A stretch of 64,000 bases of DNA, from the NCBI RefSeq assembly GCF_008704655.1, contig NZ_CP023688.1:7136001-7200000 (forward strand). Reading direction: 5' to 3'. This document shows positions 1 to 64,000 of the stretch, in pieces. A model generated the notes under the pieces. The model searched no databases and had not been told where the DNA came from. It saw nothing but the letters and a program-made list of their open reading frames with translations. Positions within the stretch are counted from its first letter, which is position 1; each line of letters starts with the position of its first letter. The position numbers and the translations under genes were made by a program. Source of the DNA: Streptomyces rimosus (GTDB lineage Bacteria > Actinomycetota > Actinomycetes > Streptomycetales > Streptomycetaceae).

Positions 1-1202
<1,202 letters not shown>

Positions 1203-1208
1203 GCTGAG

Positions 1209-1230
1209 CCGGGCCCCGGGAGGGGCCCGG
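1209..1230 (+). terminator. GC-rich hairpin after uvrB
   Basis: CCGGGCCCC (1209-1217) pairs perfectly with GGGGCCCGG (1222-1230) around a 4-base loop, six bases after the uvrB stop. There is no T-tract, as is common for Streptomyces terminators. The termination role is inferred. Confidence 0.55.
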
Positions 1231-1248
1231 GAGGGGTGGGGTTCGATC

Positions 1249-1293
1249 AGGAGCCAGGAGCCAGGAGCCAGGAGCCAGGAGCCAGGAGCCAGG
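1249..1293. repeat. AGGAGCC 7-mer tandem repeat
   Basis: Six exact copies of AGGAGCC (1249-1290) plus a partial copy, in the 580-base spacer between uvrB and the TerD gene. No convincing gene lies in this spacer: open frames on both strands here are low-complexity products of the repeats and GC bias. The array is shorter than expected for a functional direct-repeat element and resembles a slippage-type microsatellite. Confidence 0.9.
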
Positions 1294-1443
1294 TTCGGTT
1301 CGGGGGCGAGGTTCGGTTAGGGGGCCGTCCGGTTCGGGGCTCGGGGCGAGGTGAGGCGTCCCGGCCGTCGGCCCCGGGGGTGTGGCCGGGGTGACGTGCT
1401 GCTCGCAGGCGGTGACGCGCCGCCTGTGTGGCGAGGCTGTTGG

Positions 1444-1499
1444 TGCGGGGGTGCGGGGGTGCGGGGGTGCGGGGGTGCGGGGGTGCGGGGGTGCGGGGG
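1444..1499. repeat. TGCGGGGG 8-mer tandem repeat with G-quadruplex potential
   Basis: Seven exact copies of TGCGGGGG (1444-1499), giving G5 runs separated by TGC on the plus strand. Four such runs satisfy the usual G-quadruplex pattern several times over. It lies midway between uvrB and the TerD gene and 285 bases before the TerD start. The repeat is seen directly; folding into a quadruplex is inference from the pattern. Confidence 0.92.
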
Positions 1500-1784
1500 T
1501 GCGTGTCCCCGTCCGGGGCAGTGGGTTGTCGTAGCGCCGCGTTGCCGGGAGCTGGGGGCGGGACGGGAAGGGAGCGTCGGCGGAGTCAGGGGCGTGGGCG
1601 GGGTCAGGGGCCGGCACGGGGAGGGGCGTGGCTGGGGCGGGAAGGATGGCCCCCAAGCCCGTCCGTGTTGCAGGAACGCCACAAAGCCCGGGGTGGGTGC
1701 GTGGTGGAAGGCGGGCCTGCATAGGGTCGGGGGAAGCCGTCGGGGAGGCGGCAACGGGGAGAAACAGAGCGAGAGGGGCAGCAC

Positions 1785-2363
1785 GTGTCGGTCAACTTGT
1801 CCAAGGGGCAGGGCATCAGCCTGACGAAGTCGGACGGGGGAACGCTGACCGCCGTACGGATGGGGCTGGGCTGGCGGTCGGCGCCCCGGCGTGGCCTGTT
1901 CGGGTCGCGCACCCGGGAGATCGACCTCGACGCCTCGGCGGTGCTGTTCGCCGACAAGCAGCCGATGGACGTCGTCTTCTTCCAGCACCTGATCAGCGAC
2001 GACGGGTCGGTGCGGCACACCGGCGACAACGTGGTCGGGGGCGCCGGGCAGGGCGGGGACGACGAGGCGATCCTGGTGGACCTGGCGCGGGTACCGGTGC
2101 ACATCGACCAGATCGTGTTCACGGTGAACTCCTTCACCGGGCAGACCTTCGCCGAGGTGCAGGACGCTTTCTGCCGCCTCGTCGACGAGACCACCGGCCA
2201 GGAGCTGGCCCGCTACACCCTCACCGGCGGCGGTGACTACACCGCGCAGATCATGAGCAAGGTGCACCGTTCCGGCAACGGCTGGCAGATGACCGCTATC
2301 GGCGAACCGTCCCACGGCCGTACGTTCAAGGACGTGGTCCCGGCGATACTGCCGTACCTGTAA
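1785..2363 (+). CDS. TerD family calcium-binding stress protein
   Basis: A 192-residue TerD-type protein. It begins VNLSKGQGISLTK, the usual N-terminal strand of the family, and contains the acidic Ca2+-binding segments (LDASAVLFADKQ; a conserved DNVVGGAGQGGDDE loop; VHIDQIVFTVNSF). The GTG start at 1785 follows the purine-rich GAGAGGGG and gives the standard N-terminus. TerD proteins are cytoplasmic or membrane-associated Ca2+-binding components of tellurite and stress-response complexes and often act with the membrane protein TerC, encoded 2.4 kb downstream. A second TerD-domain gene follows after 56 bases on the same strand, so the two are probably co-transcribed. Family assignment is firm; the stress it answers is not visible. 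Confidence 0.93.
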   Translation: MSVNLSKGQGISLTKSDGGTLTAVRMGLGWRSAPRRGLFGSRTREIDLDASAVLFADKQPMDVVFFQHLISDDGSVRHTGDNVVGGAGQGGDDEAILVDLARVPVHIDQIVFTVNSFTGQTFAEVQDAFCRLVDETTGQELARYTLTGGGDYTAQIMSKVHRSGNGWQMTAIGEPSHGRTFKDVVPAILPYL

Positions 2364-2419
2364 GCACGCACCGGGCCCCGTCGGCGGGCGGGGCGCACGA
2401 ACACCACGGGGGAACGACG

Positions 2420-4459
2420 ATGACGGCCGAGCTTGTCCGCGGGCAAAACCACCCACTGGACCGGACCCGTTTGGAGATCAGGATCGCGGCGGGCGGGCCC
2501 GTCGTCTCAGGGGTGACGCTCGCCGACGAGCGGGGCGCCCTCACGGGCGTCGAGGCCGTCGCCCACCCGGGCGCGCCGCGCCGTACCGGCATCGAGGTCC
2601 CCCGGCAGGCCGCCGCCGAGCACCGGATCGCGGTGGACCTCGACGCCCTGGCCGCCGACGTGCACCGGGTCAGCGTGCTGCTGGCGTTGCCCGTCGGCAT
2701 CGGCGGACCGGCGGACTTCGGGGCCGCGGCAGCCCCGTTCGTCACCGTCACCGGCCTCGACGGTACGGGCATCGCCAGCTACACCCTGACCGACCTCGGC
2801 GCCGAATCGGCCGTCGTGGCGGTGGAGTTGTACCGCAGGCAGGGCGCCTGGAAGGTGCGTGCCGTGGGGCAGGGGTACGCGGGCGGGCTCGGGGCGATGC
2901 TCCAAGACCAGGGCCTGCCGCAGGCCGCCGAACTGGCCGCGGAGATCCAGGAAGCGGTACGCGACGGCCTCGCACGCTCGATACCGGCCCCCGACCCGGC
3001 GCCCACGCCCCCGGCAGCCGCAGCCCCGGCAATCACGCCCCCGGAAGCCGCAGCCCCGGCATCCACGCCCCCAGCGAACAGCACCCCCACCCCCATCAAC
3101 TACCACCACCCGAACCGCCGCCCCACCGCCCCACCGCCTCCCCAGAACACCCCAGCCCCCACCCCCACCGAAGCGCCCCATACCCAAGCCCCCCACCCCG
3201 AAGCACCCCCCACCCCAGTAGCCGGCGACGCCCCAGGCCGTACCGCGGACGAGCGCCTCTACAACCAGGTCTGGGGGATCTTCGAGGATCTGTCCCGGAC
3301 CGTGGCCGCCTACCGCAGTGCCATGGACTTCGCCCAGTCCCGCCTGGCCAAGGAACTGGACGCGGTGAACGCCGATTCCCGCAACCGTGTCGGCCCCGCC
3401 GCCGACGCCGCGCGGGCCGCCGCGCACGACAAGCACGCCCGCCTCGCGGCCCAGGCCCGTGAGGTGCTCGACCGGGACCTCGCCCAGCTCACCGCCGAGG
3501 CCGGGGTGGTCGAGCCCGCGCTGCCGCCCGCCCTCGCGGACTGGAGCAGCCCCGTCTGGCACGGCTACCGGGTCCCGGGCGACTATCCGATCGCCGTACG
3601 CCTCGGTGACCTGCGCCTGCCGGAGTGCCCGGACCTGCGCGTGCCCATGCTCGTGCGGCTGCCGATGAACCGCGGTCTGTGGATCGACAGCGGAACGCCC
3701 GCCATGTTCCGCGGCGAGGGCGCCCCCGACGGGTTCGCGGACAGCTTCGGACCGGACGCTTTCGGATCGGACGCCTTCGGGCCGGACGGTTTCGGCAACG
3801 GCCCGGACGGCGGCGAGCCGCTGGACGCCGCCGAGGTACGGCGCCGGGCGCTGGACACCGCCGTCACCCTCGCCGCCCGCCTGCTGGCCGCCCACCCGGC
3901 CGGCGAACTCACCCTCCAGGTCATCGACCCGGCCGGCGCGGCGGCTCCCGCGCTGGCGCCGCTGCTGGAGACGGGCGCGCTCCGCGAGGCCCCGGCCGCC
4001 GGGGCGCAGGGCGTGGCCGCGGTACTCGGCGAACTGACCCGGCGCGTGGACCTCGTACAGATGGCGGTACGCAACCAGGCCGCCGAGTCGCTGCCGCCGG
4101 ACCTGGACACGGCGGAGCAGCTGCTGATCGTTCACGACTTCCCGCACGGCTTCGACGACCGCGCCGTCAACCAGCTCCGCTACCTGGCGGACGAGGGCCC
4201 GTCGGTCGGCGTGCACCTGCTGATGGTCGCGGACCGGGCGGAGGCGCGGGAGTACGGGCCGGTGCTGGACCCGCTGTGGCGCTCCCTGCTGCGGATCACG
4301 CCGGTCCCCGACGCCCACCTCGCCGACCCCTGGGTCGGGCACGCCTGGACGTACGAGCCCTCGCGCGTACCGGAGGGGAGCCAGATCCTGCGCCAGGTCC
4401 TGACCGACCTGGCCGAGGCCCGCCGGGCACGCGGCCACAGCCGTACGAGCGAGAGCTGA
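2420..4459 (+). CDS. TerD-domain protein fused to a degenerate FtsK/HerA-like domain
   Basis: A 679-residue protein with three parts. Residues ~1-170 form a TerD-like domain (starts MTAELVRGQNHPLD; ends near YAGGLGAMLQDQGL). Residues ~190-275 are a Pro/Ala/Thr-rich linker. The C-terminal ~400 residues have a coiled-coil-like segment (SAMDFAQSRLAKELDAV), then a stretch resembling the ATPase core of FtsK/EssC-like proteins: PDLRVPMLVRLPMNRGLWID, a Walker-B-like LLIVHDFPHGFDDR, and VGVHLLMVADR. No Walker A (GxxxxGKS/T) is present where one is expected; instead there is an acidic Phe/Asp/Gly-rich repeat (SFGPDAFGSDAFGPDGFG, about 3750-3800). It therefore looks like a non-motor scaffold. ATG start preceded by GGGGGAACG. 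The TerD part is confident, the FtsK relationship moderate. Confidence 0.85.
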   Translation: MTAELVRGQNHPLDRTRLEIRIAAGGPVVSGVTLADERGALTGVEAVAHPGAPRRTGIEVPRQAAAEHRIAVDLDALAADVHRVSVLLALPVGIGGPADFGAAAAPFVTVTGLDGTGIASYTLTDLGAESAVVAVELYRRQGAWKVRAVGQGYAGGLGAMLQDQGLPQAAELAAEIQEAVRDGLARSIPAPDPAPTPPAAAAPAITPPEAAAPASTPPANSTPTPINYHHPNRRPTAPPPPQNTPAPTPTEAPHTQAPHPEAPPTPVAGDAPGRTADERLYNQVWGIFEDLSRTVAAYRSAMDFAQSRLAKELDAVNADSRNRVGPAADAARAAAHDKHARLAAQAREVLDRDLAQLTAEAGVVEPALPPALADWSSPVWHGYRVPGDYPIAVRLGDLRLPECPDLRVPMLVRLPMNRGLWIDSGTPAMFRGEGAPDGFADSFGPDAFGSDAFGPDGFGNGPDGGEPLDAAEVRRRALDTAVTLAARLLAAHPAGELTLQVIDPAGAAAPALAPLLETGALREAPAAGAQGVAAVLGELTRRVDLVQMAVRNQAAESLPPDLDTAEQLLIVHDFPHGFDDRAVNQLRYLADEGPSVGVHLLMVADRAEAREYGPVLDPLWRSLLRITPVPDAHLADPWVGHAWTYEPSRVPEGSQILRQVLTDLAEARRARGHSRTSES

Positions 4460-4537
4460 GACCCCCAGGAGTGCGCGGCCACAGCCGTACGGGGGAGAGC
4501 TGAGACCCCGCCGGGCACGCGACCACAGCCGCACGAG
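4431..4537 (+). repeat. 44-bp tandem repeat spanning the 3' end of the TerD-FtsK-like gene
   Basis: Three copies with exact 44-base period start at 4431, 4475 and 4519 (core GCGGCCACAGCCGTACG, the third degenerate). The first copy contains the last codons and stop (4457-4459); the second repeats the coding end and stop outside the gene. This is a tandem duplication of a gene's 3' end. The remaining sequence up to 4606 holds no gene. Confidence 0.85.
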
Positions 4538-4606
4538 GCAGCCTGCCCCCAGAGAGCCCTCACAGAAATCCCCAGCACGCCCCCGACCAGCCCATTTACT
4601 CAACCC

Positions 4607-4635
4607 TTTACTTCACATTGCCTTTCCTTTACCCT
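4607..4635 (+). promoter_or_regulatory. Candidate terC promoter
   Basis: TTTACT (4607-4612), 17-base spacer, TACCCT (4630-4635), in an unusually pyrimidine/AT-rich stretch for this genome. A start about 6-7 bases downstream would place the transcript 5' end at the first paired base of the riboswitch described next. Confidence 0.5.
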
Positions 4636-4640
4636 TTGAG

Positions 4641-4803
4641 TGCGGAGGGGAGTATTCCTGCGCGACGTTCCCGTCATCACGGATCACACCACTGACGCGA
4701 TCCCGGGACGTCGGCCCGGCTCGGGGAGCGCCAACGGTGTTCTCGGGTGGAAGAGACCTCCGGCAGCGACGACGCTGTGAGTGCCGTACGACTCTGCCGG
4801 AGG
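4641..4803 (+). promoter_or_regulatory. yybP-ykoY (Mn2+-sensing) riboswitch with translational expression platform
   Basis: The leader of terC has the hallmark pieces of the yybP-ykoY family in order: GGGGAGTA (4647-4654), CGTCATCACG (4672-4681), and GAGACCTCCG (4753-4762), with P1 formed by CGGAGG (4643-4648) and CCTCCG (4757-4762). The 3' strand of P1 is also the start of CCTCCGGCAG (4757-4766), which is perfectly complementary to CTGCCGGAGG (4794-4803), the segment containing the terC Shine-Dalgarno. The two pairings exclude each other: with P1 formed (ligand bound) the ribosome site is free; without it the site is sequestered. This predicts Mn2+-induced translation, fitting TerC/Alx-type Mn2+ exporters. 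The pairings are seen directly; family and ligand come from known biology. Confidence 0.85.
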
Positions 4804-4807
4804 AGCA

Positions 4808-5812
4808 GTGGACGTTTCCCTGACCCTATGGGTGCTGACCATCGTCGGTCTGTGCGCCCTGATCACCGCCGATTTCTTCATCGGCGGACGCAAACCGCAC
4901 GAGGTCTCCCTCAAGGAGGCCGGGATCTGGACGGCCGTCTGGATCGCCCTTGCCGCGCTCTTCGGGCTCGGCCTGCTGGTCTTCGGCGGCGGGCAGCCGA
5001 CGGGAGAGTTCTTCGCGGGCTTCATCACCGAGAAGTCGCTGAGCGTCGACAACCTCTTCGTCTTCGTCCTCATCATGGCGAAGTTCGCGGTGCCGACGAT
5101 CTACCAGCAGCGGGTGCTGATGGTCGGTGTGCTGATAGCGCTCGTGCTGCGCGCCGGGTTCATCGGCGCGGGCGCCGCGATCATCGCCAACTTCTCGTGG
5201 GTCTTCTACATCTTCGGCGCGTTCCTGATCTGGACGGCCTGGAAGCTCATCCAGGAGGCGCGTGCGGAGGAGCAGGACGAGGAGTTCGAGGAGAACCGCT
5301 TCCTGAAGATGGTCGAGAAGCGGTTCCCGTCGACCGACAAGTACCACGGCACCAAGCTGTTCGTCGTCGAGAACGGCAGGCGCCTGATGACGCCGATGCT
5401 GATCGTCATGCTGGCGATCGGCACCACCGACGTGCTGTTCGCGCTGGACTCGATCCCGGCGATCTTCGGCCTGACCCAGGACCCGTACATCGTCTTCACC
5501 GCCAACGCCTTCGCCCTGATGGGTCTGCGGCAGCTGTACTTCCTCATCGGCGGGCTGCTGAAGAAGCTGGTGCATCTGTCCTACGGGCTGTCGGTCATCC
5601 TCGGCTTCATCGGTGTGAAGCTGGTGCTGCACGCCCTGCACGAGTCGGGTGTGAACGTCCCCGAGATCAGCATCCCGGTCTCGCTCGGCGTCATCTGCGC
5701 CGTCCTCGTCATCACGACGCTCACGAGCCTGCGGGCCTCGAAGAAGCAGGCGAGGGCGGAGGCGGAGGCCGCCGCGGCGAAGGAAGATGCCAAAGACGCC
5801 ATAGACGTCTGA
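4808..5812 (+). CDS. terC: TerC family integral membrane protein (probable Mn2+ exporter)
   Basis: 334 residues from the GTG at 4808, chosen because it gives the family N-terminus VDVSLTLWVLTIVGL and sits four bases after GGAGG; an upstream in-frame GTG (4781) falls inside the riboswitch expression platform and is unlikely. Around eight to nine membrane spans, with conserved acidic residues in membrane segments (ITADFFIGG, EKSLSVDNLFVF, TTDVLFALDSIPAIFGLT). TerC/Alx proteins export Mn2+ or metallate exported proteins; the upstream Mn2+-type riboswitch agrees. The C-terminus is a short charged Ala/Glu/Lys tail. The two TerD genes lie just upstream and it may work with them at the membrane, though it has its own promoter and switch. 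Confidence 0.95.
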   Translation: MDVSLTLWVLTIVGLCALITADFFIGGRKPHEVSLKEAGIWTAVWIALAALFGLGLLVFGGGQPTGEFFAGFITEKSLSVDNLFVFVLIMAKFAVPTIYQQRVLMVGVLIALVLRAGFIGAGAAIIANFSWVFYIFGAFLIWTAWKLIQEARAEEQDEEFEENRFLKMVEKRFPSTDKYHGTKLFVVENGRRLMTPMLIVMLAIGTTDVLFALDSIPAIFGLTQDPYIVFTANAFALMGLRQLYFLIGGLLKKLVHLSYGLSVILGFIGVKLVLHALHESGVNVPEISIPVSLGVICAVLVITTLTSLRASKKQARAEAEAAAAKEDAKDAIDV

Positions 5813-5875
5813 CCCGTGGTGCGGAGACGGGCGGCCGCCCGTCCCGGCGCGTTCGGGGAGGTCACGACACATTCG

Positions 5876-5908
5876 GGGAGGTCCCGCGAGTACACCGCGG
5901 GGCCTCCC
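5876..5908 (+). terminator. Hairpin terminator after terC
   Basis: GGGAGGTCCCGCG (5876-5888) pairs with CGCGGGGCCTCCC (5896-5908), 13 pairs with one G-U, loop of seven. A perfect palindrome GACGGGCGGCCGCCCGTC (5826-5843) lies just before, and TTCGGGGAGGTC is directly repeated at 5852 and 5872. The rest of 5813-6084 shows no gene. Confidence 0.6.
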
Positions 5909-6084
5909 TCGCCGTTGCGGGGCATATGCGGTCGGCATCCGTGCCGCATCCGTACGGCATGCATGCAGAACGGATCCCCCCGCGCCCCGCCAACCCGTAC
6001 AGTGCGCGCATCATCGACCGCGCGCCCGAACGGACCCCGAGGCACCTGAGGCCCTCCGGCGCGCACCGTCCCGAGGGGGGACCC

Positions 6085-6549
6085 ATGCGTCACCGCAAGG
6101 CAGCCACCGCAGCCGCACTCGCGATAGCCACGACGGCCGGAGGACTCGGGGGGCTCGTCACGGCGGCCCCGGCCTCCGCCGCCGGGTCCGTGCACCTGGC
6201 GAAGATCTACTACAACAGCCCCGGCAGCGACAACCGTTCCAACGCCAGCCTCAACGCCGAGTGGGTGCAGATCAAGAACTCCACCTCGCGCGCCGTCAGC
6301 CTCAAGGGCTGGAAGCTGACCGACGCCTCCCGGCACGTGTACACCTTCGGTACGTACACCCTGGGCGCGGGCAGGACCGTGACGGTGCACACCGGCAAGG
6401 GGCGCGACACCGCGGCCCACCGCTACCAGAACCGCCGCGCCTACGTGTGGGACAACACCAAGGACACCGCGACCCTCACGAAGGCGTCCGGCGCGCGCGT
6501 CGACAGCTGCGGCTACAACAACGCGCGCCGGTCCTACGTTACCTGCTGA
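6085..6549 (+). CDS. Secreted lamin-tail-domain (LTD) protein
   Basis: 154 residues. The ATG at 6085 follows GAGGGGGG and starts a clear Sec signal peptide (RHRK, then an Ala-rich core ending APASA-AG near residue 32). The mature part is essentially one lamin tail domain, an immunoglobulin-like beta fold: AEWVQIKN, LKGWKLTDASRHVYTF, LGAGRTVTVHTGKG and a C-terminal DTATL. Bacterial LTDs occur on extracellular nucleases and surface proteins; here the domain stands alone, so its role is unknown, perhaps binding at the cell surface or to DNA. A C-terminal Cys pair (DSCGY and the final C) could form a disulfide. It is monocistronic, converging on the next gene over a bidirectional hairpin. Confidence 0.88.
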   Translation: MRHRKAATAAALAIATTAGGLGGLVTAAPASAAGSVHLAKIYYNSPGSDNRSNASLNAEWVQIKNSTSRAVSLKGWKLTDASRHVYTFGTYTLGAGRTVTVHTGKGRDTAAHRYQNRRAYVWDNTKDTATLTKASGARVDSCGYNNARRSYVTC

Positions 6550-6562
6550 CGGACGGTCCGCC

Positions 6563-6587
6563 GGGCGGCCGGGGCGACCGGCCGCCC
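6563..6587. terminator. Bidirectional hairpin between convergent genes
   Basis: GGGCGGCCGG (6563-6572) and CCGGCCGCCC (6578-6587) pair perfectly around a 5-base loop, lying between the stops of the LTD gene (+) and the hydrolase gene (-). Confidence 0.75.
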
Positions 6588-6596
6588 GTCAGGACC

Positions 6597-7253
6597 TCAC
6601 CAGCCGCGTTCGCGCCACTCGGCGAGGTGCGGGCGCTCCGCGCCGAGCGTGGTGTCCGAGCCGTGGCCCGGGTAGACCCAGGTCTCGTCCGGCAGCCGGT
6701 CGAACAGCTTGGCCGAGACGTCGTCAAGGAGGCTGGCGAACTGCTCCGGGTCGTTCCAGGTGTTGCCGACGCCGCCCGGGAAGAGGCAGTCGCCGGTGAA
6801 GACGTGCGGGTGCCCGTGCGGGTCGTCGTAGATCAGCGCGATGCTGCCCGGCGTGTGGCCGACCAGGTGGCGGGCGGTCAGCCGGACCTCGCCGACGGCG
6901 ATGGTGTCACCGTCCTCGACGGGCACGTCGGTCGGTACGGGGATGCCCTCGGCGTCGTACCGGCCCGCGTACGTACGGGCGCCCGTCGCGTCCACCACCT
7001 CGCGCAGCGCGCCCCAGTGGTCACCGTGCCGATGGGTGGTCACCACGGAGGCGATGCCGCTGTCGCCGATCAGGTTGAGGAGGGTGCGCGGCTCGGCGGC
7101 GGCGTCGATCAGCAGCTGTTCGCCGGTCGCGCGGCAGCGCAGCAGATAGGCGTTGTTGTCCATCGGGCCCACCGCGACTTTGGAGATCATCAGGTCGGCC
7201 AACTCGTGCACGTCGGCCGGTCCGCCGACCTTCACTGCTCCCGTGTAGCTCAT
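6597..7253 (-). CDS. Metallo-beta-lactamase-fold hydrolase (glyoxalase II-like)
   Basis: 218 residues with the MBL metal-site motifs in order: THRHGDHW (HxHxDH), VGHTPGS (His), FTGDCLFPGG (Asp) and VYPGHGSDT (His). The lower substrate-domain insert is short, as in small glyoxalase II / persulfide-dioxygenase-like hydrolases. Such enzymes hydrolyse thioesters or related thiol conjugates; with the mycothiol-dependent type gene directly upstream (nine bases between them on the same strand), a role in mycothiol-conjugate metabolism is an inference. The ATG start is the first in frame after the neighbour. The fold is certain, the substrate is not. Confidence 0.92.
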   Translation of the reverse strand: MSYTGAVKVGGPADVHELADLMISKVAVGPMDNNAYLLRCRATGEQLLIDAAAEPRTLLNLIGDSGIASVVTTHRHGDHWGALREVVDATGARTYAGRYDAEGIPVPTDVPVEDGDTIAVGEVRLTARHLVGHTPGSIALIYDDPHGHPHVFTGDCLFPGGVGNTWNDPEQFASLLDDVSAKLFDRLPDETWVYPGHGSDTTLGAERPHLAEWRERGW

Positions 7254-7262
7254 GCGCCCACC

Positions 7263-8033
7263 CTAAAGCGGGGGAAGGGCCGGAAGCGGGCCGCCCCGGG
7301 TGTCGAGTCCGGTGCCTTTGGCGCGGCCGGTGAGCCAGCCGACCAGTTCGGCGGGCGGCCCGGACACCACCACGTACGGGACGTCCCCGGTGTCCTCGGT
7401 GACCACGCCGGTGTGCTCCGTGCGGCCGGTACGCCACCGCCGTCCGTCGGGGGCGCGCAGTTCCATGGCCGGTACGTCGATGTGGCCGGCGAACTTCACA
7501 CCCGTCATGAACGCCAGTTCCGCGTCGACGAAGGCGGTCGGCAACTGCTCGATGCCGTAGCCGACGCCGAGGTCGATACGGTGCAGCTCGACCTCGACCA
7601 GACGGCGGAACGGCAGCCGGGCGGCGCGTTCGATGACGCCGTTGCGCATTTCCAGCTCGTACGGGAGGCGGGCGGGCGGCAGCGCCGCCACGGCCGCGTC
7701 GAAACGCTCGGCGCTGGAGCGCAGGTCGTCCAGGTGCACGGCGAGCGGCCGGTCGGCGCCGGCGGCGATGTCGGCGTCGCGGGCCTCGGCGCCGGCGTAC
7801 ATCGGGGTGCGGACGCCGGTACGCGCCCAGGTCAGCAGGTTGACCAGGGCATCGGCGTTGCGGGCCACATGGGCGAGGACATGGCCGCGGGTCCAGTCGG
7901 GCAGCAGTGACGGTTCTCCGATCGCCGCGTCGTCCAACTTCCCGGCGGAGTCGAGCAGTCGGTCGGTCGCTTCACGGACGGCGGCGGCGTCCTGCGCGAA
8001 ATCCGGTGTGGCGGGGGGCGCGTTGTCGGTCAT
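7263..8033 (-). CDS. Maleylpyruvate isomerase family, mycothiol-dependent type protein (DinB-like)
   Basis: 256 residues, typical length for the actinobacterial MDMPI family. The N-terminal DinB-like four-helix domain has the characteristic LLPDWTRGHVLAHVARNADA, with His residues that in mycothiol-dependent maleylpyruvate isomerase bind the metal, and a further VEVELHRIDLG segment carrying the third His. The C-terminal domain (~residues 165-250) ends with PPAELVGWLTGRAKG, a family signature. The reaction in this case is unknown; members include isomerases and thiol S-transferases using mycothiol. Likely co-transcribed with the downstream MBL hydrolase. Confidence 0.9.
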   Translation of the reverse strand: MTDNAPPATPDFAQDAAAVREATDRLLDSAGKLDDAAIGEPSLLPDWTRGHVLAHVARNADALVNLLTWARTGVRTPMYAGAEARDADIAAGADRPLAVHLDDLRSSAERFDAAVAALPPARLPYELEMRNGVIERAARLPFRRLVEVELHRIDLGVGYGIEQLPTAFVDAELAFMTGVKFAGHIDVPAMELRAPDGRRWRTGRTEHTGVVTEDTGDVPYVVVSGPPAELVGWLTGRAKGTGLDTRGGPLPALPPL

Positions 8034-8165
8034 GGTCCGAAGCTAGCGCCGCGGTGGCCTCCGTGGGAGTCGGTCCGCACGGATACAGGGGTACGCGGGC
8101 GGCGCGGACAGCGCGGCACGGCCCCGGCCGGGCCCGCGCGAACGGACCGGCCGGAACCGCGGCCG

Positions 8166-9926
8166 TCAGTCAGCCGTTCCGCCGGGAGTGCCGCCGGGAG
8201 CGCCGAACCACCGGCGCAACGCGTCCTCCAGAGCGGCCAGTTCGTCCGCCGTGCAGGTGGCGGCGGGAGCCGTACGGGTGGCGGTCGCCGTACCGGCCGT
8301 ACGAGCCGGGGCTCCGTCCCCGTCAGCCCCCGATCCGGCCTTGTCAGCGCCCGCTCCGCTACGCGACTCGCCCCGCAGCGCGTCCTCGTCCGTACCCGCG
8401 CCCCACGCCACCACGCCGTCCGGCCGCACCAGCAGCCCGGCCAGTTCCGGCCGGTCCGGGCAGCGGGTGGTCACCACGCGCAGCCGGCCCTCGTATCCGG
8501 CGGCGTACTCGGCGGCCCGGCCGGCCGGTCCGGGGTCGTCGGTGAGGACGAACAGCAGCGCCCGCCCGTCCTCCAGGTGCGCGCCGAGCCGGGTGCCGTT
8601 GGCGAAGACCAGGTCGGGGGCGCTGCGGCCGGTCAGCGGGTGGTCGCCGGGCAGGTCGTAGCGGTGCCACACCCCGGAGATCTTCTTGGCGAAGTACGTG
8701 GTGCCGGTGACCGTGCCGGTCAGGTCGGTGATCACCTTGCGCAGCGCGCGGGAGTGCGGCGTCGGCCGCATCACCGCTATCTGGGCGCGGGTCCACTCCA
8801 GCACCCATGCGCCGACCGGGTGCCGCTCGGCGGTGTAGGTGTCCAGCAGCCCGTCGGGGGCGTGGCCCAGGACCGTCGCGGCCAGCTTCCAGCCCAGGTT
8901 CATCGCGTCCCCGATGCCCAGATTGAGCCCCTGGCCGCCGAACGGCGGGTGTACGTGCGCCGCGTCACCGGCCAGCAGGACGCGCCCGCGGCGGTACTCG
9001 GTGACCTGGCGGGTGTTGTCGGTGAAGCGGGTGGCCGTGTTCACCTTGGTGACCGTGACGTCGGTCCCCGACACCTTGCGCAGGCTCGCCTGGACCTCCT
9101 CCAGGGTGACGGGGGCGGAGCGGTCCGCGGGCGGGCCGTCGAACTCGACGGTGAGGATGCGGCCGGGCACCGGGCCGTGGCTGTAGATGCCGGTCTCCGT
9201 CTCGTTCCAGCCCATGCCGAGCTTCTCGGCGCCGGTCATCTCCACCAGCGCCTGGCGGCCGGTGATCTCCGGATCGGTGCCGGGGAAGGGGAACCCGGCG
9301 AGCCTGCGGACCGTACTGCGTCCGCCGTCGCAGCCCACCAGCCAGCCGGCCCGCAGTTCCTCCCCGCCTGCGTCACCGGCCTCTCCGGCCTCGCCGACGT
9401 GCACCGTCACGCCGTCCGTATCCGTGTCGAAGCCGGTCAGCTCCACGCCGCGGCGCACCTCGACGCCGAGTTCGGCGGCGCGCTCGGCGAGCAGCCGTTC
9501 CAGTGCCTGCTGTGACACGAAGCCGATCTCGTCGGCCGGTCCGGCGTGGTGGAAGTCGGAGTCGGATGTGTCCAGCAGTTCGGCGCGCAGCATGATGCCC
9601 GCGAAGTGTCCGGCGAACCTCGGCGCCGGGCGTACGGAGCTCGCTCCGGCGGCCTGCCGCTGCCGTACGAAGGAGTGGAACCGGCCGAACGCCTCCTTCT
9701 GCAAGTCGGCGAGCGCGGGCAGCATGCCGCGGCGGTAGAAGGCTTCCGCGGTGGGCGTGTTGATGCCGCCCGCCTTGATCGTCTCGTCCACTGCGGTCAG
9801 GCGCTCCAGCGCGACCACCCGCACCCCGCGCAGGGCGAGTTCGCAGGCGAGCATCAGTCCGACGGGCCCGGCGCCCGCGATCACCACGTCCGTTCGGGGA
9901 GCGGTTCCCCCGGTGTTCTTGTTCAT
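8166..9926 (-). CDS. FAD-dependent aromatic monooxygenase
   Basis: 586 residues, class A flavoprotein monooxygenase (PHBH fold). N-terminal FAD dinucleotide motif VVIAGAGPVGLMLACELALRG at ~residues 14-34, the DG motif in CDGGRSTVRRLAG, and the GD motif GDAAHVHPPFGGQGLNLG, followed by a thioredoxin-like C-terminal domain (TRLGAHLEDGRALLFVLTDD) as in phenol or polyketide hydroxylases. It probably uses NAD(P)H and O2 to hydroxylate an aromatic or polyketide-like compound; related enzymes modify antibiotics such as rifampicin or tetracyclines. The ATG at 9926 lies seven bases after a TACAAT -10-like box with no Shine-Dalgarno, suggesting a leaderless mRNA. A TetR gene is divergent 48 bases away and presumably represses it. 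An Ala/Gly/Asp-rich insert lies near the C-terminus. Confidence 0.92.
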   Translation of the reverse strand: MNKNTGGTAPRTDVVIAGAGPVGLMLACELALRGVRVVALERLTAVDETIKAGGINTPTAEAFYRRGMLPALADLQKEAFGRFHSFVRQRQAAGASSVRPAPRFAGHFAGIMLRAELLDTSDSDFHHAGPADEIGFVSQQALERLLAERAAELGVEVRRGVELTGFDTDTDGVTVHVGEAGEAGDAGGEELRAGWLVGCDGGRSTVRRLAGFPFPGTDPEITGRQALVEMTGAEKLGMGWNETETGIYSHGPVPGRILTVEFDGPPADRSAPVTLEEVQASLRKVSGTDVTVTKVNTATRFTDNTRQVTEYRRGRVLLAGDAAHVHPPFGGQGLNLGIGDAMNLGWKLAATVLGHAPDGLLDTYTAERHPVGAWVLEWTRAQIAVMRPTPHSRALRKVITDLTGTVTGTTYFAKKISGVWHRYDLPGDHPLTGRSAPDLVFANGTRLGAHLEDGRALLFVLTDDPGPAGRAAEYAAGYEGRLRVVTTRCPDRPELAGLLVRPDGVVAWGAGTDEDALRGESRSGAGADKAGSGADGDGAPARTAGTATATRTAPAATCTADELAALEDALRRWFGAPGGTPGGTAD

Positions 9927-9974
9927 GCGGCTGATTGTAGTCACTAAAAATTTGTTTCGGCTAAAATCCTGGTC
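9927..9974. promoter_or_regulatory. Divergent leaderless promoter/operator region
   Basis: A 48-base AT-rich gap between two ATG starts. TAAAAT (9962-9967) lies seven bases before the TetR ATG, and TACAAT on the minus strand (9939-9934) lies seven bases before the monooxygenase ATG. Neither gene has a Shine-Dalgarno, so both transcripts probably start at or near their ATG. The CTAAAAATTTG core between the boxes is the likely TetR operator. Confidence 0.55.
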
Positions 9975-10646
9975 ATGGCTGATCAGGCGGACAGGGCGGA
10001 GCGTGGCGGTGGCCGGGCGGGTGCGGGCGGCGACGGGCTCTCGCTGCGGGAGCTGAAGAAGATCCGGACCCGTGAACGGATCTCCGGCGAGGCCACCCGG
10101 CTCTTCGTCGCGCGCGGCTTCGAGCAGGTCACCGTCGCCGAGGTGGCCCGCGCCGCGGAGGTCTCGACGATGACGGTCTTCAACTACTTCCCCCGCAAGG
10201 AAGATCTCTTCCTCGACCGCATCCCCGAGGCGTTCGAGCTGGTCACGCGCGCCGTACGGGAACGGGGTGAGGGCGTCGCGCCGCTGGAGGCGCTGCACCG
10301 CCTCGCGCTCGACCTGCTGGAACAGGGGCACCCGCTCGCGGGCGTGGGGTTCTGGGACCGCCACTGGTGGCAGGTGCTGGTGGACTCCGCGGCGTTGCAG
10401 GCCCGCGGGCGCGAGGCTCTGGAGGAGTTCGAGAACACGCTCGCCGGGTTGTTCGCGGAGGCCGGGGGAGCCGGGCCCGACGAGCACGGGCCGAGGCTGG
10501 CCGCCGCGCTGACCGTGGCCGCGTACCGCTCCGTGTACGCGACGGTCATCCGCCGGCAGATGGCCGGCGTTCCCGTCGAGAAGATCGCCGCGGAGCAGTG
10601 GGGGCTGCTGCAGCACACGTACGACGTGCTGTCGCGGGTGCTGTAG
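9975..10646 (+). CDS. TetR family transcriptional regulator
   Basis: 223 residues. The N-terminal TetR helix-turn-helix is clear: LKKIRTRERISGEATRLF, FEQVTVAEVARAAEVSTMTVFNYFPRKEDLF (residues ~25-80). The C-terminal ligand domain is all-helical and divergent, as usual. A ~20-residue Gly/Arg-rich N-terminal extension precedes the HTH. It is divergent from the FAD monooxygenase with overlapping control regions, so it most likely represses that gene and itself and is released by the monooxygenase substrate or a related drug. The ATG at 9975 lacks a ribosome site but follows TAAAAT by seven bases, so leaderless initiation is likely. Confidence 0.93.
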   Translation: MADQADRAERGGGRAGAGGDGLSLRELKKIRTRERISGEATRLFVARGFEQVTVAEVARAAEVSTMTVFNYFPRKEDLFLDRIPEAFELVTRAVRERGEGVAPLEALHRLALDLLEQGHPLAGVGFWDRHWWQVLVDSAALQARGREALEEFENTLAGLFAEAGGAGPDEHGPRLAAALTVAAYRSVYATVIRRQMAGVPVEKIAAEQWGLLQHTYDVLSRVL

Positions 10647-11119
10647 GGCGGGCAGTGCTCGCGGCGGGGGCGTGGCGGGGCCGGGCGGTCCGGAAATCGA
10701 ACAGCGGCTGCCGTGGCCGTGACTTCGGACACCTTCGTACGGTGCCGGTTTTCGCCCCTGCGGGCCCGGGGGCGGCGGGAACCGGGGATGCCGGAGGGGC
10801 GTGGGTGAAGGGGGGAGCGGCCTGTCGATGATCGGCAGGAAGAGAGGCGGGCCGTCGTGTGTTGTCCAGAGGCGACCACACGTTCGGGTGAAGCGCGGCA
10901 ACGGACGCCGTAATTCGAATGCGCGTGCTATAGGCTCGTGTGTGGCATCAAAAAGACATCGCCGCGGCAGTCCCCATACCCTGGGGCGGGGGCTCGCCCA
11001 GTTTCCGCGCCCACCCGGCCCGGCGACCGGCAGCGACCGGCTCGTCCGACCGCCGCCGTCAGGGCCGCACGCAGCTGGGCCGCGGCCTCCCGCCCCTCTC
11101 CAGAAAGGTGCCGACCGGC
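10647..11119. other. Intergenic region upstream of uvrA
   Basis: 473 bases without a convincing gene. A possible uvrA -10 box TAGGCT lies at 10931-10936 in a less GC-rich patch (AATTCGAATGCGCGTGCTATAGG), which would give a long (~180-base) leader. I see no full actinobacterial LexA box. Open frames through this stretch lack coding-type third positions. Confidence 0.4.
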
Positions 11120-14100
11120 GTGGCCGACCGTCTCATCGTCCGTGGCGCTCGCGAGCACAACCTGCGCAACGTCTCGCTCGACCTCCCCCGGGACTCCCTC
11201 ATCGTCTTCACGGGGCTCTCCGGGTCGGGCAAGTCCTCGCTCGCCTTCGACACGATCTTCGCCGAGGGGCAGCGCCGCTATGTCGAGTCGCTCTCCTCGT
11301 ACGCCCGGCAGTTCCTCGGGCAGATGGACAAGCCCGATGTGGACTTCATCGAGGGCCTGTCCCCCGCGGTCTCGATCGACCAGAAGTCGACCTCGCGCAA
11401 CCCGCGCTCGACGGTCGGCACGATCACCGAGGTCTACGACTACCTCCGCCTGCTGTTCGCCCGTATCGGCAAGCCGCACTGTCCCGAGTGCGGTGACCCG
11501 ATCGCCCGGCAGTCGCCGCAGGCCATTGTCGACAAGGTCCTGGAGCTGCCCGAGGGCAGCCGCTTCCAGGTGCTGGCCCCGCTCGCGCGCGAGCGCAAGG
11601 GCGAGTTCGTGGACCTCTTCTCCGACCTCCAGACCAAGGGCTACAGCCGCGCCCGCGTCGACGGCGCCACGATCCAGCTCTCCGACCCGCCCAAGCTCAA
11701 GAAGCAGGAGAAGCACACGATCGAGGTGGTCGTGGACCGCCTGACCGTCAAGGACAGCGCCAAGCGGCGGCTGACCGACTCCGTCGAGACCGCCCTCGGC
11801 CTGTCCGGCGGCATGGTCATCCTCGACTTCGTCGACCTGGACGAGGACGATCCGCAGCGCGAGCGGATGTACTCGGAGCACCTGTACTGCCCGCGCGACG
11901 ACCTGTCGTTCGAGGAGCTGGAGCCCCGCTCCTTCTCCTTCAACTCGCCCTTCGGCGCCTGCCCCGACTGCACCGGCATCGGCACGCGCATGGAGGTCGA
12001 CCCCGAGCTGATCATCCCGGACGAGGAGAAGTCCCTCGACGAGGGCGCCGTCCACCCCTGGTCGCACGGCCACACCAAGGAGTACTTCGGCCGCCTGGTC
12101 GGAGCCCTCGCCGACGCCCTCGGCTTCCGTACGGACATCCCCTGGGCCGGGCTGCCGCAGCGCGCCAAGAAGGCCATCCTCAACGGCCACCGCACCCAGA
12201 TCGACGTCCGCTACCGCAACCGCTACGGCCGCGAGCGCTCGTACACCACCGCGTTCGAGGGTGCCGTTCCGTTCGTCAAGCGGCGCCACCAGGAGGCGGA
12301 GAGCGACAGCAGCCGCGAGCGCTTCGAGGGCTACATGCGCGAGGTGCCCTGCCCGACCTGTGAGGGCACCCGGCTCAAGCCGATCGTCCTCGCGGTCACG
12401 GTCAAGGGCCGCTCGATCGCCGAGGTCTCGGCCATGTCGATCAGCGACTGCGCCGACTTCCTGCGCGAGATGAAGCTCGACGCCCGTGAGAAGAAGATCG
12501 CCGAGCGGGTCCTCAAGGAGGTCAACGAGCGGCTGAAGTTCCTGGTCGACGTCGGCCTGGACTACCTCTCGCTGAACCGCGCCGCGGGCACCCTCTCAGG
12601 CGGCGAGGCCCAGCGCATCCGGCTCGCCACCCAGATCGGCTCCGGCCTGGTCGGCGTGCTCTACGTCCTGGACGAGCCGTCCATCGGCCTCCACCAGCGC
12701 GACAACCACCGCCTCATCGAGACGCTGGTGCGGCTGCGCGACATGGGCAACACGCTGATCGTCGTGGAGCACGACGAGGACACGATCAAGGTCGCCGACT
12801 GGGTCGTGGACATCGGCCCGGGCGCCGGCGAGCACGGCGGCAAGGTCGTGCACAGCGGCCCCATGAAGGAGCTGCTGGCCAACAAGGACTCGGTCACCGG
12901 GCAGTACCTGTCCGGCCGCAAGGCCATCGTGACGCCCGAGGTGCGGCGGCCCGCCGACCCGAAGCGGCAGCTGACGGTGCACGGCGCGAAGGAGAACAAC
13001 CTCCGCGACATCACCGTCTCCTTCCCGCTCGGCGTGCTCACCGCGGTCACCGGCGTCTCCGGCTCCGGCAAGTCCACGCTGGTCAACGACATCCTGTACA
13101 CCCACCTGGCCCGCGAGCTGAACGGCGCCAAGTCGGTGCCCGGCCGCCATGTGCGGGTCTCCGGCGACGACCAGGTGGACAAGGTCGTGCACGTCGACCA
13201 GTCGCCCATCGGCCGTACGCCGCGCTCCAACCCCGCGACGTACACCGGTGTCTTCGACAACATCCGCAAGCTGTTCGCGGAGACGATGGAGGCCAAGGTC
13301 CGCGGCTACATGCCGGGGCGCTTCTCCTTCAACGTCAAGGGCGGCCGCTGCGAGAACTGCGCGGGCGACGGCACGATCAAGATCGAGATGAACTTCCTGC
13401 CGGACGTGTACGTGCCGTGCGAGGTCTGCCACGGCGCGCGCTACAACCGGGAGACCCTGGAGGTCCACTACAAGGGCAAGTCCATCGCCGAGGTCCTGGA
13501 CATGCCGATCGAGGAGGCGCTGAGCTTCTTCGAGGCCGTCCCGAGCATCGCCCGGCACCTGAAGACGCTCACCGAGGTCGGGCTGGGGTACGTCCGGCTC
13601 GGACAGTCCGCGCCGACCCTCTCCGGCGGTGAGGCGCAGCGCGTCAAGCTCGCCTCCGAGCTGCAGAAGCGCTCCACCGGCCGCACGGTCTACGTCCTGG
13701 ACGAGCCGACCACCGGTCTGCACTTCGACGACATCAGCAAGCTGATCAAGGTGCTGTCCGGACTGGTCGACAAGGGCAACTCGGTCATCGTCATCGAGCA
13801 CAACCTCGACGTGATCAAGACCGCGGACTGGATCGTGGACATGGGCCCCGAGGGCGGCAACGGCGGCGGCCTGGTCGTCGCCGAGGGCACCCCGGAGCAG
13901 GTCGCGGCCGTCCCGGCCAGCCACACCGGCAAGTTCCTGCGCGACATCCTGGGCGACCGGGTCAGCGACGCGGAGCCGACCCTGGCCGGCGGGCCGAAGA
14001 AGCGCGCGGCGAAGAAGACCGTCGCCGCGACGAAGGCGCCGGCGAAGAAGACCGTCTCGGCGAAGACCGGCACCAAGACGGCCGCTTCGAAGACGACGGC

Positions 14101-14188
14101 GAAGAAGACGACCGCCAAGCCCCCGGCCGCCAAGAAGACGGCCACCAAAACGGCCGCCAAGAAGGCGACACGGGCCCGCCGGGTCTGA
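11120..14188 (+). CDS. uvrA: UvrABC system protein A
   Basis: 1022 residues from the GTG at 11120, which follows AGAAAGG and yields the standard actinobacterial start [15 protein letters not shown]; the same frame is open ~180 bases further upstream. UvrA is the dimeric ABC ATPase that finds DNA damage and loads UvrB. Two ABC modules: Walker [10 protein letters not shown] and [10 protein letters not shown], signatures [14 protein letters not shown] and [14 protein letters not shown], Walker [11 protein letters not shown] and [10 protein letters not shown]. Zinc-binding Cys pairs include CPECG, CPDC and the C-terminal finger CENCAGDG...CEVCHGARY. The last ~65 residues (14000-14186) are an AKK/TKT-rich basic tail resembling histone H1-like actinobacterial tails, beyond the usual UvrA end. 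Confidence 0.97.
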
Positions 14189-14332
14189 CACCGCCGCCGG
14201 ACGGCCGACGGGCCGCTGTCCCACCCGTGAGGGGAGGGGCGGCGGCCCGTCGTCGTGGGGCGGGCGGTCAGGCCCGGTCGCCATGGGGTGGGCAGTCCGT
14301 CCGCCGCCGTAGGCTCGGCGGGAGGGACCGCC

Positions 14333-14770
14333 CGTATCACCGTCAACGGCTGTGCAGTCCGCCGCCGCGTAGGCCGGGCGGCCGGGGCCGCTCGTACCAG
14401 CGTTACGGCTGAGCTGCCCGCCGCCGCGTGGCCCCGGCGACCTGGGGCTGCCCGTACCACCGTTACGGCTGCGCATCCCGCAGCCGCGTAGGTCCCGGGC
14501 GGCCGGGACCGCCCCGTACCACTGTTACGGCTGTGCTGCCCGCCGCCGCGTGGCCCCGGCGACCTGGGGCTGCCCGTACCACCGTTACGGCTGCGCTGCC
14601 CGGCGCCCGGGACCGCCCGTATCACCGTCAACGGCCGGGCAGCCCGCCGCCGCGTAGGCCCCGGGTGGCCGGAACCGCCCCGTACCACCGTGACGGCCGC
14701 GCAGCCCGCCACCCCTTACCCCCGGCGACCGGAACCGCCCCTACCCCCCTCACCGCCGCCGAACCCGCCG
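14333..14770. repeat. 60-bp imperfect tandem repeat array
   Basis: Units begin with CGTAYCACCGTTACGGCTG-like sequence at 14333, 14393, 14453, 14515, 14575, 14618 (short unit), 14681 and a decayed one near 14741, with period about 60 and a GCCCGCCGCCGCGTAGG-like middle. It fills most of the 587-base gap between convergent uvrA and the PfkB gene. Frames read through it, but they are open only because of GC bias. No gene is called here; it may serve as a structured transcription-ending region or be an expanding minisatellite. Confidence 0.88.
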
Positions 14771-14775
14771 CCCCG

Positions 14776-15723
14776 TCACTCCGGCCCCACCAGCTCCGTC
14801 GCGTACGGCGGCTGTGCGCCGGGGCGGGAGCAGGTCACTGCGGCCGCGCGGGCCGCGAAGCCGAGGATGTCGCGCCAGGCGTCGGGGGAGAGGGCGGCGA
14901 GCGCGCCGGGGGACAGGGCGCCGTGCGCGTCGAGGCGGTGCAGCAGCGCCGCGTTGACCGTGTCGCCCGCGCCGATCGTGTCCGCGACCTCGATCCGCTC
15001 GCCGGGCACCGTGATCTCCGTACCGCCCGGCGTCAGCACGGACAGCCCGTCGCCGCCGCGCGTGAGCACCACCGCCGCCGGACCGGCCGCCAGCCAGTCC
15101 TTGACCGCGGCCGCGACGCCCTGGGGCCCGGCCAGCCACTCCGCGTCCTCCTCCGAGAGCTTCAGCAGCGTGACGTGCGGCAGCCAGGAGCGGAAGCGGG
15201 CCCGGTAGGCGTCCGCGTCCGCGATCAGCCCGGCGCGGATGTTGGGGTCCAGCGCGGTGAAGATCCCCTGCTCCGCCGAGCGGCGCATCAGCGACTCGTA
15301 CGCGCTCGCGCCCGGCTCCAGCACCAGCGAGCAGGTGCCGAACGACACCGCCCGCGTCGCGGCGGGCAGTTCGGCCGGCAGGGTGAACAGCCGGTCGGCG
15401 GTGCCGTCGGCGTAGAAGCCGTAACCCGCCGAGCCGTCCGGACTGATGTCCGCGACCGCCAGGGTGGTCGGCTCGGTGCCGCGCTGGACGAGCGAGATGT
15501 CCACGCCGTCGGCGCGCAGCCCGCGCAGCAGCTCCTCCCCGAAGGTGTCGGTCGACACCCGCGAGCAGAACGCGGCGGGCGAGCCGAGCCGTCCGAGGGC
15601 GAGCGCGGTGTTGTACGGGCCGCCGCCCCGGCGCGGCAGCAACGCGGGCAACGGCCCGTCCCCGGACGGCGGTTGGGAGCTGGGCACGAGGTCGATCAGG
15701 GCCTCGCCGGCGACGACGATCAC
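14776..15723 (-). CDS. PfkB family carbohydrate kinase (fructokinase-like)
   Basis: 315 residues of the ribokinase/PfkB fold. Begins MIVVAGEALIDLVPS; the sugar-binding GGGPYNTALALGRLG and the ATP/anion-hole signature VADTIGAGDTVNAALL (catalytic Asp in GAGD) are intact. The N-terminal GEALIDL and GG-x-x-N-x-A pattern is that of fructokinases and related kinases. It lies 36 bases downstream of the LacI gene on the same strand and probably shares its promoter. Together with the divergent dehydrogenase and sugar porter it would complete a route of uptake, oxidation to a keto-sugar and phosphorylation; fructose from a hexitol is the simplest guess. Confidence 0.92.
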   Translation of the reverse strand: MIVVAGEALIDLVPSSQPPSGDGPLPALLPRRGGGPYNTALALGRLGSPAAFCSRVSTDTFGEELLRGLRADGVDISLVQRGTEPTTLAVADISPDGSAGYGFYADGTADRLFTLPAELPAATRAVSFGTCSLVLEPGASAYESLMRRSAEQGIFTALDPNIRAGLIADADAYRARFRSWLPHVTLLKLSEEDAEWLAGPQGVAAAVKDWLAAGPAAVVLTRGGDGLSVLTPGGTEITVPGERIEVADTIGAGDTVNAALLHRLDAHGALSPGALAALSPDAWRDILGFAARAAAVTCSRPGAQPPYATELVGPE

Positions 15724-15759
15724 GACAGTCCTGGCCTTTCTGGGGTGGGGAGGGGCGGA

Positions 15760-16767
15760 TCAGCGCCCGGCGCCGGTGCAGCCGCAGGATTCGCGGTGCA
15801 CGTAGGTGCAGGGGAGCCGGAGGGTGCGCGGTGGGCGGTCCGGTTCCTCCAGCCGTTCCAGGAGCAGCCGGACCGCTGCGGCCCCGATCTCCTTGCTGGG
15901 CTGGGAGATCGCCGTCAGACGCGGGGCGAACAGGTCCGCCCACGAGAAGTCGTCGAAGCAGGCCAGGGCGATGTCGCGGGGCACGTCGAGGCCGAGGTCG
16001 CGCAGCGCGCGCAGGGTGCCGATCGTCATCGCGTTGTTGGCGGTGATGATCGCGGTGGGCGGTTCGGGGGCGGCGAGCAGGTGCCGGGTGGCGTCCTGGG
16101 CGCCCTCCGCCTCGGAGTTGCCGCCCGCCAGCAGTTCGGGGGCGAAGGGCAGACCGCGGGCGCGCAGGCCCTCGCGGTAGCCCTGGACGCGCTCGGTGGT
16201 GGTGCTCAGGCCGGGCAGCCCGGCGACCAGCCCGATCCGGGTGTGGCCGAGGTCGGCGAGGTGCTCGACGAGCTGCCGTACGGGGGCGGTGTTCTCCGCG
16301 CAGACCTGGTCGTGGGCGTCGCCGACGAGCCGGTCGAGGAAGACGGCCGGAACCTTGCGCCGGGTGAGGTAGCCGGCCATGCCGGCGGGCTCGGCGGACG
16401 GCGCGACGATCATGCCGTCCACCCGGCGCTCGTGCAGCAGCCGCACGACCTTCTGCTCGTGCGCGGGGTCGTCGTGCGGATCGGCGATCAGCAGGCTGTA
16501 GCCCGCTTCCAGGGCGCCGGCCTCGACGCCCTGGAGGATCTCGGTGAAGTACGGGTTGCTGATCGCGGAGACCGCGAGCCCTATGGAGCGGGTGCGCGCG
16601 GTGACCAGCGAACGGGCCAGCGTGTTGTGGGTGTAGCCCAGCTCGTCGATGGCCGCGAGGACGGCGGCGCGGGTGTCGGGGCGTACCGGCCGGGTCTCGT
16701 TGAGCACATGCGAGACCGTGGCCACGGAGACCCCCGCCCGCCGCGCCACATCGACCATCGTCGTCAT
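15760..16767 (-). CDS. LacI family transcriptional regulator
   Basis: 335 residues from the ATG at 16767, chosen because it follows GGGGAG and gives the usual start MTTMVDVARRAGVSVATVSH; an in-frame ATG at 16839 would add a non-homologous leader. HTH at residues ~4-24 with hinge helix NTLARSLVTARTRSIGLAV, then a periplasmic-binding-protein-like sensor domain (SNPYFTEILQGVE; FDDFSWADLFAPRLTAISQP). The C-terminus has RESCGCTG, a Cys-rich end seen in some LacI-family members. It should bind the near-perfect 24-base palindrome at 16849-16872 and control both its own operon with the PfkB kinase and the divergent dehydrogenase-transporter pair, released by the pathway sugar. Confidence 0.95.
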   Translation of the reverse strand: MTTMVDVARRAGVSVATVSHVLNETRPVRPDTRAAVLAAIDELGYTHNTLARSLVTARTRSIGLAVSAISNPYFTEILQGVEAGALEAGYSLLIADPHDDPAHEQKVVRLLHERRVDGMIVAPSAEPAGMAGYLTRRKVPAVFLDRLVGDAHDQVCAENTAPVRQLVEHLADLGHTRIGLVAGLPGLSTTTERVQGYREGLRARGLPFAPELLAGGNSEAEGAQDATRHLLAAPEPPTAIITANNAMTIGTLRALRDLGLDVPRDIALACFDDFSWADLFAPRLTAISQPSKEIGAAAVRLLLERLEEPDRPPRTLRLPCTYVHRESCGCTGAGR

Positions 16768-16848
16768 CCGGTCCGTCTCCCCGAGTCCGTCGCCCTGTTT
16801 CGCCGGCAGGCGGTCCGCTGCCGGTACGTAGTCCATCACAGCCTAGAC

Positions 16849-16872
16849 GTAAACGCTTGCGCAAACGTTTAC
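16849..16872. promoter_or_regulatory. LacI-type operator
   Basis: GTAAACGCTTGC (16849-16860) followed by GCAAACGTTTAC (16861-16872): a 24-base palindrome with one mismatch, containing the AACG/CGTT half-sites typical of LacI-family operators. It is the only such palindrome in the 175-base gap between the divergent lacI-type and dehydrogenase genes. Confidence 0.88.
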
Positions 16873-16942
16873 CACCGGGTTACGTTCACGCCACCCCATC
16901 CCGCAACACCCGCAACACCGCACGAAGACGTGAGGAGGCGCC

Positions 16943-17959
16943 ATGCGCGCTGTCGTGGTCACCGAGCCGGGCCGTACCGCCCTGACCGAAGTCCCCGATC
17001 CCCGGCCGGAACCCGCGGAAGTCGTCGTGCGCGTCTCCTCCTGCGGGCTGTGCGGGACCGACATGCACATCCTCGGCGGCGAACTGCCCGCCGTGCCCTA
17101 CCCGCTGATCCCCGGCCACGAGCTGACCGGCGAAGTGGTGGCCGTGGGCGAGGGCGTCACCAGCCCGGCCGTCGGCGACCGCGTTGCCGTCAACCCGAAC
17201 ATGCCGTGCGGCGCCTGCCACTACTGCCGCATCGGCCGCGCCAACCTCTGCGAGGACTACCAGGCGATCGGCGTCACCCAGGCGGGTGGTTTCGCCGAAC
17301 TGGTCGCGGTGCCCGCGCGCTGCTGCCACCTCGTACCGGAGTCGTTCTCCGAGGCCGCGGCGGGCCTGATCGAGCCGCTGTCCTGCGCGGTGCACGGCCT
17401 GAACCGGCTGCCCCGGCGCCCCGGCGAGCACTACCTGATCTACGGCGCCGGAACGATGGGCCTGATGATGGCCGCCCTGGTGCGTACCGCGGGCGCCGCC
17501 TCCGTGTCCGTCGTGGACCTCAACAAGGAGCGGCTGGCCTTCGCCGAGAGCTTCGGCCTCGACGCGGCCGTCACCAACGCCGACCATCTGGGCCGCAAGC
17601 CCGGCTTCGAGGTGGTCATCGACGCGACCGGCGCGGTCCCGGCCATCGAGGACGGCCTCGGCCGGGTCCGCAAGGGCGGCACGTTCCTCCAGTTCGGCGT
17701 CACCGACCCGGCCCGCTCCGCGAAGTTCTCGCCGTATCTCGTCTACCACCACGAGATCGACATCATCGGCTCGATGGCCGTGCACAACAGCTTCCAGCCC
17801 GCCATCGACGTACTGGAGGCCGGGCTCGACCTCGATCCGCTGGTCAGCGACGTGTACGGGCTGGAGGACTTCGACGAGGCGGTGGCCCGCTTCCGGGCCG
17901 GGACCGGCCGCAAGATCCACATCGCGCCGCAGGGCCCGCAGAACGCGCGGAAGGGGTGA
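16943..17959 (+). CDS. Zinc-dependent medium-chain dehydrogenase (polyol dehydrogenase-like)
   Basis: 338 residues of the MDR superfamily. Catalytic zinc ligands: Cys in SSCGLCGTDMH, His-Glu in PGHELTGEVVAVGEG, and a later Glu in LIEPLSCAVHGLNR. The structural-zinc Cys cluster is present (MPCGACHYCRIGRANLC). Nucleotide-binding YGAGTMGLMMAAL is followed by VSVVDLN, an Asp ending strand 2, so NAD+ is the likely cofactor. Similar to sorbitol, threonine or 2,3-butanediol dehydrogenases. ATG preceded by GTGAGGAGGCGCC. It is the first gene of a two-gene unit (six bases to the transporter) divergent from the LacI regulator and operator, so an inducible polyol or sugar-alcohol dehydrogenase is likely. 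Confidence 0.92.
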   Translation: MRAVVVTEPGRTALTEVPDPRPEPAEVVVRVSSCGLCGTDMHILGGELPAVPYPLIPGHELTGEVVAVGEGVTSPAVGDRVAVNPNMPCGACHYCRIGRANLCEDYQAIGVTQAGGFAELVAVPARCCHLVPESFSEAAAGLIEPLSCAVHGLNRLPRRPGEHYLIYGAGTMGLMMAALVRTAGAASVSVVDLNKERLAFAESFGLDAAVTNADHLGRKPGFEVVIDATGAVPAIEDGLGRVRKGGTFLQFGVTDPARSAKFSPYLVYHHEIDIIGSMAVHNSFQPAIDVLEAGLDLDPLVSDVYGLEDFDEAVARFRAGTGRKIHIAPQGPQNARKG

Positions 17960-17965
17960 CGCGCC

Positions 17966-19414
17966 GTGCCCGCACGCATCAAGAACGCCCTGATCTGGGT
18001 CTTCGGTGCCCTCGGCGGCATCCTGTGGGGCTATGACACCGGCGTCATCTCCGGCGCCATGCTCTTCATCAAGAACGACATCGCGCTGACCCCGCTCCTG
18101 GAAGGCATGGTCGTCTCCGGCCTGCTGGTCGGCGCGATGCTCGGCGCGGGCCTGTCCGGGCGGCTGTCCGACTCCTGGGGCCGGCGCCGGCTGATCCTCG
18201 CCGCCTCCGCCGTCTTCATCGCCGGCACCCTCGGCGCCGCGCTGTCCGCCACCCCCTGGACGCTGATCGCCTTCCGCTTCGTGCTCGGCATCGGCGTGGG
18301 CATCGCCTCCGTCGTCGTACCGCTGTATCTGACGGAGCTGGCGCCCAAGCACCTGCGCGGCGGCCTGACCTCACTGATGCAGCTGCTGGTCACGGTCGGC
18401 ATCTTCCTCGCGTACGTCACCGACTACCTGCTCGCCGGGGCCGAGGCGTGGCGCTGGATGATCGGCCTGGGCGTGGTGCCCGCCGCGATCCTCGCGCTCG
18501 GCATCGTCACCCAGCCCGAAAGCCCCCGCTGGCTGGTCGGCAAGGGCCGCAACGACGAGGCGCGGCAGGTACTGACGCGGCTGCGCGGCGCGGGCGGCAC
18601 GGCCGACACGGAACTGGCCGAGATCGAGGAGACCGAGCGCATCGAGCGGGCCGAGAGCCGGTCGCTGACCCTCAAGGATCTCGCCTCGCCCCGGCTGCGG
18701 CCGGTCCTGCTGGTCGGGATGCTGCTGGTCTTCTTCCAGAACTTCGTCGGCATCAACACGATCATCTACTACGCGCCGACGCTGCTCACCGACATCGGCT
18801 TCGGCTCCGACGGCGCGATCCTCGCCAACGTCGGCATAGGGCTGCTCAACATGCTGATGACGCTGCCCGCCATGCGCCTGATCGACCGCAAGGGCCGCAA
18901 ACCGCTGCTCCTGTACGGCGCGCTCGGCATGTGTGCGGCGATGCTCGTACTGGCCGTCACCAACCTGTCCGGCCTCGGATACGGGGCAGCCCTGTCCGCC
19001 CTCACCCTCTTCGGCATCGCCCTGTACATCGCGTCCTTCGCGGTCTCCTGGGGCCCGGTGCAGTGGGTGATGCTGCCGGAGCTGTTCCCGATGCGCATCC
19101 GGGCCGCCGCGGTGAGCCTGTGCGTGATGTTCAACTGGCTGTTCAACATGGTGGTCTCGCTGGTCTTCCCGTCGCTGCTGCGCGCCTGGGGAGCGGGCGT
19201 GAACTTCCTGTTCTTCGCCGTGACGACGTTCGCCGCCTTCGTCTTCGTACGGAAGCTGCTGCCGGAGACCAAGGGCCGCAGCCTGGAGGAGATCGAACGG
19301 GACCTGCTCAAGGGCCGGGAGGGGCATCTTCCGGACAGTGGGGAGGGCCGGCCGGGGCAGTCCGAAGAGGACGGATCGGTACCGGTATCGTCGGGAGCCG
19401 ACGCCGCACGGTGA
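17966..19414 (+). CDS. Sugar porter family MFS transporter
   Basis: 482 residues, GTG start after GGAAGGGGTGAC. Twelve membrane spans with sugar porter signatures: GGILWGYDTGVISGAM in TM1, GRLSDSWGRRRL in loop 2-3, PESPRWLVGKGRNDEARQVL after TM6, a central-loop ERIERAESRS, QNFVGINTIIYYAP in TM7, RLIDRKGRKPLLL in loop 8-9 and PETKGRSLEEIE after TM12. Likely a proton symporter for the sugar or polyol oxidised by the adjacent dehydrogenase. The C-terminal ~45 residues are a hydrophilic tail. Confidence 0.95.
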   Translation: MPARIKNALIWVFGALGGILWGYDTGVISGAMLFIKNDIALTPLLEGMVVSGLLVGAMLGAGLSGRLSDSWGRRRLILAASAVFIAGTLGAALSATPWTLIAFRFVLGIGVGIASVVVPLYLTELAPKHLRGGLTSLMQLLVTVGIFLAYVTDYLLAGAEAWRWMIGLGVVPAAILALGIVTQPESPRWLVGKGRNDEARQVLTRLRGAGGTADTELAEIEETERIERAESRSLTLKDLASPRLRPVLLVGMLLVFFQNFVGINTIIYYAPTLLTDIGFGSDGAILANVGIGLLNMLMTLPAMRLIDRKGRKPLLLYGALGMCAAMLVLAVTNLSGLGYGAALSALTLFGIALYIASFAVSWGPVQWVMLPELFPMRIRAAAVSLCVMFNWLFNMVVSLVFPSLLRAWGAGVNFLFFAVTTFAAFVFVRKLLPETKGRSLEEIERDLLKGREGHLPDSGEGRPGQSEEDGSVPVSSGADAAR

Positions 19415-19449
19415 CGCAGGGTCGCCGGCCGAGCATCCGGGAGTACGAG

Positions 19450-19860
19450 ATGAGCCAGCCCCCCGCCCGCCGGACCGTGCTGCGAGGGGCCGCGCTCGTC
19501 GGCGCTGCGGGCTTCGGCGTCGCCGCCTGCTCCGGCGGCGGCTCGGACGGCGCGTCCGCGACGCCCGCCGAGCCCGTCACGCTGGGCGCCGCCACCGAGG
19601 TGCCGGTCGGCGGCGCCAAGCTCTACCGCGAGAGCCGGCTGCTGGTCTCGCAGCCCGAAAAAGGCCAGTTCAAGTGCTTCAGCGCCAAGTGCACCCACGC
19701 GGGGTGCGTGCTGGACAAGATCGAGCGCAATCAGGGCAACTGCCCCTGCCACGGCAGCCGCTTCGACGTGACGACCGGCAAGGTCATCCAGGGGCCCGCC
19801 GGCAAGCCGCTGCCGGAGGTGCCGGTCAAGGCGGAGGGCGGCAAGCTGATCGCCGGCTGA
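19450..19860 (+). CDS. Tat-exported Rieske [2Fe-2S] lipoprotein
   Basis: 136 residues. The ATG at 19450 follows CGGGAG and begins a twin-arginine-like signal, RRTVLRGAALVGAAGFGVAAC, whose VAAC is also a lipobox. The mature domain is a small Rieske fold: CTHAGC and CPCHGSRFD provide the two Cys and two His of the cluster, with FDVTTGKVIQGPA after it. It is expected to be anchored outside the membrane and to carry electrons, but no oxidoreductase partner is adjacent. It lies 35 bases after the transporter stop with a different function, so any link to the sugar cassette is only positional. Confidence 0.92.
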   Translation: MSQPPARRTVLRGAALVGAAGFGVAACSGGGSDGASATPAEPVTLGAATEVPVGGAKLYRESRLLVSQPEKGQFKCFSAKCTHAGCVLDKIERNQGNCPCHGSRFDVTTGKVIQGPAGKPLPEVPVKAEGGKLIAG

Positions 19861-19934
19861 GAAGGGGCCGTGGGGCGGCCCCGGCCGGTGACGCTGCGCA
19901 GTTGGCCGGAAACGGACTGCTCGGTGGCAGGGGC

Positions 19935-19964
19935 CTGACAAGGGGCCGGAAGAAGATCTACGAT
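19935..19964 (+). promoter_or_regulatory. Candidate promoter for the ImmA-like/membrane pair
   Basis: CTGACA (19935-19940), 18-base spacer, TACGAT (19959-19964): five of six bases match the -35 consensus, with a TANNNT -10. It lies ~145 bases before the peptidase start. Confidence 0.5.
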
Positions 19965-20110
19965 CGCACGACGTGGTGCGCCGATGACGCGCGAGGGGGG
20001 CTCGTCGTGCCGGGATCTTCGGGCCGAGGCCCCGTGGGGGCGGCATGACCGAGCGCCGTTACCGGGTCATGTGCCCTCCTGTCCCCACAAGTCATGGAGT
20101 ATCACCCGCG

Positions 20111-20644
20111 ATGCACTGGAGGCGACTGCGCCGCCGCTGCCGGCGCGTGATCGACGGGATACCGCTGCCCGAGCCGTTCTCCGCGCAGGAACTGTGCGCC
20201 CGGCTCGCCGCCGACCGGGACCGCCCGCTGCGGCTGATGACCCTGCCCACCCCGACCGGGCTGGGCATGCCGACCGGCATGTGGCTGGCGACCGAGGAAG
20301 GCGACTACGTCTTCTACGACGGCCGGACCAGCCCGCTCCACCAGGAGCACATCATCCTCCACGAGATCGGCCACCTGGTGTGCGACCACCGCACGGCCGT
20401 CGAGGACCAGCGGCTCTTCAGATACATCGACATCGAGGATCCGCACTCCATCCGGCAGGCGCTGGGCCGCACCCGCTACTCCGACCGGCAGGAGCAGGAG
20501 GCGGAGATGATCGCCAGCCTGATCCTGGAGGGCGCGGGGCGGGTGCCCGCGCCGACGCTGCTGTCCGGCACGCTCGGCGGCCTGGCCTCCGGCATGGGCC
20601 TGCGCGACGCCCGGCACCCGGGAGCGCCGTGTTCACCTGGCTGA
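20111..20644 (+). CDS. ImmA/IrrE-like zinc peptidase family protein
   Basis: 177 residues from the ATG at 20111; upstream in-frame ATGs (20045, 20069) are rejected because codons 20045-20110 lack the GC-rich third positions seen afterwards and a GGAG lies 11 bases before 20111. The zinc-protease motif is in HIILHEIGHLVCDH (HExxH), with a downstream ERQEQEAEMIAS-like segment (SDRQEQEAEMIASLI) supplying the likely third ligand, as in ImmA/IrrE proteins that cleave repressors and in toxin components. No cognate XRE repressor is adjacent. The 3' end overlaps the next gene by 16 bases, so the two are translationally coupled; this pairing with a multi-pass membrane protein recurs in Streptomyces. 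Confidence 0.82.
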   Translation: MHWRRLRRRCRRVIDGIPLPEPFSAQELCARLAADRDRPLRLMTLPTPTGLGMPTGMWLATEEGDYVFYDGRTSPLHQEHIILHEIGHLVCDHRTAVEDQRLFRYIDIEDPHSIRQALGRTRYSDRQEQEAEMIASLILEGAGRVPAPTLLSGTLGGLASGMGLRDARHPGAPCSPG

Positions 20645-21786
20645 CCGACCTGGCCTGGCTGGAGAACGCCGGGATCGTCGCGCTGTGGGCCGTGGTGCTC
20701 GCCCGTGCCCCGCGCGGCCTGACGGACCGGGCGCAGCGGCCCCTGTGGCTGGCCATCGTGATGATCGCGCTGGCCATGTCGATGCACCTGGAGCCGGTCA
20801 CCGCCGTCCTGGCACGGCTGGTGCCCGGCGCGCACTGGGTCGATCTGAGCACCCACCTGTTCAGCATCGTCGACGCCGCCGCCGTGCTGTGGTTCATCTT
20901 CCAGGCGGCGGGACGCCGGCGCCGTACGGTCCTGGTGTTCGGCGCCGCCCTCGCGGTGATGGCGGCGCTCGTCGTCCTGGACGTGACCGGGCCGCCGCAT
21001 CCGCGCAACCAGATCACCCCCTCGCCGGACATCCCGAGCGTGCCGGACGCCTACTGGTACGTCTTCTTCGCCTTCCACCTGACCGCCGACACCACCTGCG
21101 GCATCGTCTGCTGGGCCCAGGGCCGCACCGGCGCGCCCCGGCTGCTGCGGTACGGGCTGCGCCTGTTCGGCACCGGCATCCTGCTGGCGTCCCTGCTGTG
21201 GGTGCTCAAGCTCTGCTACCTGTTCACCCGTTCGCCGGTCTTCGGCCCGCTGTTCTCGCCGGTCACCGGCGTGGAGGCGCTGTTCATCGCGGCGGGCGTG
21301 GCGCTGCCCGTGGTGGCCGGCGTCCGGTGGCTGTGGCGGGACCGTACGGCCTACCGGGGGCTGGCCGTGCTGTGGCGGGAGCTGACGGCGGTGACGCCGG
21401 ACGTGGTCCTCGGGCCGGGCAGCCGGCTGCTCGACGCGGTGCTGCCGCTCCAGCTGCGCCTGTACCGCCGCGTCATCGAGATCCGCGACGCGATGATCGT
21501 GCTGCGCGACTACGTCTCCCCGGCCACCCTCGAAGCGGTCCGCCGGCACGTGGACGGCCAGGCCGTCCCCGGCCACCTGGCCGACGCGCATGTCACCGCC
21601 TGCTGGCTGGCGGCCGCGCTGCACGCCCGGCGCACCGGGGAGGAGCCGCGGGCCCAGACGGTCAACCTCGCGGGCCCCGGCGCGGGCGATCTCGGCGCGG
21701 AGGTCCGGCATCTGCTGCGGATCGCGGATGCCTACCGGTCTCCCGTGGTACGCGCCTACCGGGCGGTACACGTCGACACCGGGTGA
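20629..21786 (+). CDS. MAB_1171c family putative transporter (multi-pass membrane protein)
   Basis: 385 residues from the GTG at 20629 inside the end of the peptidase gene. About seven hydrophobic spans in the first ~240 residues (for example NAGIVALWAVVLARAP, VDAAAVLWFIFQAAG, VLVFGAALAVMAALVVLDV, YWYVFFAFHLTADTTCGIV), then a cytoplasmic helical domain (LWRELTAVTPDVVLGP; LRLYRRVIEIRDAMIVLRDY). This is the layout of the MAB_1171c-type family, annotated as putative transporters without known substrate. Co-occurrence with an ImmA-like peptidase suggests a membrane sensor or signalling partner rather than a simple transporter; that is inference. The sequence does not show a transporter-specific motif. 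Confidence 0.8.
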   Translation: MFTWLTDLAWLENAGIVALWAVVLARAPRGLTDRAQRPLWLAIVMIALAMSMHLEPVTAVLARLVPGAHWVDLSTHLFSIVDAAAVLWFIFQAAGRRRRTVLVFGAALAVMAALVVLDVTGPPHPRNQITPSPDIPSVPDAYWYVFFAFHLTADTTCGIVCWAQGRTGAPRLLRYGLRLFGTGILLASLLWVLKLCYLFTRSPVFGPLFSPVTGVEALFIAAGVALPVVAGVRWLWRDRTAYRGLAVLWRELTAVTPDVVLGPGSRLLDAVLPLQLRLYRRVIEIRDAMIVLRDYVSPATLEAVRRHVDGQAVPGHLADAHVTACWLAAALHARRTGEEPRAQTVNLAGPGAGDLGAEVRHLLRIADAYRSPVVRAYRAVHVDTG

Positions 21787-21847
21787 CGGAGCCGCGCCGC
21801 GGCCCGCCGCCGACGGGCCGCCATCTTCGTACGACGAGAGGAAGACC

Positions 21848-22258
21848 GTGCTCATTGCCTTCGCCCTGACGCCCATGGGCGTGGAGGAGAACGGCGCGGC
21901 GTACGTCGCCGACGCCATCAAGATCATCCGGGAGTCCGGGCTGCCGAACCGCTCGGACTCCATGTACACGATGATCGAGGGGGACTGGGACGAGGTCATG
22001 GACGTCGTCAAGCGCGCGACCGAGGCGGTCGCGGCGCGGGTACCGCGCGTCCAGGTCAGCATCAGGGCCGATGTGTGGCCGGGGATGGACCGCCCGCTCG
22101 ACGGGAAGATCGCCATGCTGGAGCAGCGCGTGGCGCAGAACGCGGCCGCCGCCGACGCGCTGGACGGCAGCGCGGCCGCCGCGGACGCCGACGCTTCGGG
22201 CGTGCCGGCCACCGGCGCTCCGGGCGGGCCGGCCGCCGGCGCGGAGCCCACCCCGTAG
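21848..22258 (+). CDS. MTH1187 family thiamine-binding protein (DUF77)
   Basis: 136 residues from the GTG at 21848, after ACGAGAGGAAG. The first ~95 residues match the YkoF/MTH1187 fold: LIAFALTPMGV, YVADAIKIIRESGL, MYTMIEGDWDEVMDVVKRATE, RVQVSIRADVWPG. These small proteins form tetramers that bind thiamine or HMP-like ligands. The last ~40 residues are an Ala/Gly/Pro-rich tail that is probably disordered. It lies 61 bases downstream of the membrane gene on the same strand and may share its transcript; functional connection unknown. Confidence 0.88.
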   Translation: MLIAFALTPMGVEENGAAYVADAIKIIRESGLPNRSDSMYTMIEGDWDEVMDVVKRATEAVAARVPRVQVSIRADVWPGMDRPLDGKIAMLEQRVAQNAAAADALDGSAAAADADASGVPATGAPGGPAAGAEPTP

Positions 22259-22283
22259 CGGCCCCGCACGGCAGTCGCCCGCC

Positions 22284-23324
22284 TCACCCCCAGTCCCAGC
22301 CGATCCCCACGATCCCGGGCCGTACCCCCTGCTCCACCAGGTGCACGGCCCGGTGCTGCCCGCTCAGCGTCAGCTCCTGCTGCCCCGAGCGCGGCGCGCC
22401 CGCCTTCGTACGGGTGAAGCGGCGGCAGCGCACCGGCAGGGCCGCCTCGTCGAAGCACACCTGGAGGACGTACTGGCCGCCGGCGAAGCGGAAGCCGCGT
22501 ACGTACTCCGCGCTCTGGCCGCCGCTGCCGTCCTCGAAGGTGTAGCCGAAGACATGGGTGTCGCCGGTGCGCAGCCGGACGTCGAAGAGCAGCTCGGCGA
22601 CCACCATCGCGGTCGCGGCGTGCCGGCGGACCCGCCCCAGGCGGCAGTTCTCCCCGGCCGTGACGACCACCCGGGACGTGTCGCAGCCCGCGTCGCCCTG
22701 GTGTATGGCGACGTAGCGGTCCACGCCGTCCCGGTGGGCGCGCACCACCTGGAGGGAGCGGCGGCCGCTCATCTCGCGTCCGGCCCCGATGTGCACCCAT
22801 TCGTGGTGGCCGACCGTGTGCAGTCCCCCATCCGTGGGAGCCTCCAGCTCGGCCAGGAGCTGGTGCAGCACGTCCGAGGGGTCGAAGAGCGTGCGGTAGG
22901 AGCGTGCGGCGGGGCGCTCCTTGGTCTCGGGCCGCTGGCCGCCCTCGGGGACCAGCAGCCGGTGCAGGGACTGCGCGGGCAGCTCCAGGACCTCTTCCAG
23001 GGCCCGTACGGCGCGCAGCGACTCGGGGCGCTGGGGGCGCCGCGCCCCCTGCTGCCAGTAACTCAGGCTGGTCACTCCGACCTTGATCCCGCGCTGCGCC
23101 AGCTTGTGCTGGACGCGGTGCAGGGCCAGCCCGCGGGCGGCCAGGGCGGCCCGCAGCGCCAGGTGGAACGGGCCGGTCTGGAGAATCTGCGTCAGCTCGG
23201 TCAATTGCGGTGATACCGGGACGGGTTCCGGATGTGCCCGGTGCGTCTGAAGTGTGGCCTTCCGGTGTACTTCGTGAAGCTCACGAGGTGTGTGTGATGC
23301 CTGTTGTGTCGTGTGCTGTGTCAT
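22284..23324 (-). CDS. XRE-type helix-turn-helix regulator with C-terminal beta domain
   Basis: 346 residues from the ATG at 23324, preceded by AAGGGTTGGG; the frame is open further upstream but loses coding character and would run into the protease gene. The segment ALRAALAARGLALHRVQHKL followed by VGVTSLSYWQQGARRPQRPES (residues ~55-110) is a Cro/CI-type HTH. The C-terminal ~200 residues (HEWVHIGAGREMSGRRSLQV; RLGRVRRHAATAMVVAELLFD; DTHVFGYTFEDGSG) form a conserved Streptomyces domain of unknown function. It is divergent from the secreted protease gene (238-base gap) and could control it. Family moderately sure, role unknown. Confidence 0.82.
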   Translation of the reverse strand: MTQHTTQQASHTPRELHEVHRKATLQTHRAHPEPVPVSPQLTELTQILQTGPFHLALRAALAARGLALHRVQHKLAQRGIKVGVTSLSYWQQGARRPQRPESLRAVRALEEVLELPAQSLHRLLVPEGGQRPETKERPAARSYRTLFDPSDVLHQLLAELEAPTDGGLHTVGHHEWVHIGAGREMSGRRSLQVVRAHRDGVDRYVAIHQGDAGCDTSRVVVTAGENCRLGRVRRHAATAMVVAELLFDVRLRTGDTHVFGYTFEDGSGGQSAEYVRGFRFAGGQYVLQVCFDEAALPVRCRRFTRTKAGAPRSGQQELTLSGQHRAVHLVEQGVRPGIVGIGWDWG

Positions 23325-23562
23325 CGCCCAACCCTTCGGCGCGCGCGGTGAACGTTCACAACCGGACTTCACACCGTGCGCGGGCCCTGCCTGTCCGCTG
23401 CAGTACGCCGGGCGCGGGCCGTTCACACCCGGGACCGGACGTCCACACCCCCATGTCACCCCGCATTGAAGCGTGTTGACCTGCTCCGGACAACACCCGA
23501 TGCTCCTGACCAGCATCCGGATGCGCTCCTCCGTAACAACCCCCTCGTTCGGGAGGAACGCC

Positions 23563-24195
23563 ATGACCTCGGCACCCCACCGCCGCGGCACACGCCGCAG
23601 ATGGCTGTCGGCAGCGGCACTGTCGGCCGCCGCGCTGACCGCCATACCCGCCGCACCGGCCACCGCCGCGCCCGCCCCCACCGGCACGGCAGCCACGGCC
23701 CCCCACGCCGTCGCGGCCGCCAACCGGCTCAACATCACCATGCAGGCCCAGGAGAAGACCAACTGGTGCTGGGCCGCCTCCGGCAACACCATCGCCACCT
23801 TCTACGGCAGGCGCTACAGCCAGAACCAGTTCTGCAACGCCGCCTTCCGACGGCAGCAGGGCACCACCTGCCCCAACAATCAGGCCACACTCGGCAACGT
23901 GCAGAACGCGCTCGACTGGGCCGGCATCAACCGCGGCTCCTACGTCTCGGGCTACCTGAACTACGGCACCGTACAGAACGAGATCAACGCGGGCCGCCCC
24001 GTCGAGACCCGCATCCAGTGGTCCTCGGGCGGCGGGCACATGCACGTGATCTACGGTTTCGACACCGCGAACAACTGGGTCTACTGGGGCGACCCGTGGG
24101 GCTCCAACAACCGCTACAACTGGGGCGACTACAACTACTACGTCAACGGCAGCGAATTCTCCTGGACCCATTCGCTCTACCGGATCGGAGCCTGA
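23563..24195 (+). CDS. Secreted papain-like cysteine protease (C70/C39-like)
   Basis: 210 residues from the ATG at 23563, with an excellent GGGAGGAACG ribosome site; the frame extends upstream without one. Signal peptide: HRRGTRRRWL, an Ala-rich core, cleavage after ATAAPA (residue ~38). The catalytic Cys lies in QEKTNWCWAASGNTIATFY, the signature of AvrRpt2/C70-like papain folds; the His is in SSGGGHMHVIYGF and the Asn/Asp in VYWGDPWG. Two further Cys (NQFCNAAF, GTTCPNN) may form a disulfide. It should act outside the cell. The next gene begins one base after the stop, indicating translational coupling. Confidence 0.92.
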   Translation: MTSAPHRRGTRRRWLSAAALSAAALTAIPAAPATAAPAPTGTAATAPHAVAAANRLNITMQAQEKTNWCWAASGNTIATFYGRRYSQNQFCNAAFRRQQGTTCPNNQATLGNVQNALDWAGINRGSYVSGYLNYGTVQNEINAGRPVETRIQWSSGGGHMHVIYGFDTANNWVYWGDPWGSNNRYNWGDYNYYVNGSEFSWTHSLYRIGA

Positions 24196-24196
24196 C

Positions 24197-25078
24197 ATGA
24201 CCGAGCGCAGCGCTCCGGCCGCATCCGCCACCGGTCCCGGCACCCCGGCCCGCCGCACCGCCGTACGGGCCGCCGCCACCGGCACGCTCGCCGCCGCCCT
24301 CCTCGGCCTCGCGCCGCAGAGCGCGCTGGCCGCCACCCCCGCGCCGCCGCCCGCACCCGCGATATCGGCCGTCACCGAGGCCCGCGCGGCGGCCACCGCG
24401 CCGGGCACCCTCACGACGCTCTCCCGCTTCTTCGCCCGCGACGGCGCGGTCGCCGCGGCGAAGGCGCAGCCGCGCATCGAGGGGCGGACGGTACCGGTGT
24501 ACGTGCTCTCGCCCGACTTCGTGCGCGGCAAGGCCGGGGCCCCGGTCTCCCGGCTGGAGTTCCTGGCCAGCACCGCGGTCTCCGCCGACGGGCAGAAGGC
24601 GTCCGTGTGGACCGCCCGCAGCCGAGGCGCGTGGAAGGTCGTCAACATCGCGACCGGCGACGACGAGGCCCGCTACAGCGCGGCGGCGGACGGCGGCACC
24701 GTCTTCCAGGAGCCGCAGATCAACGCCTGGTACGAGCAGCGCGGCGACCGCATCCGGCCACTGGACGCCGAGGCGCGCAAGGCCATCGGCGCGGGCGGCA
24801 CCACCGTCGCCGCGTACCAGAAGCGGGTCGCCAAGGCGTACGGCGACAAGCTGCCCGGCTCCGCGTACGACCGGCGCGGCGAGGCGGGCGGCTACGGCCC
24901 GCAGGAGGGCACGGGAAGCGCGGCCGCCGCGGCCCGTCCGCAGCCCGTCGCGGCCGGCGCCGCCGCGGACGACAGCAGCGGCCCGGTGACCGCGGCCTCG
25001 GCCGTGGCGGGCGCCGCCGCGCTGCTCGCCCTCGGCCTCTCCGGGGCGGCGGCGCTGCGCAGGCGCCACAGCCGCTGA
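24197..25078 (+). CDS. Membrane-anchored exported protein coupled to the C70-like protease
   Basis: 293 residues; ATG one base after the protease stop. N-terminal signal peptide (RRTAVRAAATGTLAAALLGL... ending near ALAA, residue ~43), an external domain of ~170 residues without a recognised fold (RFFARDGAVAAAKAQPR; VYVLSPDFVRG; LEFLASTAVSADGQKASVWT; VNIATGDDEARYS), an Ala/Gly-rich stalk, then a C-terminal membrane span (AAALLALGLSGAAALRRR) ending in positively charged RRRHSR. This is the layout of a surface protein anchored by a C-terminal helix. Tight coupling suggests a partner, propeptide-like inhibitor or anchor for the protease. I do not recognise the external domain. Confidence 0.85.
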   Translation: MTERSAPAASATGPGTPARRTAVRAAATGTLAAALLGLAPQSALAATPAPPPAPAISAVTEARAAATAPGTLTTLSRFFARDGAVAAAKAQPRIEGRTVPVYVLSPDFVRGKAGAPVSRLEFLASTAVSADGQKASVWTARSRGAWKVVNIATGDDEARYSAAADGGTVFQEPQINAWYEQRGDRIRPLDAEARKAIGAGGTTVAAYQKRVAKAYGDKLPGSAYDRRGEAGGYGPQEGTGSAAAAARPQPVAAGAAADDSSGPVTAASAVAGAAALLALGLSGAAALRRRHSR

Positions 25079-25111
25079 GGCCCGGCCCGGGGACCGCCCG
25101 CCCCCGGGCCC

Positions 25112-25183
25112 GCACCGGTCCGGACGGGCCCGCCCGCCCGGACCGGTGCCCGCGTCCGCGCCCCGCGCCAGGGGCGCGGACGC
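25112..25183 (+). terminator. Two tandem hairpins before uvrC
   Basis: GCACCGGTCCGG (25112-25123) pairs perfectly with CCGGACCGGTGC (25138-25149). GCGTCCGCGCCCC (25152-25164) pairs perfectly with GGGGCGCGGACGC (25171-25183). They separate the protease unit from the uvrC operon. Confidence 0.7.
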
Positions 25184-25252
25184 CCCCGCCGCACCACCGG
25201 CGCACGCGCCCGCCGCCGCCCGCTGTCACCGCCCCCAAGTAGGGTGGGCGGC

Positions 25253-27313
25253 ATGGCAGACCCCAGCAGTTACCGACCCAAGCCGGGACAGATCCCCGAC
25301 TCGCCCGGGGTCTACAGATTCCGTGACGAGTACCGCCGCGTGATCTACGTCGGCAAGGCCAAGAGCCTGCGCCAGCGCCTGTCCAGCTACTTCCAGGACC
25401 TGGCCAACCTCCACCCCCGCACGCGCACCATGGTCACCACCGCGGCCTCCGTCGAGTGGACGGTCGTGAACACCGAGGTCGAGGCCCTCCAGCTCGAATA
25501 CACCTGGATCAAGGAGTTCGACCCGCGGTTCAACGTCAAGTACCGCGACGACAAGAGCTATCCGTACCTGGCCGTCACCCTCAACGAGGAGTATCCGAGG
25601 GTCCGGGTCATGCGCGGCGCCAAGAAGAAGGGCGTGCGCTACTTCGGCCCGTACGGCCAGGCGTGGGCCATCCGCGAGACCGTCGACCTGCTGCTGCGCG
25701 TCTTCCCCGTGCGGACCTGCTCCGCCGGGGTCTTCAAGCGCTCCGCCCAGATCGGCCGCCCCTGCCTCCTCGGCTACATCGGCAAGTGCTCGGCCCCCTG
25801 CGTCGGCCGGGTCTCCGCCGAGGAGCACCGCGAACTGGCCGAGGAGTTCTGCGACTTCATGGCAGGCCGTACCGGCGCGTACATCCGCCGCCTGGAGAAG
25901 TCCATGCAGGAGGCCGCCGAGGAGATGGAGTACGAGCGCGCCGCCCGGCTGCGCGACGACATAGACGCGCTGCGGCGCGCCATGGAGAAGAGCGCCGTGG
26001 TGCTCGCCGACGCCACCGACGCCGACCTGATCGCACTCGCCGAGGACGAGCTGGAAGCGGCCGTGCAGATCTTCCACGTCCGCGGCGGCCGGGTGCGCGG
26101 CCAGCGCGGCTGGGTCACCGACAAGGTCGAGAACGTGGACACCGCGGCCCTCGTCGAGCACGCCCTCCAGCAGCTGTACGGCGAGGAGAGCGGCGACGCC
26201 GTGCCGAAGGAAGTGCTGGTCCCGGCGCTGCCCGACCCGGTCGAGCCGATCCAGCAGTGGCTCACGGAGCGCCGCGGCTCGAACGTTTCCCTGCGCGTCC
26301 CGCAGCGCGGCGACAAGAAGGACCTGATGGCCACGGTCCAGCGCAACGCCCAGCAGGCCCTGGTCCTGCACAAGACCAAGCGCGCCTCCGACCTGACCAC
26401 CCGCTCCCGCGCCCTGGAGGAGATCGCCCAGGCCCTCGGCCTGGACTCGGTGCCGCTGCGCATCGAGTGCTTCGACATCTCCCACCTCCAGGGCGACGAC
26501 GTGGTGGCCTCCATGGTCGTCTTCGAGGACGGCCTCGCCCGCAAGAGCGAGTACCGCCGCTTCCAGATCAAGACCTTCGAAGGCCAGGACGACGTCCGCG
26601 CCATGCACGAGGTCATCGGACGCCGCTTCCGCCGCTACCTCCAGGAGAAGCAGCAGACGGGGGAGTGGGAGGAGGAGACGCCCGCGGGGGAGGACGCCGG
26701 AGAGAGCCTGTCCGGCCCCGTCGGCGAGCCCGTGGCCACCGGCCCCACCGACGAGGAGGGCCGCCCCAAGCGCTTCGCCTACCCGCCCCAGCTGGTCGTC
26801 GTGGACGGCGGCCGGCCGCAGGTCGCCGCCGCCCGGCGGGCCCTGTCCGAGCTGGGCATCGACGACGTCGCCGTATGCGGCCTGGCCAAGCGCCTCGAAG
26901 AGGTCTGGCTGCCCGACGAGGACGACCCCGTCGTACTGCCCCGCAGCAGCGAGGGCCTCTACCTGCTCCAGCGCGTACGTGACGAAGCCCACCGCTTTGC
27001 CATTGCCTACCAGCGCAACAAGCGCGGCAAGCGCCTCAGGTCCGGGCCCCTGGACAGCGTCCCCGGGCTCGGCGAGAGTCGCCGCCAGGCCCTCCTTAAG
27101 CACTTCGGCTCGGTCAAGCGGCTGCGCGCCGCCCGGGTCGAGGACATCTGCGAGGTGCCGGGCATCGGCCGCAAGACGGCCGAGACCATCGCGGCGGCAC
27201 TGGCCGGAGCGACCCCGGCCGCCCCGGCCGTGAACACCGCCACAGGAGAGATCATTGAGGATGACGGGGCCGCACCGGCCGCGTTGTCATCGGAACGGGG
27301 GCTGGAACGATGA
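25253..27313 (+). CDS. uvrC: UvrABC system protein C
   Basis: 686 residues from the ATG at 25253 (an in-frame GTG nine bases upstream overlaps the ribosome site AGGGTGG). UvrC makes both incisions in nucleotide excision repair. Domains in order: GIY-YIG nuclease ([20 protein letters not shown], residues ~15-95), Cys-rich region ([15 protein letters not shown]), UVR motif binding UvrB ([18 protein letters not shown]), RNase H-like nuclease ([19 protein letters not shown], with the catalytic Asp), and a C-terminal helix-hairpin-helix pair ([34 protein letters not shown]). An acidic insert (~470-505) lies in the nuclease half. It starts a run of overlapping genes uvrC-rapZ-yvcK-whiA. Confidence 0.97.
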
Positions 27314-28305
27314 GCGGCAGCACAGAGCAGTACAGGCACGACCAGCGGGACGCGCGCGACACACCGCGCCCCCGCGAGACCGAGGAAGACGGTGCACAGG
27401 TGAGTACGGGCACGATGCGCGAGGCCGGCCAGGGCGAGAGCGCCGCCATCCCCGAACTGGTGATCATCTCGGGCATGTCGGGAGCCGGCCGCAGCACGGC
27501 AGCCAAGTGTCTGGAGGACCTCGGCTGGTTCGTCGTGGACAACATCCCGCCCGAGCTGATCCCGCCGATGGTCGAGCTGGGCGCCCGCTCGCAGGGCAAC
27601 GTCGCCCGCATCGCCGTCGTCGTGGACGTCCGCGGCCGGCGCTTCTTCGACAACCTCAAGGAATCCCTCGCCACCCTCGACGCACAGAACGTCAAGCGCC
27701 GCATCGTCTTCCTGGAGTCCTCCGACGAGGCCCTGGTGCGCCGCTTCGAGTCGGTGCGCCGCCCGCACCCCCTCCAGGGCGACGGCCGCATCGTGGACGG
27801 CATCGCCGCCGAACGCGACCTGCTGCGCGAGCTGCGCGGCGACGCCGACCTGGTCATCGACACCTCCAGCCTGAACGTCCACGAACTGCGCGCCAAGATG
27901 GACGCCCAGTTCGCCGGCGAAGAGGTCCCCGAGCTGCGCGCCACGGTCATGTCCTTCGGCTTCAAGTACGGCCTGCCCGTCGACGCCGACATGGTCATCG
28001 ACTGCCGCTTCATCCCCAACCCGCACTGGGTCCCGGAGCTGCGCCCCTACACCGGCCTGAACGACGAGGTCTCCGGCTACGTCTTCGGCCAGCCCGGCGC
28101 CAAGGAGTTCCTCGACGGCTACGCGGAGCTGCTGCGCATCGTCGCCGAGGGCTACCGCCGCGAGGGCAAGCGGTACGTCACCATCGCCGTCGGCTGTACG
28201 GGCGGCAAGCACCGCAGCGTCGCCATGTCCGAGAAGCTCGCCCACCGCCTGGTCTCCGAAGGCGTCGAGACCGTCGTCGTCCACCGGGACATGGGGCGCG
28301 AATGA
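27310..28305 (+). CDS. rapZ: RNase adapter / nucleotide-binding protein RapZ (YvcJ family)
   Basis: 331 residues; start and uvrC stop share ATGA (27310-27313). P-loop in [19 protein letters not shown] (residues ~48-66), Walker-B-like [13 protein letters not shown] segment, and the C-terminal RapZ domain with [32 protein letters not shown] and the conserved [10 protein letters not shown]. In enterobacteria RapZ controls glmS through small RNAs; in Gram-positives the YvcJ homologue binds and hydrolyses nucleotides and the sRNA role is not established. A ~45-residue variable N-terminus precedes the P-loop. It overlaps yvcK by four bases, the conserved Gram-positive order. Confidence 0.96.
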
Positions 28306-29366
28306 CCGCCCGTCCCCTGCGGCTGCGCCGGGTCCGCAAGCTGGTCCCGGGCAGCCGCTCCGGCAGGGGCGCCACGCCCAAGGTCGTGGCGCTCGGCGGC
28401 GGCATGGGCCTGTCCGCCTCGCTGGCCGCGCTGCGCCGTATCACCGGCGACCTGACCGCCGTCGTCACGGTCGCCGACGACGGCGGCTCCAGCGGGCGGC
28501 TGCGCGACGAGCTGGGCGTCCTGCCGCCCGGCGACCTGCGCAAGGCGCTGGCCGCGCTGTGCGGGGACGACGACTGGGGCCAGACCTGGTCCCGGGTGAT
28601 CCAGCACCGCTTCACCAGCGAGGGCGAGCTGCACGACCACGCCGTCGGCAACCTCCTCATCGTCGCCCTGTGGGAACAGCTCGGCGACCACGTCCAGGCC
28701 CTGGACCTGGTCGGCAAGCTGCTCGGCGCGCACGGCCGGGTGCTGCCCATGTCCGCCGTACCCCTGGAGCTCCAGGCCCTGGTCAAGGGCCACGACGAGG
28801 CCCGCCCGGACGACATCTCCACCGTCCGCGGCCAGGCCACGGTCGCGCTCACCCGAGGCGAGGTGCAGTCCGTGCACGTCGTCCCCGAGGACCCGCCCGC
28901 GGTGCCCGAGGCCGTCGAGGCGGTCCGCGACGCGGACTGGGTCGTGCTCGGCCCCGGCTCCTGGTTCTCCTCCGTCATCCCGCACCTGCTCGTGCCCGAG
29001 CTGCGCGAGGCACTGGAGGAGACCAAGGCCCGCAAGGTCCTCTCGCTGAACCTGGCACCCCAGCCCGGCGAAACCGATGGCTTTTCCCCGCAGCGTCATT
29101 TGGAGGTTTTGGCCCGACACGCCCCTAAACTCGCCTTCGACGTGGTGCTGGCCGACCGGGCCGCCGTGCCCGACACCGAAAGCCTGACCGTCGCTGCCAA
29201 GCAGCTCGTCGGCAGCGAGGTCGAGCTGGCGGCGGTCGCCGCGCCCGGCAGCCCCTGCGGCACGGCGGAGACCCACAAGGGAGCCGCCCGGCACGACCCG
29301 GAGCTGCTGGCCGCCGCGTACGACCGTATTTTTCGGATGCATGGAAGGATCGGCCCATGGCGATGA
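28302..29366 (+). CDS. yvcK: Gluconeogenesis factor YvcK family protein
   Basis: 354 residues, start overlapping the rapZ stop (ATGA). CofD/YvcK fold: [18 protein letters not shown] at residue ~27, then [18 protein letters not shown] and [12 protein letters not shown], the UDP-sugar-binding segments; NLLIVALWE and [14 protein letters not shown] follow. YvcK/CuvA/GlmR proteins bind UDP-GlcNAc and adjust cell-wall precursor supply on gluconeogenic carbon. The last ten bases overlap whiA. Confidence 0.96.
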
Positions 29367-30346
29367 CGGCAGCGGTGAAGGATGAAATCTCCCGGCTCCC
29401 CGTCACCCGGACCTGCTGCCGGAAGTCGGAGGTCTCGTCGATCCTGCGGTTCGCGGGCGGTCTGCACCTGGTCAGCGGGCGCATCGTGATCGAGGCGGAG
29501 CTGGACACGGGCATCGCCGCCCGGCGGCTGCGCAAGGACATCCTGGAGATCTTCGGCCACTCCTCCGACTTGGTGGTCATGGCCCCCGGCGGCCTGCGGC
29601 GCGGCAGCCGCTACGTCGTACGGGTCGTCGCCGGCGGCGACCAGCTCGCCCGCCAGACCGGCCTGGTCGACGGCCGCGGCCGGCCCATTCGCGGCCTCCC
29701 CCCGCAGGTCGTCTCCGGGGCCACCTGCGACGCCGAGGCCGCGTGGCGCGGAGCCTTCCTCGCGCACGGCTCGCTCACCGAGCCCGGCCGCTCCTCCTCC
29801 CTGGAGGTCACCTGCCCGGGGCCCGAGGCGGCCCTCGCGCTGGTCGGCGCGGCCCGCCGGCTCGGCATCGGCGCCAAGGCCCGCGAGGTGCGCGGCGTGG
29901 ACCGCGTCGTCGTCCGGGACGGTGATGCGATTGGCGCGCTGTTGACGCGCCTGGGGGCCCATGAGTCCGTACTGGCCTGGGAGGAGCGGCGGATGCGCCG
30001 CGAGGTCCGCGCCACGGCCAACCGCCTCGCCAACTTCGACGACGCCAACCTGCGCCGCTCGGCCCGAGCCGCTGTCGCGGCGGGTGCCCGGGTCCAGCGC
30101 GCCCTGGAGATCCTCGGCGAGGAGGTCCCCGAGCACCTGGCCGCGGCCGGCCGCCTGCGCATGGACCACAAGCAGGCGTCCCTCGAAGAACTGGGCGCCC
30201 TCGCCGACCCGCCCCTGACGAAGGACGCGGTCGCCGGCCGCATCCGCCGCCTCCTGGCCATGGCCGACAAGCGCGCCCAGGACCTGGGCATCCCCGGCAC
30301 GGAGTCGAATCTGTCGGAGGAGATGGCGGACGGGATGGTCGGCTGA
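29357..30346 (+). CDS. whiA: Sporulation regulator WhiA
   Basis: 329 residues, ATG overlapping the yvcK end by ten bases. WhiA works with WhiB at promoters to stop aerial growth and start sporulation septation in Streptomyces. The N-terminal half is a degenerate LAGLIDADG homing-endonuclease fold ([19 protein letters not shown]; a second repeat [35 protein letters not shown]), without nuclease residues; the C-terminal helix-turn-helix is in [25 protein letters not shown]. The WhiA start codon lies within yvcK, so basal expression comes from the operon; any separate developmental promoter would sit inside yvcK. Confidence 0.97.
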
Positions 30347-30374
30347 GGTGCCGCGGTAGCGGCGCGTGTCCGGC

Positions 30375-30890
30375 GGGGTTTCGGCGCCCGGTGGTGAGCC
30401 GGTCGCCGTGGCCGACTTGCTCCCCGTACCGGGTTACGCCGGCCTTTGCCGGTGCACGGGGCCGGTCCTCCAGACTCCGTCCTACGGCCCAGCCCCTCCC
30501 GCCGTACGGCGACGATCGGCCGGTGGGGGCAGGCGTCCTCCCGCCCACGTACGTGGCAGTCTGGCGCGTACGGGAGGGTTCGGCACCGTAGGACGGAGTC
30601 TGGAGGGGCCGGGCCCGCGCCACCGCCGTAGCGGGGAGTTTCGACGGCAGGTGGCGGGTCAGCCGCCGTGGCCGACTCGCTGCCCGTATCCGGTGCCGCC
30701 GTCCCGCGCTTGGGTACGGGGCCGGTCCTCCAGACTTCGTCCTACGGCCCAGCCCCTCCCGCCGTACGGCGACGAACGGCCGGTGGGGGCAGACGTCCCC
30801 CCCCACCCACGTACGTGGCAGCCGAACGCGTACGGGAGGGTTCGGGACCGGAGGACGGAGTCTGGAGGGGCCGGGCCCGCGCCCAGTACC
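30375..30890 (+). repeat. 260-bp structured element, tandem dimer (copy A)
   Basis: Two head-to-tail units with an exact 260-base offset (for example CCTCCAGACTCCGTCCTACG at 30467 and its match at 30727). Each unit contains a 21-base inverted repeat (30467-30487 with 30586-30606, perfect; 30727-30747 with 30848-30868, two mismatches), an inner CCTCCCG/CGGGAGG pairing, and the 12-base palindrome CCACGTACGTGG. Reverse-complemented copies with only about nine differences over ~225 bases lie at 41258-41767. No coding potential: frames through it read differently in the two units. It fills the 620-base gap after whiA. I do not recognise the family. Confidence 0.92.
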
Positions 30891-30966
30891 GGACGCCCCG
30901 AGGGGACCATCCCGGGGCCGGAAAACCATGTGCGGCCCACCCCGGCCGCCCCCTAGCCTCCGGCAA

Positions 30967-31863
30967 ATGGACGCATTGCGGATCAGACCGATGGGGGCGG
31001 ACGATCTCGCGTCGGCGGAGCGCGCCTCGGCGCTGACGTTTCTCGACGCGGATCGGCTTGCCCGCAGGGCCCGCGATCCGGAGCCCGAGCTGCGGCCCGC
31101 CGCTGCCGCCCGGCGCTGGATCGACCGGATGCGCTACTACCTGGACGTCGACCCGGGCGGCTGCTGGGTCGCGGTGGACGCCGGTACGGGGACGGGCGCG
31201 GACCAGGTGGTGGGCTTCGCCGTCTCCCAGAACCGCGACGCCCTCTGGTACCTCGCCACCTACGGCGTTCTGCCCGGCCACCAGGGCCGCGGCATCGGCA
31301 GGCGCCTGCTGGACGCCGTCCTCGCGCACGCCGACGGACGCCCGGGCATCTTCTCCTCCAGCGTCCACCCCGGCGCCACCCGCCGCTACCGGCTCGCCGG
31401 CTTCTCGCTGCACCCGCAGATGCAGATGGTGGGGACCGTCGACCGGTCCGCCCTGCCCGCGGTGGACGGGCTCCGGGACGGCGGCCCGGACGACTTCGCG
31501 TGGATGGACCGGCTGGACCGCGACCTGCGGGGCGCCGGGCACGGCCCCGACCACGGCTGTCTGCTCGCCGCCCACCGGCTGGTCGTCACCCGCGACCGGT
31601 CCCGGCCGGGGTACGTGTACGTCGATGACCGGGGGAACGCCGTGCTGCTGGCCGCCGAGCGGGTGGACACCGCGCAGCGGCTGCTGTGGGAAGCGCTGGC
31701 CGCGTCGTACGGGGACACCCTCGTCAACTGCATCACCGTCCCCAACGAATGGGCGATCGACGTCGGTCTCGCCGCCGGGCTCGCCATCAGCCAGGAGGGG
31801 TACATCGCCGTTCGCGGGATGCCTGTCCCGGCCCCGTACCTGGCGGCCGGGCACTTCCTGTAG
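30967..31863 (+). CDS. GNAT family N-acetyltransferase
   Basis: 298 residues from the ATG at 30967. The N-terminal GNAT domain has the acetyl-CoA site in LATYGVLPGHQGRGIGRRLLDAVLAH (Q/RxxGxG/A as QGRGIG) and the final strands in PGIFSSSVHPGATRRYRLAGF. A second, C-terminal half (~residues 155-298: DDFAWMDRLDRDLRGAGHG; PGYVYVDDRGNAVLLAAER; EWAIDVGLAAGL) resembles a degenerate second GNAT lobe, so the protein is probably a tandem GNAT. Substrate unknown. Transcribed alone between the 260-bp element and a terminator that begins at its stop codon. Confidence 0.9.
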   Translation: MDALRIRPMGADDLASAERASALTFLDADRLARRARDPEPELRPAAAARRWIDRMRYYLDVDPGGCWVAVDAGTGTGADQVVGFAVSQNRDALWYLATYGVLPGHQGRGIGRRLLDAVLAHADGRPGIFSSSVHPGATRRYRLAGFSLHPQMQMVGTVDRSALPAVDGLRDGGPDDFAWMDRLDRDLRGAGHGPDHGCLLAAHRLVVTRDRSRPGYVYVDDRGNAVLLAAERVDTAQRLLWEALAASYGDTLVNCITVPNEWAIDVGLAAGLAISQEGYIAVRGMPVPAPYLAAGHFL

Positions 31864-31887
31864 GCCGTACGGGCACCCCGTACGGCC
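31863..31887 (+). terminator. Terminator after the GNAT gene
   Basis: GGCCGTACGGG (31863-31873) and CCCGTACGGCC (31877-31887) form a perfect 11-base stem with a 3-base loop, followed shortly by GCTTTT. Confidence 0.8.
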
Positions 31888-31910
31888 ACCGCTTTTGGCC
31901 ACGGCCTGTA

Positions 31911-31939
31911 TTGACATGATCATGCAGCGTGACCAGTCT
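31911..31939 (+). promoter_or_regulatory. Candidate carboxypeptidase promoter
   Basis: A perfect -35 box TTGACA (31911-31916) with a weak CAGTCT (31934-31939) at 17 bases. It lies 44 bases before the start codon of the M14 gene; the -10 match is poor. Confidence 0.4.
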
Positions 31940-31982
31940 GGCGAGCGCTCATTCACGAGATGGACGACGGTGAGGGGGGCTC

Positions 31983-34940
31983 ATGAGACGCAAGACGAGA
32001 TCCTTACTGGCGGCAGCGGCGCTGCTGCTGGGCGGGATGGCGGCGGTGCCGGCCGCGCAGGCGCAGGCGCGGGACGGCGGGGGAGGGGACCGGGGCGCCA
32101 TCGGGACGTGGAGCGGCCAGGTCAGCGCGGCGCAGGTGCCGCTGCTGCTGAAGGCCGGTGTGGACGGCCACGAGCTGGGCGCGCAGGTGCCGAAGGCCGG
32201 TAAGGGGCAGGTCGAGGTGCAGCTGTCGGCCGCGCAGGCGGCGGGGTTGCGCAAACAAGGGGTCCAGCTGACCCGCAAAATCGTTTCCCCGGAGACGCAG
32301 CGCAAGCTCAAGGCCCAGGGAGACCGGGTCTTCCGGCCCTACATGGGCGTCAACGGCCTGATGAAGGAGATGATCGACACCGCCCGGTTCAACCGGAAGC
32401 TGGCGAAGGTCGTCAGCATCGGCAAGACCGTCCGGGGCCACGACATCATGGCCCTGAAGCTCACCAAGAACGCCGACACCACCGAGGACGGCGCCAAGCC
32501 CGCGGTGCTGTACCTGTCCAACCAGCACGCCCGGGAGTGGATCACTCCCGAGATGACCCGCCGGCTGATGCAGTACTACCTGGCCGGGTACGGCAAGGAC
32601 CCGCGGCTGACGAAGATCCTCGACACCACCGAGCTGTGGTTCGTGCTCTCCGCCAACCCCGACGGCTACGACTTCACCTTCGAGAGCCCGCAGAACCGCA
32701 TGTGGCGCAAGAACCTGCGGGACAATAACGGCGACGGCAAGATCACGCCGGGCGACGGCGTCGACCTCAACCGCAACTTCGCCTACAAGTGGGGCTACGA
32801 CAACGAGGGTTCGTCCCCCAACCCGTCCAGCGAGACCTACCGCGGCCCGTCCGCCGCCTCCGAGCCGGAGACCAAGGCGCTGGACGCCTTCGAGAAGCGC
32901 ATCGGTTTCCGTTACGCCATCAACTACCATTCCGCCGCCGAGCTGATCCTCTACGGCGTCGGCTGGCAGGTCGCCACGCCCACCCCCGACGACATCCTGT
33001 ACCGGGCCCTGGCCGGCACCCCGGAGAAGTCCGCGATCCCCGGCTACCGCCCGCAGGTCTCCTCGGAGCTGTACACCACCAACGGCGAAGCCGACGGCCA
33101 CGCGTCCAACGTCAACGGCATCCCCATGTTCACCCCGGAGATGTCCACCTGCCAGACCGCGTCGAACGCCGACCCCAATGACGAATGGAACGCCGCCGAC
33201 TGCCAGTCGGTCTTCACCTTCCCCGACTCCGAGAAGCTGATCCAGGCGGAGTTCGAGAAGAACATCCCCTTCGCGCTCTCCGTCGCCGAGAGCGCCCGGC
33301 GCCCGGACCGGCCCGTCTCGTCGGTGGGCCTGAAGGCGCCCGACTTCACGCCGCACGCCTTCACCACCTCGTACGCGCGTGGGGAGGAGCAGCAGGTCGC
33401 GGTCACCGCGCGCAAGTCCGTACGTGACAAGGAGCTCAACTACCGCGTCAACGGCGGGTCCCGGCACACCGAGGAACTCGAAGCCTGGAAGGGCGGCGAG
33501 ACCTACGGCGGCGAGGACAATCTGCACTTCGACCAGTACCGGGCCGCCGTCGAAGGGGCCGACCCCGGCGACAAGGTCGAGGTGTGGTTCACCGGCCGTA
33601 CCCGCGACGGCAAGGCCACCCGAAGCGAACCCTTCACCTACACCGTCGCCGAGCGGCCCCGCGCCGACACCCTGGTCATCGCCGAGGAGGGCGGCACCGC
33701 CCCTGCGCGGCACATCGCCGCGTACACCAAGGCCCTGGCCGCCAACGGCCACCGCGCGGCCGTCTGGGACGTCGCCCGGCAGGGCACCCCGGACGCGCTC
33801 GGCGTCCTGAGCCACTTCGAGAAGGTGGTCTGGTACACCGGCGCGGGACGGCCCGGCGGCGCCACCCAGCTGGCCGTACGCGACTACCTCAACGAGGGCG
33901 GCAAGCTGCTCACCGCCGGTGAGCAGGCCGGCGGCAGCGCCGTGGTCGGCCGGGCGGTCAGCGACGACTTCGCCCAGTACTACCTGGGCGCCGGCAGCCG
34001 GATCTCCCTGAAGTCGCCGCCCTCCTTCAAGGGCGACGGCAAGCTGGCCGGCACGGAGGTCAAGCTGGGCGACGCGCCCGGCAACCCGCTGGACGCCGCC
34101 GGCACCCACTCGGTCATCTCCGACGAGCTGCCGCCCGCGACGTTCCCGCAGTTCGCGAGCGCCGCGGCCGGTACCTACCCGGGCGTACGGTCGCCGTTCC
34201 AGCCGTACGAGGGCGACTGGTTCGCCGCCGCACAGCACCGCGACAACTCCTGGATGCGGCTGGCCCGGACCGTGGACCTGACAGGTGTGGCCGCGAGTGC
34301 CCGGCCCGCCTTCCAGTTCATGCTCAGCCACGACACCGAGGAGGGCTACGACAACGCCGTCATCGAGGCGCACACCGTCGGCAAGGACGACTGGACCACC
34401 CTGCGTGACGCGAACGGCGGCACCGGCACCGACGTACCCGCCGACTGCGGCCAGGGCTACTACCTGACCACCCACCCCTTCCTCCAGCACTATCTGACCC
34501 GGACCGGCACCCGGTGCGGCAACACCGGCACGACCGGTGCGTGGAACCGCTTCACCGGCAGCTCGAACGGCTGGCGGCCGGTGTCCGTGGACCTGTCCGC
34601 CTACGCCGGGCAGCTCGTCGAGCTGGCGATCTCCTACGTCACCGACCCCGGCACCGGCGGCCGCGGCGTCTTCGTGGACAACACCAAGGTCACCACCGGC
34701 GCCGGCGGCGAGCCCCTGGAGGGCTTCGAGACCTCCCTCGCGCCCTGGACCGTGCCCGGGCCGCCCGCCGGCAGCCCGGCCTCCTCGGGCGACTGGACCC
34801 GCTCCAAGGAGCTGTTCCGTACGGCCGGCGCGATCACCACGCGGAACACCGTCCTGCTGGGCTTCGGCCTGGAACACGTACAGACCGCCGCGCAACGGGC
34901 CGAACTGACCGGTGCGGCGCTCGACGCGCTGGACGACTGA
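31983..34940 (+). CDS. Secreted M14 zinc carboxypeptidase with C-terminal MAM/InhA-like region
   Basis: 985 residues. Signal peptide: MRRKTRSLLAAAALLLGG, cleavage near AQAQA. A propeptide-like region (~40-110) precedes the M14 domain (~120-440): zinc ligands in SNQHAREWITPEM (HxxE) and INYHSAAEL (His), substrate-binding VDLNRNFAYKWG, and the catalytic Glu region in GIPMFTPEMSTC. The central part (~470-750) has beta-rich and Rossmann-like segments (TLVIAEEGGTAPARHIAAY). The last ~230 residues resemble the immune-inhibitor-A type MAM/jelly-roll region (FQFMLSHDTEEGYDNAVIEA; VSVDLSAYAGQLVELAISYV). Together they indicate a large extracellular metallocarboxypeptidase for nutrient or developmental proteolysis. 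ATG preceded by GTGAGGGGGGCTC. Confidence 0.94.
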   Translation: MRRKTRSLLAAAALLLGGMAAVPAAQAQARDGGGGDRGAIGTWSGQVSAAQVPLLLKAGVDGHELGAQVPKAGKGQVEVQLSAAQAAGLRKQGVQLTRKIVSPETQRKLKAQGDRVFRPYMGVNGLMKEMIDTARFNRKLAKVVSIGKTVRGHDIMALKLTKNADTTEDGAKPAVLYLSNQHAREWITPEMTRRLMQYYLAGYGKDPRLTKILDTTELWFVLSANPDGYDFTFESPQNRMWRKNLRDNNGDGKITPGDGVDLNRNFAYKWGYDNEGSSPNPSSETYRGPSAASEPETKALDAFEKRIGFRYAINYHSAAELILYGVGWQVATPTPDDILYRALAGTPEKSAIPGYRPQVSSELYTTNGEADGHASNVNGIPMFTPEMSTCQTASNADPNDEWNAADCQSVFTFPDSEKLIQAEFEKNIPFALSVAESARRPDRPVSSVGLKAPDFTPHAFTTSYARGEEQQVAVTARKSVRDKELNYRVNGGSRHTEELEAWKGGETYGGEDNLHFDQYRAAVEGADPGDKVEVWFTGRTRDGKATRSEPFTYTVAERPRADTLVIAEEGGTAPARHIAAYTKALAANGHRAAVWDVARQGTPDALGVLSHFEKVVWYTGAGRPGGATQLAVRDYLNEGGKLLTAGEQAGGSAVVGRAVSDDFAQYYLGAGSRISLKSPPSFKGDGKLAGTEVKLGDAPGNPLDAAGTHSVISDELPPATFPQFASAAAGTYPGVRSPFQPYEGDWFAAAQHRDNSWMRLARTVDLTGVAASARPAFQFMLSHDTEEGYDNAVIEAHTVGKDDWTTLRDANGGTGTDVPADCGQGYYLTTHPFLQHYLTRTGTRCGNTGTTGAWNRFTGSSNGWRPVSVDLSAYAGQLVELAISYVTDPGTGGRGVFVDNTKVTTGAGGEPLEGFETSLAPWTVPGPPAGSPASSGDWTRSKELFRTAGAITTRNTVLLGFGLEHVQTAAQRAELTGAALDALDD

Positions 34941-36116
<1,176 letters not shown>

Positions 36117-36230
36117 CATCCGCCTGATCCAGGCCAGGGCACGTAGCTGTGCGGAAGGGGCTCGTAGGGCGCACCGAAGCGCCGTACGGGCCCCGTCCCA
36201 TGACCGACCTACGCAACGGAGTCACTTCGC

Positions 36231-37442
36231 ATGAAGACGATCGACGATCTCGCCCAGGAAGGGCTGTCCGGCAAGCGGGTCTTCGTCCGCGCCGACCTGA
36301 ACGTGCCGCTGGACGGCACCACCATCACCGACGACGGCCGCATCCGCGCCGTCCAGCCGACGATCGCCAAGCTGGCCCAGCTCGGCGCCAAGGTGATCGT
36401 CGCCTCCCACCTGGGCCGCCCCAAGGGCGCCCCGGACCCGGCCTTCTCGTTGCGCCCCGCCGCCGAGCGGCTCGGTGAACTGGTCGGCCGCGAGGTCGCC
36501 TTCGCCACCGACACCGTCGGCGAGTCCGCCCGCTCGGTGGTCGCCGGGCTGGGCGAGGGCGAGGTCGCAGTTCTGGAGAACCTGCGCTTCAACCCGGGCG
36601 AGACCAGCAAGGACGACGCCGAGCGCGGCGCCTTCGCGGACCAGCTCGCGGAGCTGGCGGACGTGTACGTCGGCGACGGCTTCGGCGCCGTGCACCGCAA
36701 GCACGCCTCCGTCTACGACCTGCCGGCCCGCCTGCCGCACGCCGCCGGCGATCTGATCGCCACCGAGGTCACCGTCCTGAAGAAGCTCACCGAGGACGTC
36801 AAGCGCCCGTACGTGGTCGTGCTCGGCGGCGCCAAGGTCTCCGACAAGCTCGCCGTCATCGACGAGCTGCTCGGCAAGGCCGACCGGCTGCTGATCGGCG
36901 GCGGCATGGCGTACACCTTCCTCAAGGCCAAGGGCTACGAGGTCGGCATCTCCCTCCTCCAGGAGGACCAGATCCCGGCCGTCACCGAGTACATGGAGCG
37001 CGCCGAGAAGAACGGCGTCGAGCTGGTCCTGCCGGTCGACATCCTGGCCTCGGCGGACTTCCCCGACCTGAAGACGAAGGCCCCGGCCGACTTCGTCACG
37101 GTCGACGCCGACCAGATCCCCTCCGACAAGGAGGGCCTGGACATCGGCCCGAAGACCCGCGAGCTGTTCGCCTCGAAGATCGCCGACGCGGAGACCGTCT
37201 TCTGGAACGGTCCCGTGGGCGTCGCCGAGCACCCCGACTACGCGGGCGGCACCACCGCCATCGCGCGGGCCCTGCTGAACTGCGACGGCTTCACCGTCGT
37301 CGGCGGTGGCGACTCGGCCGCCGCCGTGCGCTCGCTCGGCTTCGACGAGAATGCTTTCGGCCACATTTCGACCGGCGGCGGCGCCAGCCTCGAATACCTC
37401 GAAGGCAAGACGCTCCCCGGCCTCGCCGCTCTGGAGGACTGA
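36231..37442 (+). CDS. pgk: Phosphoglycerate kinase
   Basis: 403 residues, normal length. Hallmarks in order: VFVRADLNVPLDG (substrate site), SHLGRPKGAPDP, ENLRFNPGETSKD, GDGFGAVHRKHAS, YVVVLGGAKVSDK (nucleotide domain), FWNGPVGVAE and the C-terminal VVGGGDSAAAVRSLGF / STGGGASLEYLEG. It transfers phosphate from 1,3-bisphosphoglycerate to ADP. Second gene of the gap run; tpiA follows after six bases, so the two are surely co-transcribed. Confidence 0.98.
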   Translation: MKTIDDLAQEGLSGKRVFVRADLNVPLDGTTITDDGRIRAVQPTIAKLAQLGAKVIVASHLGRPKGAPDPAFSLRPAAERLGELVGREVAFATDTVGESARSVVAGLGEGEVAVLENLRFNPGETSKDDAERGAFADQLAELADVYVGDGFGAVHRKHASVYDLPARLPHAAGDLIATEVTVLKKLTEDVKRPYVVVLGGAKVSDKLAVIDELLGKADRLLIGGGMAYTFLKAKGYEVGISLLQEDQIPAVTEYMERAEKNGVELVLPVDILASADFPDLKTKAPADFVTVDADQIPSDKEGLDIGPKTRELFASKIADAETVFWNGPVGVAEHPDYAGGTTAIARALLNCDGFTVVGGGDSAAAVRSLGFDENAFGHISTGGGASLEYLEGKTLPGLAALED

Positions 37443-37448
37443 AGAACC

Positions 37449-38225
37449 GTGACTGACCGTACCCCGCTGATGGCGGGCAACTGGAAGATGAACCTCAACC
37501 ACCTCGAGGCCATCGCGCACGTCCAGAAGCTCGCCTTCGCACTCGCCGACAAGGACTACGAGGCCACCGAGGTCGCGGTCCTGGCCCCCTTCACCGACCT
37601 GCGCTCGGTGCAGACGCTGGTCGACGGCGACAAGCTCAAGATCAAGTACGGCGCCCAGGACATCTCGGCGCACGAGTCCGGCGCGTACACCGGCGAGATC
37701 TCCGGCGGCATGCTCGCCAAGCTCAAGTGCAGCTACGTGGCCGTCGGCCACAGCGAGCGCCGCCAGTACCACGGCGAGAACGAAGAGATCTGCAACGCCA
37801 AGGTCAAGGCGGCCTTCGCGAACGGCCTCACCCCGATCCTGTGCGTCGGCGAGGGCCTGGACGTCCGCAAGGCCGGCAACCAGGTCGCGCACACCCTCGC
37901 CCAGGTCGACGGCGGCCTCGAGGACGTCCCGGCCGAGCAGGCCGAGACCATCGTCATCGCCTACGAGCCCGTGTGGGCCATCGGCACCGGCGAGGTCGCC
38001 ACGCCCGAGGACGCGCAGGAGGTCTGCGGGGCGATCCGCGGCCGCCTCGCGGAGCTGTACAGCCAGGAGCTGGCCGACAAGGTCCGCATCCAGTACGGCG
38101 GCTCGGTCAAGTCCGGCAATGTCGCCGCGATCATGGCGCAGCCGGACGTGGACGGCGCCCTGGTCGGCGGTGCCGCGCTCGACGTGGACGAGTTCGTCAA
38201 GATCGTCCGCTTCCGCGACCAGTAG
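37449..38225 (+). CDS. tpiA: Triosephosphate isomerase
   Basis: 258 residues from the GTG at 37449. TIM-barrel motifs: [13 protein letters not shown] (Lys), [15 protein letters not shown] (catalytic His), [18 protein letters not shown] (catalytic Glu and loop 6), [11 protein letters not shown] (phosphate loop). It interconverts DHAP and GAP. Start six bases after the pgk stop. A hairpin follows its own stop, though secG lies only 133 bases on. Confidence 0.98.
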
Positions 38226-38233
38226 CAGCTATG

Positions 38234-38254
38234 ACGACGGGCCCGGCCCGTCGT
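38234..38254 (+). terminator. Hairpin after tpiA
   Basis: ACGACGGGC (38234-38242) and GCCCGTCGT (38246-38254) pair perfectly around a 3-base loop, nine bases after the tpiA stop. It may be partial, since secG follows. Confidence 0.55.
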
Positions 38255-38358
38255 ACCCTGTCGGGGCCGGGTCCGGCGTCATGTGCGCCCCCCGGCCCCG
38301 TACCATTCGATCTTCTTGGGTACGTCCCGTCCGCCAGTCCTAGAGAGTTGGTCAAGCC

Positions 38359-38595
38359 GTGGTCATCGGGTTCTCGGTAGCCCTCATCGTCTTCAGCCTG
38401 CTGCTGATGATGCTGGTGCTCATGCACAAGGGGAAGGGCGGCGGCCTGTCCGACATGTTCGGCGGCGGCATGCAGTCCTCGGTCGGCGGCTCCTCCGTCG
38501 CGGAGCGGAACCTGGACCGCATCACCATCGTCATCGCCCTGCTCTGGTTCGCGTGCATCGTCGTGCTGGGCGTCCTGATGAAGCTGGACAGCTGA
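38359..38595 (+). CDS. secG: Preprotein translocase subunit SecG
   Basis: 78 residues from a GTG. Two membrane helices (VIGFSVALIVFSLLLMMLVLM and ITIVIALLWFACIVVLGVLM) joined by a Gly-rich loop with the family's HKGKGGGLSDMFGG and SSVAERNLDR. SecG is the non-essential third subunit of the SecYEG channel. The position after tpiA is a conserved bacterial arrangement. Confidence 0.97.
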   Translation: MVIGFSVALIVFSLLLMMLVLMHKGKGGGLSDMFGGGMQSSVGGSSVAERNLDRITIVIALLWFACIVVLGVLMKLDS

Positions 38596-38659
38596 CACGG
38601 TGTCGGGGACGCGGCCTATCATGAGGGCGGCGTCCTCGGTGGGGGTGTAACTCCTGTCA

Positions 38660-38688
38660 CTGGACGCGCGTTGGGCCTTACGTAGACT
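38660..38688 (+). promoter_or_regulatory. Candidate promoter of the RbpA-family gene
   Basis: CTGGAC (38660-38665), 17-base spacer, TAGACT (38683-38688), a good housekeeping-type match, ~65 bases before the GTG start and separate from secG. Confidence 0.5.
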
Positions 38689-38753
38689 GGGGCGCTCCGC
38701 AGCGCGACTGCTGTTCGATGCTTCGCAGCACCATTACGCAGGGAGTTACAACC

Positions 38754-39089
38754 GTGGCAAGTGGCAACGCGATCCGAGGGAGTCGGGTCGGGGCGGGGCC
38801 GATGGGGGAGGCGGAGCGGGGCGAGTCCGCGCCGCGCATCCGCATCTCCTTCTGGTGCTCGAACGGGCACGAGACTCAGCCCAGCTTCGCCGGTGACGCG
38901 CAGATTCCGGACACCTGGGACTGCCCGCGCTGCGGCTTCCCGGCAGGCAAGGACCGGGACAACCCGCCGGACCCGCCGCGCACCGAACCGTACAAGACGC
39001 ACCTCGCGTACGTCCGCGAGCGCCGCAGCGACGCCGACGGCGAGGCGATCCTCGCGGAGGCGCTCGCCAAGCTCCGCGGGGAGATCTGA
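38754..39089 (+). CDS. RbpA-family RNA polymerase-binding protein
   Basis: 111 residues from the GTG at 38754 (ribosome site GGGAG). RbpA-type layout: N-terminal ASGNAIRGSRVGAGP, a core domain with zinc-type ligands (FWCSNGHE and DCPRCGFP), and a C-terminal helix (KTHLAYVRERRSDADGEAIL) aligning with the THWDMLxERR sigma-interaction region of RbpA. RbpA binds the group-1 sigma and RNA polymerase and stabilises open complexes. The C-terminal helix differs from canonical RbpA (HLAYVRERR in place of HWDMLLERR), and the tail is short, so it may be a paralogue rather than the main RbpA. Monocistronic, with its own promoter and terminator. Confidence 0.88.
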   Translation: MASGNAIRGSRVGAGPMGEAERGESAPRIRISFWCSNGHETQPSFAGDAQIPDTWDCPRCGFPAGKDRDNPPDPPRTEPYKTHLAYVRERRSDADGEAILAEALAKLRGEI

Positions 39090-39109
39090 CGGACCAGCAC
39101 ACGACGGCC

Positions 39110-39148
39110 GGCCCGGCCGGAGGGAACCACCACCCCTCCGGCCGGGCC
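39110..39148 (+). terminator. Strong hairpin terminator after the RbpA-family gene
   Basis: GGCCCGGCCGGAGGG (39110-39124) and CCCTCCGGCCGGGCC (39134-39148): perfect 15-base stem, 9-base loop. Confidence 0.8.
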
Positions 39149-39314
39149 GTTCGCGTCTCCGGCCCGCGGCCGGGTGGGGCAGGGGCCGGTCGCGTACCGC
39201 TCCGAGGTGCCGAAACGGTTATCCGGGGCAGCCGACAGCGGGGGGACACCTCATCCCGCATCCTGATCAATTAGGTTGGGAGACGGCGGGGCCGGTACGA
39301 GAAGAAGAAGGCTG

Positions 39315-40973
39315 ATGTCCGAGATGAACGCAGAAGGCCGCAGGCTCGACCAGACGGCCGAGTGGACCGCGCTGGGCAAGCACCGGGAGCAGCTGGGGGA
39401 GGTGCGGCTGCGCGACCTGTTCGACCAGGACCCGGACCGCGCCGGACGCTACACCCTCCAGGTCGGCGACCTGCACCTGGACTACTCCAAGCACCTGGTC
39501 ACCGACGAGACGCTGCGCCTGCTGCGCGAGCTGGCCGCGGCCCGTGGCGTGGCCGAGCTGCGGGACGCGATGTTCCGCGGCGAGAAGATCAACGTCACCG
39601 AGAACCGGGCCGTGCTGCACACCGCGCTGCGCGTCCCCGAGTCCGCCTCGATCGAGGTCGACGGCGAGAACGTCGTCCCCGCCGTACACGCCGTCCTGCG
39701 CAAGATGCAGGTCTTCACCGACCGGGTGCGCTCGGGTGAGTGGAAGGGCCACACCGGCAAGCGGATCAAGACGGTCGTCAACATCGGCATCGGCGGCTCC
39801 GACCTGGGCCCGGCGATGGCGTACGAGGCGCTGCGCGCCTACACCCACCGCGACATGCAGTTCCGCTTCGTCTCCAACGTGGACGGCGCCGACCTGCACG
39901 AGGCCGTCCGCGACCTCGACCCCGCGGAAACGCTCTTCATCGTCGCCTCGAAGACCTTCACCACCATCGAGACGATCACCAACGCCACCTCCGCCCGCAA
40001 CTGGCTGCTGACCGGCCTGCGGGCCGGCGAGGAAGCGGTGGCCAAGCACTTCGTCGCCCTGTCGACCAACGCCGAGAAGGTCGCGGACTTCGGCATCGAC
40101 ACCGACAACATGTTCGAGTTCTGGGACTGGGTCGGCGGCCGCTACTCCTTCGACTCCGCGATCGGCCTGTCCCTCATGCTGGCGATCGGCCCCGAGGCGT
40201 TCCGCGAGATGCTGGCCGGCTTCCACCTCGTCGACGAGCACTTCCGCTGCGCGCCCGCCGAGGAGAACGTCCCGCTCCTGCTCGGCCTGCTCGGCATCTG
40301 GTACGGCAACTTCTGGGACGCGCAGTCGCACGCGGTGCTCCCGTACAGCCATTACCTGTCCAAGTTCACGGCGTACCTCCAGCAGCTGGACATGGAGTCC
40401 AACGGCAAGTCCGTCACCCGCGACGGCAACCCGGTCCACTGGCAGACCGGCCCCGTCGTCTGGGGCACGCCCGGCACCAACGGCCAGCACGCGTACTACC
40501 AGCTCCTCCACCAGGGCACCAAGCTCATCCCGGCCGACCTCATCGGCTTCGCCAACCCGGTCGAGGACCTCCACCCCGGCCTGGTCGCCCAGCACGACCT
40601 GCTGATGGCCAACCTCTTCGCCCAGGGCCAGGCGCTGGCCTTCGGCAAGACCCCCGACGAGGTACGGGCCGAGGGCGTCCCCGAGGAACTGGTCCCGCAC
40701 AAGACCTTCCAGGGCAACCGCCCCACCACCACCATCCTGGCCAAGGAACTCACCCCCTCCGTACTGGGCCAGCTGATCGCCCTCTACGAGCACAAGGTCT
40801 TCGTCCAGGGCGCCGTCTGGAACATCGACTCCTTCGACCAGTGGGGCGTCGAACTCGGCAAGGTCCTGGCGAAGCGAGTCGAGCCCGCGCTCACGGAGGG
40901 CACGGACGTCGAGGGGCTGGACGCCTCGACGCGGTCCCTGGTGGCCACGTACCGCGAGATGCGGGGCCGCTGA
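39315..40973 (+). CDS. pgi: Glucose-6-phosphate isomerase
   Basis: 552 residues from the ATG at 39315 (AAGAAGG ribosome site; the frame is open 39 bases further without one). Signatures: [37 protein letters not shown], the sugar-phosphate loop and [13 protein letters not shown] with the catalytic Glu, and the C-terminal [21 protein letters not shown]. It interconverts glucose-6-P and fructose-6-P, linking the glycolytic genes on its left with the pentose phosphate operon on its right. Its stop overlaps the start of a small coupled gene. Confidence 0.98.
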
Positions 40974-41236
40974 TGGCGGCGGAGGAGGGGGTCCTGGCCG
41001 AGTTCCTGGACCTCCTCACCCCGGAGAACCGGCAGTGGTTCGAGTCGCGCCCGGAGGCCGAGCAGCGCGAGGTGGCGACCCGTCACCTGGAAGCCGTACA
41101 GGGCGACAAGGAACACGCCCTGGGCGCCTACGACACGCATGACACTGACGTGTCGGGTGTGGCGGTGGGGGATCTCCAGGATCCCGCGCACGTCGCCAAC
41201 GCGATGGTCCGGCAGGAGCGCGAGCGCAGGCCGTGA
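40973..41236 (+). CDS. Small hypothetical protein coupled to pgi
   Basis: 87 residues; its ATG shares a base with the pgi stop (TGATG), so it is translationally coupled. The sequence is acidic and helical (EEGVLAEFLDLLTPENRQWF; AEQREVATRHLEAVQGDKEH), with no membrane segment. Third positions are strongly GC-rich as in real genes here. I do not recognise a family. Coupling to pgi suggests a role tied to sugar-phosphate metabolism, but that is positional inference only. Confidence 0.7.
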   Translation: MAAEEGVLAEFLDLLTPENRQWFESRPEAEQREVATRHLEAVQGDKEHALGAYDTHDTDVSGVAVGDLQDPAHVANAMVRQERERRP

Positions 41237-41257
41237 CCGGCTGAGGCCCGGTCGCGG

Positions 41258-41767
41258 TGGGCGCGGGCTCGGCCCCTCCGGACTCCGTCCTGCGGTCCCG
41301 AACCCTCCCGTACGCGTCGGACTGCCACGTACGTGGGTGGGGGGACGTCTGCCCCCACCGGCCGTTCGTCGCCGTACGGCGGGAGGGGGCGGGCCGTAGG
41401 ACGGAGTCTGGAGGACCGGTCCCGTGCACGGGTGCGGGACGGCGGCACCGGATACGGGCAGCGAGTCGGCCACGGCGGCTGGCCCGCCGCCGGCCGTCGA
41501 AACTCCCCGGTACGGCGGTGGCGCGGGCCCGGCCCCTCCGGACTCCGTCCTACGGTGCCGAACCCTCCCGTACGCGTTCGGCTGCCACGTACGTGGGTGG
41601 GGGGACGTCTGCCCCCACCGGCCGTTCGTCGCCGTACGGCGGGAGGGGGCGGGCCGTAGGACGGAGTCTGGAGGACCGGTCCCGTACCCAAGTGCGGGAC
41701 GGCGGCACCGGATACGGGCAGCGAGTCGGCCACGGCGGCTGGCCCACCACCGGCCGACGAAACCCCG
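41258..41767 (-). repeat. 260-bp structured element, tandem dimer (copy B, inverted)
   Basis: Two units, again offset by exactly 260 bases (GACTCCGTCC at 41281 and 41541), reverse-complementary to copy A at 30375-30890. The same CCACGTACGTGG palindrome and 21-base-type inverted repeat (CTCCGGACTCCGTCCTACGG ... CCGTAGGACGGAGTCTGGAG) are present. It fills the gap between the pgi-coupled gene (+) and pgl (-) and reads in the direction of pgl, just as copy A reads in the direction of whiA. No coding potential. A terminator-type hairpin separates it from pgl. Confidence 0.92.
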
Positions 41768-41778
41768 TCGGACGACGA

Positions 41779-41810
41779 ACGGCCCCGCTCCCACAAGGGA
41801 ACGGGGCCGT
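41779..41810 (-). terminator. Terminator at the end of the pgl operon
   Basis: ACGGCCCCGCTCCC (41779-41792) pairs with GGGAACGGGGCCGT (41797-41810) with one mismatch and a 4-base loop, ten bases beyond the pgl stop. Possibly bidirectional. Confidence 0.78.
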
Positions 41811-41820
41811 CGTACGGACG

Positions 41821-42603
41821 TCAGGCCGAAGCCGGCGGGTACAGACCCCGCGGCAACTGCGACGCGGCCGCCTCGTCCAGGAGCCACAGCGTGCGGCTGC
41901 GGCCGTAGGCGCCCGCTGCCGGGGCCTGGATCTCTCCGGCGCCGGAGAGGGCCATCGCCGCGGCCTTCGCCTTGTCCTCGCCCGCCGCGAGCAGCCAGAC
42001 CTCGCGGGCCGCGCGGATGGCGGGCAGGGTCAGGGAGAGGCGGGTGGGCGGGGGCTTGGGGGCGCCGTGGACGGCGACGACCGTGCGCTCCGTCTCGCGT
42101 ACGGCGGGCAGCTCCGGGAAGAGCGACGCCACGTGCGTGTCCGGGCCGACGCCCAGGAGCAGGACGTCGAAGGACGGCACGGGGCCGTGGTCCTCGGGAC
42201 CCGCCGCCGCGGACAGTTCGATCGCGTACGCCTCGGCCGCGGCGTCCGCGTCATTGCCGTACGGGCCGTTCGACGGGGCCATCACATGCACCCGCGCCGG
42301 GTCCACCGGAACGCTGTCCAGCAGGGCCTCCCGGGCCTGCGTGTGATTGCGCTCCGGGTCGCCGTCCGGCAGGAACCGCTCGTCGCCCCACCACAGGTCC
42401 AGCCGGCCCCAGTCCACCGCGTCCCGGGCGGGCGCCTCGGCGAGGGCCGCGAGCAGCCCGTTGCCGTTGCGGCCGCCCGTCAGGACGACGGAGGCCGAGC
42501 CGCGGGCCGCCTGCGCGTCCACGATCTTCGTGATCAGCCGGGCCGCCGCGGCCTTGGCCATCAGCTCCTTGTCCCGGTGGACGACGACCTGCGGCGCGCT
42601 CAC
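41821..42603 (-). CDS. pgl: 6-phosphogluconolactonase
   Basis: 260 residues of the NagB/SugarP-isomerase-like DevB family: VVLTGGRNGNGLLAAL (GGR phosphate loop), LDLWWGDERFLPDGDPERN (WGDER signature) and FDVLLLGVGPDTHVASLFP (the GxGxDGH-like site, with DTH here). It hydrolyses 6-phosphogluconolactone in the oxidative pentose phosphate pathway. Last gene of tkt-tal-zwf-opcA-pgl; its start overlaps the opcA end by four bases. Confidence 0.96.
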   Translation of the reverse strand: MSAPQVVVHRDKELMAKAAAARLITKIVDAQAARGSASVVLTGGRNGNGLLAALAEAPARDAVDWGRLDLWWGDERFLPDGDPERNHTQAREALLDSVPVDPARVHVMAPSNGPYGNDADAAAEAYAIELSAAAGPEDHGPVPSFDVLLLGVGPDTHVASLFPELPAVRETERTVVAVHGAPKPPPTRLSLTLPAIRAAREVWLLAAGEDKAKAAAMALSGAGEIQAPAAGAYGRSRTLWLLDEAAASQLPRGLYPPASA

Positions 42604-43718
42604 TCGGAGTCCGCCTTCGGAGCCGCCTTCGAGTCCGCCTTCTTGGTGGCGGACTTCTTGGCGGGGGCCTTGGCCTTGGCTGCGGACTTGGCCTCGGCCG
42701 AATCCGTGGCCTCCGCCGCGTCAGCGGCACTGGTGACCGGCTCGTCCGCGGACTCGGCCGCCCGCGCGGCCAGCGGCGTCTGCGCCCGCTCCGGCTCACC
42801 GAGCCGGTCCACGCCGTACTTCAGCGTGGAGGCGTACGTGTCGTCAGGGTCGAGCCGCCGCAGCTCCTCCGCCAGGAGTTCCGCGGTGTCGCGCCGCTTG
42901 AGCGCGACGTTGCGGTCCGGCTGGCCCTGCATGGCGAGCGTGGCCAGCGAGCCGTCCGCGCGGTCGAGCGCGACCGGGCCGCAGTCCGTCTCCATGCGGA
43001 CCGCAGTCAGGCCGGGGCCTGCCGAGAGCAGGCGCCGGACCGGTACGTTCAGCCGGTCGGCGAGCCACATGGCGAGCAGCTCGACGCTGGGGTTGAACTC
43101 CTCGCCCTCGACCTCGACCTCGGACACCTTGCACGGCAGCTGGTCGAGTGCCGCCGCCAGCATGGAGCGCCAGGGGGTGACGCGGGTCCAGGACAGGTCC
43201 GTGTCGCCGGGGGAGTACGCCTCGGCGCGCTCGGCCAGCTCACGGAGCGGGTTCTCCGCGGTGTACATGTCGGTGACGCGCCGCTGCGCGAGCGCGCCGA
43301 GCGGGTCGCGGGCGGCGTCCACCGGCGCGTTGACCGGCCACCACACGACGACCGGCGCGTCCGGCAGCAGCAGCGGCAGCACCACGGACTGGGCGTGGTT
43401 GATGGCCTCGCCGTAGAGCCGCAGGACGACCGTCTCGCCGGTGCCGGCGTCCGCGCCGACGCGGACCTCGGCGTCCAGGCGCGCCTTGGCGCGGTCGCGG
43501 GGCGACCGGCTGACGCGCTTGATGACGACGAGGGTGCGCGAGGGGTGCTCGCGGGACGCCTCGTTGGCGGCCTTCAGGGCGTCGTAGGCGTTCTCCTCGT
43601 CGGTGACGATGACGAGGGTGAGCACCATGCCGATGGCGGGGGTGCCGATGGTACGACGGCCCTGGACCAGCGCCTTGTTGACCTTGCTGGCCGTGGTCTC
43701 CGTCAGATCGATCTTCAT
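42600..43718 (-). CDS. opcA: Glucose-6-phosphate dehydrogenase assembly protein OpcA
   Basis: 372 residues. Typical OpcA features: [19 protein letters not shown], an N-terminal Rossmann-like domain ([20 protein letters not shown]), [35 protein letters not shown] and [10 protein letters not shown]. OpcA is needed for active Zwf in cyanobacteria and actinobacteria, and here it is sandwiched between zwf and pgl with 4-base overlaps on both sides. The last ~50 residues form a Lys/Ala/Ser-rich tail ([18 protein letters not shown]) similar in style to the UvrA tail. Confidence 0.96.
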
Positions 43719-45238
43719 GGCCGACGCCAGCTCCGTCCGTCTCGTGCGAGCATTTCGTCCGCCTCGGCCGGCCCCCAGGTCCCGGCCGGGTACTGCGCGG
43801 GCTTGCCGTGCTGGTCCCAGTACGCCTCGATCGGATCGAGAATCCGCCAGGACTGCTCGACCTCCTCGACGCGCGGGAAGAGGTTGGCGTCACCGAGCAG
43901 CACGTCCAGGATCAGGCGCTCGTACGCCTCCGGGCTGGACTCGGTGAAGGACTCGCCGTACGCGAAGTCCATCGAGACGTCCCGTACCTCCATGGAGGTG
44001 CCGGGCACCTTCGAGCCGAACCGCATGGTGACGCCCTCGTCCGGCTGGACGCGGATGACCAGGGCGTTCTGGCCCAGTTCTTCCGTGGCGGTGTGGTCGA
44101 AGGGGGAGTGCGGCGCGCGCTGGAAGACGACCGCGATCTCGGTGACGCGGCGGCCCAGGCGCTTGCCGGTGCGCAGGTAGAAGGGGACGCCCGCCCAGCG
44201 GCGGTTGTCGACCTCCAGCTTGACCGCGGCGTAGGTGTCGGTGCGGGAGTGGGGGTCGATGCCCTCTTCCTCCAGGTAGCCGACGACCTTCTCGCCGCCC
44301 TGCCAGCCGGCCGTGTACTGGGCGCGCACCGTCTCCTTGCCCAGGTCGGCGGGGAGCCGTACGGCACCGAGGACCTTGGTCTTCTCGGCGACCAGCGCGT
44401 CCGCGTCGAAGGAGGCGGGCTCCTCCATCGCGGTGAGCGCGAGCAGCTGGAGGAGGTGGTTCTGGATCACGTCACGGGCGGCGCCGATGCCGTCGTAGTA
44501 GCCGGCGCGGCCGCCGATGCCGATGTCCTCGGCCATCGTGATCTGGACGTGGTCGACGTAGGAGCGGTTCCACAGCGGCTCGAACAGCGTGTTCGCGAAG
44601 CGCAGCGCCAGGATGTTCTGGACCGTCTCCTTGCCGAGGTAGTGGTCGATCCGGAAGACCTCTTCCGGCGGGAAGACCTCGTGGACGATCCGGTTGAGCT
44701 CGCGGGCGCTCTCCAGGTCGTGGCCGAAGGGCTTCTCGATGACCGCGCGGCGCCAGGAGTCCTTGGTCTGGTCGGCGAGCCCGTGCTTCTTGAGCTGCTG
44801 GACGACCTTGGGGAAGAACTTGGGCGGTACGGACAGGTAGAAGGCGAAGTTGCCGCCGGTGCCCTGCGCCTTGTCGAGCTCCTCGATGGTCTTCTTGAGG
44901 GTCTCGAAGGCCTCGTCGTCGTCGAAGTCGCCCTGGACGAACCGGCAGCCCTGGACGAGCTGCTGCCAGACCTCTTCGCGGAACGGCGTACGGGAGTGCT
45001 GCTTGACGGCCTCGTACACCTCCTGGGCGAAGTCCTGGTGCTCCCACTCGCGGCGGGCGAAGCCGATGAGGGAGAAGCCCGGCGGCAGCAGCCCGCGATT
45101 CGCCAGGTCGTAGACGGCAGGCATCAGCTTTTTACGGGACAAATCGCCCGTGACGCCAAAGATGACCAGGCCCGACGGCCCCGCGATACGCGGGAGCCGT
45201 CGGTCCGCGGCGTCACGCAGCGGATTGCTGCTGGACAA
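43715..45238 (-). CDS. zwf: Glucose-6-phosphate 1-dehydrogenase
   Basis: 507 residues. NADP-binding [20 protein letters not shown], the active-site [13 protein letters not shown] with catalytic His, [13 protein letters not shown], and a C-terminal [24 protein letters not shown] region typical of the family. It catalyses the first step of the oxidative pentose phosphate pathway. Starts six bases after the tal stop and overlaps opcA by four bases. Confidence 0.98.
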
Positions 45239-45244
45239 AGTGGG

Positions 45245-46363
45245 TCAGCCCTCCGAAGGAGCGAGGCGCTTGAGCTCCGCCTCAGTGGACTTGAGCAGGT
45301 CGTTCCAGGACGCCTCGAACTTCTCGACGCCCTCGTCCTCCAGCACCTGCACGATGTCGTCGTACGAGATGCCGAGCTTCGCCAGCGCGTCGAGGTCGGC
45401 GCGGGCCTGCTCGTAGGTGCCGCGCACCTTGTCGCCGGTGATCTCGCCGTGGTCGGCGGTGGCCTCCAGGGTGGCCTCGGGCATGGTGTTGACCGTGTTC
45501 GGCGCGACCAGTTCCTCGACGTACATGGTGTCCTTGAGCGACGGGTCCTTGACGCCGGTCGAGGCCCACAGCGGACGCTGCTTGTTGGCGTGCGCCTTCT
45601 CCAGCGCGGCCCAGCGGTCCGAGGAGAAGACCTCCTCGTACGCCTGGTAGGCCAGGCGCGCGTTGGCGACGGCGGCCTTGCCCTTGAGGGCCTTGGCCTC
45701 GTCGGTGCCGATCGCGTCCAGGCGCTTGTCGGTCTCGGTGTCCACGCGGGAGACGAAGAAGGACGCCACCGACTGGATCTTGGACAGGTCCAGACCGGCC
45801 GCCTTGGCCTTCTCCAGACCCTCCAGGTAGGCGTCCATGACCGCGCGGTAGCGCTCCAGCGAGAAGATCAGCGTGACGTTGACGCTGATGCCCCGGGCGA
45901 TCGTCTCGGTGATCGCCGGCAGGCCCGCCTTGGTGGCCGGGATCTTGATGAGCGCGTTGGGGCGGTCCACCAGCCAGGCCAGCTGCTTGGCCTCGGCGAC
46001 GGTGGCGCGGGTGTTGTGGGCCAGGCGCGGGTCGACCTCGATGGAGACCCGGCCGTCCTGGCCGTCGGTGGCGTCGAAGACCGGACGCAGGATGTCGGCG
46101 GCGTCCCGCACGTCCGACGTCGTGATCATCCGGATGGCTTCCTCGACGGTCACCTTGCGGGCGGCCAGGTCGGTGAGCTGGGTGTCGTAGCCGTCACCCT
46201 GCGAGATGGCCTTCTGGAAGATCGACGGGTTGGTGGTGACACCGACGACGTGCTGCTGGTCGATCAGCTCGGCCAGGTTGCCGGACGTGATCCGCTTGCG
46301 GGACAGGTCGTCCAGCCAGATCGCGACGCCTTCGTCGGAGAGGCGCTTGAGTGCGTCTGTCAT
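45245..46363 (-). CDS. tal: Transaldolase
   Basis: 372 residues from the ATG at 46363, preceded by TAGGAGATG; the frame is open far upstream but without coding features. Class of long actinobacterial transaldolases: [26 protein letters not shown], the Schiff-base Lys in [37 protein letters not shown], and [13 protein letters not shown] [15 protein letters not shown]. It moves dihydroxyacetone units between sugar phosphates. It lies 35 bases downstream of tkt and six upstream of zwf. Confidence 0.97.
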
Positions 46364-46398
46364 GGGGTTTGCATCTCCTACTAGATCGTGTACGGGCG

Positions 46399-48477
46399 TC
46401 AGCGCGTGGCCGCTGCGAGGGATTCCCGGGCCGCCGTGGCGACCGCGTCGGCGGTGAAGCCGAACTCGTGGAAGAGGGTCTTGGCGTCCGCCGAGGCACC
46501 GAAGTGCTCCAGCGAGACGATCCGGCCCTGCGGACCCACGTAGCGGTGCCAGGTCAGACCGATGCCGGCCTCGACCGCGACCCGGGCCTTGACCGTCGGC
46601 AGCAGCACGCTGTCGCGGTACCCCTGGTCCTGCTCCTCGAACCACTCGACGGACGGCATCGAGACGACGCGAGTCGGGATGCCCTCGGCCTGCAGCGCCT
46701 CGCGCGCCTCGACGGCGAGCTGCACCTCGGAGCCGGTGCCGATCAGGATGACCTGCGGCTCGCCGCCCTCGGCCTCGAACAGCACGTAGCCGCCCTTGGC
46801 CGCGGCCGGGTTCGCCTCGTACGTCGGTACGCCCTGGCGGGTGAGCGCGAGGCCGTGCGGCGCCGGCTTGCTCTGGTGGCGGCGCAGGATCTCGGCCCAG
46901 GCGGTGGCGGTCTCGTTGGCGTCGGCCGGGCGCACGATGTTCAGGCCCGGGATGGCGCGCAGCGCGGACAGGTGCTCGACCGGCTGGTGGGTCGGGCCGT
47001 CCTCGCCGAGGCCGATGGAGTCGTGGGTCCACACGTACGTCACGGGCAGCTGCATGAGCGCGGCGAGGCGGACGGCGGGGCGCATGTAGTCGGAGAACAC
47101 CAGGAAGGTGCCGCCGTAGATGCGGGTGTTGCCGTGCAGCGCGATGCCGTTCATGGTCGAGCCCATGGCGTGCTCACGGATGCCGTAGTGCACCGTGCGG
47201 CCGTACGGGCTCGCCTCCGGGAGCGGGTTGCCCTCCGGCAGGAACGAGGAGTTCTTGTCGATGGTGGTGTTGTTCGAGCCGGCGAGGTCGGCGGAGCCGC
47301 CCCACAGCTCGGGCACGACCGCGCCGAGCGCCTGGAGGATCTTGCCGGAGGCCGCGCGGGTGGCGACGCCCTTGCCGGTCTCGAAGGCGGGCAGCGCCTT
47401 CTCCCAGCCGTCCGGCAGTTCGCCCGCCTGGATACGGTCGAACATGGCGGCGCGCTCCGGGTTGGCGGCGCGCCAGGCGGCGAGCTGCTTGTCCCACTCG
47501 GCGTGCGCCTCGCTGCCGCGCTTCCAGGCGGCGCGGGTGTGCTCGAGGACCTCGTCGGAGACCTCGAAGGACTTCTCCGGGTCGAAGCCCAGCACCTTCT
47601 TGGTGGCCGCGACCTCTTCGTCGCCCAGCGCGGAGCCGTGCGCGGCCTCGGTGTTCTGGGCGTTCGGGGCGGGCCAGGCGATGATCGAGCGGGCCGCGAT
47701 GAAGGAGGGACGCTCGGTCTCCTCCTGGGCGGCCTTGAGGGCCTTGGCCAGGCCGACCGGGTCGAGGTCGCCGCTGGGCAGCTGCTCGACGCGCTGGACG
47801 TGCCAGCCGTACGCCTCGTAGCGCTTGATCGTGTCCTCGGAGATGGCGGTCTCGGTGTCGCCCTCGATGGAGATGTGGTTGTCGTCCCACAGCATCACGA
47901 GGTTGCCGAGCTTCTGGTGGCCGGCGAGCGAGGACGCCTCGGCCGACACGCCCTCCTGGAGGCAGCCGTCACCGGCGATGACCCAGATGGTGTGGTCGAA
48001 GGGCGAGGTGCCGGGGGCCGCGTCCGGGTCGAACAGGCCGCGCTCGTAGCGGGCGGCCATGGCCATGCCCACCGCGTTGGCGACACCCTGGCCGAGCGGT
48101 CCCGTGGTGGTCTCCACACCGACCGTGTGGCCGTACTCCGGGTGGCCCGGGGTCTTGGAGCCCCAGGTGCGGAAGGACTTCAGGTCGTCCAGCTCCAGGC
48201 CGTAGCCGGCCAGGTAGAGCTGGATGTAAAGGGTCAGGCTGGAGTGGCCCGCCGACAGGACGAACCGGTCGCGGCCGGTCCACTTGGCGTCCGCCGGGTC
48301 GTGCTTCATCAGCTTCTGGAAGAGGACGTAGGCGGCCGGCGCGAGGCTCATGGCGGTACCCGGATGGCCGTTACCGACCTTCTGCACGGAATCCATGGCC
48401 AGGACGCGAACGGTATCGACGGCCCGCTGGTCCAGATCGGTCCACTCGAAATCTGTGGTGGTCGGCTTGGTGCTCAC
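46399..48477 (-). CDS. tkt: Transketolase
   Basis: 692 residues from a GTG, with GGAGAGGAG about a dozen bases upstream. ThDP signature [22 protein letters not shown]...[16 protein letters not shown], substrate residues in [12 protein letters not shown] and [11 protein letters not shown], and the C-terminal pyrimidine domain ([38 protein letters not shown]). It transfers two-carbon units in the non-oxidative pentose phosphate pathway. First gene of the tkt-tal-zwf-opcA-pgl operon. Confidence 0.98.
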
Positions 48478-49015
48478 CCTGAGTCAGGGCTCCTCTCCAC
48501 ATGTCGAATGCCGGGGACGGTATGTCCACCCGGCGCTGTCGAGCCTACCCCCGCATGTACGCGCGTCTTTTCGACGGAGCGTCGACGGCTCGTCATGATG
48601 AAACCAGTCGCCTAGAGCAACCAAATCCATGCGCCGGACATTCCCGCCCCGGGTGGGGCGGCCACATCTCCAGACTGCCGGGCGGCGCCCGCCTTCGCCT
48701 CCTGAACGGCGTGAACGGCGGCGGAACGCGGAGGGCCGGACGCCGGAGAAGGGGGACCGCGGCGCGCGGCGGAACGGCGGCGTGCGGCGGAACGGCGGCG
48801 TGCGGCGGGTGACGCGCGCGAGGGGCGGCGGACGATGCGGCCCGGCCGGCCCCGGGACCGGCCTCAACACGACCCCACCCCCGCGAAGGCCGTCGTATGG
48901 CCAACGTCTAAAGTGGCGTGGTACGCGCAAGCCTTAACCGGGTCTTCACGGCCGGGGACGCTTGCTGGCCTTATCTTCGCGGCGCGAGTCGCTGATGTTA
49001 CTTCCAGGGGTGTGC
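48478..49015. other. Divergent intergenic region tkt / ctaB
   Basis: 538 bases without a gene I can support. On the minus strand TAGGCT (48547-48542) is a possible tkt -10 box. An 18-base unit GGCGGAACGGCGGCGTGC is tandemly duplicated at 48768-48785 and 48786-48803 and continued by a third partial copy. GC-rich open frames here are low-complexity (Arg/Gly or Pro/Ala runs) and not called. Confidence 0.5.
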
Positions 49016-49966
49016 GTGACGGCCGTCGAATCCCGTCCTGCAGGGGTCCTAGCCCAGGGCCCGCAGGGTTCAGGTCACCGTCCGTTCGGGGCCCGTGTCA
49101 AGGCGTTCGTGGCACTGACCAAGCCGCGGGTCATCGAGCTGCTGCTCATGACGACGGTGCCGGTGATGTTCCTGGCGGCCGGCGGCGTCCCCGACCTGGG
49201 CCTGGTGCTGGCCACCTGCATCGGCGGCTATCTCTCCGCCGGCGGTGCCGCCGCGTTCAACATGTACATCGACCGCGACATCGATGCCCTGATGGACCGC
49301 ACCTCGCAGCGGCCCCTGGTCACCGGCATGGTCTCGCCCCGGGAGTGCCTGGTCTTCGCGAGTGCGCTGGCTGTCGGCTCCACCGCGTGGTTCTGGTTCC
49401 TGGTCAACCCGCTCTCGGCGATGCTCTCGCTCGGCGCGCTGCTCTTCTATGTCGTCGTCTACACGATGATCCTCAAGCGGCGTACCGCCCAGAACATCGT
49501 CTGGGGCGGCATCGCGGGCTGCATGCCGGTCTTCATCGGCTGGTCCGCGGTCACCAACACCGTCTCCTGGGCCTCGGCCATCCTCTTCCTCGTCATCTTC
49601 TTCTGGACGCCGCCGCACTACTGGCCGCTGTCCATGAAGGCCAAGGACGACTACGAGCGGGTCGGCGTGCCGATGCTGCCGGTCGTCGCCGGGAACAAGG
49701 CCGTGGCCCGCCAGATCGTCGCGTACAGCTGGGTGATGGTGCTGGTCTCCCTGCTGCTCCAGCCGCTGGGCTACACGGGCTGGTTCTACACCGCGGTGGC
49801 GGTGCTGTGCGGCGGCTTCTGGCTCATCGAGGCGCATGGCCTCCAGTCCCGCGCCAAGGCCGGGATCACCGGGCCGAAGCTGAAGGAGATGCGGCTGTTC
49901 CACTGGTCGATCACCTATGTCTCGCTGCTGTTCGTCGCGCTGGCCGTGGACCCGTTCCTGCGGTAG
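49016..49966 (+). CDS. ctaB: Protoheme IX farnesyltransferase (heme O synthase)
   Basis: 316 residues from the GTG at 49016, six bases after AGGGG; in-frame starts at 48962 and 48995 lack a ribosome site. UbiA-type prenyltransferase with ~9 membrane spans and both Asp-rich motifs: [15 protein letters not shown] and the second loop [17 protein letters not shown], plus the N-terminal [16 protein letters not shown]. It converts heme B to heme O for cytochrome aa3. Heme A synthase ctaA is 1.7 kb away on the other strand. Confidence 0.96.
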
Positions 49967-49987
49967 CCGCGGTGCGCCCGTAGCGTC

Positions 49988-50026
49988 CCGAGGGCCCGTC
50001 ACGACACGCTCGTGGCGGGCCCTCGG
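49988..50026 (+). terminator. Terminator after ctaB
   Basis: CCGAGGGCCCGTCACGA (49988-50004) and TCGTGGCGGGCCCTCGG (50010-50026): 17-base stem with one mismatch, 5-base loop. Confidence 0.8.
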
Positions 50027-50079
50027 CGTACGCAGGGCGGCTCTTCCCCCGCTGATTACCGGCGGGTAGCATCCTGTCC

Positions 50080-50451
50080 ATGGCAGACACCAAGCAGGCG
50101 GACGAGCAGCGGGAAGACCAGGAGACCGGGGGCCGGTCCAAGCGGGACGAGCGGCGCACGGCCGCGCTGGCCAAGGCCGTCCGCGCCTTCGCCGCCGCGC
50201 ACGGCGGCAGCGCCGGGGCCCAGCTGGCCCACATCGGCCGCGGCCGCGTCCGTATCGCGCTGGTCGGCGCGGACGGCCAGTGGGGCAACCTGGTCGCCGA
50301 CTCCCAGGACATCGCGCGGGGCGCGGTCGAGCGGGCGGGGGCCGAGCTGCACGAGGACTTCGACGGCGAGTTCGCGGCCAAGGTGCGCACCGGGCCGTAC
50401 GAATGGTCGCGGATGGCGGGCATCCAGGTGGGCGGTCCGGCCAACGCGTAA
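50080..50451 (+). CDS. Hypothetical protein, conserved-looking, 123 residues
   Basis: ATG start after a short leader; coding-type third positions throughout. N-terminal ~25 residues are charged (DTKQADEQREDQE), then a compact alpha/beta domain: TAALAKAVRAFAAAHGGSAG, GRVRIALVGADGQWGNLVAD, ARGAVERAGAELHEDFDGEF and VRTGPYEWSRMAGIQVGGPA. No signal peptide, membrane span or metal motif. I do not recognise the family. It stands alone between the ctaB terminator and the amidohydrolase-like gene. Confidence 0.75.
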   Translation: MADTKQADEQREDQETGGRSKRDERRTAALAKAVRAFAAAHGGSAGAQLAHIGRGRVRIALVGADGQWGNLVADSQDIARGAVERAGAELHEDFDGEFAAKVRTGPYEWSRMAGIQVGGPANA

Positions 50452-50633
50452 GCACGGACCGCTGTGCGGCCCCGGCCCCGGCCCCACGGCCCCACGGCCC
50501 GCCGGGCCCGGGCCCGCTACCTGACGACCGCGTCGTCCGTTGAGCCCACCAGGGGCGGCGTCCGTGCCGCGCCGGGTGGGCTCTCGGCGCCGCGGGCGCC
50601 TTCGGCTTCGGAGGCTTCGGGGAGGAGGGGCGG

Positions 50634-51683
50634 ATGGACCGACTGCCACCGCTCGTGGACCAGTACGGCCACGGCGTGCTCCACGGGGACCTGGGGCTCG
50701 GCGCCTTCGAGGCGCACCTCGCCGCGGCCTCCGGCGGCCACGGCCCGGCACCGGCCGGCACCACCTTCTTCGACAGCTGGACCGGCCTCGGCGTACGCCG
50801 CTGGTGCCCGCCGCTGCTCGGCCTGGAGGCCCACTGCCCGCCCGCCCGCTACCTCGCCCGCAGGCGGGAGCTGGGTGCCTACCGCGCGACCCGTCTGCTG
50901 CTGCGCGGCTCCGGCATCGCTACGTTCCTGCTGGCGGCCGGGGCGCCCAGCGAGCTGACCTCGGCCGCCGAACTGGCCGCCGCTGCGGAGGCCGGTGCCC
51001 ACGAGGTCATCCGGCTCGAACCGCTCGCCGAACAGATCGCCGACACCTCCGGCAGCGTCGACTCCTTCATCGGCTACACCGCCGAGGCGGTCTACGCGGC
51101 CACCCAGGACGCCACCGCCTTCGCCTCCGCCGCGGCCTTCTGCGAGGGCCGCGCCCCGGAGGCGGGCGAGGTGCGGCGCGCCGCCGACCGGTGGCTGCGC
51201 GACCGCAGGCCGGGAGAGCGCCTCACCGACCCGACGCTGCTGCGGCACCTGCTGTGGAGCGCGGTGGCCACCGGCGTCCCCGTACAGCTGCACTGCCCCG
51301 ATCCGCAGCCGCTGACGGGCTTCCTGCGGGCCACCGCCGGTCTCGGTACGGACGTGGTGCTGCTGCCCCGGCCGCCGCACCACGCGCGGGCGGCGGAGCT
51401 GGCGGCGGTGCACCCGCACGTCTACGCGGACGCCGGGCCGTACCCCGGGGACACGCTCGCCCGCGCCCCGTTCGGCAAGCTGCTGTTCTCCACGGGGGCG
51501 CGGGCGCTGCCCGAGCTGTACGTGACGGGCGCGCGGTTCTTCGTACGGGCCCTGGAGCGGGTCGTACGGGAGTGGACCGAGGAGGGCATGTGCGCGCCCG
51601 CGGACGCGCGGCTGATCACCGCGATGATCGCGTCCGGGACGGCGCGCCGGGTCTACCGGCTGGAGGCCCCGGCGGCGGGCTGA
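50634..51683 (+). CDS. Amidohydrolase-family protein with a degraded metal site
   Basis: 349 residues. Overall it follows the TIM-barrel amidohydrolase_2 pattern: an N-terminal VDQYGHGVL in place of the usual D-H-x-H motif, RYLARRRELGAYRATRLLLRG, VPVQLHCPDPQPL (barrel strand that carries the third His in active members), HVYADAGPYPG, and a final KLLFSTGARALPELYVTG where active relatives have a catalytic Asp (Gly-Ala here). Loss of the first His and the last Asp suggests it no longer binds the usual metals. The 3' end overlaps the convergent ctaA gene by 31 bases. Confidence 0.8.
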   Translation: MDRLPPLVDQYGHGVLHGDLGLGAFEAHLAAASGGHGPAPAGTTFFDSWTGLGVRRWCPPLLGLEAHCPPARYLARRRELGAYRATRLLLRGSGIATFLLAAGAPSELTSAAELAAAAEAGAHEVIRLEPLAEQIADTSGSVDSFIGYTAEAVYAATQDATAFASAAAFCEGRAPEAGEVRRAADRWLRDRRPGERLTDPTLLRHLLWSAVATGVPVQLHCPDPQPLTGFLRATAGLGTDVVLLPRPPHHARAAELAAVHPHVYADAGPYPGDTLARAPFGKLLFSTGARALPELYVTGARFFVRALERVVREWTEEGMCAPADARLITAMIASGTARRVYRLEAPAAG

Positions 51684-52678
51684 GGCGCGGTGGCGCCGGC
51701 CTCGGCGGGGGCCGGAACCTCGGCCTTGGGACCGGAGGTCTCGCCGTCCCCGGCGGGCACCGGCCCCCGGTCGCGCAGCGCGAGGTGGATGCGCAGCACG
51801 CAGATCCACACCAGCGTCGAGACCAGCATGTGCAGGCCGACGACGATCTCCGGCAGGCCCGCGAAGTACTGGACGTAGCCGATGACGCCCTGGACGGCGA
51901 TGCAGCCGAACAGCTCCAGGACCATCCGGCGCGGCGCGGCCGGCGCCTTGACGGCGCGCAGCGTGAACCACAGGGCCACGGACAGGCCGACCACGATGTA
52001 GACGAAGTCGACGTGCAGCTGGGTGATCTCGTGCCAGTCCACCGGGATGCGGTGGACCTTCTTGGCGTCGCCCGCGTGCGGGCCCGCGCCGGTGACGACC
52101 GTACCCAGGACGGTGAGCGCGCCGGTCGCCAGGACCAGCAGCCCGGACAGCTGGCGCACCGGCCGGGAGACCAGGTCGCGCGGCGCCTCGTCGCCCTCGG
52201 CGGCGCGCCGCCAGGCCAGTACGGAGACCGTGAGCAGGGCGGTGGTGAGCAGGAAGTGCGCGGCCACGAGGTACGGGTTCAGACCGGTCAGGACGACGAT
52301 GCCGCCCCAGACCGCGTTGCCCATGACCACCCAGAACATCGCCCAGCCGAGGCGGGTGAGCGAGCGGCGGCGGGGCGCGCGGGCGCGGGCCGCGATGATG
52401 AAGACGCCGATGAACGCGCACAGCACGTACGTCAGCAGCCGGTTGCCGAACTCGATGAGGCCGTTGATGCCCATCGCGGCGGTGGGCGTGAGGCTGTCCG
52501 GGGTGCACTTGGGCCAGGTCGAGCAGCCCAGGCCGGACTGGGTGAGCCGGACGGCGCCGCCCGTCACGACGATCACGACGGACATCACGACGGTGGCCAG
52601 CGCGGCGCGCCGGACGAAGGCGGCGCTCGGCTGCCAGCGGCGCGCGATCAGCTCAAAGGGGTTCCACGTGTTCGGCAC
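51653..52678 (-). CDS. ctaA: Heme A synthase (COX15/CtaA family)
   Basis: 341 residues from a GTG. Eight membrane spans with heme-ligand His residues and family motifs: VVTGGAVRLTQSGLGCSTWPKC, EFGNRLLTYVLC, LVAAHFLLTTALL, ITQLHVDFVYIVVGL, YVQYFAGLPEIVVGLHMLVS. The Cys pair in CSTWPKC is the extracellular redox pair of actinobacterial/Bacillus enzymes. It oxidises heme O to heme A for cytochrome c oxidase. The start has a weak ribosome site. The last ~40 residues are a hydrophilic Pro/Ala tail. Confidence 0.95.
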   Translation of the reverse strand: MPNTWNPFELIARRWQPSAAFVRRAALATVVMSVVIVVTGGAVRLTQSGLGCSTWPKCTPDSLTPTAAMGINGLIEFGNRLLTYVLCAFIGVFIIAARARAPRRRSLTRLGWAMFWVVMGNAVWGGIVVLTGLNPYLVAAHFLLTTALLTVSVLAWRRAAEGDEAPRDLVSRPVRQLSGLLVLATGALTVLGTVVTGAGPHAGDAKKVHRIPVDWHEITQLHVDFVYIVVGLSVALWFTLRAVKAPAAPRRMVLELFGCIAVQGVIGYVQYFAGLPEIVVGLHMLVSTLVWICVLRIHLALRDRGPVPAGDGETSGPKAEVPAPAEAGATAPQPAAGASSR

Positions 52679-52763
52679 GCAGCCATGGTAGGCCGCGGCT
52701 TGTGCAAAGTTTCACGAGGGGGGTGGGCAACGCGCGGGCCGTTCGGGTCACCGCAGCTCACGG

Positions 52764-53570
52764 CTACTCCCAGCGGAAGAACTTGGCCGCAGCGCCCAGC
52801 CCGAGGACCGCCCACACGGCGAGGATGCCCAGGTCGCCCCAGGGCAGCCCGGCGCCGTGCTGGAGGACGTCCCGCAGGCCGTCCGAGAGCGCGGAGATCG
52901 GCAGCAGTCCGAGCACCGACTGCACCGCGCCGGGGAACTTGTCCAGCGGCACGATCACCCCGCCGCCCACCAGCAGCAGCAGGAAGACGAGATTGGCCGC
53001 CGCCAGCGTCGCCTCCGCCTTGAGGGTGCCCGCCATCAGCAGGCCGAGGCCGGAGAACGCCGCCGTACCGAGGACGAGCAGCAGCACCACGGACAGCGGG
53101 TTGCCGTGCGGGGACCAGCCCAGCGCGAACGCGATCACCGTCAGCAGCACGATCTGGAGGATCTCGGTCACCAGCACCGAGCAGGTCTTGGCCGTCATCA
53201 GCGCCCAGCGGGGCAGAGGCGAGGCGGCCAGCCGCTTCAGGACCCCGTACCGGCGCTCGAAACCGGTCGCGATGGCCTGCCCGGTGAAGGCGGTGGACAG
53301 CACGGCGAGGGCCAGGATGCCCGGCGTCAGGAAGTCGACCGCCTTGCCCGCGCCCGTGTCCACGATGTCCACGGCGGAGAACAGGACCAGCAGAAGCGTC
53401 GGGATGACGACGGTCAGCAGCAGCTGCTCACCGTTGCGCAGCAGCATCTTCGTTTCGAGGAGGGCCTGCGCGCGGATCATCCGGCCCAGCGGCGCCGCGC
53501 CGGGCCGGGGGGCGAAGGTGCCGGGGGCGCCGGCCGCGCCGCCCCGGTCCGTCGTGCCGGTGGCGGTCAT
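52764..53570 (-). CDS. ABC-2 type exporter permease
   Basis: 268 residues from the ATG at 53570, which shares a base with the ATPase stop (TGATG). Six membrane spans of the ABC-2 type: LTVVIPTLLLVLFSAVD, GILALAVLSTAFTGQAIATG followed by the conserved cytoplasmic FERRYGVLKRLAASPLPRW, VLLTVIAFALGW, LLLVLGTAAFSGLGLLMAG, NLVFLLLLVGGGVIVP, and LPISALSDGLRDVL before the last span. Works with the upstream ATPase. Its position next to ctaA and the SUF operon is conserved in this genus as I recall; substrate unknown. Confidence 0.92.
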   Translation of the reverse strand: MTATGTTDRGGAAGAPGTFAPRPGAAPLGRMIRAQALLETKMLLRNGEQLLLTVVIPTLLLVLFSAVDIVDTGAGKAVDFLTPGILALAVLSTAFTGQAIATGFERRYGVLKRLAASPLPRWALMTAKTCSVLVTEILQIVLLTVIAFALGWSPHGNPLSVVLLLVLGTAAFSGLGLLMAGTLKAEATLAAANLVFLLLLVGGGVIVPLDKFPGAVQSVLGLLPISALSDGLRDVLQHGAGLPWGDLGILAVWAVLGLGAAAKFFRWE

Positions 53571-54529
53571 CAGCGCAGCTCCTTGCCGGTCAGTTCGAGG
53601 AAGACGTCCTCCAGGGTGTGCCGTTCGACGGCAATGGCGTTCGGCATGACGCCGTGCTGCGCGCACCAGGAGGCCACGGTCGCCAGCAACTGCGGGTCGA
53701 CCTTCCCGCTCACCCGGTACGTGCCGGGCGTCAGCTCGGCCGCCGCGCTGTCCGCGGGCAGCGCCTTGAGCAGCGTCGCCAGGTCGAGGCCGGGCCGACC
53801 GGTGAAGCGCAGGGTGTTCTCGGCGCCGCCCGCGCACAGCTCCTCCGGGCTGCCCTGGGCGATCACCCGGCCTCCGTCGATGATCGCCACATCGTCGGCC
53901 AGCTGCTCGGCCTCGTCCATGAAGTGGGTGGTCAGCACGGTGCTCACGCCGTCGGCCCGCAGCTCCCGTACGAGGTCCCAGGTGGCGTGCCGGGCCTGTG
54001 GGTCCAGACCGGCCGTCGGCTCGTCGAGGAAGACCAGCTCCGGGCGGCCCACGACGGCCATGGCCAGCGCGAGCCGCTGCTGCTGCCCGCCGGACAGCCG
54101 CCGGTAGCTCGTACGGCCGCAGCTGCCCAGGCCCAGCCGGTCCATGAGCAGATCGACGTCGACGGGGTGGGCGTGCAGGCTCGCGGTGTGCCGCAGCATC
54201 TCCTCGGCGCGGGCGCCCGCGTAGACGCCGCCGGACTGGAGCATCACGCCGATACGGGGGCGTAGCGCCGCGGCGTCGGCGACCGGGTCCAGGCCCAGGA
54301 CGCGGACGGTTCCCGCGTCGGGACGGCGGTAGCCCTCGCAGACCTCGACGGTGGTGGTCTTCCCGGCGCCGTTGGGCCCGAGGACGGCGGTCACCGAGCC
54401 CGCCTCGACCCGGAGGTCGAGGCCGTCCACCGCGGTCTTGCTCCCGTACCGCTTGACCAGGCCGGTGATCTCTACGGCGGGCGGACGGCCGGGGGCCCGG
54501 GGGGTGTCCCCGGAGGAGGCGCTGCGCAT
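53570..54529 (-). CDS. ABC exporter ATP-binding protein
   Basis: 319 residues. Walker A VLGPNGAGKTTTVEVCEG, signature YRRLSGGQQQRLALAMAVV, Walker B LVFLDEPTAGLD, H-loop VLTTHFMDEAEQLADDV: a complete DrrA/NatA-type exporter ATPase. The last ~90 residues form a regulatory domain (TYRVSGKVDPQLLATVASW). A TAGACT box on the minus strand (54542-54537) ends eight bases before the ATG, so the mRNA may be leaderless. It drives the adjacent permease. The 300-base gap to sufR holds promoters and no gene. Confidence 0.94.
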   Translation of the reverse strand: MRSASSGDTPRAPGRPPAVEITGLVKRYGSKTAVDGLDLRVEAGSVTAVLGPNGAGKTTTVEVCEGYRRPDAGTVRVLGLDPVADAAALRPRIGVMLQSGGVYAGARAEEMLRHTASLHAHPVDVDLLMDRLGLGSCGRTSYRRLSGGQQQRLALAMAVVGRPELVFLDEPTAGLDPQARHATWDLVRELRADGVSTVLTTHFMDEAEQLADDVAIIDGGRVIAQGSPEELCAGGAENTLRFTGRPGLDLATLLKALPADSAAAELTPGTYRVSGKVDPQLLATVASWCAQHGVMPNAIAVERHTLEDVFLELTGKELR

Positions 54530-54832
54530 GACCGGAAGTCTACGAAGCGCGGGGGTGCGCGCAGGCGCGGGGGCGAAAAGGCCCGGCCAAGGAGGTATTC
54601 CCCCGGGCGGCGGAGGCGGGCCGTCCTGTGCGGGGCGTAGATCACCGGCGTCGGGGCGGGGAGGGGGCAGGCGGCCGCCCGAGGGCTGTGTGTGACCCTG
54701 AACCCGCAGGTCAGCGGCGGTTCCATCGAGTCCGTACGGTCATCCGGCGTCCCTGCCGATTAGGTGACCCTTAGTGATCGAGGCCACCTGTCCGTGATCC
54801 GGTCGAGGGTTGTATCGGCCTGAGGAATTACG

Positions 54833-54846
54833 CAACAATGGCGTTG
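54833..54846 (+). promoter_or_regulatory. SufR operator
   Basis: CAAC (54833-54836), AATGGC, GTTG (54843-54846): an exact CAAC-N6-GTTG palindrome, the motif reported for SufR in Streptomyces. It ends on the first base of the sufR start codon and overlaps a possible promoter (TTGTAT at 54810, AACAAT at 54834), so bound SufR would block transcription of the whole operon. Confidence 0.88.
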
Positions 54847-55694
54847 TGAAATACGCGAGCGAGGACCAGGAAGGCACCGCGGCCCGGCCGGCCGGCGGGC
54901 CGGACCGCCCCGCGCCCGCGAGGGCCGCGCGGTCCGCCCCCGGCGCCGCGCCGTCCCACGACGAACAGCGGGGCACGCGCAACCGCGTCGCGCGCTCCAT
55001 CCTCGACCACGGTCCGTCCACCGCGGCCGAGCTGGCCCTCCGGCTGGAGCTGACCCAGGCGGCCGTCCGCCGCCACCTCGACGCCCTCGTCGCGGAGAAC
55101 GTCGTCGAGCCCCGCGAGAAGCGCGTCTACGGCGCCCGCACCCGCGGCCGCCCCGCCAAGGTCTTCGCGCTCACCGACTGCGGCCGGGACGCCTTCGACC
55201 AGTCCTACGACCAGCTCGCGGCCGACGCGCTGCGCTGGATCGCGGAGAGCGCGGGCGGCGGCGAGCTGGGCGAGGCCGCCATCGCGGCGTTCGCCCGCGC
55301 CCGCTTCGCGGCCCTCGCCGAGAGCTACCGTCACGCCGTCGAGGCCGCCGCCCCCGAGGGCCGCACGAAGGCACTCGCCGAGGCATTGACCGCGGACGGG
55401 TACGCTGCTACGGCACGCAGCGCGCCCAGTCATCAGCTAGGTGAGCAGCTCTGCCAGCACCACTGCCCGGTCGCCCACGTCGCCGAGCAGTTCCCGCAGC
55501 TGTGCGAGGCGGAGACCGAGGTCTTCTCCCGCCTGCTGGGGACCCATGTGCAACGCCTTGCCACCATCGCCCACGGCGACGGTGTCTGCACGACCTTCGT
55601 CCCGAAGGGCCGACAGAGCGCCGGCAAGGCCGCCCACCGCACCACCAAGACCACCACAGCTTCTGCAAGCACGGCCGGGAGGAACCCCGCATGA
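54846..55694 (+). CDS. sufR: SUF operon repressor SufR
   Basis: 282 residues from the GTG at 54846. Winged-helix DNA-binding domain in [23 protein letters not shown] and the wing [14 protein letters not shown] (residues ~55-110). The C-terminal region has the Fe-S ligands [21 protein letters not shown]; a holo-cluster form represses suf genes and the apo form releases them. No ribosome site at a normal distance (GAGGAA is 18 bases away), so translation may be leaderless. It overlaps its own operator and shares ATGA with sufB. An extended Thr/Ser/Lys-rich tail ends the protein. Confidence 0.95.
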
Positions 55695-57112
55695 CTCTCC
55701 CCACGGAGACTGCTCACCCCGAGCTCGAGGGCCTGGGCACGTACGAGTACGGCTGGGCCGACTCCGACGTGGCCGGCGCCTCTGCCAAGCGCGGCCTGTC
55801 CGAGGACGTCGTCCGCGACATCTCGGCGAAGAAGAACGAGCCCGAGTGGATGCTCAAGCTCCGCCTCAAGGGCCTCAAGCTCTTCGGCAAGAAGCCCATG
55901 CCGAACTGGGGCTCGGACCTCTCGGGCATCGACTTCGACAACATCAAGTACTTCGTGCGCTCCACGGAGCAGCAGGCCGCCTCCTGGGAGGACCTGCCCG
56001 AGGACATCAAGAACACCTACGACAAGCTGGGCATCCCCGAGGCGGAGAAGCAGCGGCTGGTCGCCGGTGTCGCGGCGCAGTACGAGTCCGAGGTCGTCTA
56101 CCACCAGATCCGCGAGGACCTGGAGCAGCAGGGCGTCATCTTCCTGGACACCGACACCGCGCTCAAGGAGCACCCGGAGCTCTTCAAGGAGTACTTCGGC
56201 ACGGTGATCCCGGCCGGCGACAACAAGTTCGCCTCGCTGAACACCGCGGTCTGGTCCGGCGGCTCGTTCATCTACGTCCCCAAGGGCGTGCACGTGGACA
56301 TCCCGCTCCAGGCGTACTTCCGCATCAACACCGAGAACATGGGCCAGTTCGAGCGGACGCTGATCATCGTCGACGAGGACGCCTACGTCCACTACGTCGA
56401 GGGCTGCACCGCCCCGATCTACAAGTCCGACTCGCTGCACTCCGCGGTCGTCGAGATCATCGTGAAGAAGGGCGGCCGCTGCCGCTACACGACGATCCAG
56501 AACTGGTCGAACAACGTCTACAACCTGGTCACCAAGCGCGCCGTCGCCTACGAGGGCGCGACCATGGAGTGGGTCGACGGCAACATCGGCTCCAAGGTGA
56601 CGATGAAGTACCCGGCCGTCTACCTGATGGGCGAGCACGCCAAGGGCGAGACCCTGTCCATCGCCTTCGCGGGCGAGGGCCAGCACCAGGACGCCGGCGC
56701 CAAGATGGTCCACATGGCCCCGCACACCTCGTCCAACATCGTCTCGAAGTCGGTGGCGCGGGCCGGCGGCCGCACGTCCTACCGCGGTCTGATCGAGATC
56801 GGCGAGGGCGCCGAGGGCTCCAAGTCCAACGTGCTGTGCGACGCCCTGCTGGTCGACACGATCTCCCGCTCGGACACCTACCCGTACGTGGACGTCCGCG
56901 AGGACGACGTGACCATGGGCCACGAGGCGACCGTCTCCAAGGTCAGCGACGACCAGCTCTTCTACCTGATGGCGCGCGGCCTGTCCGAGGACGAGGCGAT
57001 GGCGATGATCGTGCGCGGCTTCGTGGAGCCGATCGCCCGCGAGCTGCCCATGGAGTACGCGCTGGAGCTGAACCGGCTGATCGAGCTGCAGATGGAAGGC
57101 GCGGTCGGCTGA
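55691..57112 (+). CDS. sufB: Fe-S cluster assembly protein SufB
   Basis: 473 residues, start inside the sufR stop (ATGA). SufB is the cluster-scaffold subunit of SufBC2D. Conserved segments: [67 protein letters not shown], and the C-terminal cluster-site region [49 protein letters not shown] contacts SufC. There is no intein, unlike in mycobacteria. Confidence 0.97.
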
Positions 57113-57167
57113 CGGCCGCAGCGGGCAGCACTTGAATTCTCACGAGGAAGAGAGCACGACGACAGCC

Positions 57168-58352
57168 ATGGCTGAGGCTCAGACAATCCCGGCGGGTTCG
57201 ACAACCACCGGTTCGATCGCGGTGGCCGCCGAGTCCACCGTCGCCACCCGGATGAGCGCCCCGCCGTCCTACGACGTGGCGGACTTCCCGGTGCCGCACG
57301 GCCGCGAGGAGGAGTGGCGCTTCACGCCCCTCGCGCGCCTGAAGGGCCTGCACGACGGCACCGCCGTCGCCTCGGGCGCCGACCTGAAGGTGGACATCAC
57401 CGCGCCCGAGGGCGTCACCCACGAACTGGTCGAGCGCGACGACCCGCGCGTCGGCAAGGCCGGCAAGCCCGTCGACCGGGTCGCCGCCCAGGCGTACAGC
57501 TCCTTCGAGAAGGCGTCGGTCGTCACGGTGCCCAAGGAGACGGTGCTCACCGAGCCGATCCGCATCGCCGTGCACGGCGAGGGCGGCACCGCCTTCGGCC
57601 ACCAGGTCATCGAGCTGGGCGCGTTCGCCGAGGCCGTCGTCGTGATGGACCACACCGGCGACGCCACGCTCGCCGCCAACGTCGACTACATCATCGGCGA
57701 CGGCGCCAAGCTGACCGTCGTCTCGGTGCAGGACTGGGACGACACCGCCGTCCACGTCGCCCAGCACAACGCGCTGGTCGGCCGGGACGCCGGCTTCAAG
57801 TCCGTGGTCGTCACCTTCGGCGGCGACGTGGTCCGGCTGCACCCGCGCGTCACGTACGCCGCGCCCGGCGGCGAGGCCGAGTTCTACGGCCTGTACTTCA
57901 CCGACAACGGCCAGCACCAGGAGCACCGCCTCTTCGTCGACCACGAGGCGCAGAACTGCCGCTCCAACGTCGTCTACAAGGGCGCCCTCCAGGGCCAGGA
58001 CGCGCACGCCGTCTGGATCGGCGACGTGCTCATCCGCGCCGCCGCCACCGGCACGGACACCTACGAGCTGAACCGCAACCTGGTGCTGACCGACGGCGCC
58101 CGGGTGGACTCGGTGCCCAACCTGGAGATCGAGACCGGCGAGATCGTCGGCGCGGGCCACGCTTCGGCCACCGGCCGCTTCGACGACGAGCAGCTCTTCT
58201 ACCTGATGGCCCGCGGCATCCCGGCCGACGAGGCCCGCCGCCTGGTCGTCCGCGGCTTCTTCGCCGAACTCGTCCAGCAGATCGGTCTGCCGGACGTGGA
58301 GGAGCGCCTGATCGCCAAGATCGAGGCCGAGCTGGAAGCGTCCGTGGCATGA
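57168..58352 (+). CDS. sufD: Fe-S cluster assembly protein SufD
   Basis: 394 residues from the ATG at 57168; GAGGAAGAG lies ~15 bases upstream. Paralogue of SufB in the SufBC2D scaffold: PVPHGREEEWRFTPLARLKG (N-terminal signature), LTVVSVQDWDDTAVHVAQHNA, AEFYGLYFTDNGQHQEHRLF with the conserved His, QNCRSNVVYKGALQGQ and [19 protein letters not shown] for SufC binding. Its stop overlaps the ferredoxin start. Confidence 0.97.
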   Translation: MAEAQTIPAGSTTTGSIAVAAESTVATRMSAPPSYDVADFPVPHGREEEWRFTPLARLKGLHDGTAVASGADLKVDITAPEGVTHELVERDDPRVGKAGKPVDRVAAQAYSSFEKASVVTVPKETVLTEPIRIAVHGEGGTAFGHQVIELGAFAEAVVVMDHTGDATLAANVDYIIGDGAKLTVVSVQDWDDTAVHVAQHNALVGRDAGFKSVVVTFGGDVVRLHPRVTYAAPGGEAEFYGLYFTDNGQHQEHRLFVDHEAQNCRSNVVYKGALQGQDAHAVWIGDVLIRAAATGTDTYELNRNLVLTDGARVDSVPNLEIETGEIVGAGHASATGRFDDEQLFYLMARGIPADEARRLVVRGFFAELVQQIGLPDVEERLIAKIEAELEASVA

Positions 58353-58684
58353 CCGCCGCCTACGTACGCGCCTGCGGGCTGGCCGAACTGGAGGAGGACA
58401 GCCCCAAGCGCGTCGAGATCGACGGCGTGCCGGTCTCCCTCGTCCGTACCGAGGGCGAGGTGTTCGCGATCAACGACATCTGCTCGCACGCGAACGTCTC
58501 CCTGTCCGAGGGCGAGGTGGAGGACTGCTCCATCGAGTGCTGGCTGCACGGCTCCAGCTTCGACCTGCGCACCGGCAAGCCCTCCGGCCTGCCCGCGACG
58601 CAGCCCGTCCCCGTATACCCCGTAAAGATCGAAGGAGAGGGCCCGGACGCTTCCGTGCTCGTCTCCGTCACCCAGGAGTCCTGA
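58349..58684 (+). CDS. Rieske-type [2Fe-2S] protein of the SUF operon
   Basis: 111 residues; ATGA overlap with sufD. Bacterial Rieske-type ferredoxin (NirD/bphA3-like): ICSHANVSLSEGEVED and CWLHGSSFDLRTGK supply Cys-His and Cys-His ligands (C-x-H, C-x2-H). Soluble, no signal. The same position between sufD and sufC is conserved in actinobacteria; it may give electrons for cluster assembly or be a client of it. Confidence 0.95.
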   Translation: MTAAYVRACGLAELEEDSPKRVEIDGVPVSLVRTEGEVFAINDICSHANVSLSEGEVEDCSIECWLHGSSFDLRTGKPSGLPATQPVPVYPVKIEGEGPDASVLVSVTQES

Positions 58685-58690
58685 GTCCCC

Positions 58691-59455
58691 ATGGCAACGC
58701 TTGAGATCCACGACCTGCACGTCTCCGTCGAAGCCGAGAACGGCTCGCGCGAGATCCTGAAGGGCGTCGACCTGACCGTGAAGCAGGGCGAGACGCACGC
58801 CATCATGGGCCCCAACGGCTCCGGCAAGTCCACCCTCGCCTACTCGCTGGCGGGTCACCCCAAGTACACGATCACCGGCGGCACCGTCACCCTCGACGGC
58901 GAGGACGTCCTGGAGATGTCCGTCGACGAGCGCGCCCGCGCCGGCGTCTTCCTCGCCATGCAGTACCCGGTCGAGGTGCCCGGCGTCTCCGTCTCCAACT
59001 TCCTGCGTACCTCCGCCACCGCCATCCGCGGCGAGGCCCCCAAGCTGCGTACCTGGGTCAAGGAGGTCAAGGAGGCCATGGAGCGGCTGTCCATGGACCC
59101 GGCCTTCGCCGAGCGCAACGTCAACGAGGGCTTCTCCGGCGGTGAGAAGAAGCGCCACGAGATCCTCCAGCTGGAGCTGCTCAAGCCGAAGATCGCGATC
59201 CTCGACGAGACCGACTCCGGCCTGGACGTCGACGCGCTGCGGATCGTCTCCGAGGGCGTCAACCGTGTCCGTGAGTCCGGCGACGTGGGCACCCTGCTGA
59301 TCACCCACTACACCCGGATTCTCCGTTACATCAAGCCCGACCACGTGCATGTCTTCGCCAACGGCCGGATCGCCGAGTCCGGCGGCCCGGAGCTGGCGGA
59401 CAAGCTGGAGGCCGAGGGCTACGAGGCGTACGTGAAGGGTGGCGCAACCGCGTGA
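58691..59455 (+). CDS. sufC: Fe-S cluster assembly ATPase SufC
   Basis: 254 residues. ABC-type ATPase: Walker A IMGPNGSGKSTLAYSLAG, signature GFSGGEKKRHEILQLEL, Walker B IAILDETDSGLDVDAL, H-loop TLLITHYTRIL. The SGGEKKR signature and the variant LDETDSGLD are characteristic of SufC. It powers the SufBC2D scaffold. Its stop overlaps the sufS start (GTGA). Confidence 0.98.
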   Translation: MATLEIHDLHVSVEAENGSREILKGVDLTVKQGETHAIMGPNGSGKSTLAYSLAGHPKYTITGGTVTLDGEDVLEMSVDERARAGVFLAMQYPVEVPGVSVSNFLRTSATAIRGEAPKLRTWVKEVKEAMERLSMDPAFAERNVNEGFSGGEKKRHEILQLELLKPKIAILDETDSGLDVDALRIVSEGVNRVRESGDVGTLLITHYTRILRYIKPDHVHVFANGRIAESGGPELADKLEAEGYEAYVKGGATA

Positions 59456-60708
59456 CGAAGCTGCCGGGCCTCCTCGACACAGAGGCGATCCGCAAGGACT
59501 TCCCGATCCTGGATCGACAGATCCACGACGGGAAGAAGGTCGTGTACCTGGACAACGCGGCCACCTCCCAAAAGCCCCGCCAGGTGCTGGACGCGCTGAA
59601 CGGGTACTACGAGCGCTACAACGCCAACGTCCACCGCGGTGTGCACGTGCTCGCCGAGGAGGCCACGGCGCTGTACGAGGGCGCGCGCGACAAGGTCGCC
59701 GCGTTCATCAACGCGCCGAGCCGCGACGAGGTGATCTTCACCAAGAACGCCTCCGAGTCGCTCAACCTCGTCGCGAACATGCTCGGCTGGGCGGACGAGC
59801 CGTACCGCGTCGACCAGGACACCGAGATCGTCATCACGGAGATGGAGCACCACTCCAACATCGTGCCGTGGCAGCTGCTCTCGCAGCGCACCGGCGCGAA
59901 GCTGAAGTGGTTCGGGCTGACCGACGACGGCCGGCTCGACCTGGACACGATCGACGAGGTCATCACCGACCGCACGAAGATCGTTTCCTTCACGCTGGTC
60001 TCCAACCTGATGGGCACCGTCAACCCGGTCGAGGCGATCATCCGCCGCGCCCAGGAGGTCGGCGCGCTGGTCTGCATCGACGCCTCGCAGGCCGCCCCGC
60101 ACATGCCGCTGGACGTGCAGGCGCTCCAGGCGGACTTCGTGGCCTTCACCGGCCACAAGATGTGCGGTCCGACCGGCATCGGCGTCCTGTGGGGCCGCCA
60201 GGAACTCCTGGAGGACCTGCCCCCGTTCCTCGGCGGCGGCGAAATGATCGAGACGGTGTCCATGCACTCCTCGACCTACGCCCCCGCGCCGCACAAGTTC
60301 GAGGCGGGCACGCCCCCGATCGCGCAGGCCGTCGGCCTCGGCGCGGCCGTGGACTACCTCACCTCGATCGGCATGGAGAACATCGCCGCGCACGAGCACG
60401 CCATGACGGAGTACGCCGTCCGGCGCCTGCTGGAGGTCCCTGACCTGCGCATCATCGGCCCCTCCACGGCCGAGGACCGCGGCGCGACGATCTCCTTCAC
60501 GCTCGGTGACATCCACCCGCACGACGTGGGCCAGGTGCTGGACGAGCAGGGCATCGCGGTCCGGGTCGGCCACCACTGCGCACGGCCGGTGTGCCTGCGC
60601 TACGGAATTCCCGCGACCACGCGAGCGTCTTTCTACCTGTACTCCACTCCGGCCGAGGTCGACGCCCTGGTCGAGGGGCTGGAGCACGTCCGCAACTTCT
60701 TCGGATGA
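59452..60708 (+). CDS. sufS: Cysteine desulfurase SufS
   Basis: 418 residues, GTG start in the sufC stop. Group II PLP-dependent desulfurase: KKVVYLDNAATSQKP, HRGVHVLAEEATALYEGAR, VITEMEHHSNIVPW, VCIDASQAAPHMP, PLP Lys in DFVAFTGHKMCGPTGIGVLWG, and the active-site Cys region VRVGHHCARPVCLRYG. It releases sulfur from cysteine to SufU and the scaffold. Confidence 0.98.
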   Translation: MTKLPGLLDTEAIRKDFPILDRQIHDGKKVVYLDNAATSQKPRQVLDALNGYYERYNANVHRGVHVLAEEATALYEGARDKVAAFINAPSRDEVIFTKNASESLNLVANMLGWADEPYRVDQDTEIVITEMEHHSNIVPWQLLSQRTGAKLKWFGLTDDGRLDLDTIDEVITDRTKIVSFTLVSNLMGTVNPVEAIIRRAQEVGALVCIDASQAAPHMPLDVQALQADFVAFTGHKMCGPTGIGVLWGRQELLEDLPPFLGGGEMIETVSMHSSTYAPAPHKFEAGTPPIAQAVGLGAAVDYLTSIGMENIAAHEHAMTEYAVRRLLEVPDLRIIGPSTAEDRGATISFTLGDIHPHDVGQVLDEQGIAVRVGHHCARPVCLRYGIPATTRASFYLYSTPAEVDALVEGLEHVRNFFG

Positions 60709-60728
60709 GGACGAGGACTGACTGAGCC

Positions 60729-61187
60729 GTGAAGCTGGATTCCATGTACCAGGACGTCATCCTGGACCACTACAAGCACCCCCATGGGCGCGGTCTGCGG
60801 GACGGCGACGCCGAGGTGCACCACGTCAACCCGACCTGCGGTGACGAGATCACCCTGCGCGTACGGCTCAACGGTGCGACCGTGGAAGACGTGTCGTACG
60901 AGGGCCAGGGCTGCTCCATCAGCCAGGCCAGCGCGTCCGTGCTCAACGACCTGCTGGTCGGCAAGGAGCTGGGCGAGGCGCAGAAGATCCAGGAGACCTT
61001 CCTGGAGCTGATGCAGTCCCGCGGCCAGCTGGAGCCGGACGATGCCATGGAGGAGGTGCTGGAGGACGCGGTGGCGTTCGCCGGCGTCTCGAAGTACCCC
61101 GCCCGCGTCAAGTGCGCCCTGCTGAGCTGGATGGCTTGGAAGGACGCCACCGCCAAGGCCCTCTCCGAGGAGGCGAAGACCGCATGA
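60729..61187 (+). CDS. sufU: SufU, sulfur acceptor for SufS
   Basis: 152 residues from a GTG. IscU-like fold with zinc/active Cys in NPTCGDEITLRVRL, GQGCSISQASASVLNDLLVG and YPARVKCALLSWMAW. The short extra segment before CSISQAS and the RxKCALLxW end are SufU hallmarks. As in Bacillus it accepts sulfur from SufS. Its stop overlaps the next start (ATGA). Confidence 0.96.
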   Translation: MKLDSMYQDVILDHYKHPHGRGLRDGDAEVHHVNPTCGDEITLRVRLNGATVEDVSYEGQGCSISQASASVLNDLLVGKELGEAQKIQETFLELMQSRGQLEPDDAMEEVLEDAVAFAGVSKYPARVKCALLSWMAWKDATAKALSEEAKTA

Positions 61188-61519
61188 CCGAGAACGCAGT
61201 GACCACGAAGCCGGCTTCGGAGGAAGAGGTCCGCGAGGCCCTGTACGACGTCGTCGACCCCGAGCTGGGCATCGACGTCGTCAACCTGGGCCTGATCTAC
61301 GGCATCCACGTGGACGACGCCAACATCGCCACCGTCGACATGACGCTCACCTCGGCGGCCTGCCCGCTGACCGACGTCATCGAGGACCAGGCACGGTCCG
61401 CCACGGACGGCATCGTCAGCGAACTCAAGATCAACTGGGTCTGGATGCCGCCGTGGGGCCCCGACAAGATCACGGACGAGGGCCGCGAGCAGCTGCGCGC
61501 GCTGGGTTTCAACGTCTGA
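61184..61519 (+). CDS. DUF59 metal-sulfur cluster assembly factor (SufT-like)
   Basis: 111 residues; ATGA overlap with sufU. MIP18/DUF59 domain: EALYDVVDPELGIDVVNLGLIYG, MTLTSAACPLTDVIEDQ (conserved Cys) and the C-terminal NWVWMPPWGPDKITDEGREQLRALGF-like end. Such proteins help Fe-S maturation when demand is high. Last gene of the SUF operon, followed by a perfect terminator. Confidence 0.95.
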   Translation: MTENAVTTKPASEEEVREALYDVVDPELGIDVVNLGLIYGIHVDDANIATVDMTLTSAACPLTDVIEDQARSATDGIVSELKINWVWMPPWGPDKITDEGREQLRALGFNV

Positions 61520-61540
61520 CCGGCCCCTCCGCGCACCAAC

Positions 61541-61576
61541 GGCGGCGCCCGCCGGGGAAACCCGGCGGGCGCCGCC
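61541..61576 (+). terminator. SUF operon terminator
   Basis: GGCGGCGCCCGCCGGG (61541-61556) and CCCGGCGGGCGCCGCC (61561-61576): perfect 16-base stem, GAAA tetraloop, followed by GTTT. Confidence 0.92.
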
Positions 61577-61640
61577 GTTTCGTCTGCCGGGGCCGCCCGT
61601 TCCCCTGACACGGCCATGCCCACCCGGCACACTGACGGTC

Positions 61641-62003
61641 ATGGCCGTTTCTCTTTACCTGTTAGCCGTCGACGCCCACGACCTCAAAGGACTCGCCACC
61701 TTCTGGGCCCGCGTCCTGGACTGGCGCATCGTGCACGAGGACGACGAAGAGGTGATCATCGCCGCCGACGAGAACGCCCTCCCCGGCATCATCTTCCTGT
61801 CCGTCCCCGAGGAAAAGGCAGGCAAGAACCGCCTGCACATCGACCTCGCCCCGGACGACCAGGCGGCCGAGGTCGAGCGGATCATCGGCCTCGGGGCGCG
61901 GCGGGTGGACGTGGGGCAGGGGGAGGTGTCGTGGGTGGTGCTGGCGGACCCCGAGGGCAACGAATTCTGCGTGCTGAGGCCGAAGAAGTCGTTGCTGGGC
62001 TGA
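61641..62003 (+). CDS. VOC family protein (glyoxalase/bleomycin-resistance fold)
   Basis: 120 residues: LYLLAVDAHDLKGLATFWARVLDWRI, NALPGIIFLSVPEEKAGKNRLHIDLAP (HID metal-type ligand), and SWVVLADPEGNEFCVLRPK (the DPEGNEFC motif with the final Glu). Small single-domain VOC, likely a dimer; substrate unknown. Codon 8 is TTA (61662-61664), the rare bldA-dependent leucine codon in Streptomyces, so translation may depend on development. Confidence 0.92.
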   Translation: MAVSLYLLAVDAHDLKGLATFWARVLDWRIVHEDDEEVIIAADENALPGIIFLSVPEEKAGKNRLHIDLAPDDQAAEVERIIGLGARRVDVGQGEVSWVVLADPEGNEFCVLRPKKSLLG

Positions 62004-62016
62004 CTGCCAAGGCGTA

Positions 62017-62175
62017 TCAGCGGCGCCGCCTCACCGCCTCCGTGAAGATACGGAAGACGGTGATGCGCTGATCGCCTCGTAGCCCTCGTAGCGTGACGAG
62101 GTGTCCGACGAAGAGGGCGACGACCACGAGCAACGGGAAGCCCGCGAGCAGCAGAAGTTCCGCAGGGATTGACAT
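62017..62175 (-). CDS. Small single-span membrane protein, hypothetical
   Basis: 52 residues from the ATG at 62175, which has AGGAAAGG about ten bases upstream; the same frame is open further up without a site. One membrane helix (IPAELLLLAGFPLLVVVALFVGHLV) is followed by a basic tail (RITVFRIFTEAVRRRR). No family recognised. Convergent with the VOC gene. The 152 bases up to the next gene's stop show nothing else. Confidence 0.55.
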   Translation of the reverse strand: MSIPAELLLLAGFPLLVVVALFVGHLVTLRGLRGDQRITVFRIFTEAVRRRR

Positions 62176-62327
62176 GAGTGTGCGTTGCCTTTCCTGTGAT
62201 GAGTGCGAACGGATGCGGTGCGCATCACGACACACGATCAGGTCTGGCGGCGCCATGCCGCTCAGTTCCCCAAGCCGTATCTCTGCAGGTCAGGGACGTT
62301 CGCGGGAAATCCCGGCGGGACGTGAGC

Positions 62328-64000
62328 TCAGCGGCGGAAGCCCCGTCCGGGATCACGGGTGTCGCCATCGCGGAACGGGACGAACCATTGGTCGGCCTCC
62401 AAACTCGCGATACCGAGCATCTGATTGATGTGACTGTCAGGGTCTTCGATGCCTTGCGCCCAAGGCTGGAACAGAAAGAGGACATCGGTGTCCTCCAGGA
62501 ATGAGTCCAAGCACTGATGCCAATCATAATCGCCTGGCTCTTCGTCTATTCCTTGCACAAGATCGTTGACGAGTTCAGGGTTATCCACCACCAAGGAAGA
62601 TGCTAGCTCCACAGTCAAGTGCATCGCGATTTCCTCGGCAGTGCACGTGGGGAGTGGCCATTCTCCTGCCTGGATGTCGCCGGCCAAATCGTCGAAGCAG
62701 CGAGCCATTTGACGACGCCACTTGTGGTCCTGGCTCCAGGTCAGTACAGGCATCCTGCTGTAAGGGAATGAATAGTTACCATTCAGGTCGACTCGCGTGT
62801 CACCAATGTTTTTCAATTCGTCATAGGCCATGTCGGCGAGTATGGTAAATGCCGCTTGAAGGATACGCAGTGTTCGTGGCGTAGGGCCATAGTCATCTTC
62901 ACTCCATTCGTCATCCTCTATCATTTCGCTTTGCGGGGAGCCAGAGGTGGGTGAATGAGAAGTCGGAGTGAGGGGGGCTGCGGGGCCGTTGAAGTAGGAT
63001 TGTGCGAGTTCGTCACCTGCCTCGGCGGCTTTTCTGTACCAGTTGTTTGCTTCACTTCTTTCCTGTCCTCGGAAATGGAGATCCCCGAGGAGCCGTAGAG
63101 AGAGTGTGTCGCCGGAATCGGCTGAGAGGTGGAGCCACCGAGCGGCCTCTGCTCGGTCATCCTTCTCGTACAGCAAGCCCAGGGTGCGTATGACCTGGAC
63201 ATCACCGGCCTCGGTCAATGGCTGCAGCGCGCGCCGACTGACATCCACGCGGGAGTTGGCGTAAGCAGCGAAAGCGACGCTGAAGCGCTGCTGATCTGCT
63301 GTGCCCGCTTCCAGTGTGATTTGCCAGACTTTCTCTGGCAGCAGTTGCGGAGAAGGCTTATGTTCCCGTAGGTGGGCGTCCAGCAGGTATTCGAAGGGGC
63401 GTAACCCGTCATCTTCCTGTATGAGGAGGCGGGTAACCGCGTCCCGCGGAGTGGTGGCCCAGGAAAGTGCTTCTTCGAATGGTTCAGGCCCGATCAGGCT
63501 CTTGTTTCGTCCAGGGAGATAGTCTTCATGAAGCGCCTCCAGCAACGTGACGGGTAGCGGATCGGTCAAGCCTGCCAGTGTCAAATCGATGGCTGCCCAC
63601 ACCAGAGCAGCACCACGGGGGTTTCCATTGACCACTGCCGCAGCCTTCAACTCCTTCCAAAGTTGAGGGCCCGTGGCCAGAGTTTCCGCGATGCCGAAAT
63701 TATCCGCTTGGGTGAGAGCCAGTTGGAGTCGCGCGTCGCGATGGCGGCGTAGTTGCTGGCGTGCGCGCTCAAGCTCATTTTCCGACCACAGGCGTCGTAC
63801 CTCGAATTCCTCCGAGATTCGAAGAAGTTCATCCTCTGGAAAATTCTGCCTGACGCGTGATCGCATAGTCCCGAGAACAACGGCCCGGGAGGTGAGCAGA
63901 GCGTGTATCTCTCTGAGCCCGAGCCTCCCGGAGCCGAGGTACCGCTCCATATCGTTGAGCCATAGAATGCACCGCTCGCCCTCGTTGGAGAGCCGGACGA
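62328..64000 (-). CDS. Large accessory protein with Walker-B-like motif and Sel1/TPR-like repeats (5' end outside the window)
   Basis: The frame is open from the right edge through the ATG at 63950 to the stop at 62328, so the true start is outside. The edge codes for CILWLNDMERYLG, a Walker-B-like hydrophobic-Asp segment seen in a family of Streptomyces P-loop proteins; any P-loop would lie beyond the edge. The middle has Sel1/TPR-like helices (LLYEKDDRAEAARWLHLSAD; RGQERSEANNWYRKAAEAGD). The C-terminal ~200 residues are acidic, unrecognised (LFLFQPWAQGIEDPDSHI). GC content is clearly lower than in the rest of the window and one TTA codon occurs (63402-63404), consistent with recent acquisition. 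Function unknown; signalling, regulatory or defence-type roles are possible. Confidence 0.78.
   Translation of the reverse strand, partial: VRLSNEGERCILWLNDMERYLGSGRLGLREIHALLTSRAVVLGTMRSRVRQNFPEDELLRISEEFEVRRLWSENELERARQQLRRHRDARLQLALTQADNFGIAETLATGPQLWKELKAAAVVNGNPRGAALVWAAIDLTLAGLTDPLPVTLLEALHEDYLPGRNKSLIGPEPFEEALSWATTPRDAVTRLLIQEDDGLRPFEYLLDAHLREHKPSPQLLPEKVWQITLEAGTADQQRFSVAFAAYANSRVDVSRRALQPLTEAGDVQVIRTLGLLYEKDDRAEAARWLHLSADSGDTLSLRLLGDLHFRGQERSEANNWYRKAAEAGDELAQSYFNGPAAPLTPTSHSPTSGSPQSEMIEDDEWSEDDYGPTPRTLRILQAAFTILADMAYDELKNIGDTRVDLNGNYSFPYSRMPVLTWSQDHKWRRQMARCFDDLAGDIQAGEWPLPTCTAEEIAMHLTVELASSLVVDNPELVNDLVQGIDEEPGDYDWHQCLDSFLEDTDVLFLFQPWAQGIEDPDSHINQMLGIASLEADQWFVPFRDGDTRDPGRGFRR

What the first reader, a model, noticed from the sequence alone, without database searches (positions are those of the whole stretch)
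30375..41767. 260-bp structured element present as inverted tandem dimers around central metabolism genes
At 30375-30890 and 41258-41767 the same ~260-base non-coding unit occurs twice head to tail with exactly 260-base offset, in opposite orientations, with only about nine differences over ~225 bases between loci. Each unit has a 21-base inverted repeat, nested stems and a CCACGTACGTGG palindrome. Both dimers sit directly downstream of a gene in the same reading direction (whiA; pgl). High identity and dimeric state suggest mobility or gene conversion, and the arrangement could mediate inversion of the ~11 kb between. I know of no named family that matches.
Basis: partly seen in the sequence, partly recalled or inferred. 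Interest (0 to 1): 0.75.

Follow-up and report, generated by a model that had tools for sequence, protein, structure and literature searches.

The report
Self-shuffling palindromic repeats between Streptomyces genes
The two paired repeats are local tandem arrays of an unnamed family of long palindromic DNA repeats that sits at fixed places after genes in one group of Streptomyces; within each genome the copies appear to keep exchanging short stretches of sequence, so the places are old while the sequences are young.

Summary
The repeats are real: two head-to-tail units after whiA (A) and two between the pgi operon and pgl (B), in opposite orientation. A third site (C) lies 67 kb away. Five rimosus-group genomes carry A and C, four B, two a fourth site D, with 1-5 whole units per site. 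The 11 kb between A and B is inverted in none of the five. The ~150-bp core is homologous to an unnamed dispersed palindrome of the S. lydicus/nigrescens group (up to dozens of arm matches per genome), enriched between convergent genes. Sites are old, sequences young: at 13 orthologous sites of S. nigrescens and S. endophytica (flanks 96.7-99.5% identical) the true ortholog is never the closest copy, the core is flipped at 3, and linkage among copies of one genome is gone within about 20 bp. In the window's group AU tests reject one clade for A units and for B units. No Y1 transposase, plasmid, phage or Rfam match; no covariation or strand bias favouring an RNA role. Best reading: REP/ERIC-like palindromes that persist where harmless and are rewritten from one another in short tracts, probably by template switching or break repair at hairpins (inferred).

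The parts
30368..30883 (-). array A: two tandem units (about 30368-30623 and 30634-30883), downstream of whiA
30463..30610 (-). core palindrome of unit A1
   Evidence: core HMM match
30723..30872 (-). core palindrome of unit A2
   Evidence: core HMM match
41258..41779 (+). array B: two tandem 260-bp units between the convergent pgi operon and pgl
41272..41418 (+). core palindrome of unit B1
   Evidence: core HMM match
41532..41678 (+). core palindrome of unit B2
   Evidence: core HMM match
41679..41779 (+). linker and extension that bring the unit to about 260 bp; by eye the extension is absent from the site C units here and from 11 of 14 whole G036/G048 units; a trace is left in the array-less B gap of G048
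41780..41809 (.). short GC-rich hairpin beside pgl; a comparable hairpin is seen by eye in pgl gaps of relatives without the array, so B is not the only terminator candidate
   Evidence: sequence; the T-tail terminator scan did not report it
29357..30346 (+). whiA, gene before array A
   Evidence: Pfam
30967..31863 (+). GNAT acetyltransferase gene after array A
   Evidence: Pfam; DNA search at E <= 1e-40 finds it in 14 of 392 genus genomes, own included
39315..40973 (+). pgi, with a small gene at 40973-41236, before array B
   Evidence: Pfam; the small gene has no Pfam match
41821..42603 (-). pgl (Pfam Glucosamine_iso, which covers 6-phosphogluconolactonase), convergent with pgi
   Evidence: Pfam

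Best explanation
The units are non-coding, long imperfect palindromes of an unnamed intergenic repeat family of one Streptomyces lineage. Shown: most sites examined are shared between species; copies lie preferentially after genes and between convergent genes; tandem copy number changes at a site; in the dispersed relatives, variants are shuffled among the copies of a genome in short tracts and the core can flip in place. Inferred: the hairpins cause replication template switches or breaks (for example by SbcCD) that are resolved from another copy or the other arm; this rewrites copies, expands or contracts tandem arrays and now and then seeds or deletes a site. The 3'-end location most likely reflects selection against insertion near promoters, with at most a mild effect on overlapping 3' transcripts.
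For: Family: arm motif with up to 1 mismatch in 15 of 392 genus genomes, 10 of them with 4-93 matches; the reversed control pattern has 8 matches in all 392; dispersed copies in named S. lydicus/nigrescens-group genomes. Shared sites: A and C in 5 of 5 rimosus-group genomes, B in 4 of 5; 17 of 26 S. nigrescens and 20 of 26 S. endophytica motif placements have a flank match to an element-bearing locus of another species among those held. Concerted evolution in the rimosus group: mean identity 0.894 for A-B pairs of one genome (30 pairs), 0.841 for same-site pairs of different genomes (178 pairs); AU test rejects one clade for A (p 7e-58) and for B (p 5e-4); 9 changes of genome label on the tree, 14 of site label. 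Rewriting in the dispersed family: true ortholog is best match in 0 of 13, mean relative rank 0.47 (random 0.52), flanks 96.7-99.5%, same gap confirmed from both sides for 10 and from one side for 3; core flipped at 3 of 13; r2 0.35 and 0.33 at up to 5 bp, 0.06 at 11-20 bp, unlinked level 0.04. Location: 30 convergent, 28 tandem, 6 divergent of 64 gaps against 12, 85, 62 of 159 other gaps of at least 150 bp (convergent p 1e-10) or 52, 227, 80 of all 359 (p 3e-8). SbcD in 8 of 8 genomes.
Against: Recurrent mutation at a few tolerant positions could mimic part of the linkage decay. A coarser Mantel test that still held L173 gave correlated distances for 3 of 6 segment pairs. In the rimosus group the signal is weaker: only G436 is one side of a branch, most branches are open or unstarred (3 of 34 starred); B units of G000 and G036 are closer to each other (0.908) than A to B within G036 (0.870); linkage falls more slowly. 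Orthologs are slightly closer than non-orthologs in 6 of 8 deeper species pairs, farther in 2. The 64 gaps include orthologous gaps of sister species, so that p is too small. Variable stem pairs do not covary (lowest p 0.054 of 14 pairs), so arms are not kept matched. The machinery is inferred; SbcD also passes its cut-off in 8 of 14 control genomes. Site D needs some means of movement or two losses.
Confidence: 0.6

Rival explanations
1. Non-autonomous mobile element (MITE) moved in trans by a transposase, with tandem insertion into its own copies.
For: Up to dozens of arm matches per genome; site D filled in G376 and G436 and without the unit in G000, G036 and G048.
Against: Most sites tested are shared between species; no target duplication could be defined because flanks of full and empty sites are too different; Y1 transposase in 0 of 5 genomes, other transposase families not tested.
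Confidence: 0.2
2. Functional 3'-end RNA structure: bidirectional terminator, insulator or RNase III substrate for overlapping convergent transcripts (cutoRNAs, passages of PMC3765725).
For: Strong folding on both strands; enrichment between convergent genes; A and C persist in five genomes.
Against: No covariation; no clear strand bias in the outer stem, G-U 28 against A-C 19; a separate hairpin stands beside pgl with or without the array (by eye); B is missing in G048 and from 19 readable gaps of other relatives; no promoter-like or T-tailed terminator match inside the arrays.
Confidence: 0.15
3. Recombination site pair that inverts the 11 kb between A and B.
For: Inverted arms of 435-511 bp, about 89-90% identical; cores of dispersed relatives flip in place at 3 of 13 sites.
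Against: Gene order is the same, not inverted, in 5 of 5 genomes; G048 lacks array B; the family also occurs singly at many sites.
Confidence: 0.05

Closest known systems
REP/BIME repeats of enterobacteria and pseudomonads
   Same: Intergenic palindromes, many per genome, found after genes and in clusters (recalled); evolution by gene conversion was asked in the title of Higgins et al. 1988, seen in the reference list of PMC2267715
   Different: Unit of 197-273 bp instead of about 40; no Y1 (RAYT-type) transposase in 5 genomes searched; no sequence comparison made
ERIC and YPAL repeats
   Same: Intergenic elements of roughly 70-170 bp; ERIC is predicted to fold into one long stem-loop (passages of PMC2267715)
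   Different: Other lineage; here tandem arrays and shuffling among copies at orthologous sites; no sequence comparison made
Quasi-palindromes altered by template switching
   Same: Short-tract copying between imperfect inverted repeats (abstract starts of PMC7202029, PMC8604942, PMC8794818)
   Different: Those cases are described between the arms of one inverted repeat; here exchange appears to run between dispersed copies
Concerted evolution of multicopy bacterial loci such as rRNA operons (recalled)
   Same: Copies in a genome resemble each other
   Different: Here copies stay diverse and are reshuffled over some 5-20 bases instead of being homogenised over long tracts

Membership tests
REP/BIME | associated Y1 (RAYT-type) transposase in the genome | tested here: not met
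   PF01797 in 0 of 5 genomes; found in 5 of 14 control genomes
REP/BIME | short (about 20-40 bp) palindromic unit (size recalled) | tested here: not met
   unit 197-273 bp, core about 150 bp
REP/BIME | intergenic, biased to gene 3' ends | tested here: met
   58 of 64 gaps are convergent or tandem, 30 convergent
ERIC/YPAL | sequence homology to ERIC or YPAL | not tested
   no comparison made
ERIC/YPAL | one long stem-loop | tested here: met
   long imperfect stem predicted on both strands of one unit
MITE | target-site duplication at empty/filled pairs | tested here: inconclusive
   empty flanks too diverged at B and D
MITE | cognate transposase with matching ends | not tested
   only the Y1 family was searched
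Rfam structured RNA | match to a curated family | tested here: not met
   0 gathering matches in the window; two sub-threshold matches near B, E 0.37 and 0.87
Rfam structured RNA | compensatory changes in stems | tested here: not met
   none of 14 pairs tested has p below 0.05
Invertible segment (11 kb) | both orientations found among relatives | tested here: not met
   5 of 5 same orientation
3' convergent transcripts (cutoRNA) | transcripts cross the array | not testable with these tools
   no RNA data

The most novel reading that the evidence does not exclude
A self-rewriting repeat family: dispersed palindromes at fixed sites that exchange tracts of roughly 5-20 bp with other copies in the same clonal genome, and flip in place, so fast that orthologous copies lose their identity while flanks diverge by only about 0.5-3%. 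This would imply an active, short-tract, non-allelic copying process (hairpin-templated switching or a dedicated enzyme) that the literature searches made here did not turn up for bacterial intergenic repeats.
Probability: 0.3. Interest if true: 0.8.

Novelty: new variant of a known kind. Interest (0 to 1): 0.55.

Why it matters
If right, these repeats are a natural read-out of non-allelic short-tract exchange in a bacterial chromosome, at a pace far above that of neighbouring DNA. They would let one measure how palindromes are processed in Streptomyces, whose chromosomes are known for instability (recalled). They also warn against using such intergenic repeats as vertical markers.

Tried and rejected
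RNA family: Rfam gave nothing. Plasmid and phage origin: a unit has no match in those collections, and the arm pattern has 0 in viral contigs. RAYT-driven REP: no Y1 transposase in the 5 genomes searched. Inversion in G376: array and GNAT positions first looked inverted to me; whiA and pgl placement showed only a reversed contig. RNA orientation from G-U pairs: the fold-optimised count (121 G-U, 18 A-C) favours the folded strand; the orientation-neutral outer stem gives 28 to 19, so I dropped it. Covariation: not seen. Insertion-site duplications could not be read. No covariance model and no structure prediction was made.

Rows dropped and limits: 3 of 40 units were truncated and left out of the 37-core alignment. 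In one search, of 91 motif placements 12 at locus edges, 2 inside a called ORF, 11 more in rimosus-group loci and 2 double counts were removed, leaving 64 gaps; genes were called with my own codon-usage script trained on nine window genes. In one search, L173 and L182 were left out because they carry an extra insert. Of 14 nigrescens-endophytica pairs listed, L159-L170 lies too near a locus end, so 13 were used. In one search, where an endophytica locus holds two placements, the one closest to the nigrescens copy was taken, which favours the ortholog. Copies were found by an exact 25-bp arm pattern, so copies with a changed arm are missing. One search scored few first-look candidates per genome (2 in its column) and missed sites C and D of G376, found later. 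In one search one matching flank sufficed, and the L173 matches there (75-85%) look paralogous. One search listed weak matches (E 2e-5 to 1e-3, 22-82 bp) in further genomes, which I did not count as carriers.
Full report
OBSERVATION. The local alignment of reverse-complemented A with B covers 511 columns at 89.6% identity, score 349, against a best score of 14 in 200 single-base shuffles. Differences between units are more than reported: 14 of 246 columns for the closest A-B pair, 20-32 of 244-251 for the other A-B pairs. The unit tested (41518-41777) folds better than all 200 shuffles on either strand and as DNA. The genome has one further site (C) 67 kb away, with one whole and one truncated unit, between a plus-strand and a minus-strand gene that look like an amidohydrolase and a symporter (names from reading the sequence and recall, no family search).

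RELATIVES WITH THE SAME ARRAYS. Of 392 genus genomes sampled, 4 match a unit at E <= 1e-12: G000 (own), G036, G048 and G376. A pattern scan of named genomes added S. monomycini (G436); equal contig lengths tie G048 to S. rimosus NRRL WC-3904 and G376 to Streptomyces sp. CB02923. Whole-length cores per site are: G000 A2 B2 C1; G036 A4 B2 C1; G048 A5 C2; G376 A4 B3 C2 D1; G436 A3 B2 C1 D2. G048 has only a 100-bp gap at B, with what looks by eye like the end of the extended unit, which suggests a deletion. Site D holds the unit in G376 and G436 and not in G000, G036 and G048. The segment between A and B keeps its orientation in all five. Of 26 loci of relatives outside this group, 19 gave a readable pgi-pgl gap (69-640 bp) and none of these shows the unit by eye.

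A DISPERSED FAMILY. Exact 20-base arm matches in 14 chosen genomes range from 2 to 58. With up to one mismatch a 21-base version occurs in 15 of 392 genus genomes: ten with 4-93 matches, one with 3 and four with a single one-mismatch or exact match, near the chance level shown by 8 matches of the reversed control. It has no exact match in viral contigs, and a unit finds no plasmid or phage match. Window unit and one S. lydicus copy align at 70% over 170 bp, E 1e-14. In S. nigrescens and S. endophytica the core is flanked by about 60-bp repeats, and in many copies another hairpin stands in place of the 5' arm (by eye; 97).

LOCATION. Among 64 element-bearing gaps outside the rimosus group, 30 are convergent, 28 tandem and 6 divergent. 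Other gaps of at least 150 bp in the same loci are 12, 85 and 62 (convergent p 1e-10, divergent p 5e-6); against all 359 other gaps p is 3e-8 and 0.02. Gaps of sister species are partly orthologous, so these p values are too small. B, C and D are also between convergent genes; A is not. A preference of stem-loops for convergent gaps is reported for bacteria generally (passages of PMC1590033), and Streptomyces convergent genes often have overlapping 3' transcripts (passages of PMC3765725).

OLD SITES, YOUNG SEQUENCES. In the rimosus group, A and B units of one genome are on average more alike (0.894, 30 pairs) than units at one site in different genomes (0.841, 178 pairs); G036 is an exception, its B units being closer to those of G000 (0.908) than to its own A units (0.870). 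Forcing all 18 A units, or all 9 B units, into one clade is rejected (p 7e-58 and 5e-4); the tree needs 9 changes of genome label and 14 of site label, but most of its branches are weak (3 of 34 starred) and only G436 is one side of a branch. In the dispersed family, 17 of 26 S. nigrescens and 20 of 26 S. endophytica motif placements have a flank match to an element-bearing locus of another species among those held. For 13 pairs of these two species the same gap was confirmed, from both sides for 10 and from one for 3. Their flanks are 96.7-99.5% identical, their elements 82-91%. The true ortholog is the best match in 0 of 13, mean relative rank 0.47 where random is 0.52. Parts taken separately agree: 0.837 and 0.898 for orthologs, 0.814 and 0.890 for non-orthologs. 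At 3 of 13 sites the asymmetric core is flipped relative to the flanks, and at one the hairpin module of one species is replaced by the plain arm in the other. Between deeper species pairs orthologs are slightly closer than non-orthologs in 6 of 8 pairs and farther in 2 (14 comparisons).

SHORT TRACTS. Among 24 S. nigrescens copies r2 between informative sites is 0.35 at up to 5 bp, 0.12 at 6-10, 0.06 at 11-20, then 0.03-0.07 with an unlinked level of 0.04. For 23 S. endophytica copies it is 0.33, 0.12, 0.06, then 0.04-0.05. All four allele combinations occur in 263 of 335 and 234 of 281 site pairs within 60 bp. A coarser Mantel test that still held L173 found correlated distances in 3 of 6 segment pairs. 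In the rimosus group 291 of 435 site pairs show all four, with a slower decay in the two sub-groups. Hot-spot mutation may contribute; that the same short block alleles recur at different sites (by eye) argues for copying.

MECHANISM. No Y1 transposase in 5 genomes; SbcD in 8 of 8, and over its cut-off in 8 of 14 control genomes. That palindromes provoke breaks handled by SbcCD and RecA in E. coli, and that imperfect inverted repeats are altered by template switching, I take from titles and abstract starts (PMC3315005, PMC4245961, PMC7202029, PMC8604942, PMC8794818) and recall. Hairpin-provoked copying is therefore an inference. An RNA role is not excluded but is unsupported: no covariation among variable pairs, G-U 28 against A-C 19 in the outer stem.

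IN PRINT. Searches for Streptomyces palindromic, REP-like, MITE or intergenic repeats, for repeats of S. rimosus, for concerted evolution of palindromes and for the motif letters listed no description of this family that I recognised from titles and abstract starts. Find calls on papers: PMC2267715 (92 stem-loop families) has no 'Streptomyces' in its main text; PMC9045324 (S. rimosus reference genome) has no 'palindrom' or 'intergenic'; passages of PMC4681348 mention palindromic 3' decay intermediates in S. coelicolor and E. coli. Only the open library was searched, and supplementary files were not.

Recounting changed the control count from 7 to 8; two searches were added and found the in-place flips.

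Noticed in passing
window 14320-14780: Another GC-rich tandem array of about 60-bp units, after a lysine-rich gene; found only in the own genome of 6 searched.
   Followed up: partly
L094 (G051) gap between pgi and pgl: An unrelated long hairpin containing CGTCCGGCGTTTGAGGAC sits in the orthologous gap, so convergent gaps of other Streptomyces may hold other repeat families.
   Followed up: no
L064 near 13222 (G376): The GNAT gene after array A lacks its first codons at the array edge and matches in two pieces, so it looks broken there.
   Followed up: no
L045:2540-2655 (G036 site C): A 39-bp unit repeated three times directly before the palindromic unit.
   Followed up: no
flanks of dispersed copies, loci L109-L187: About 60-bp repeats flank the core in S. 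nigrescens and S. endophytica, with variable number (by eye).
   Followed up: partly
L127/L151, L187/L137, L176/L140: The asymmetric core lies in opposite orientation at the same gap in S. nigrescens and S. endophytica, an inversion within the element.
   Followed up: partly
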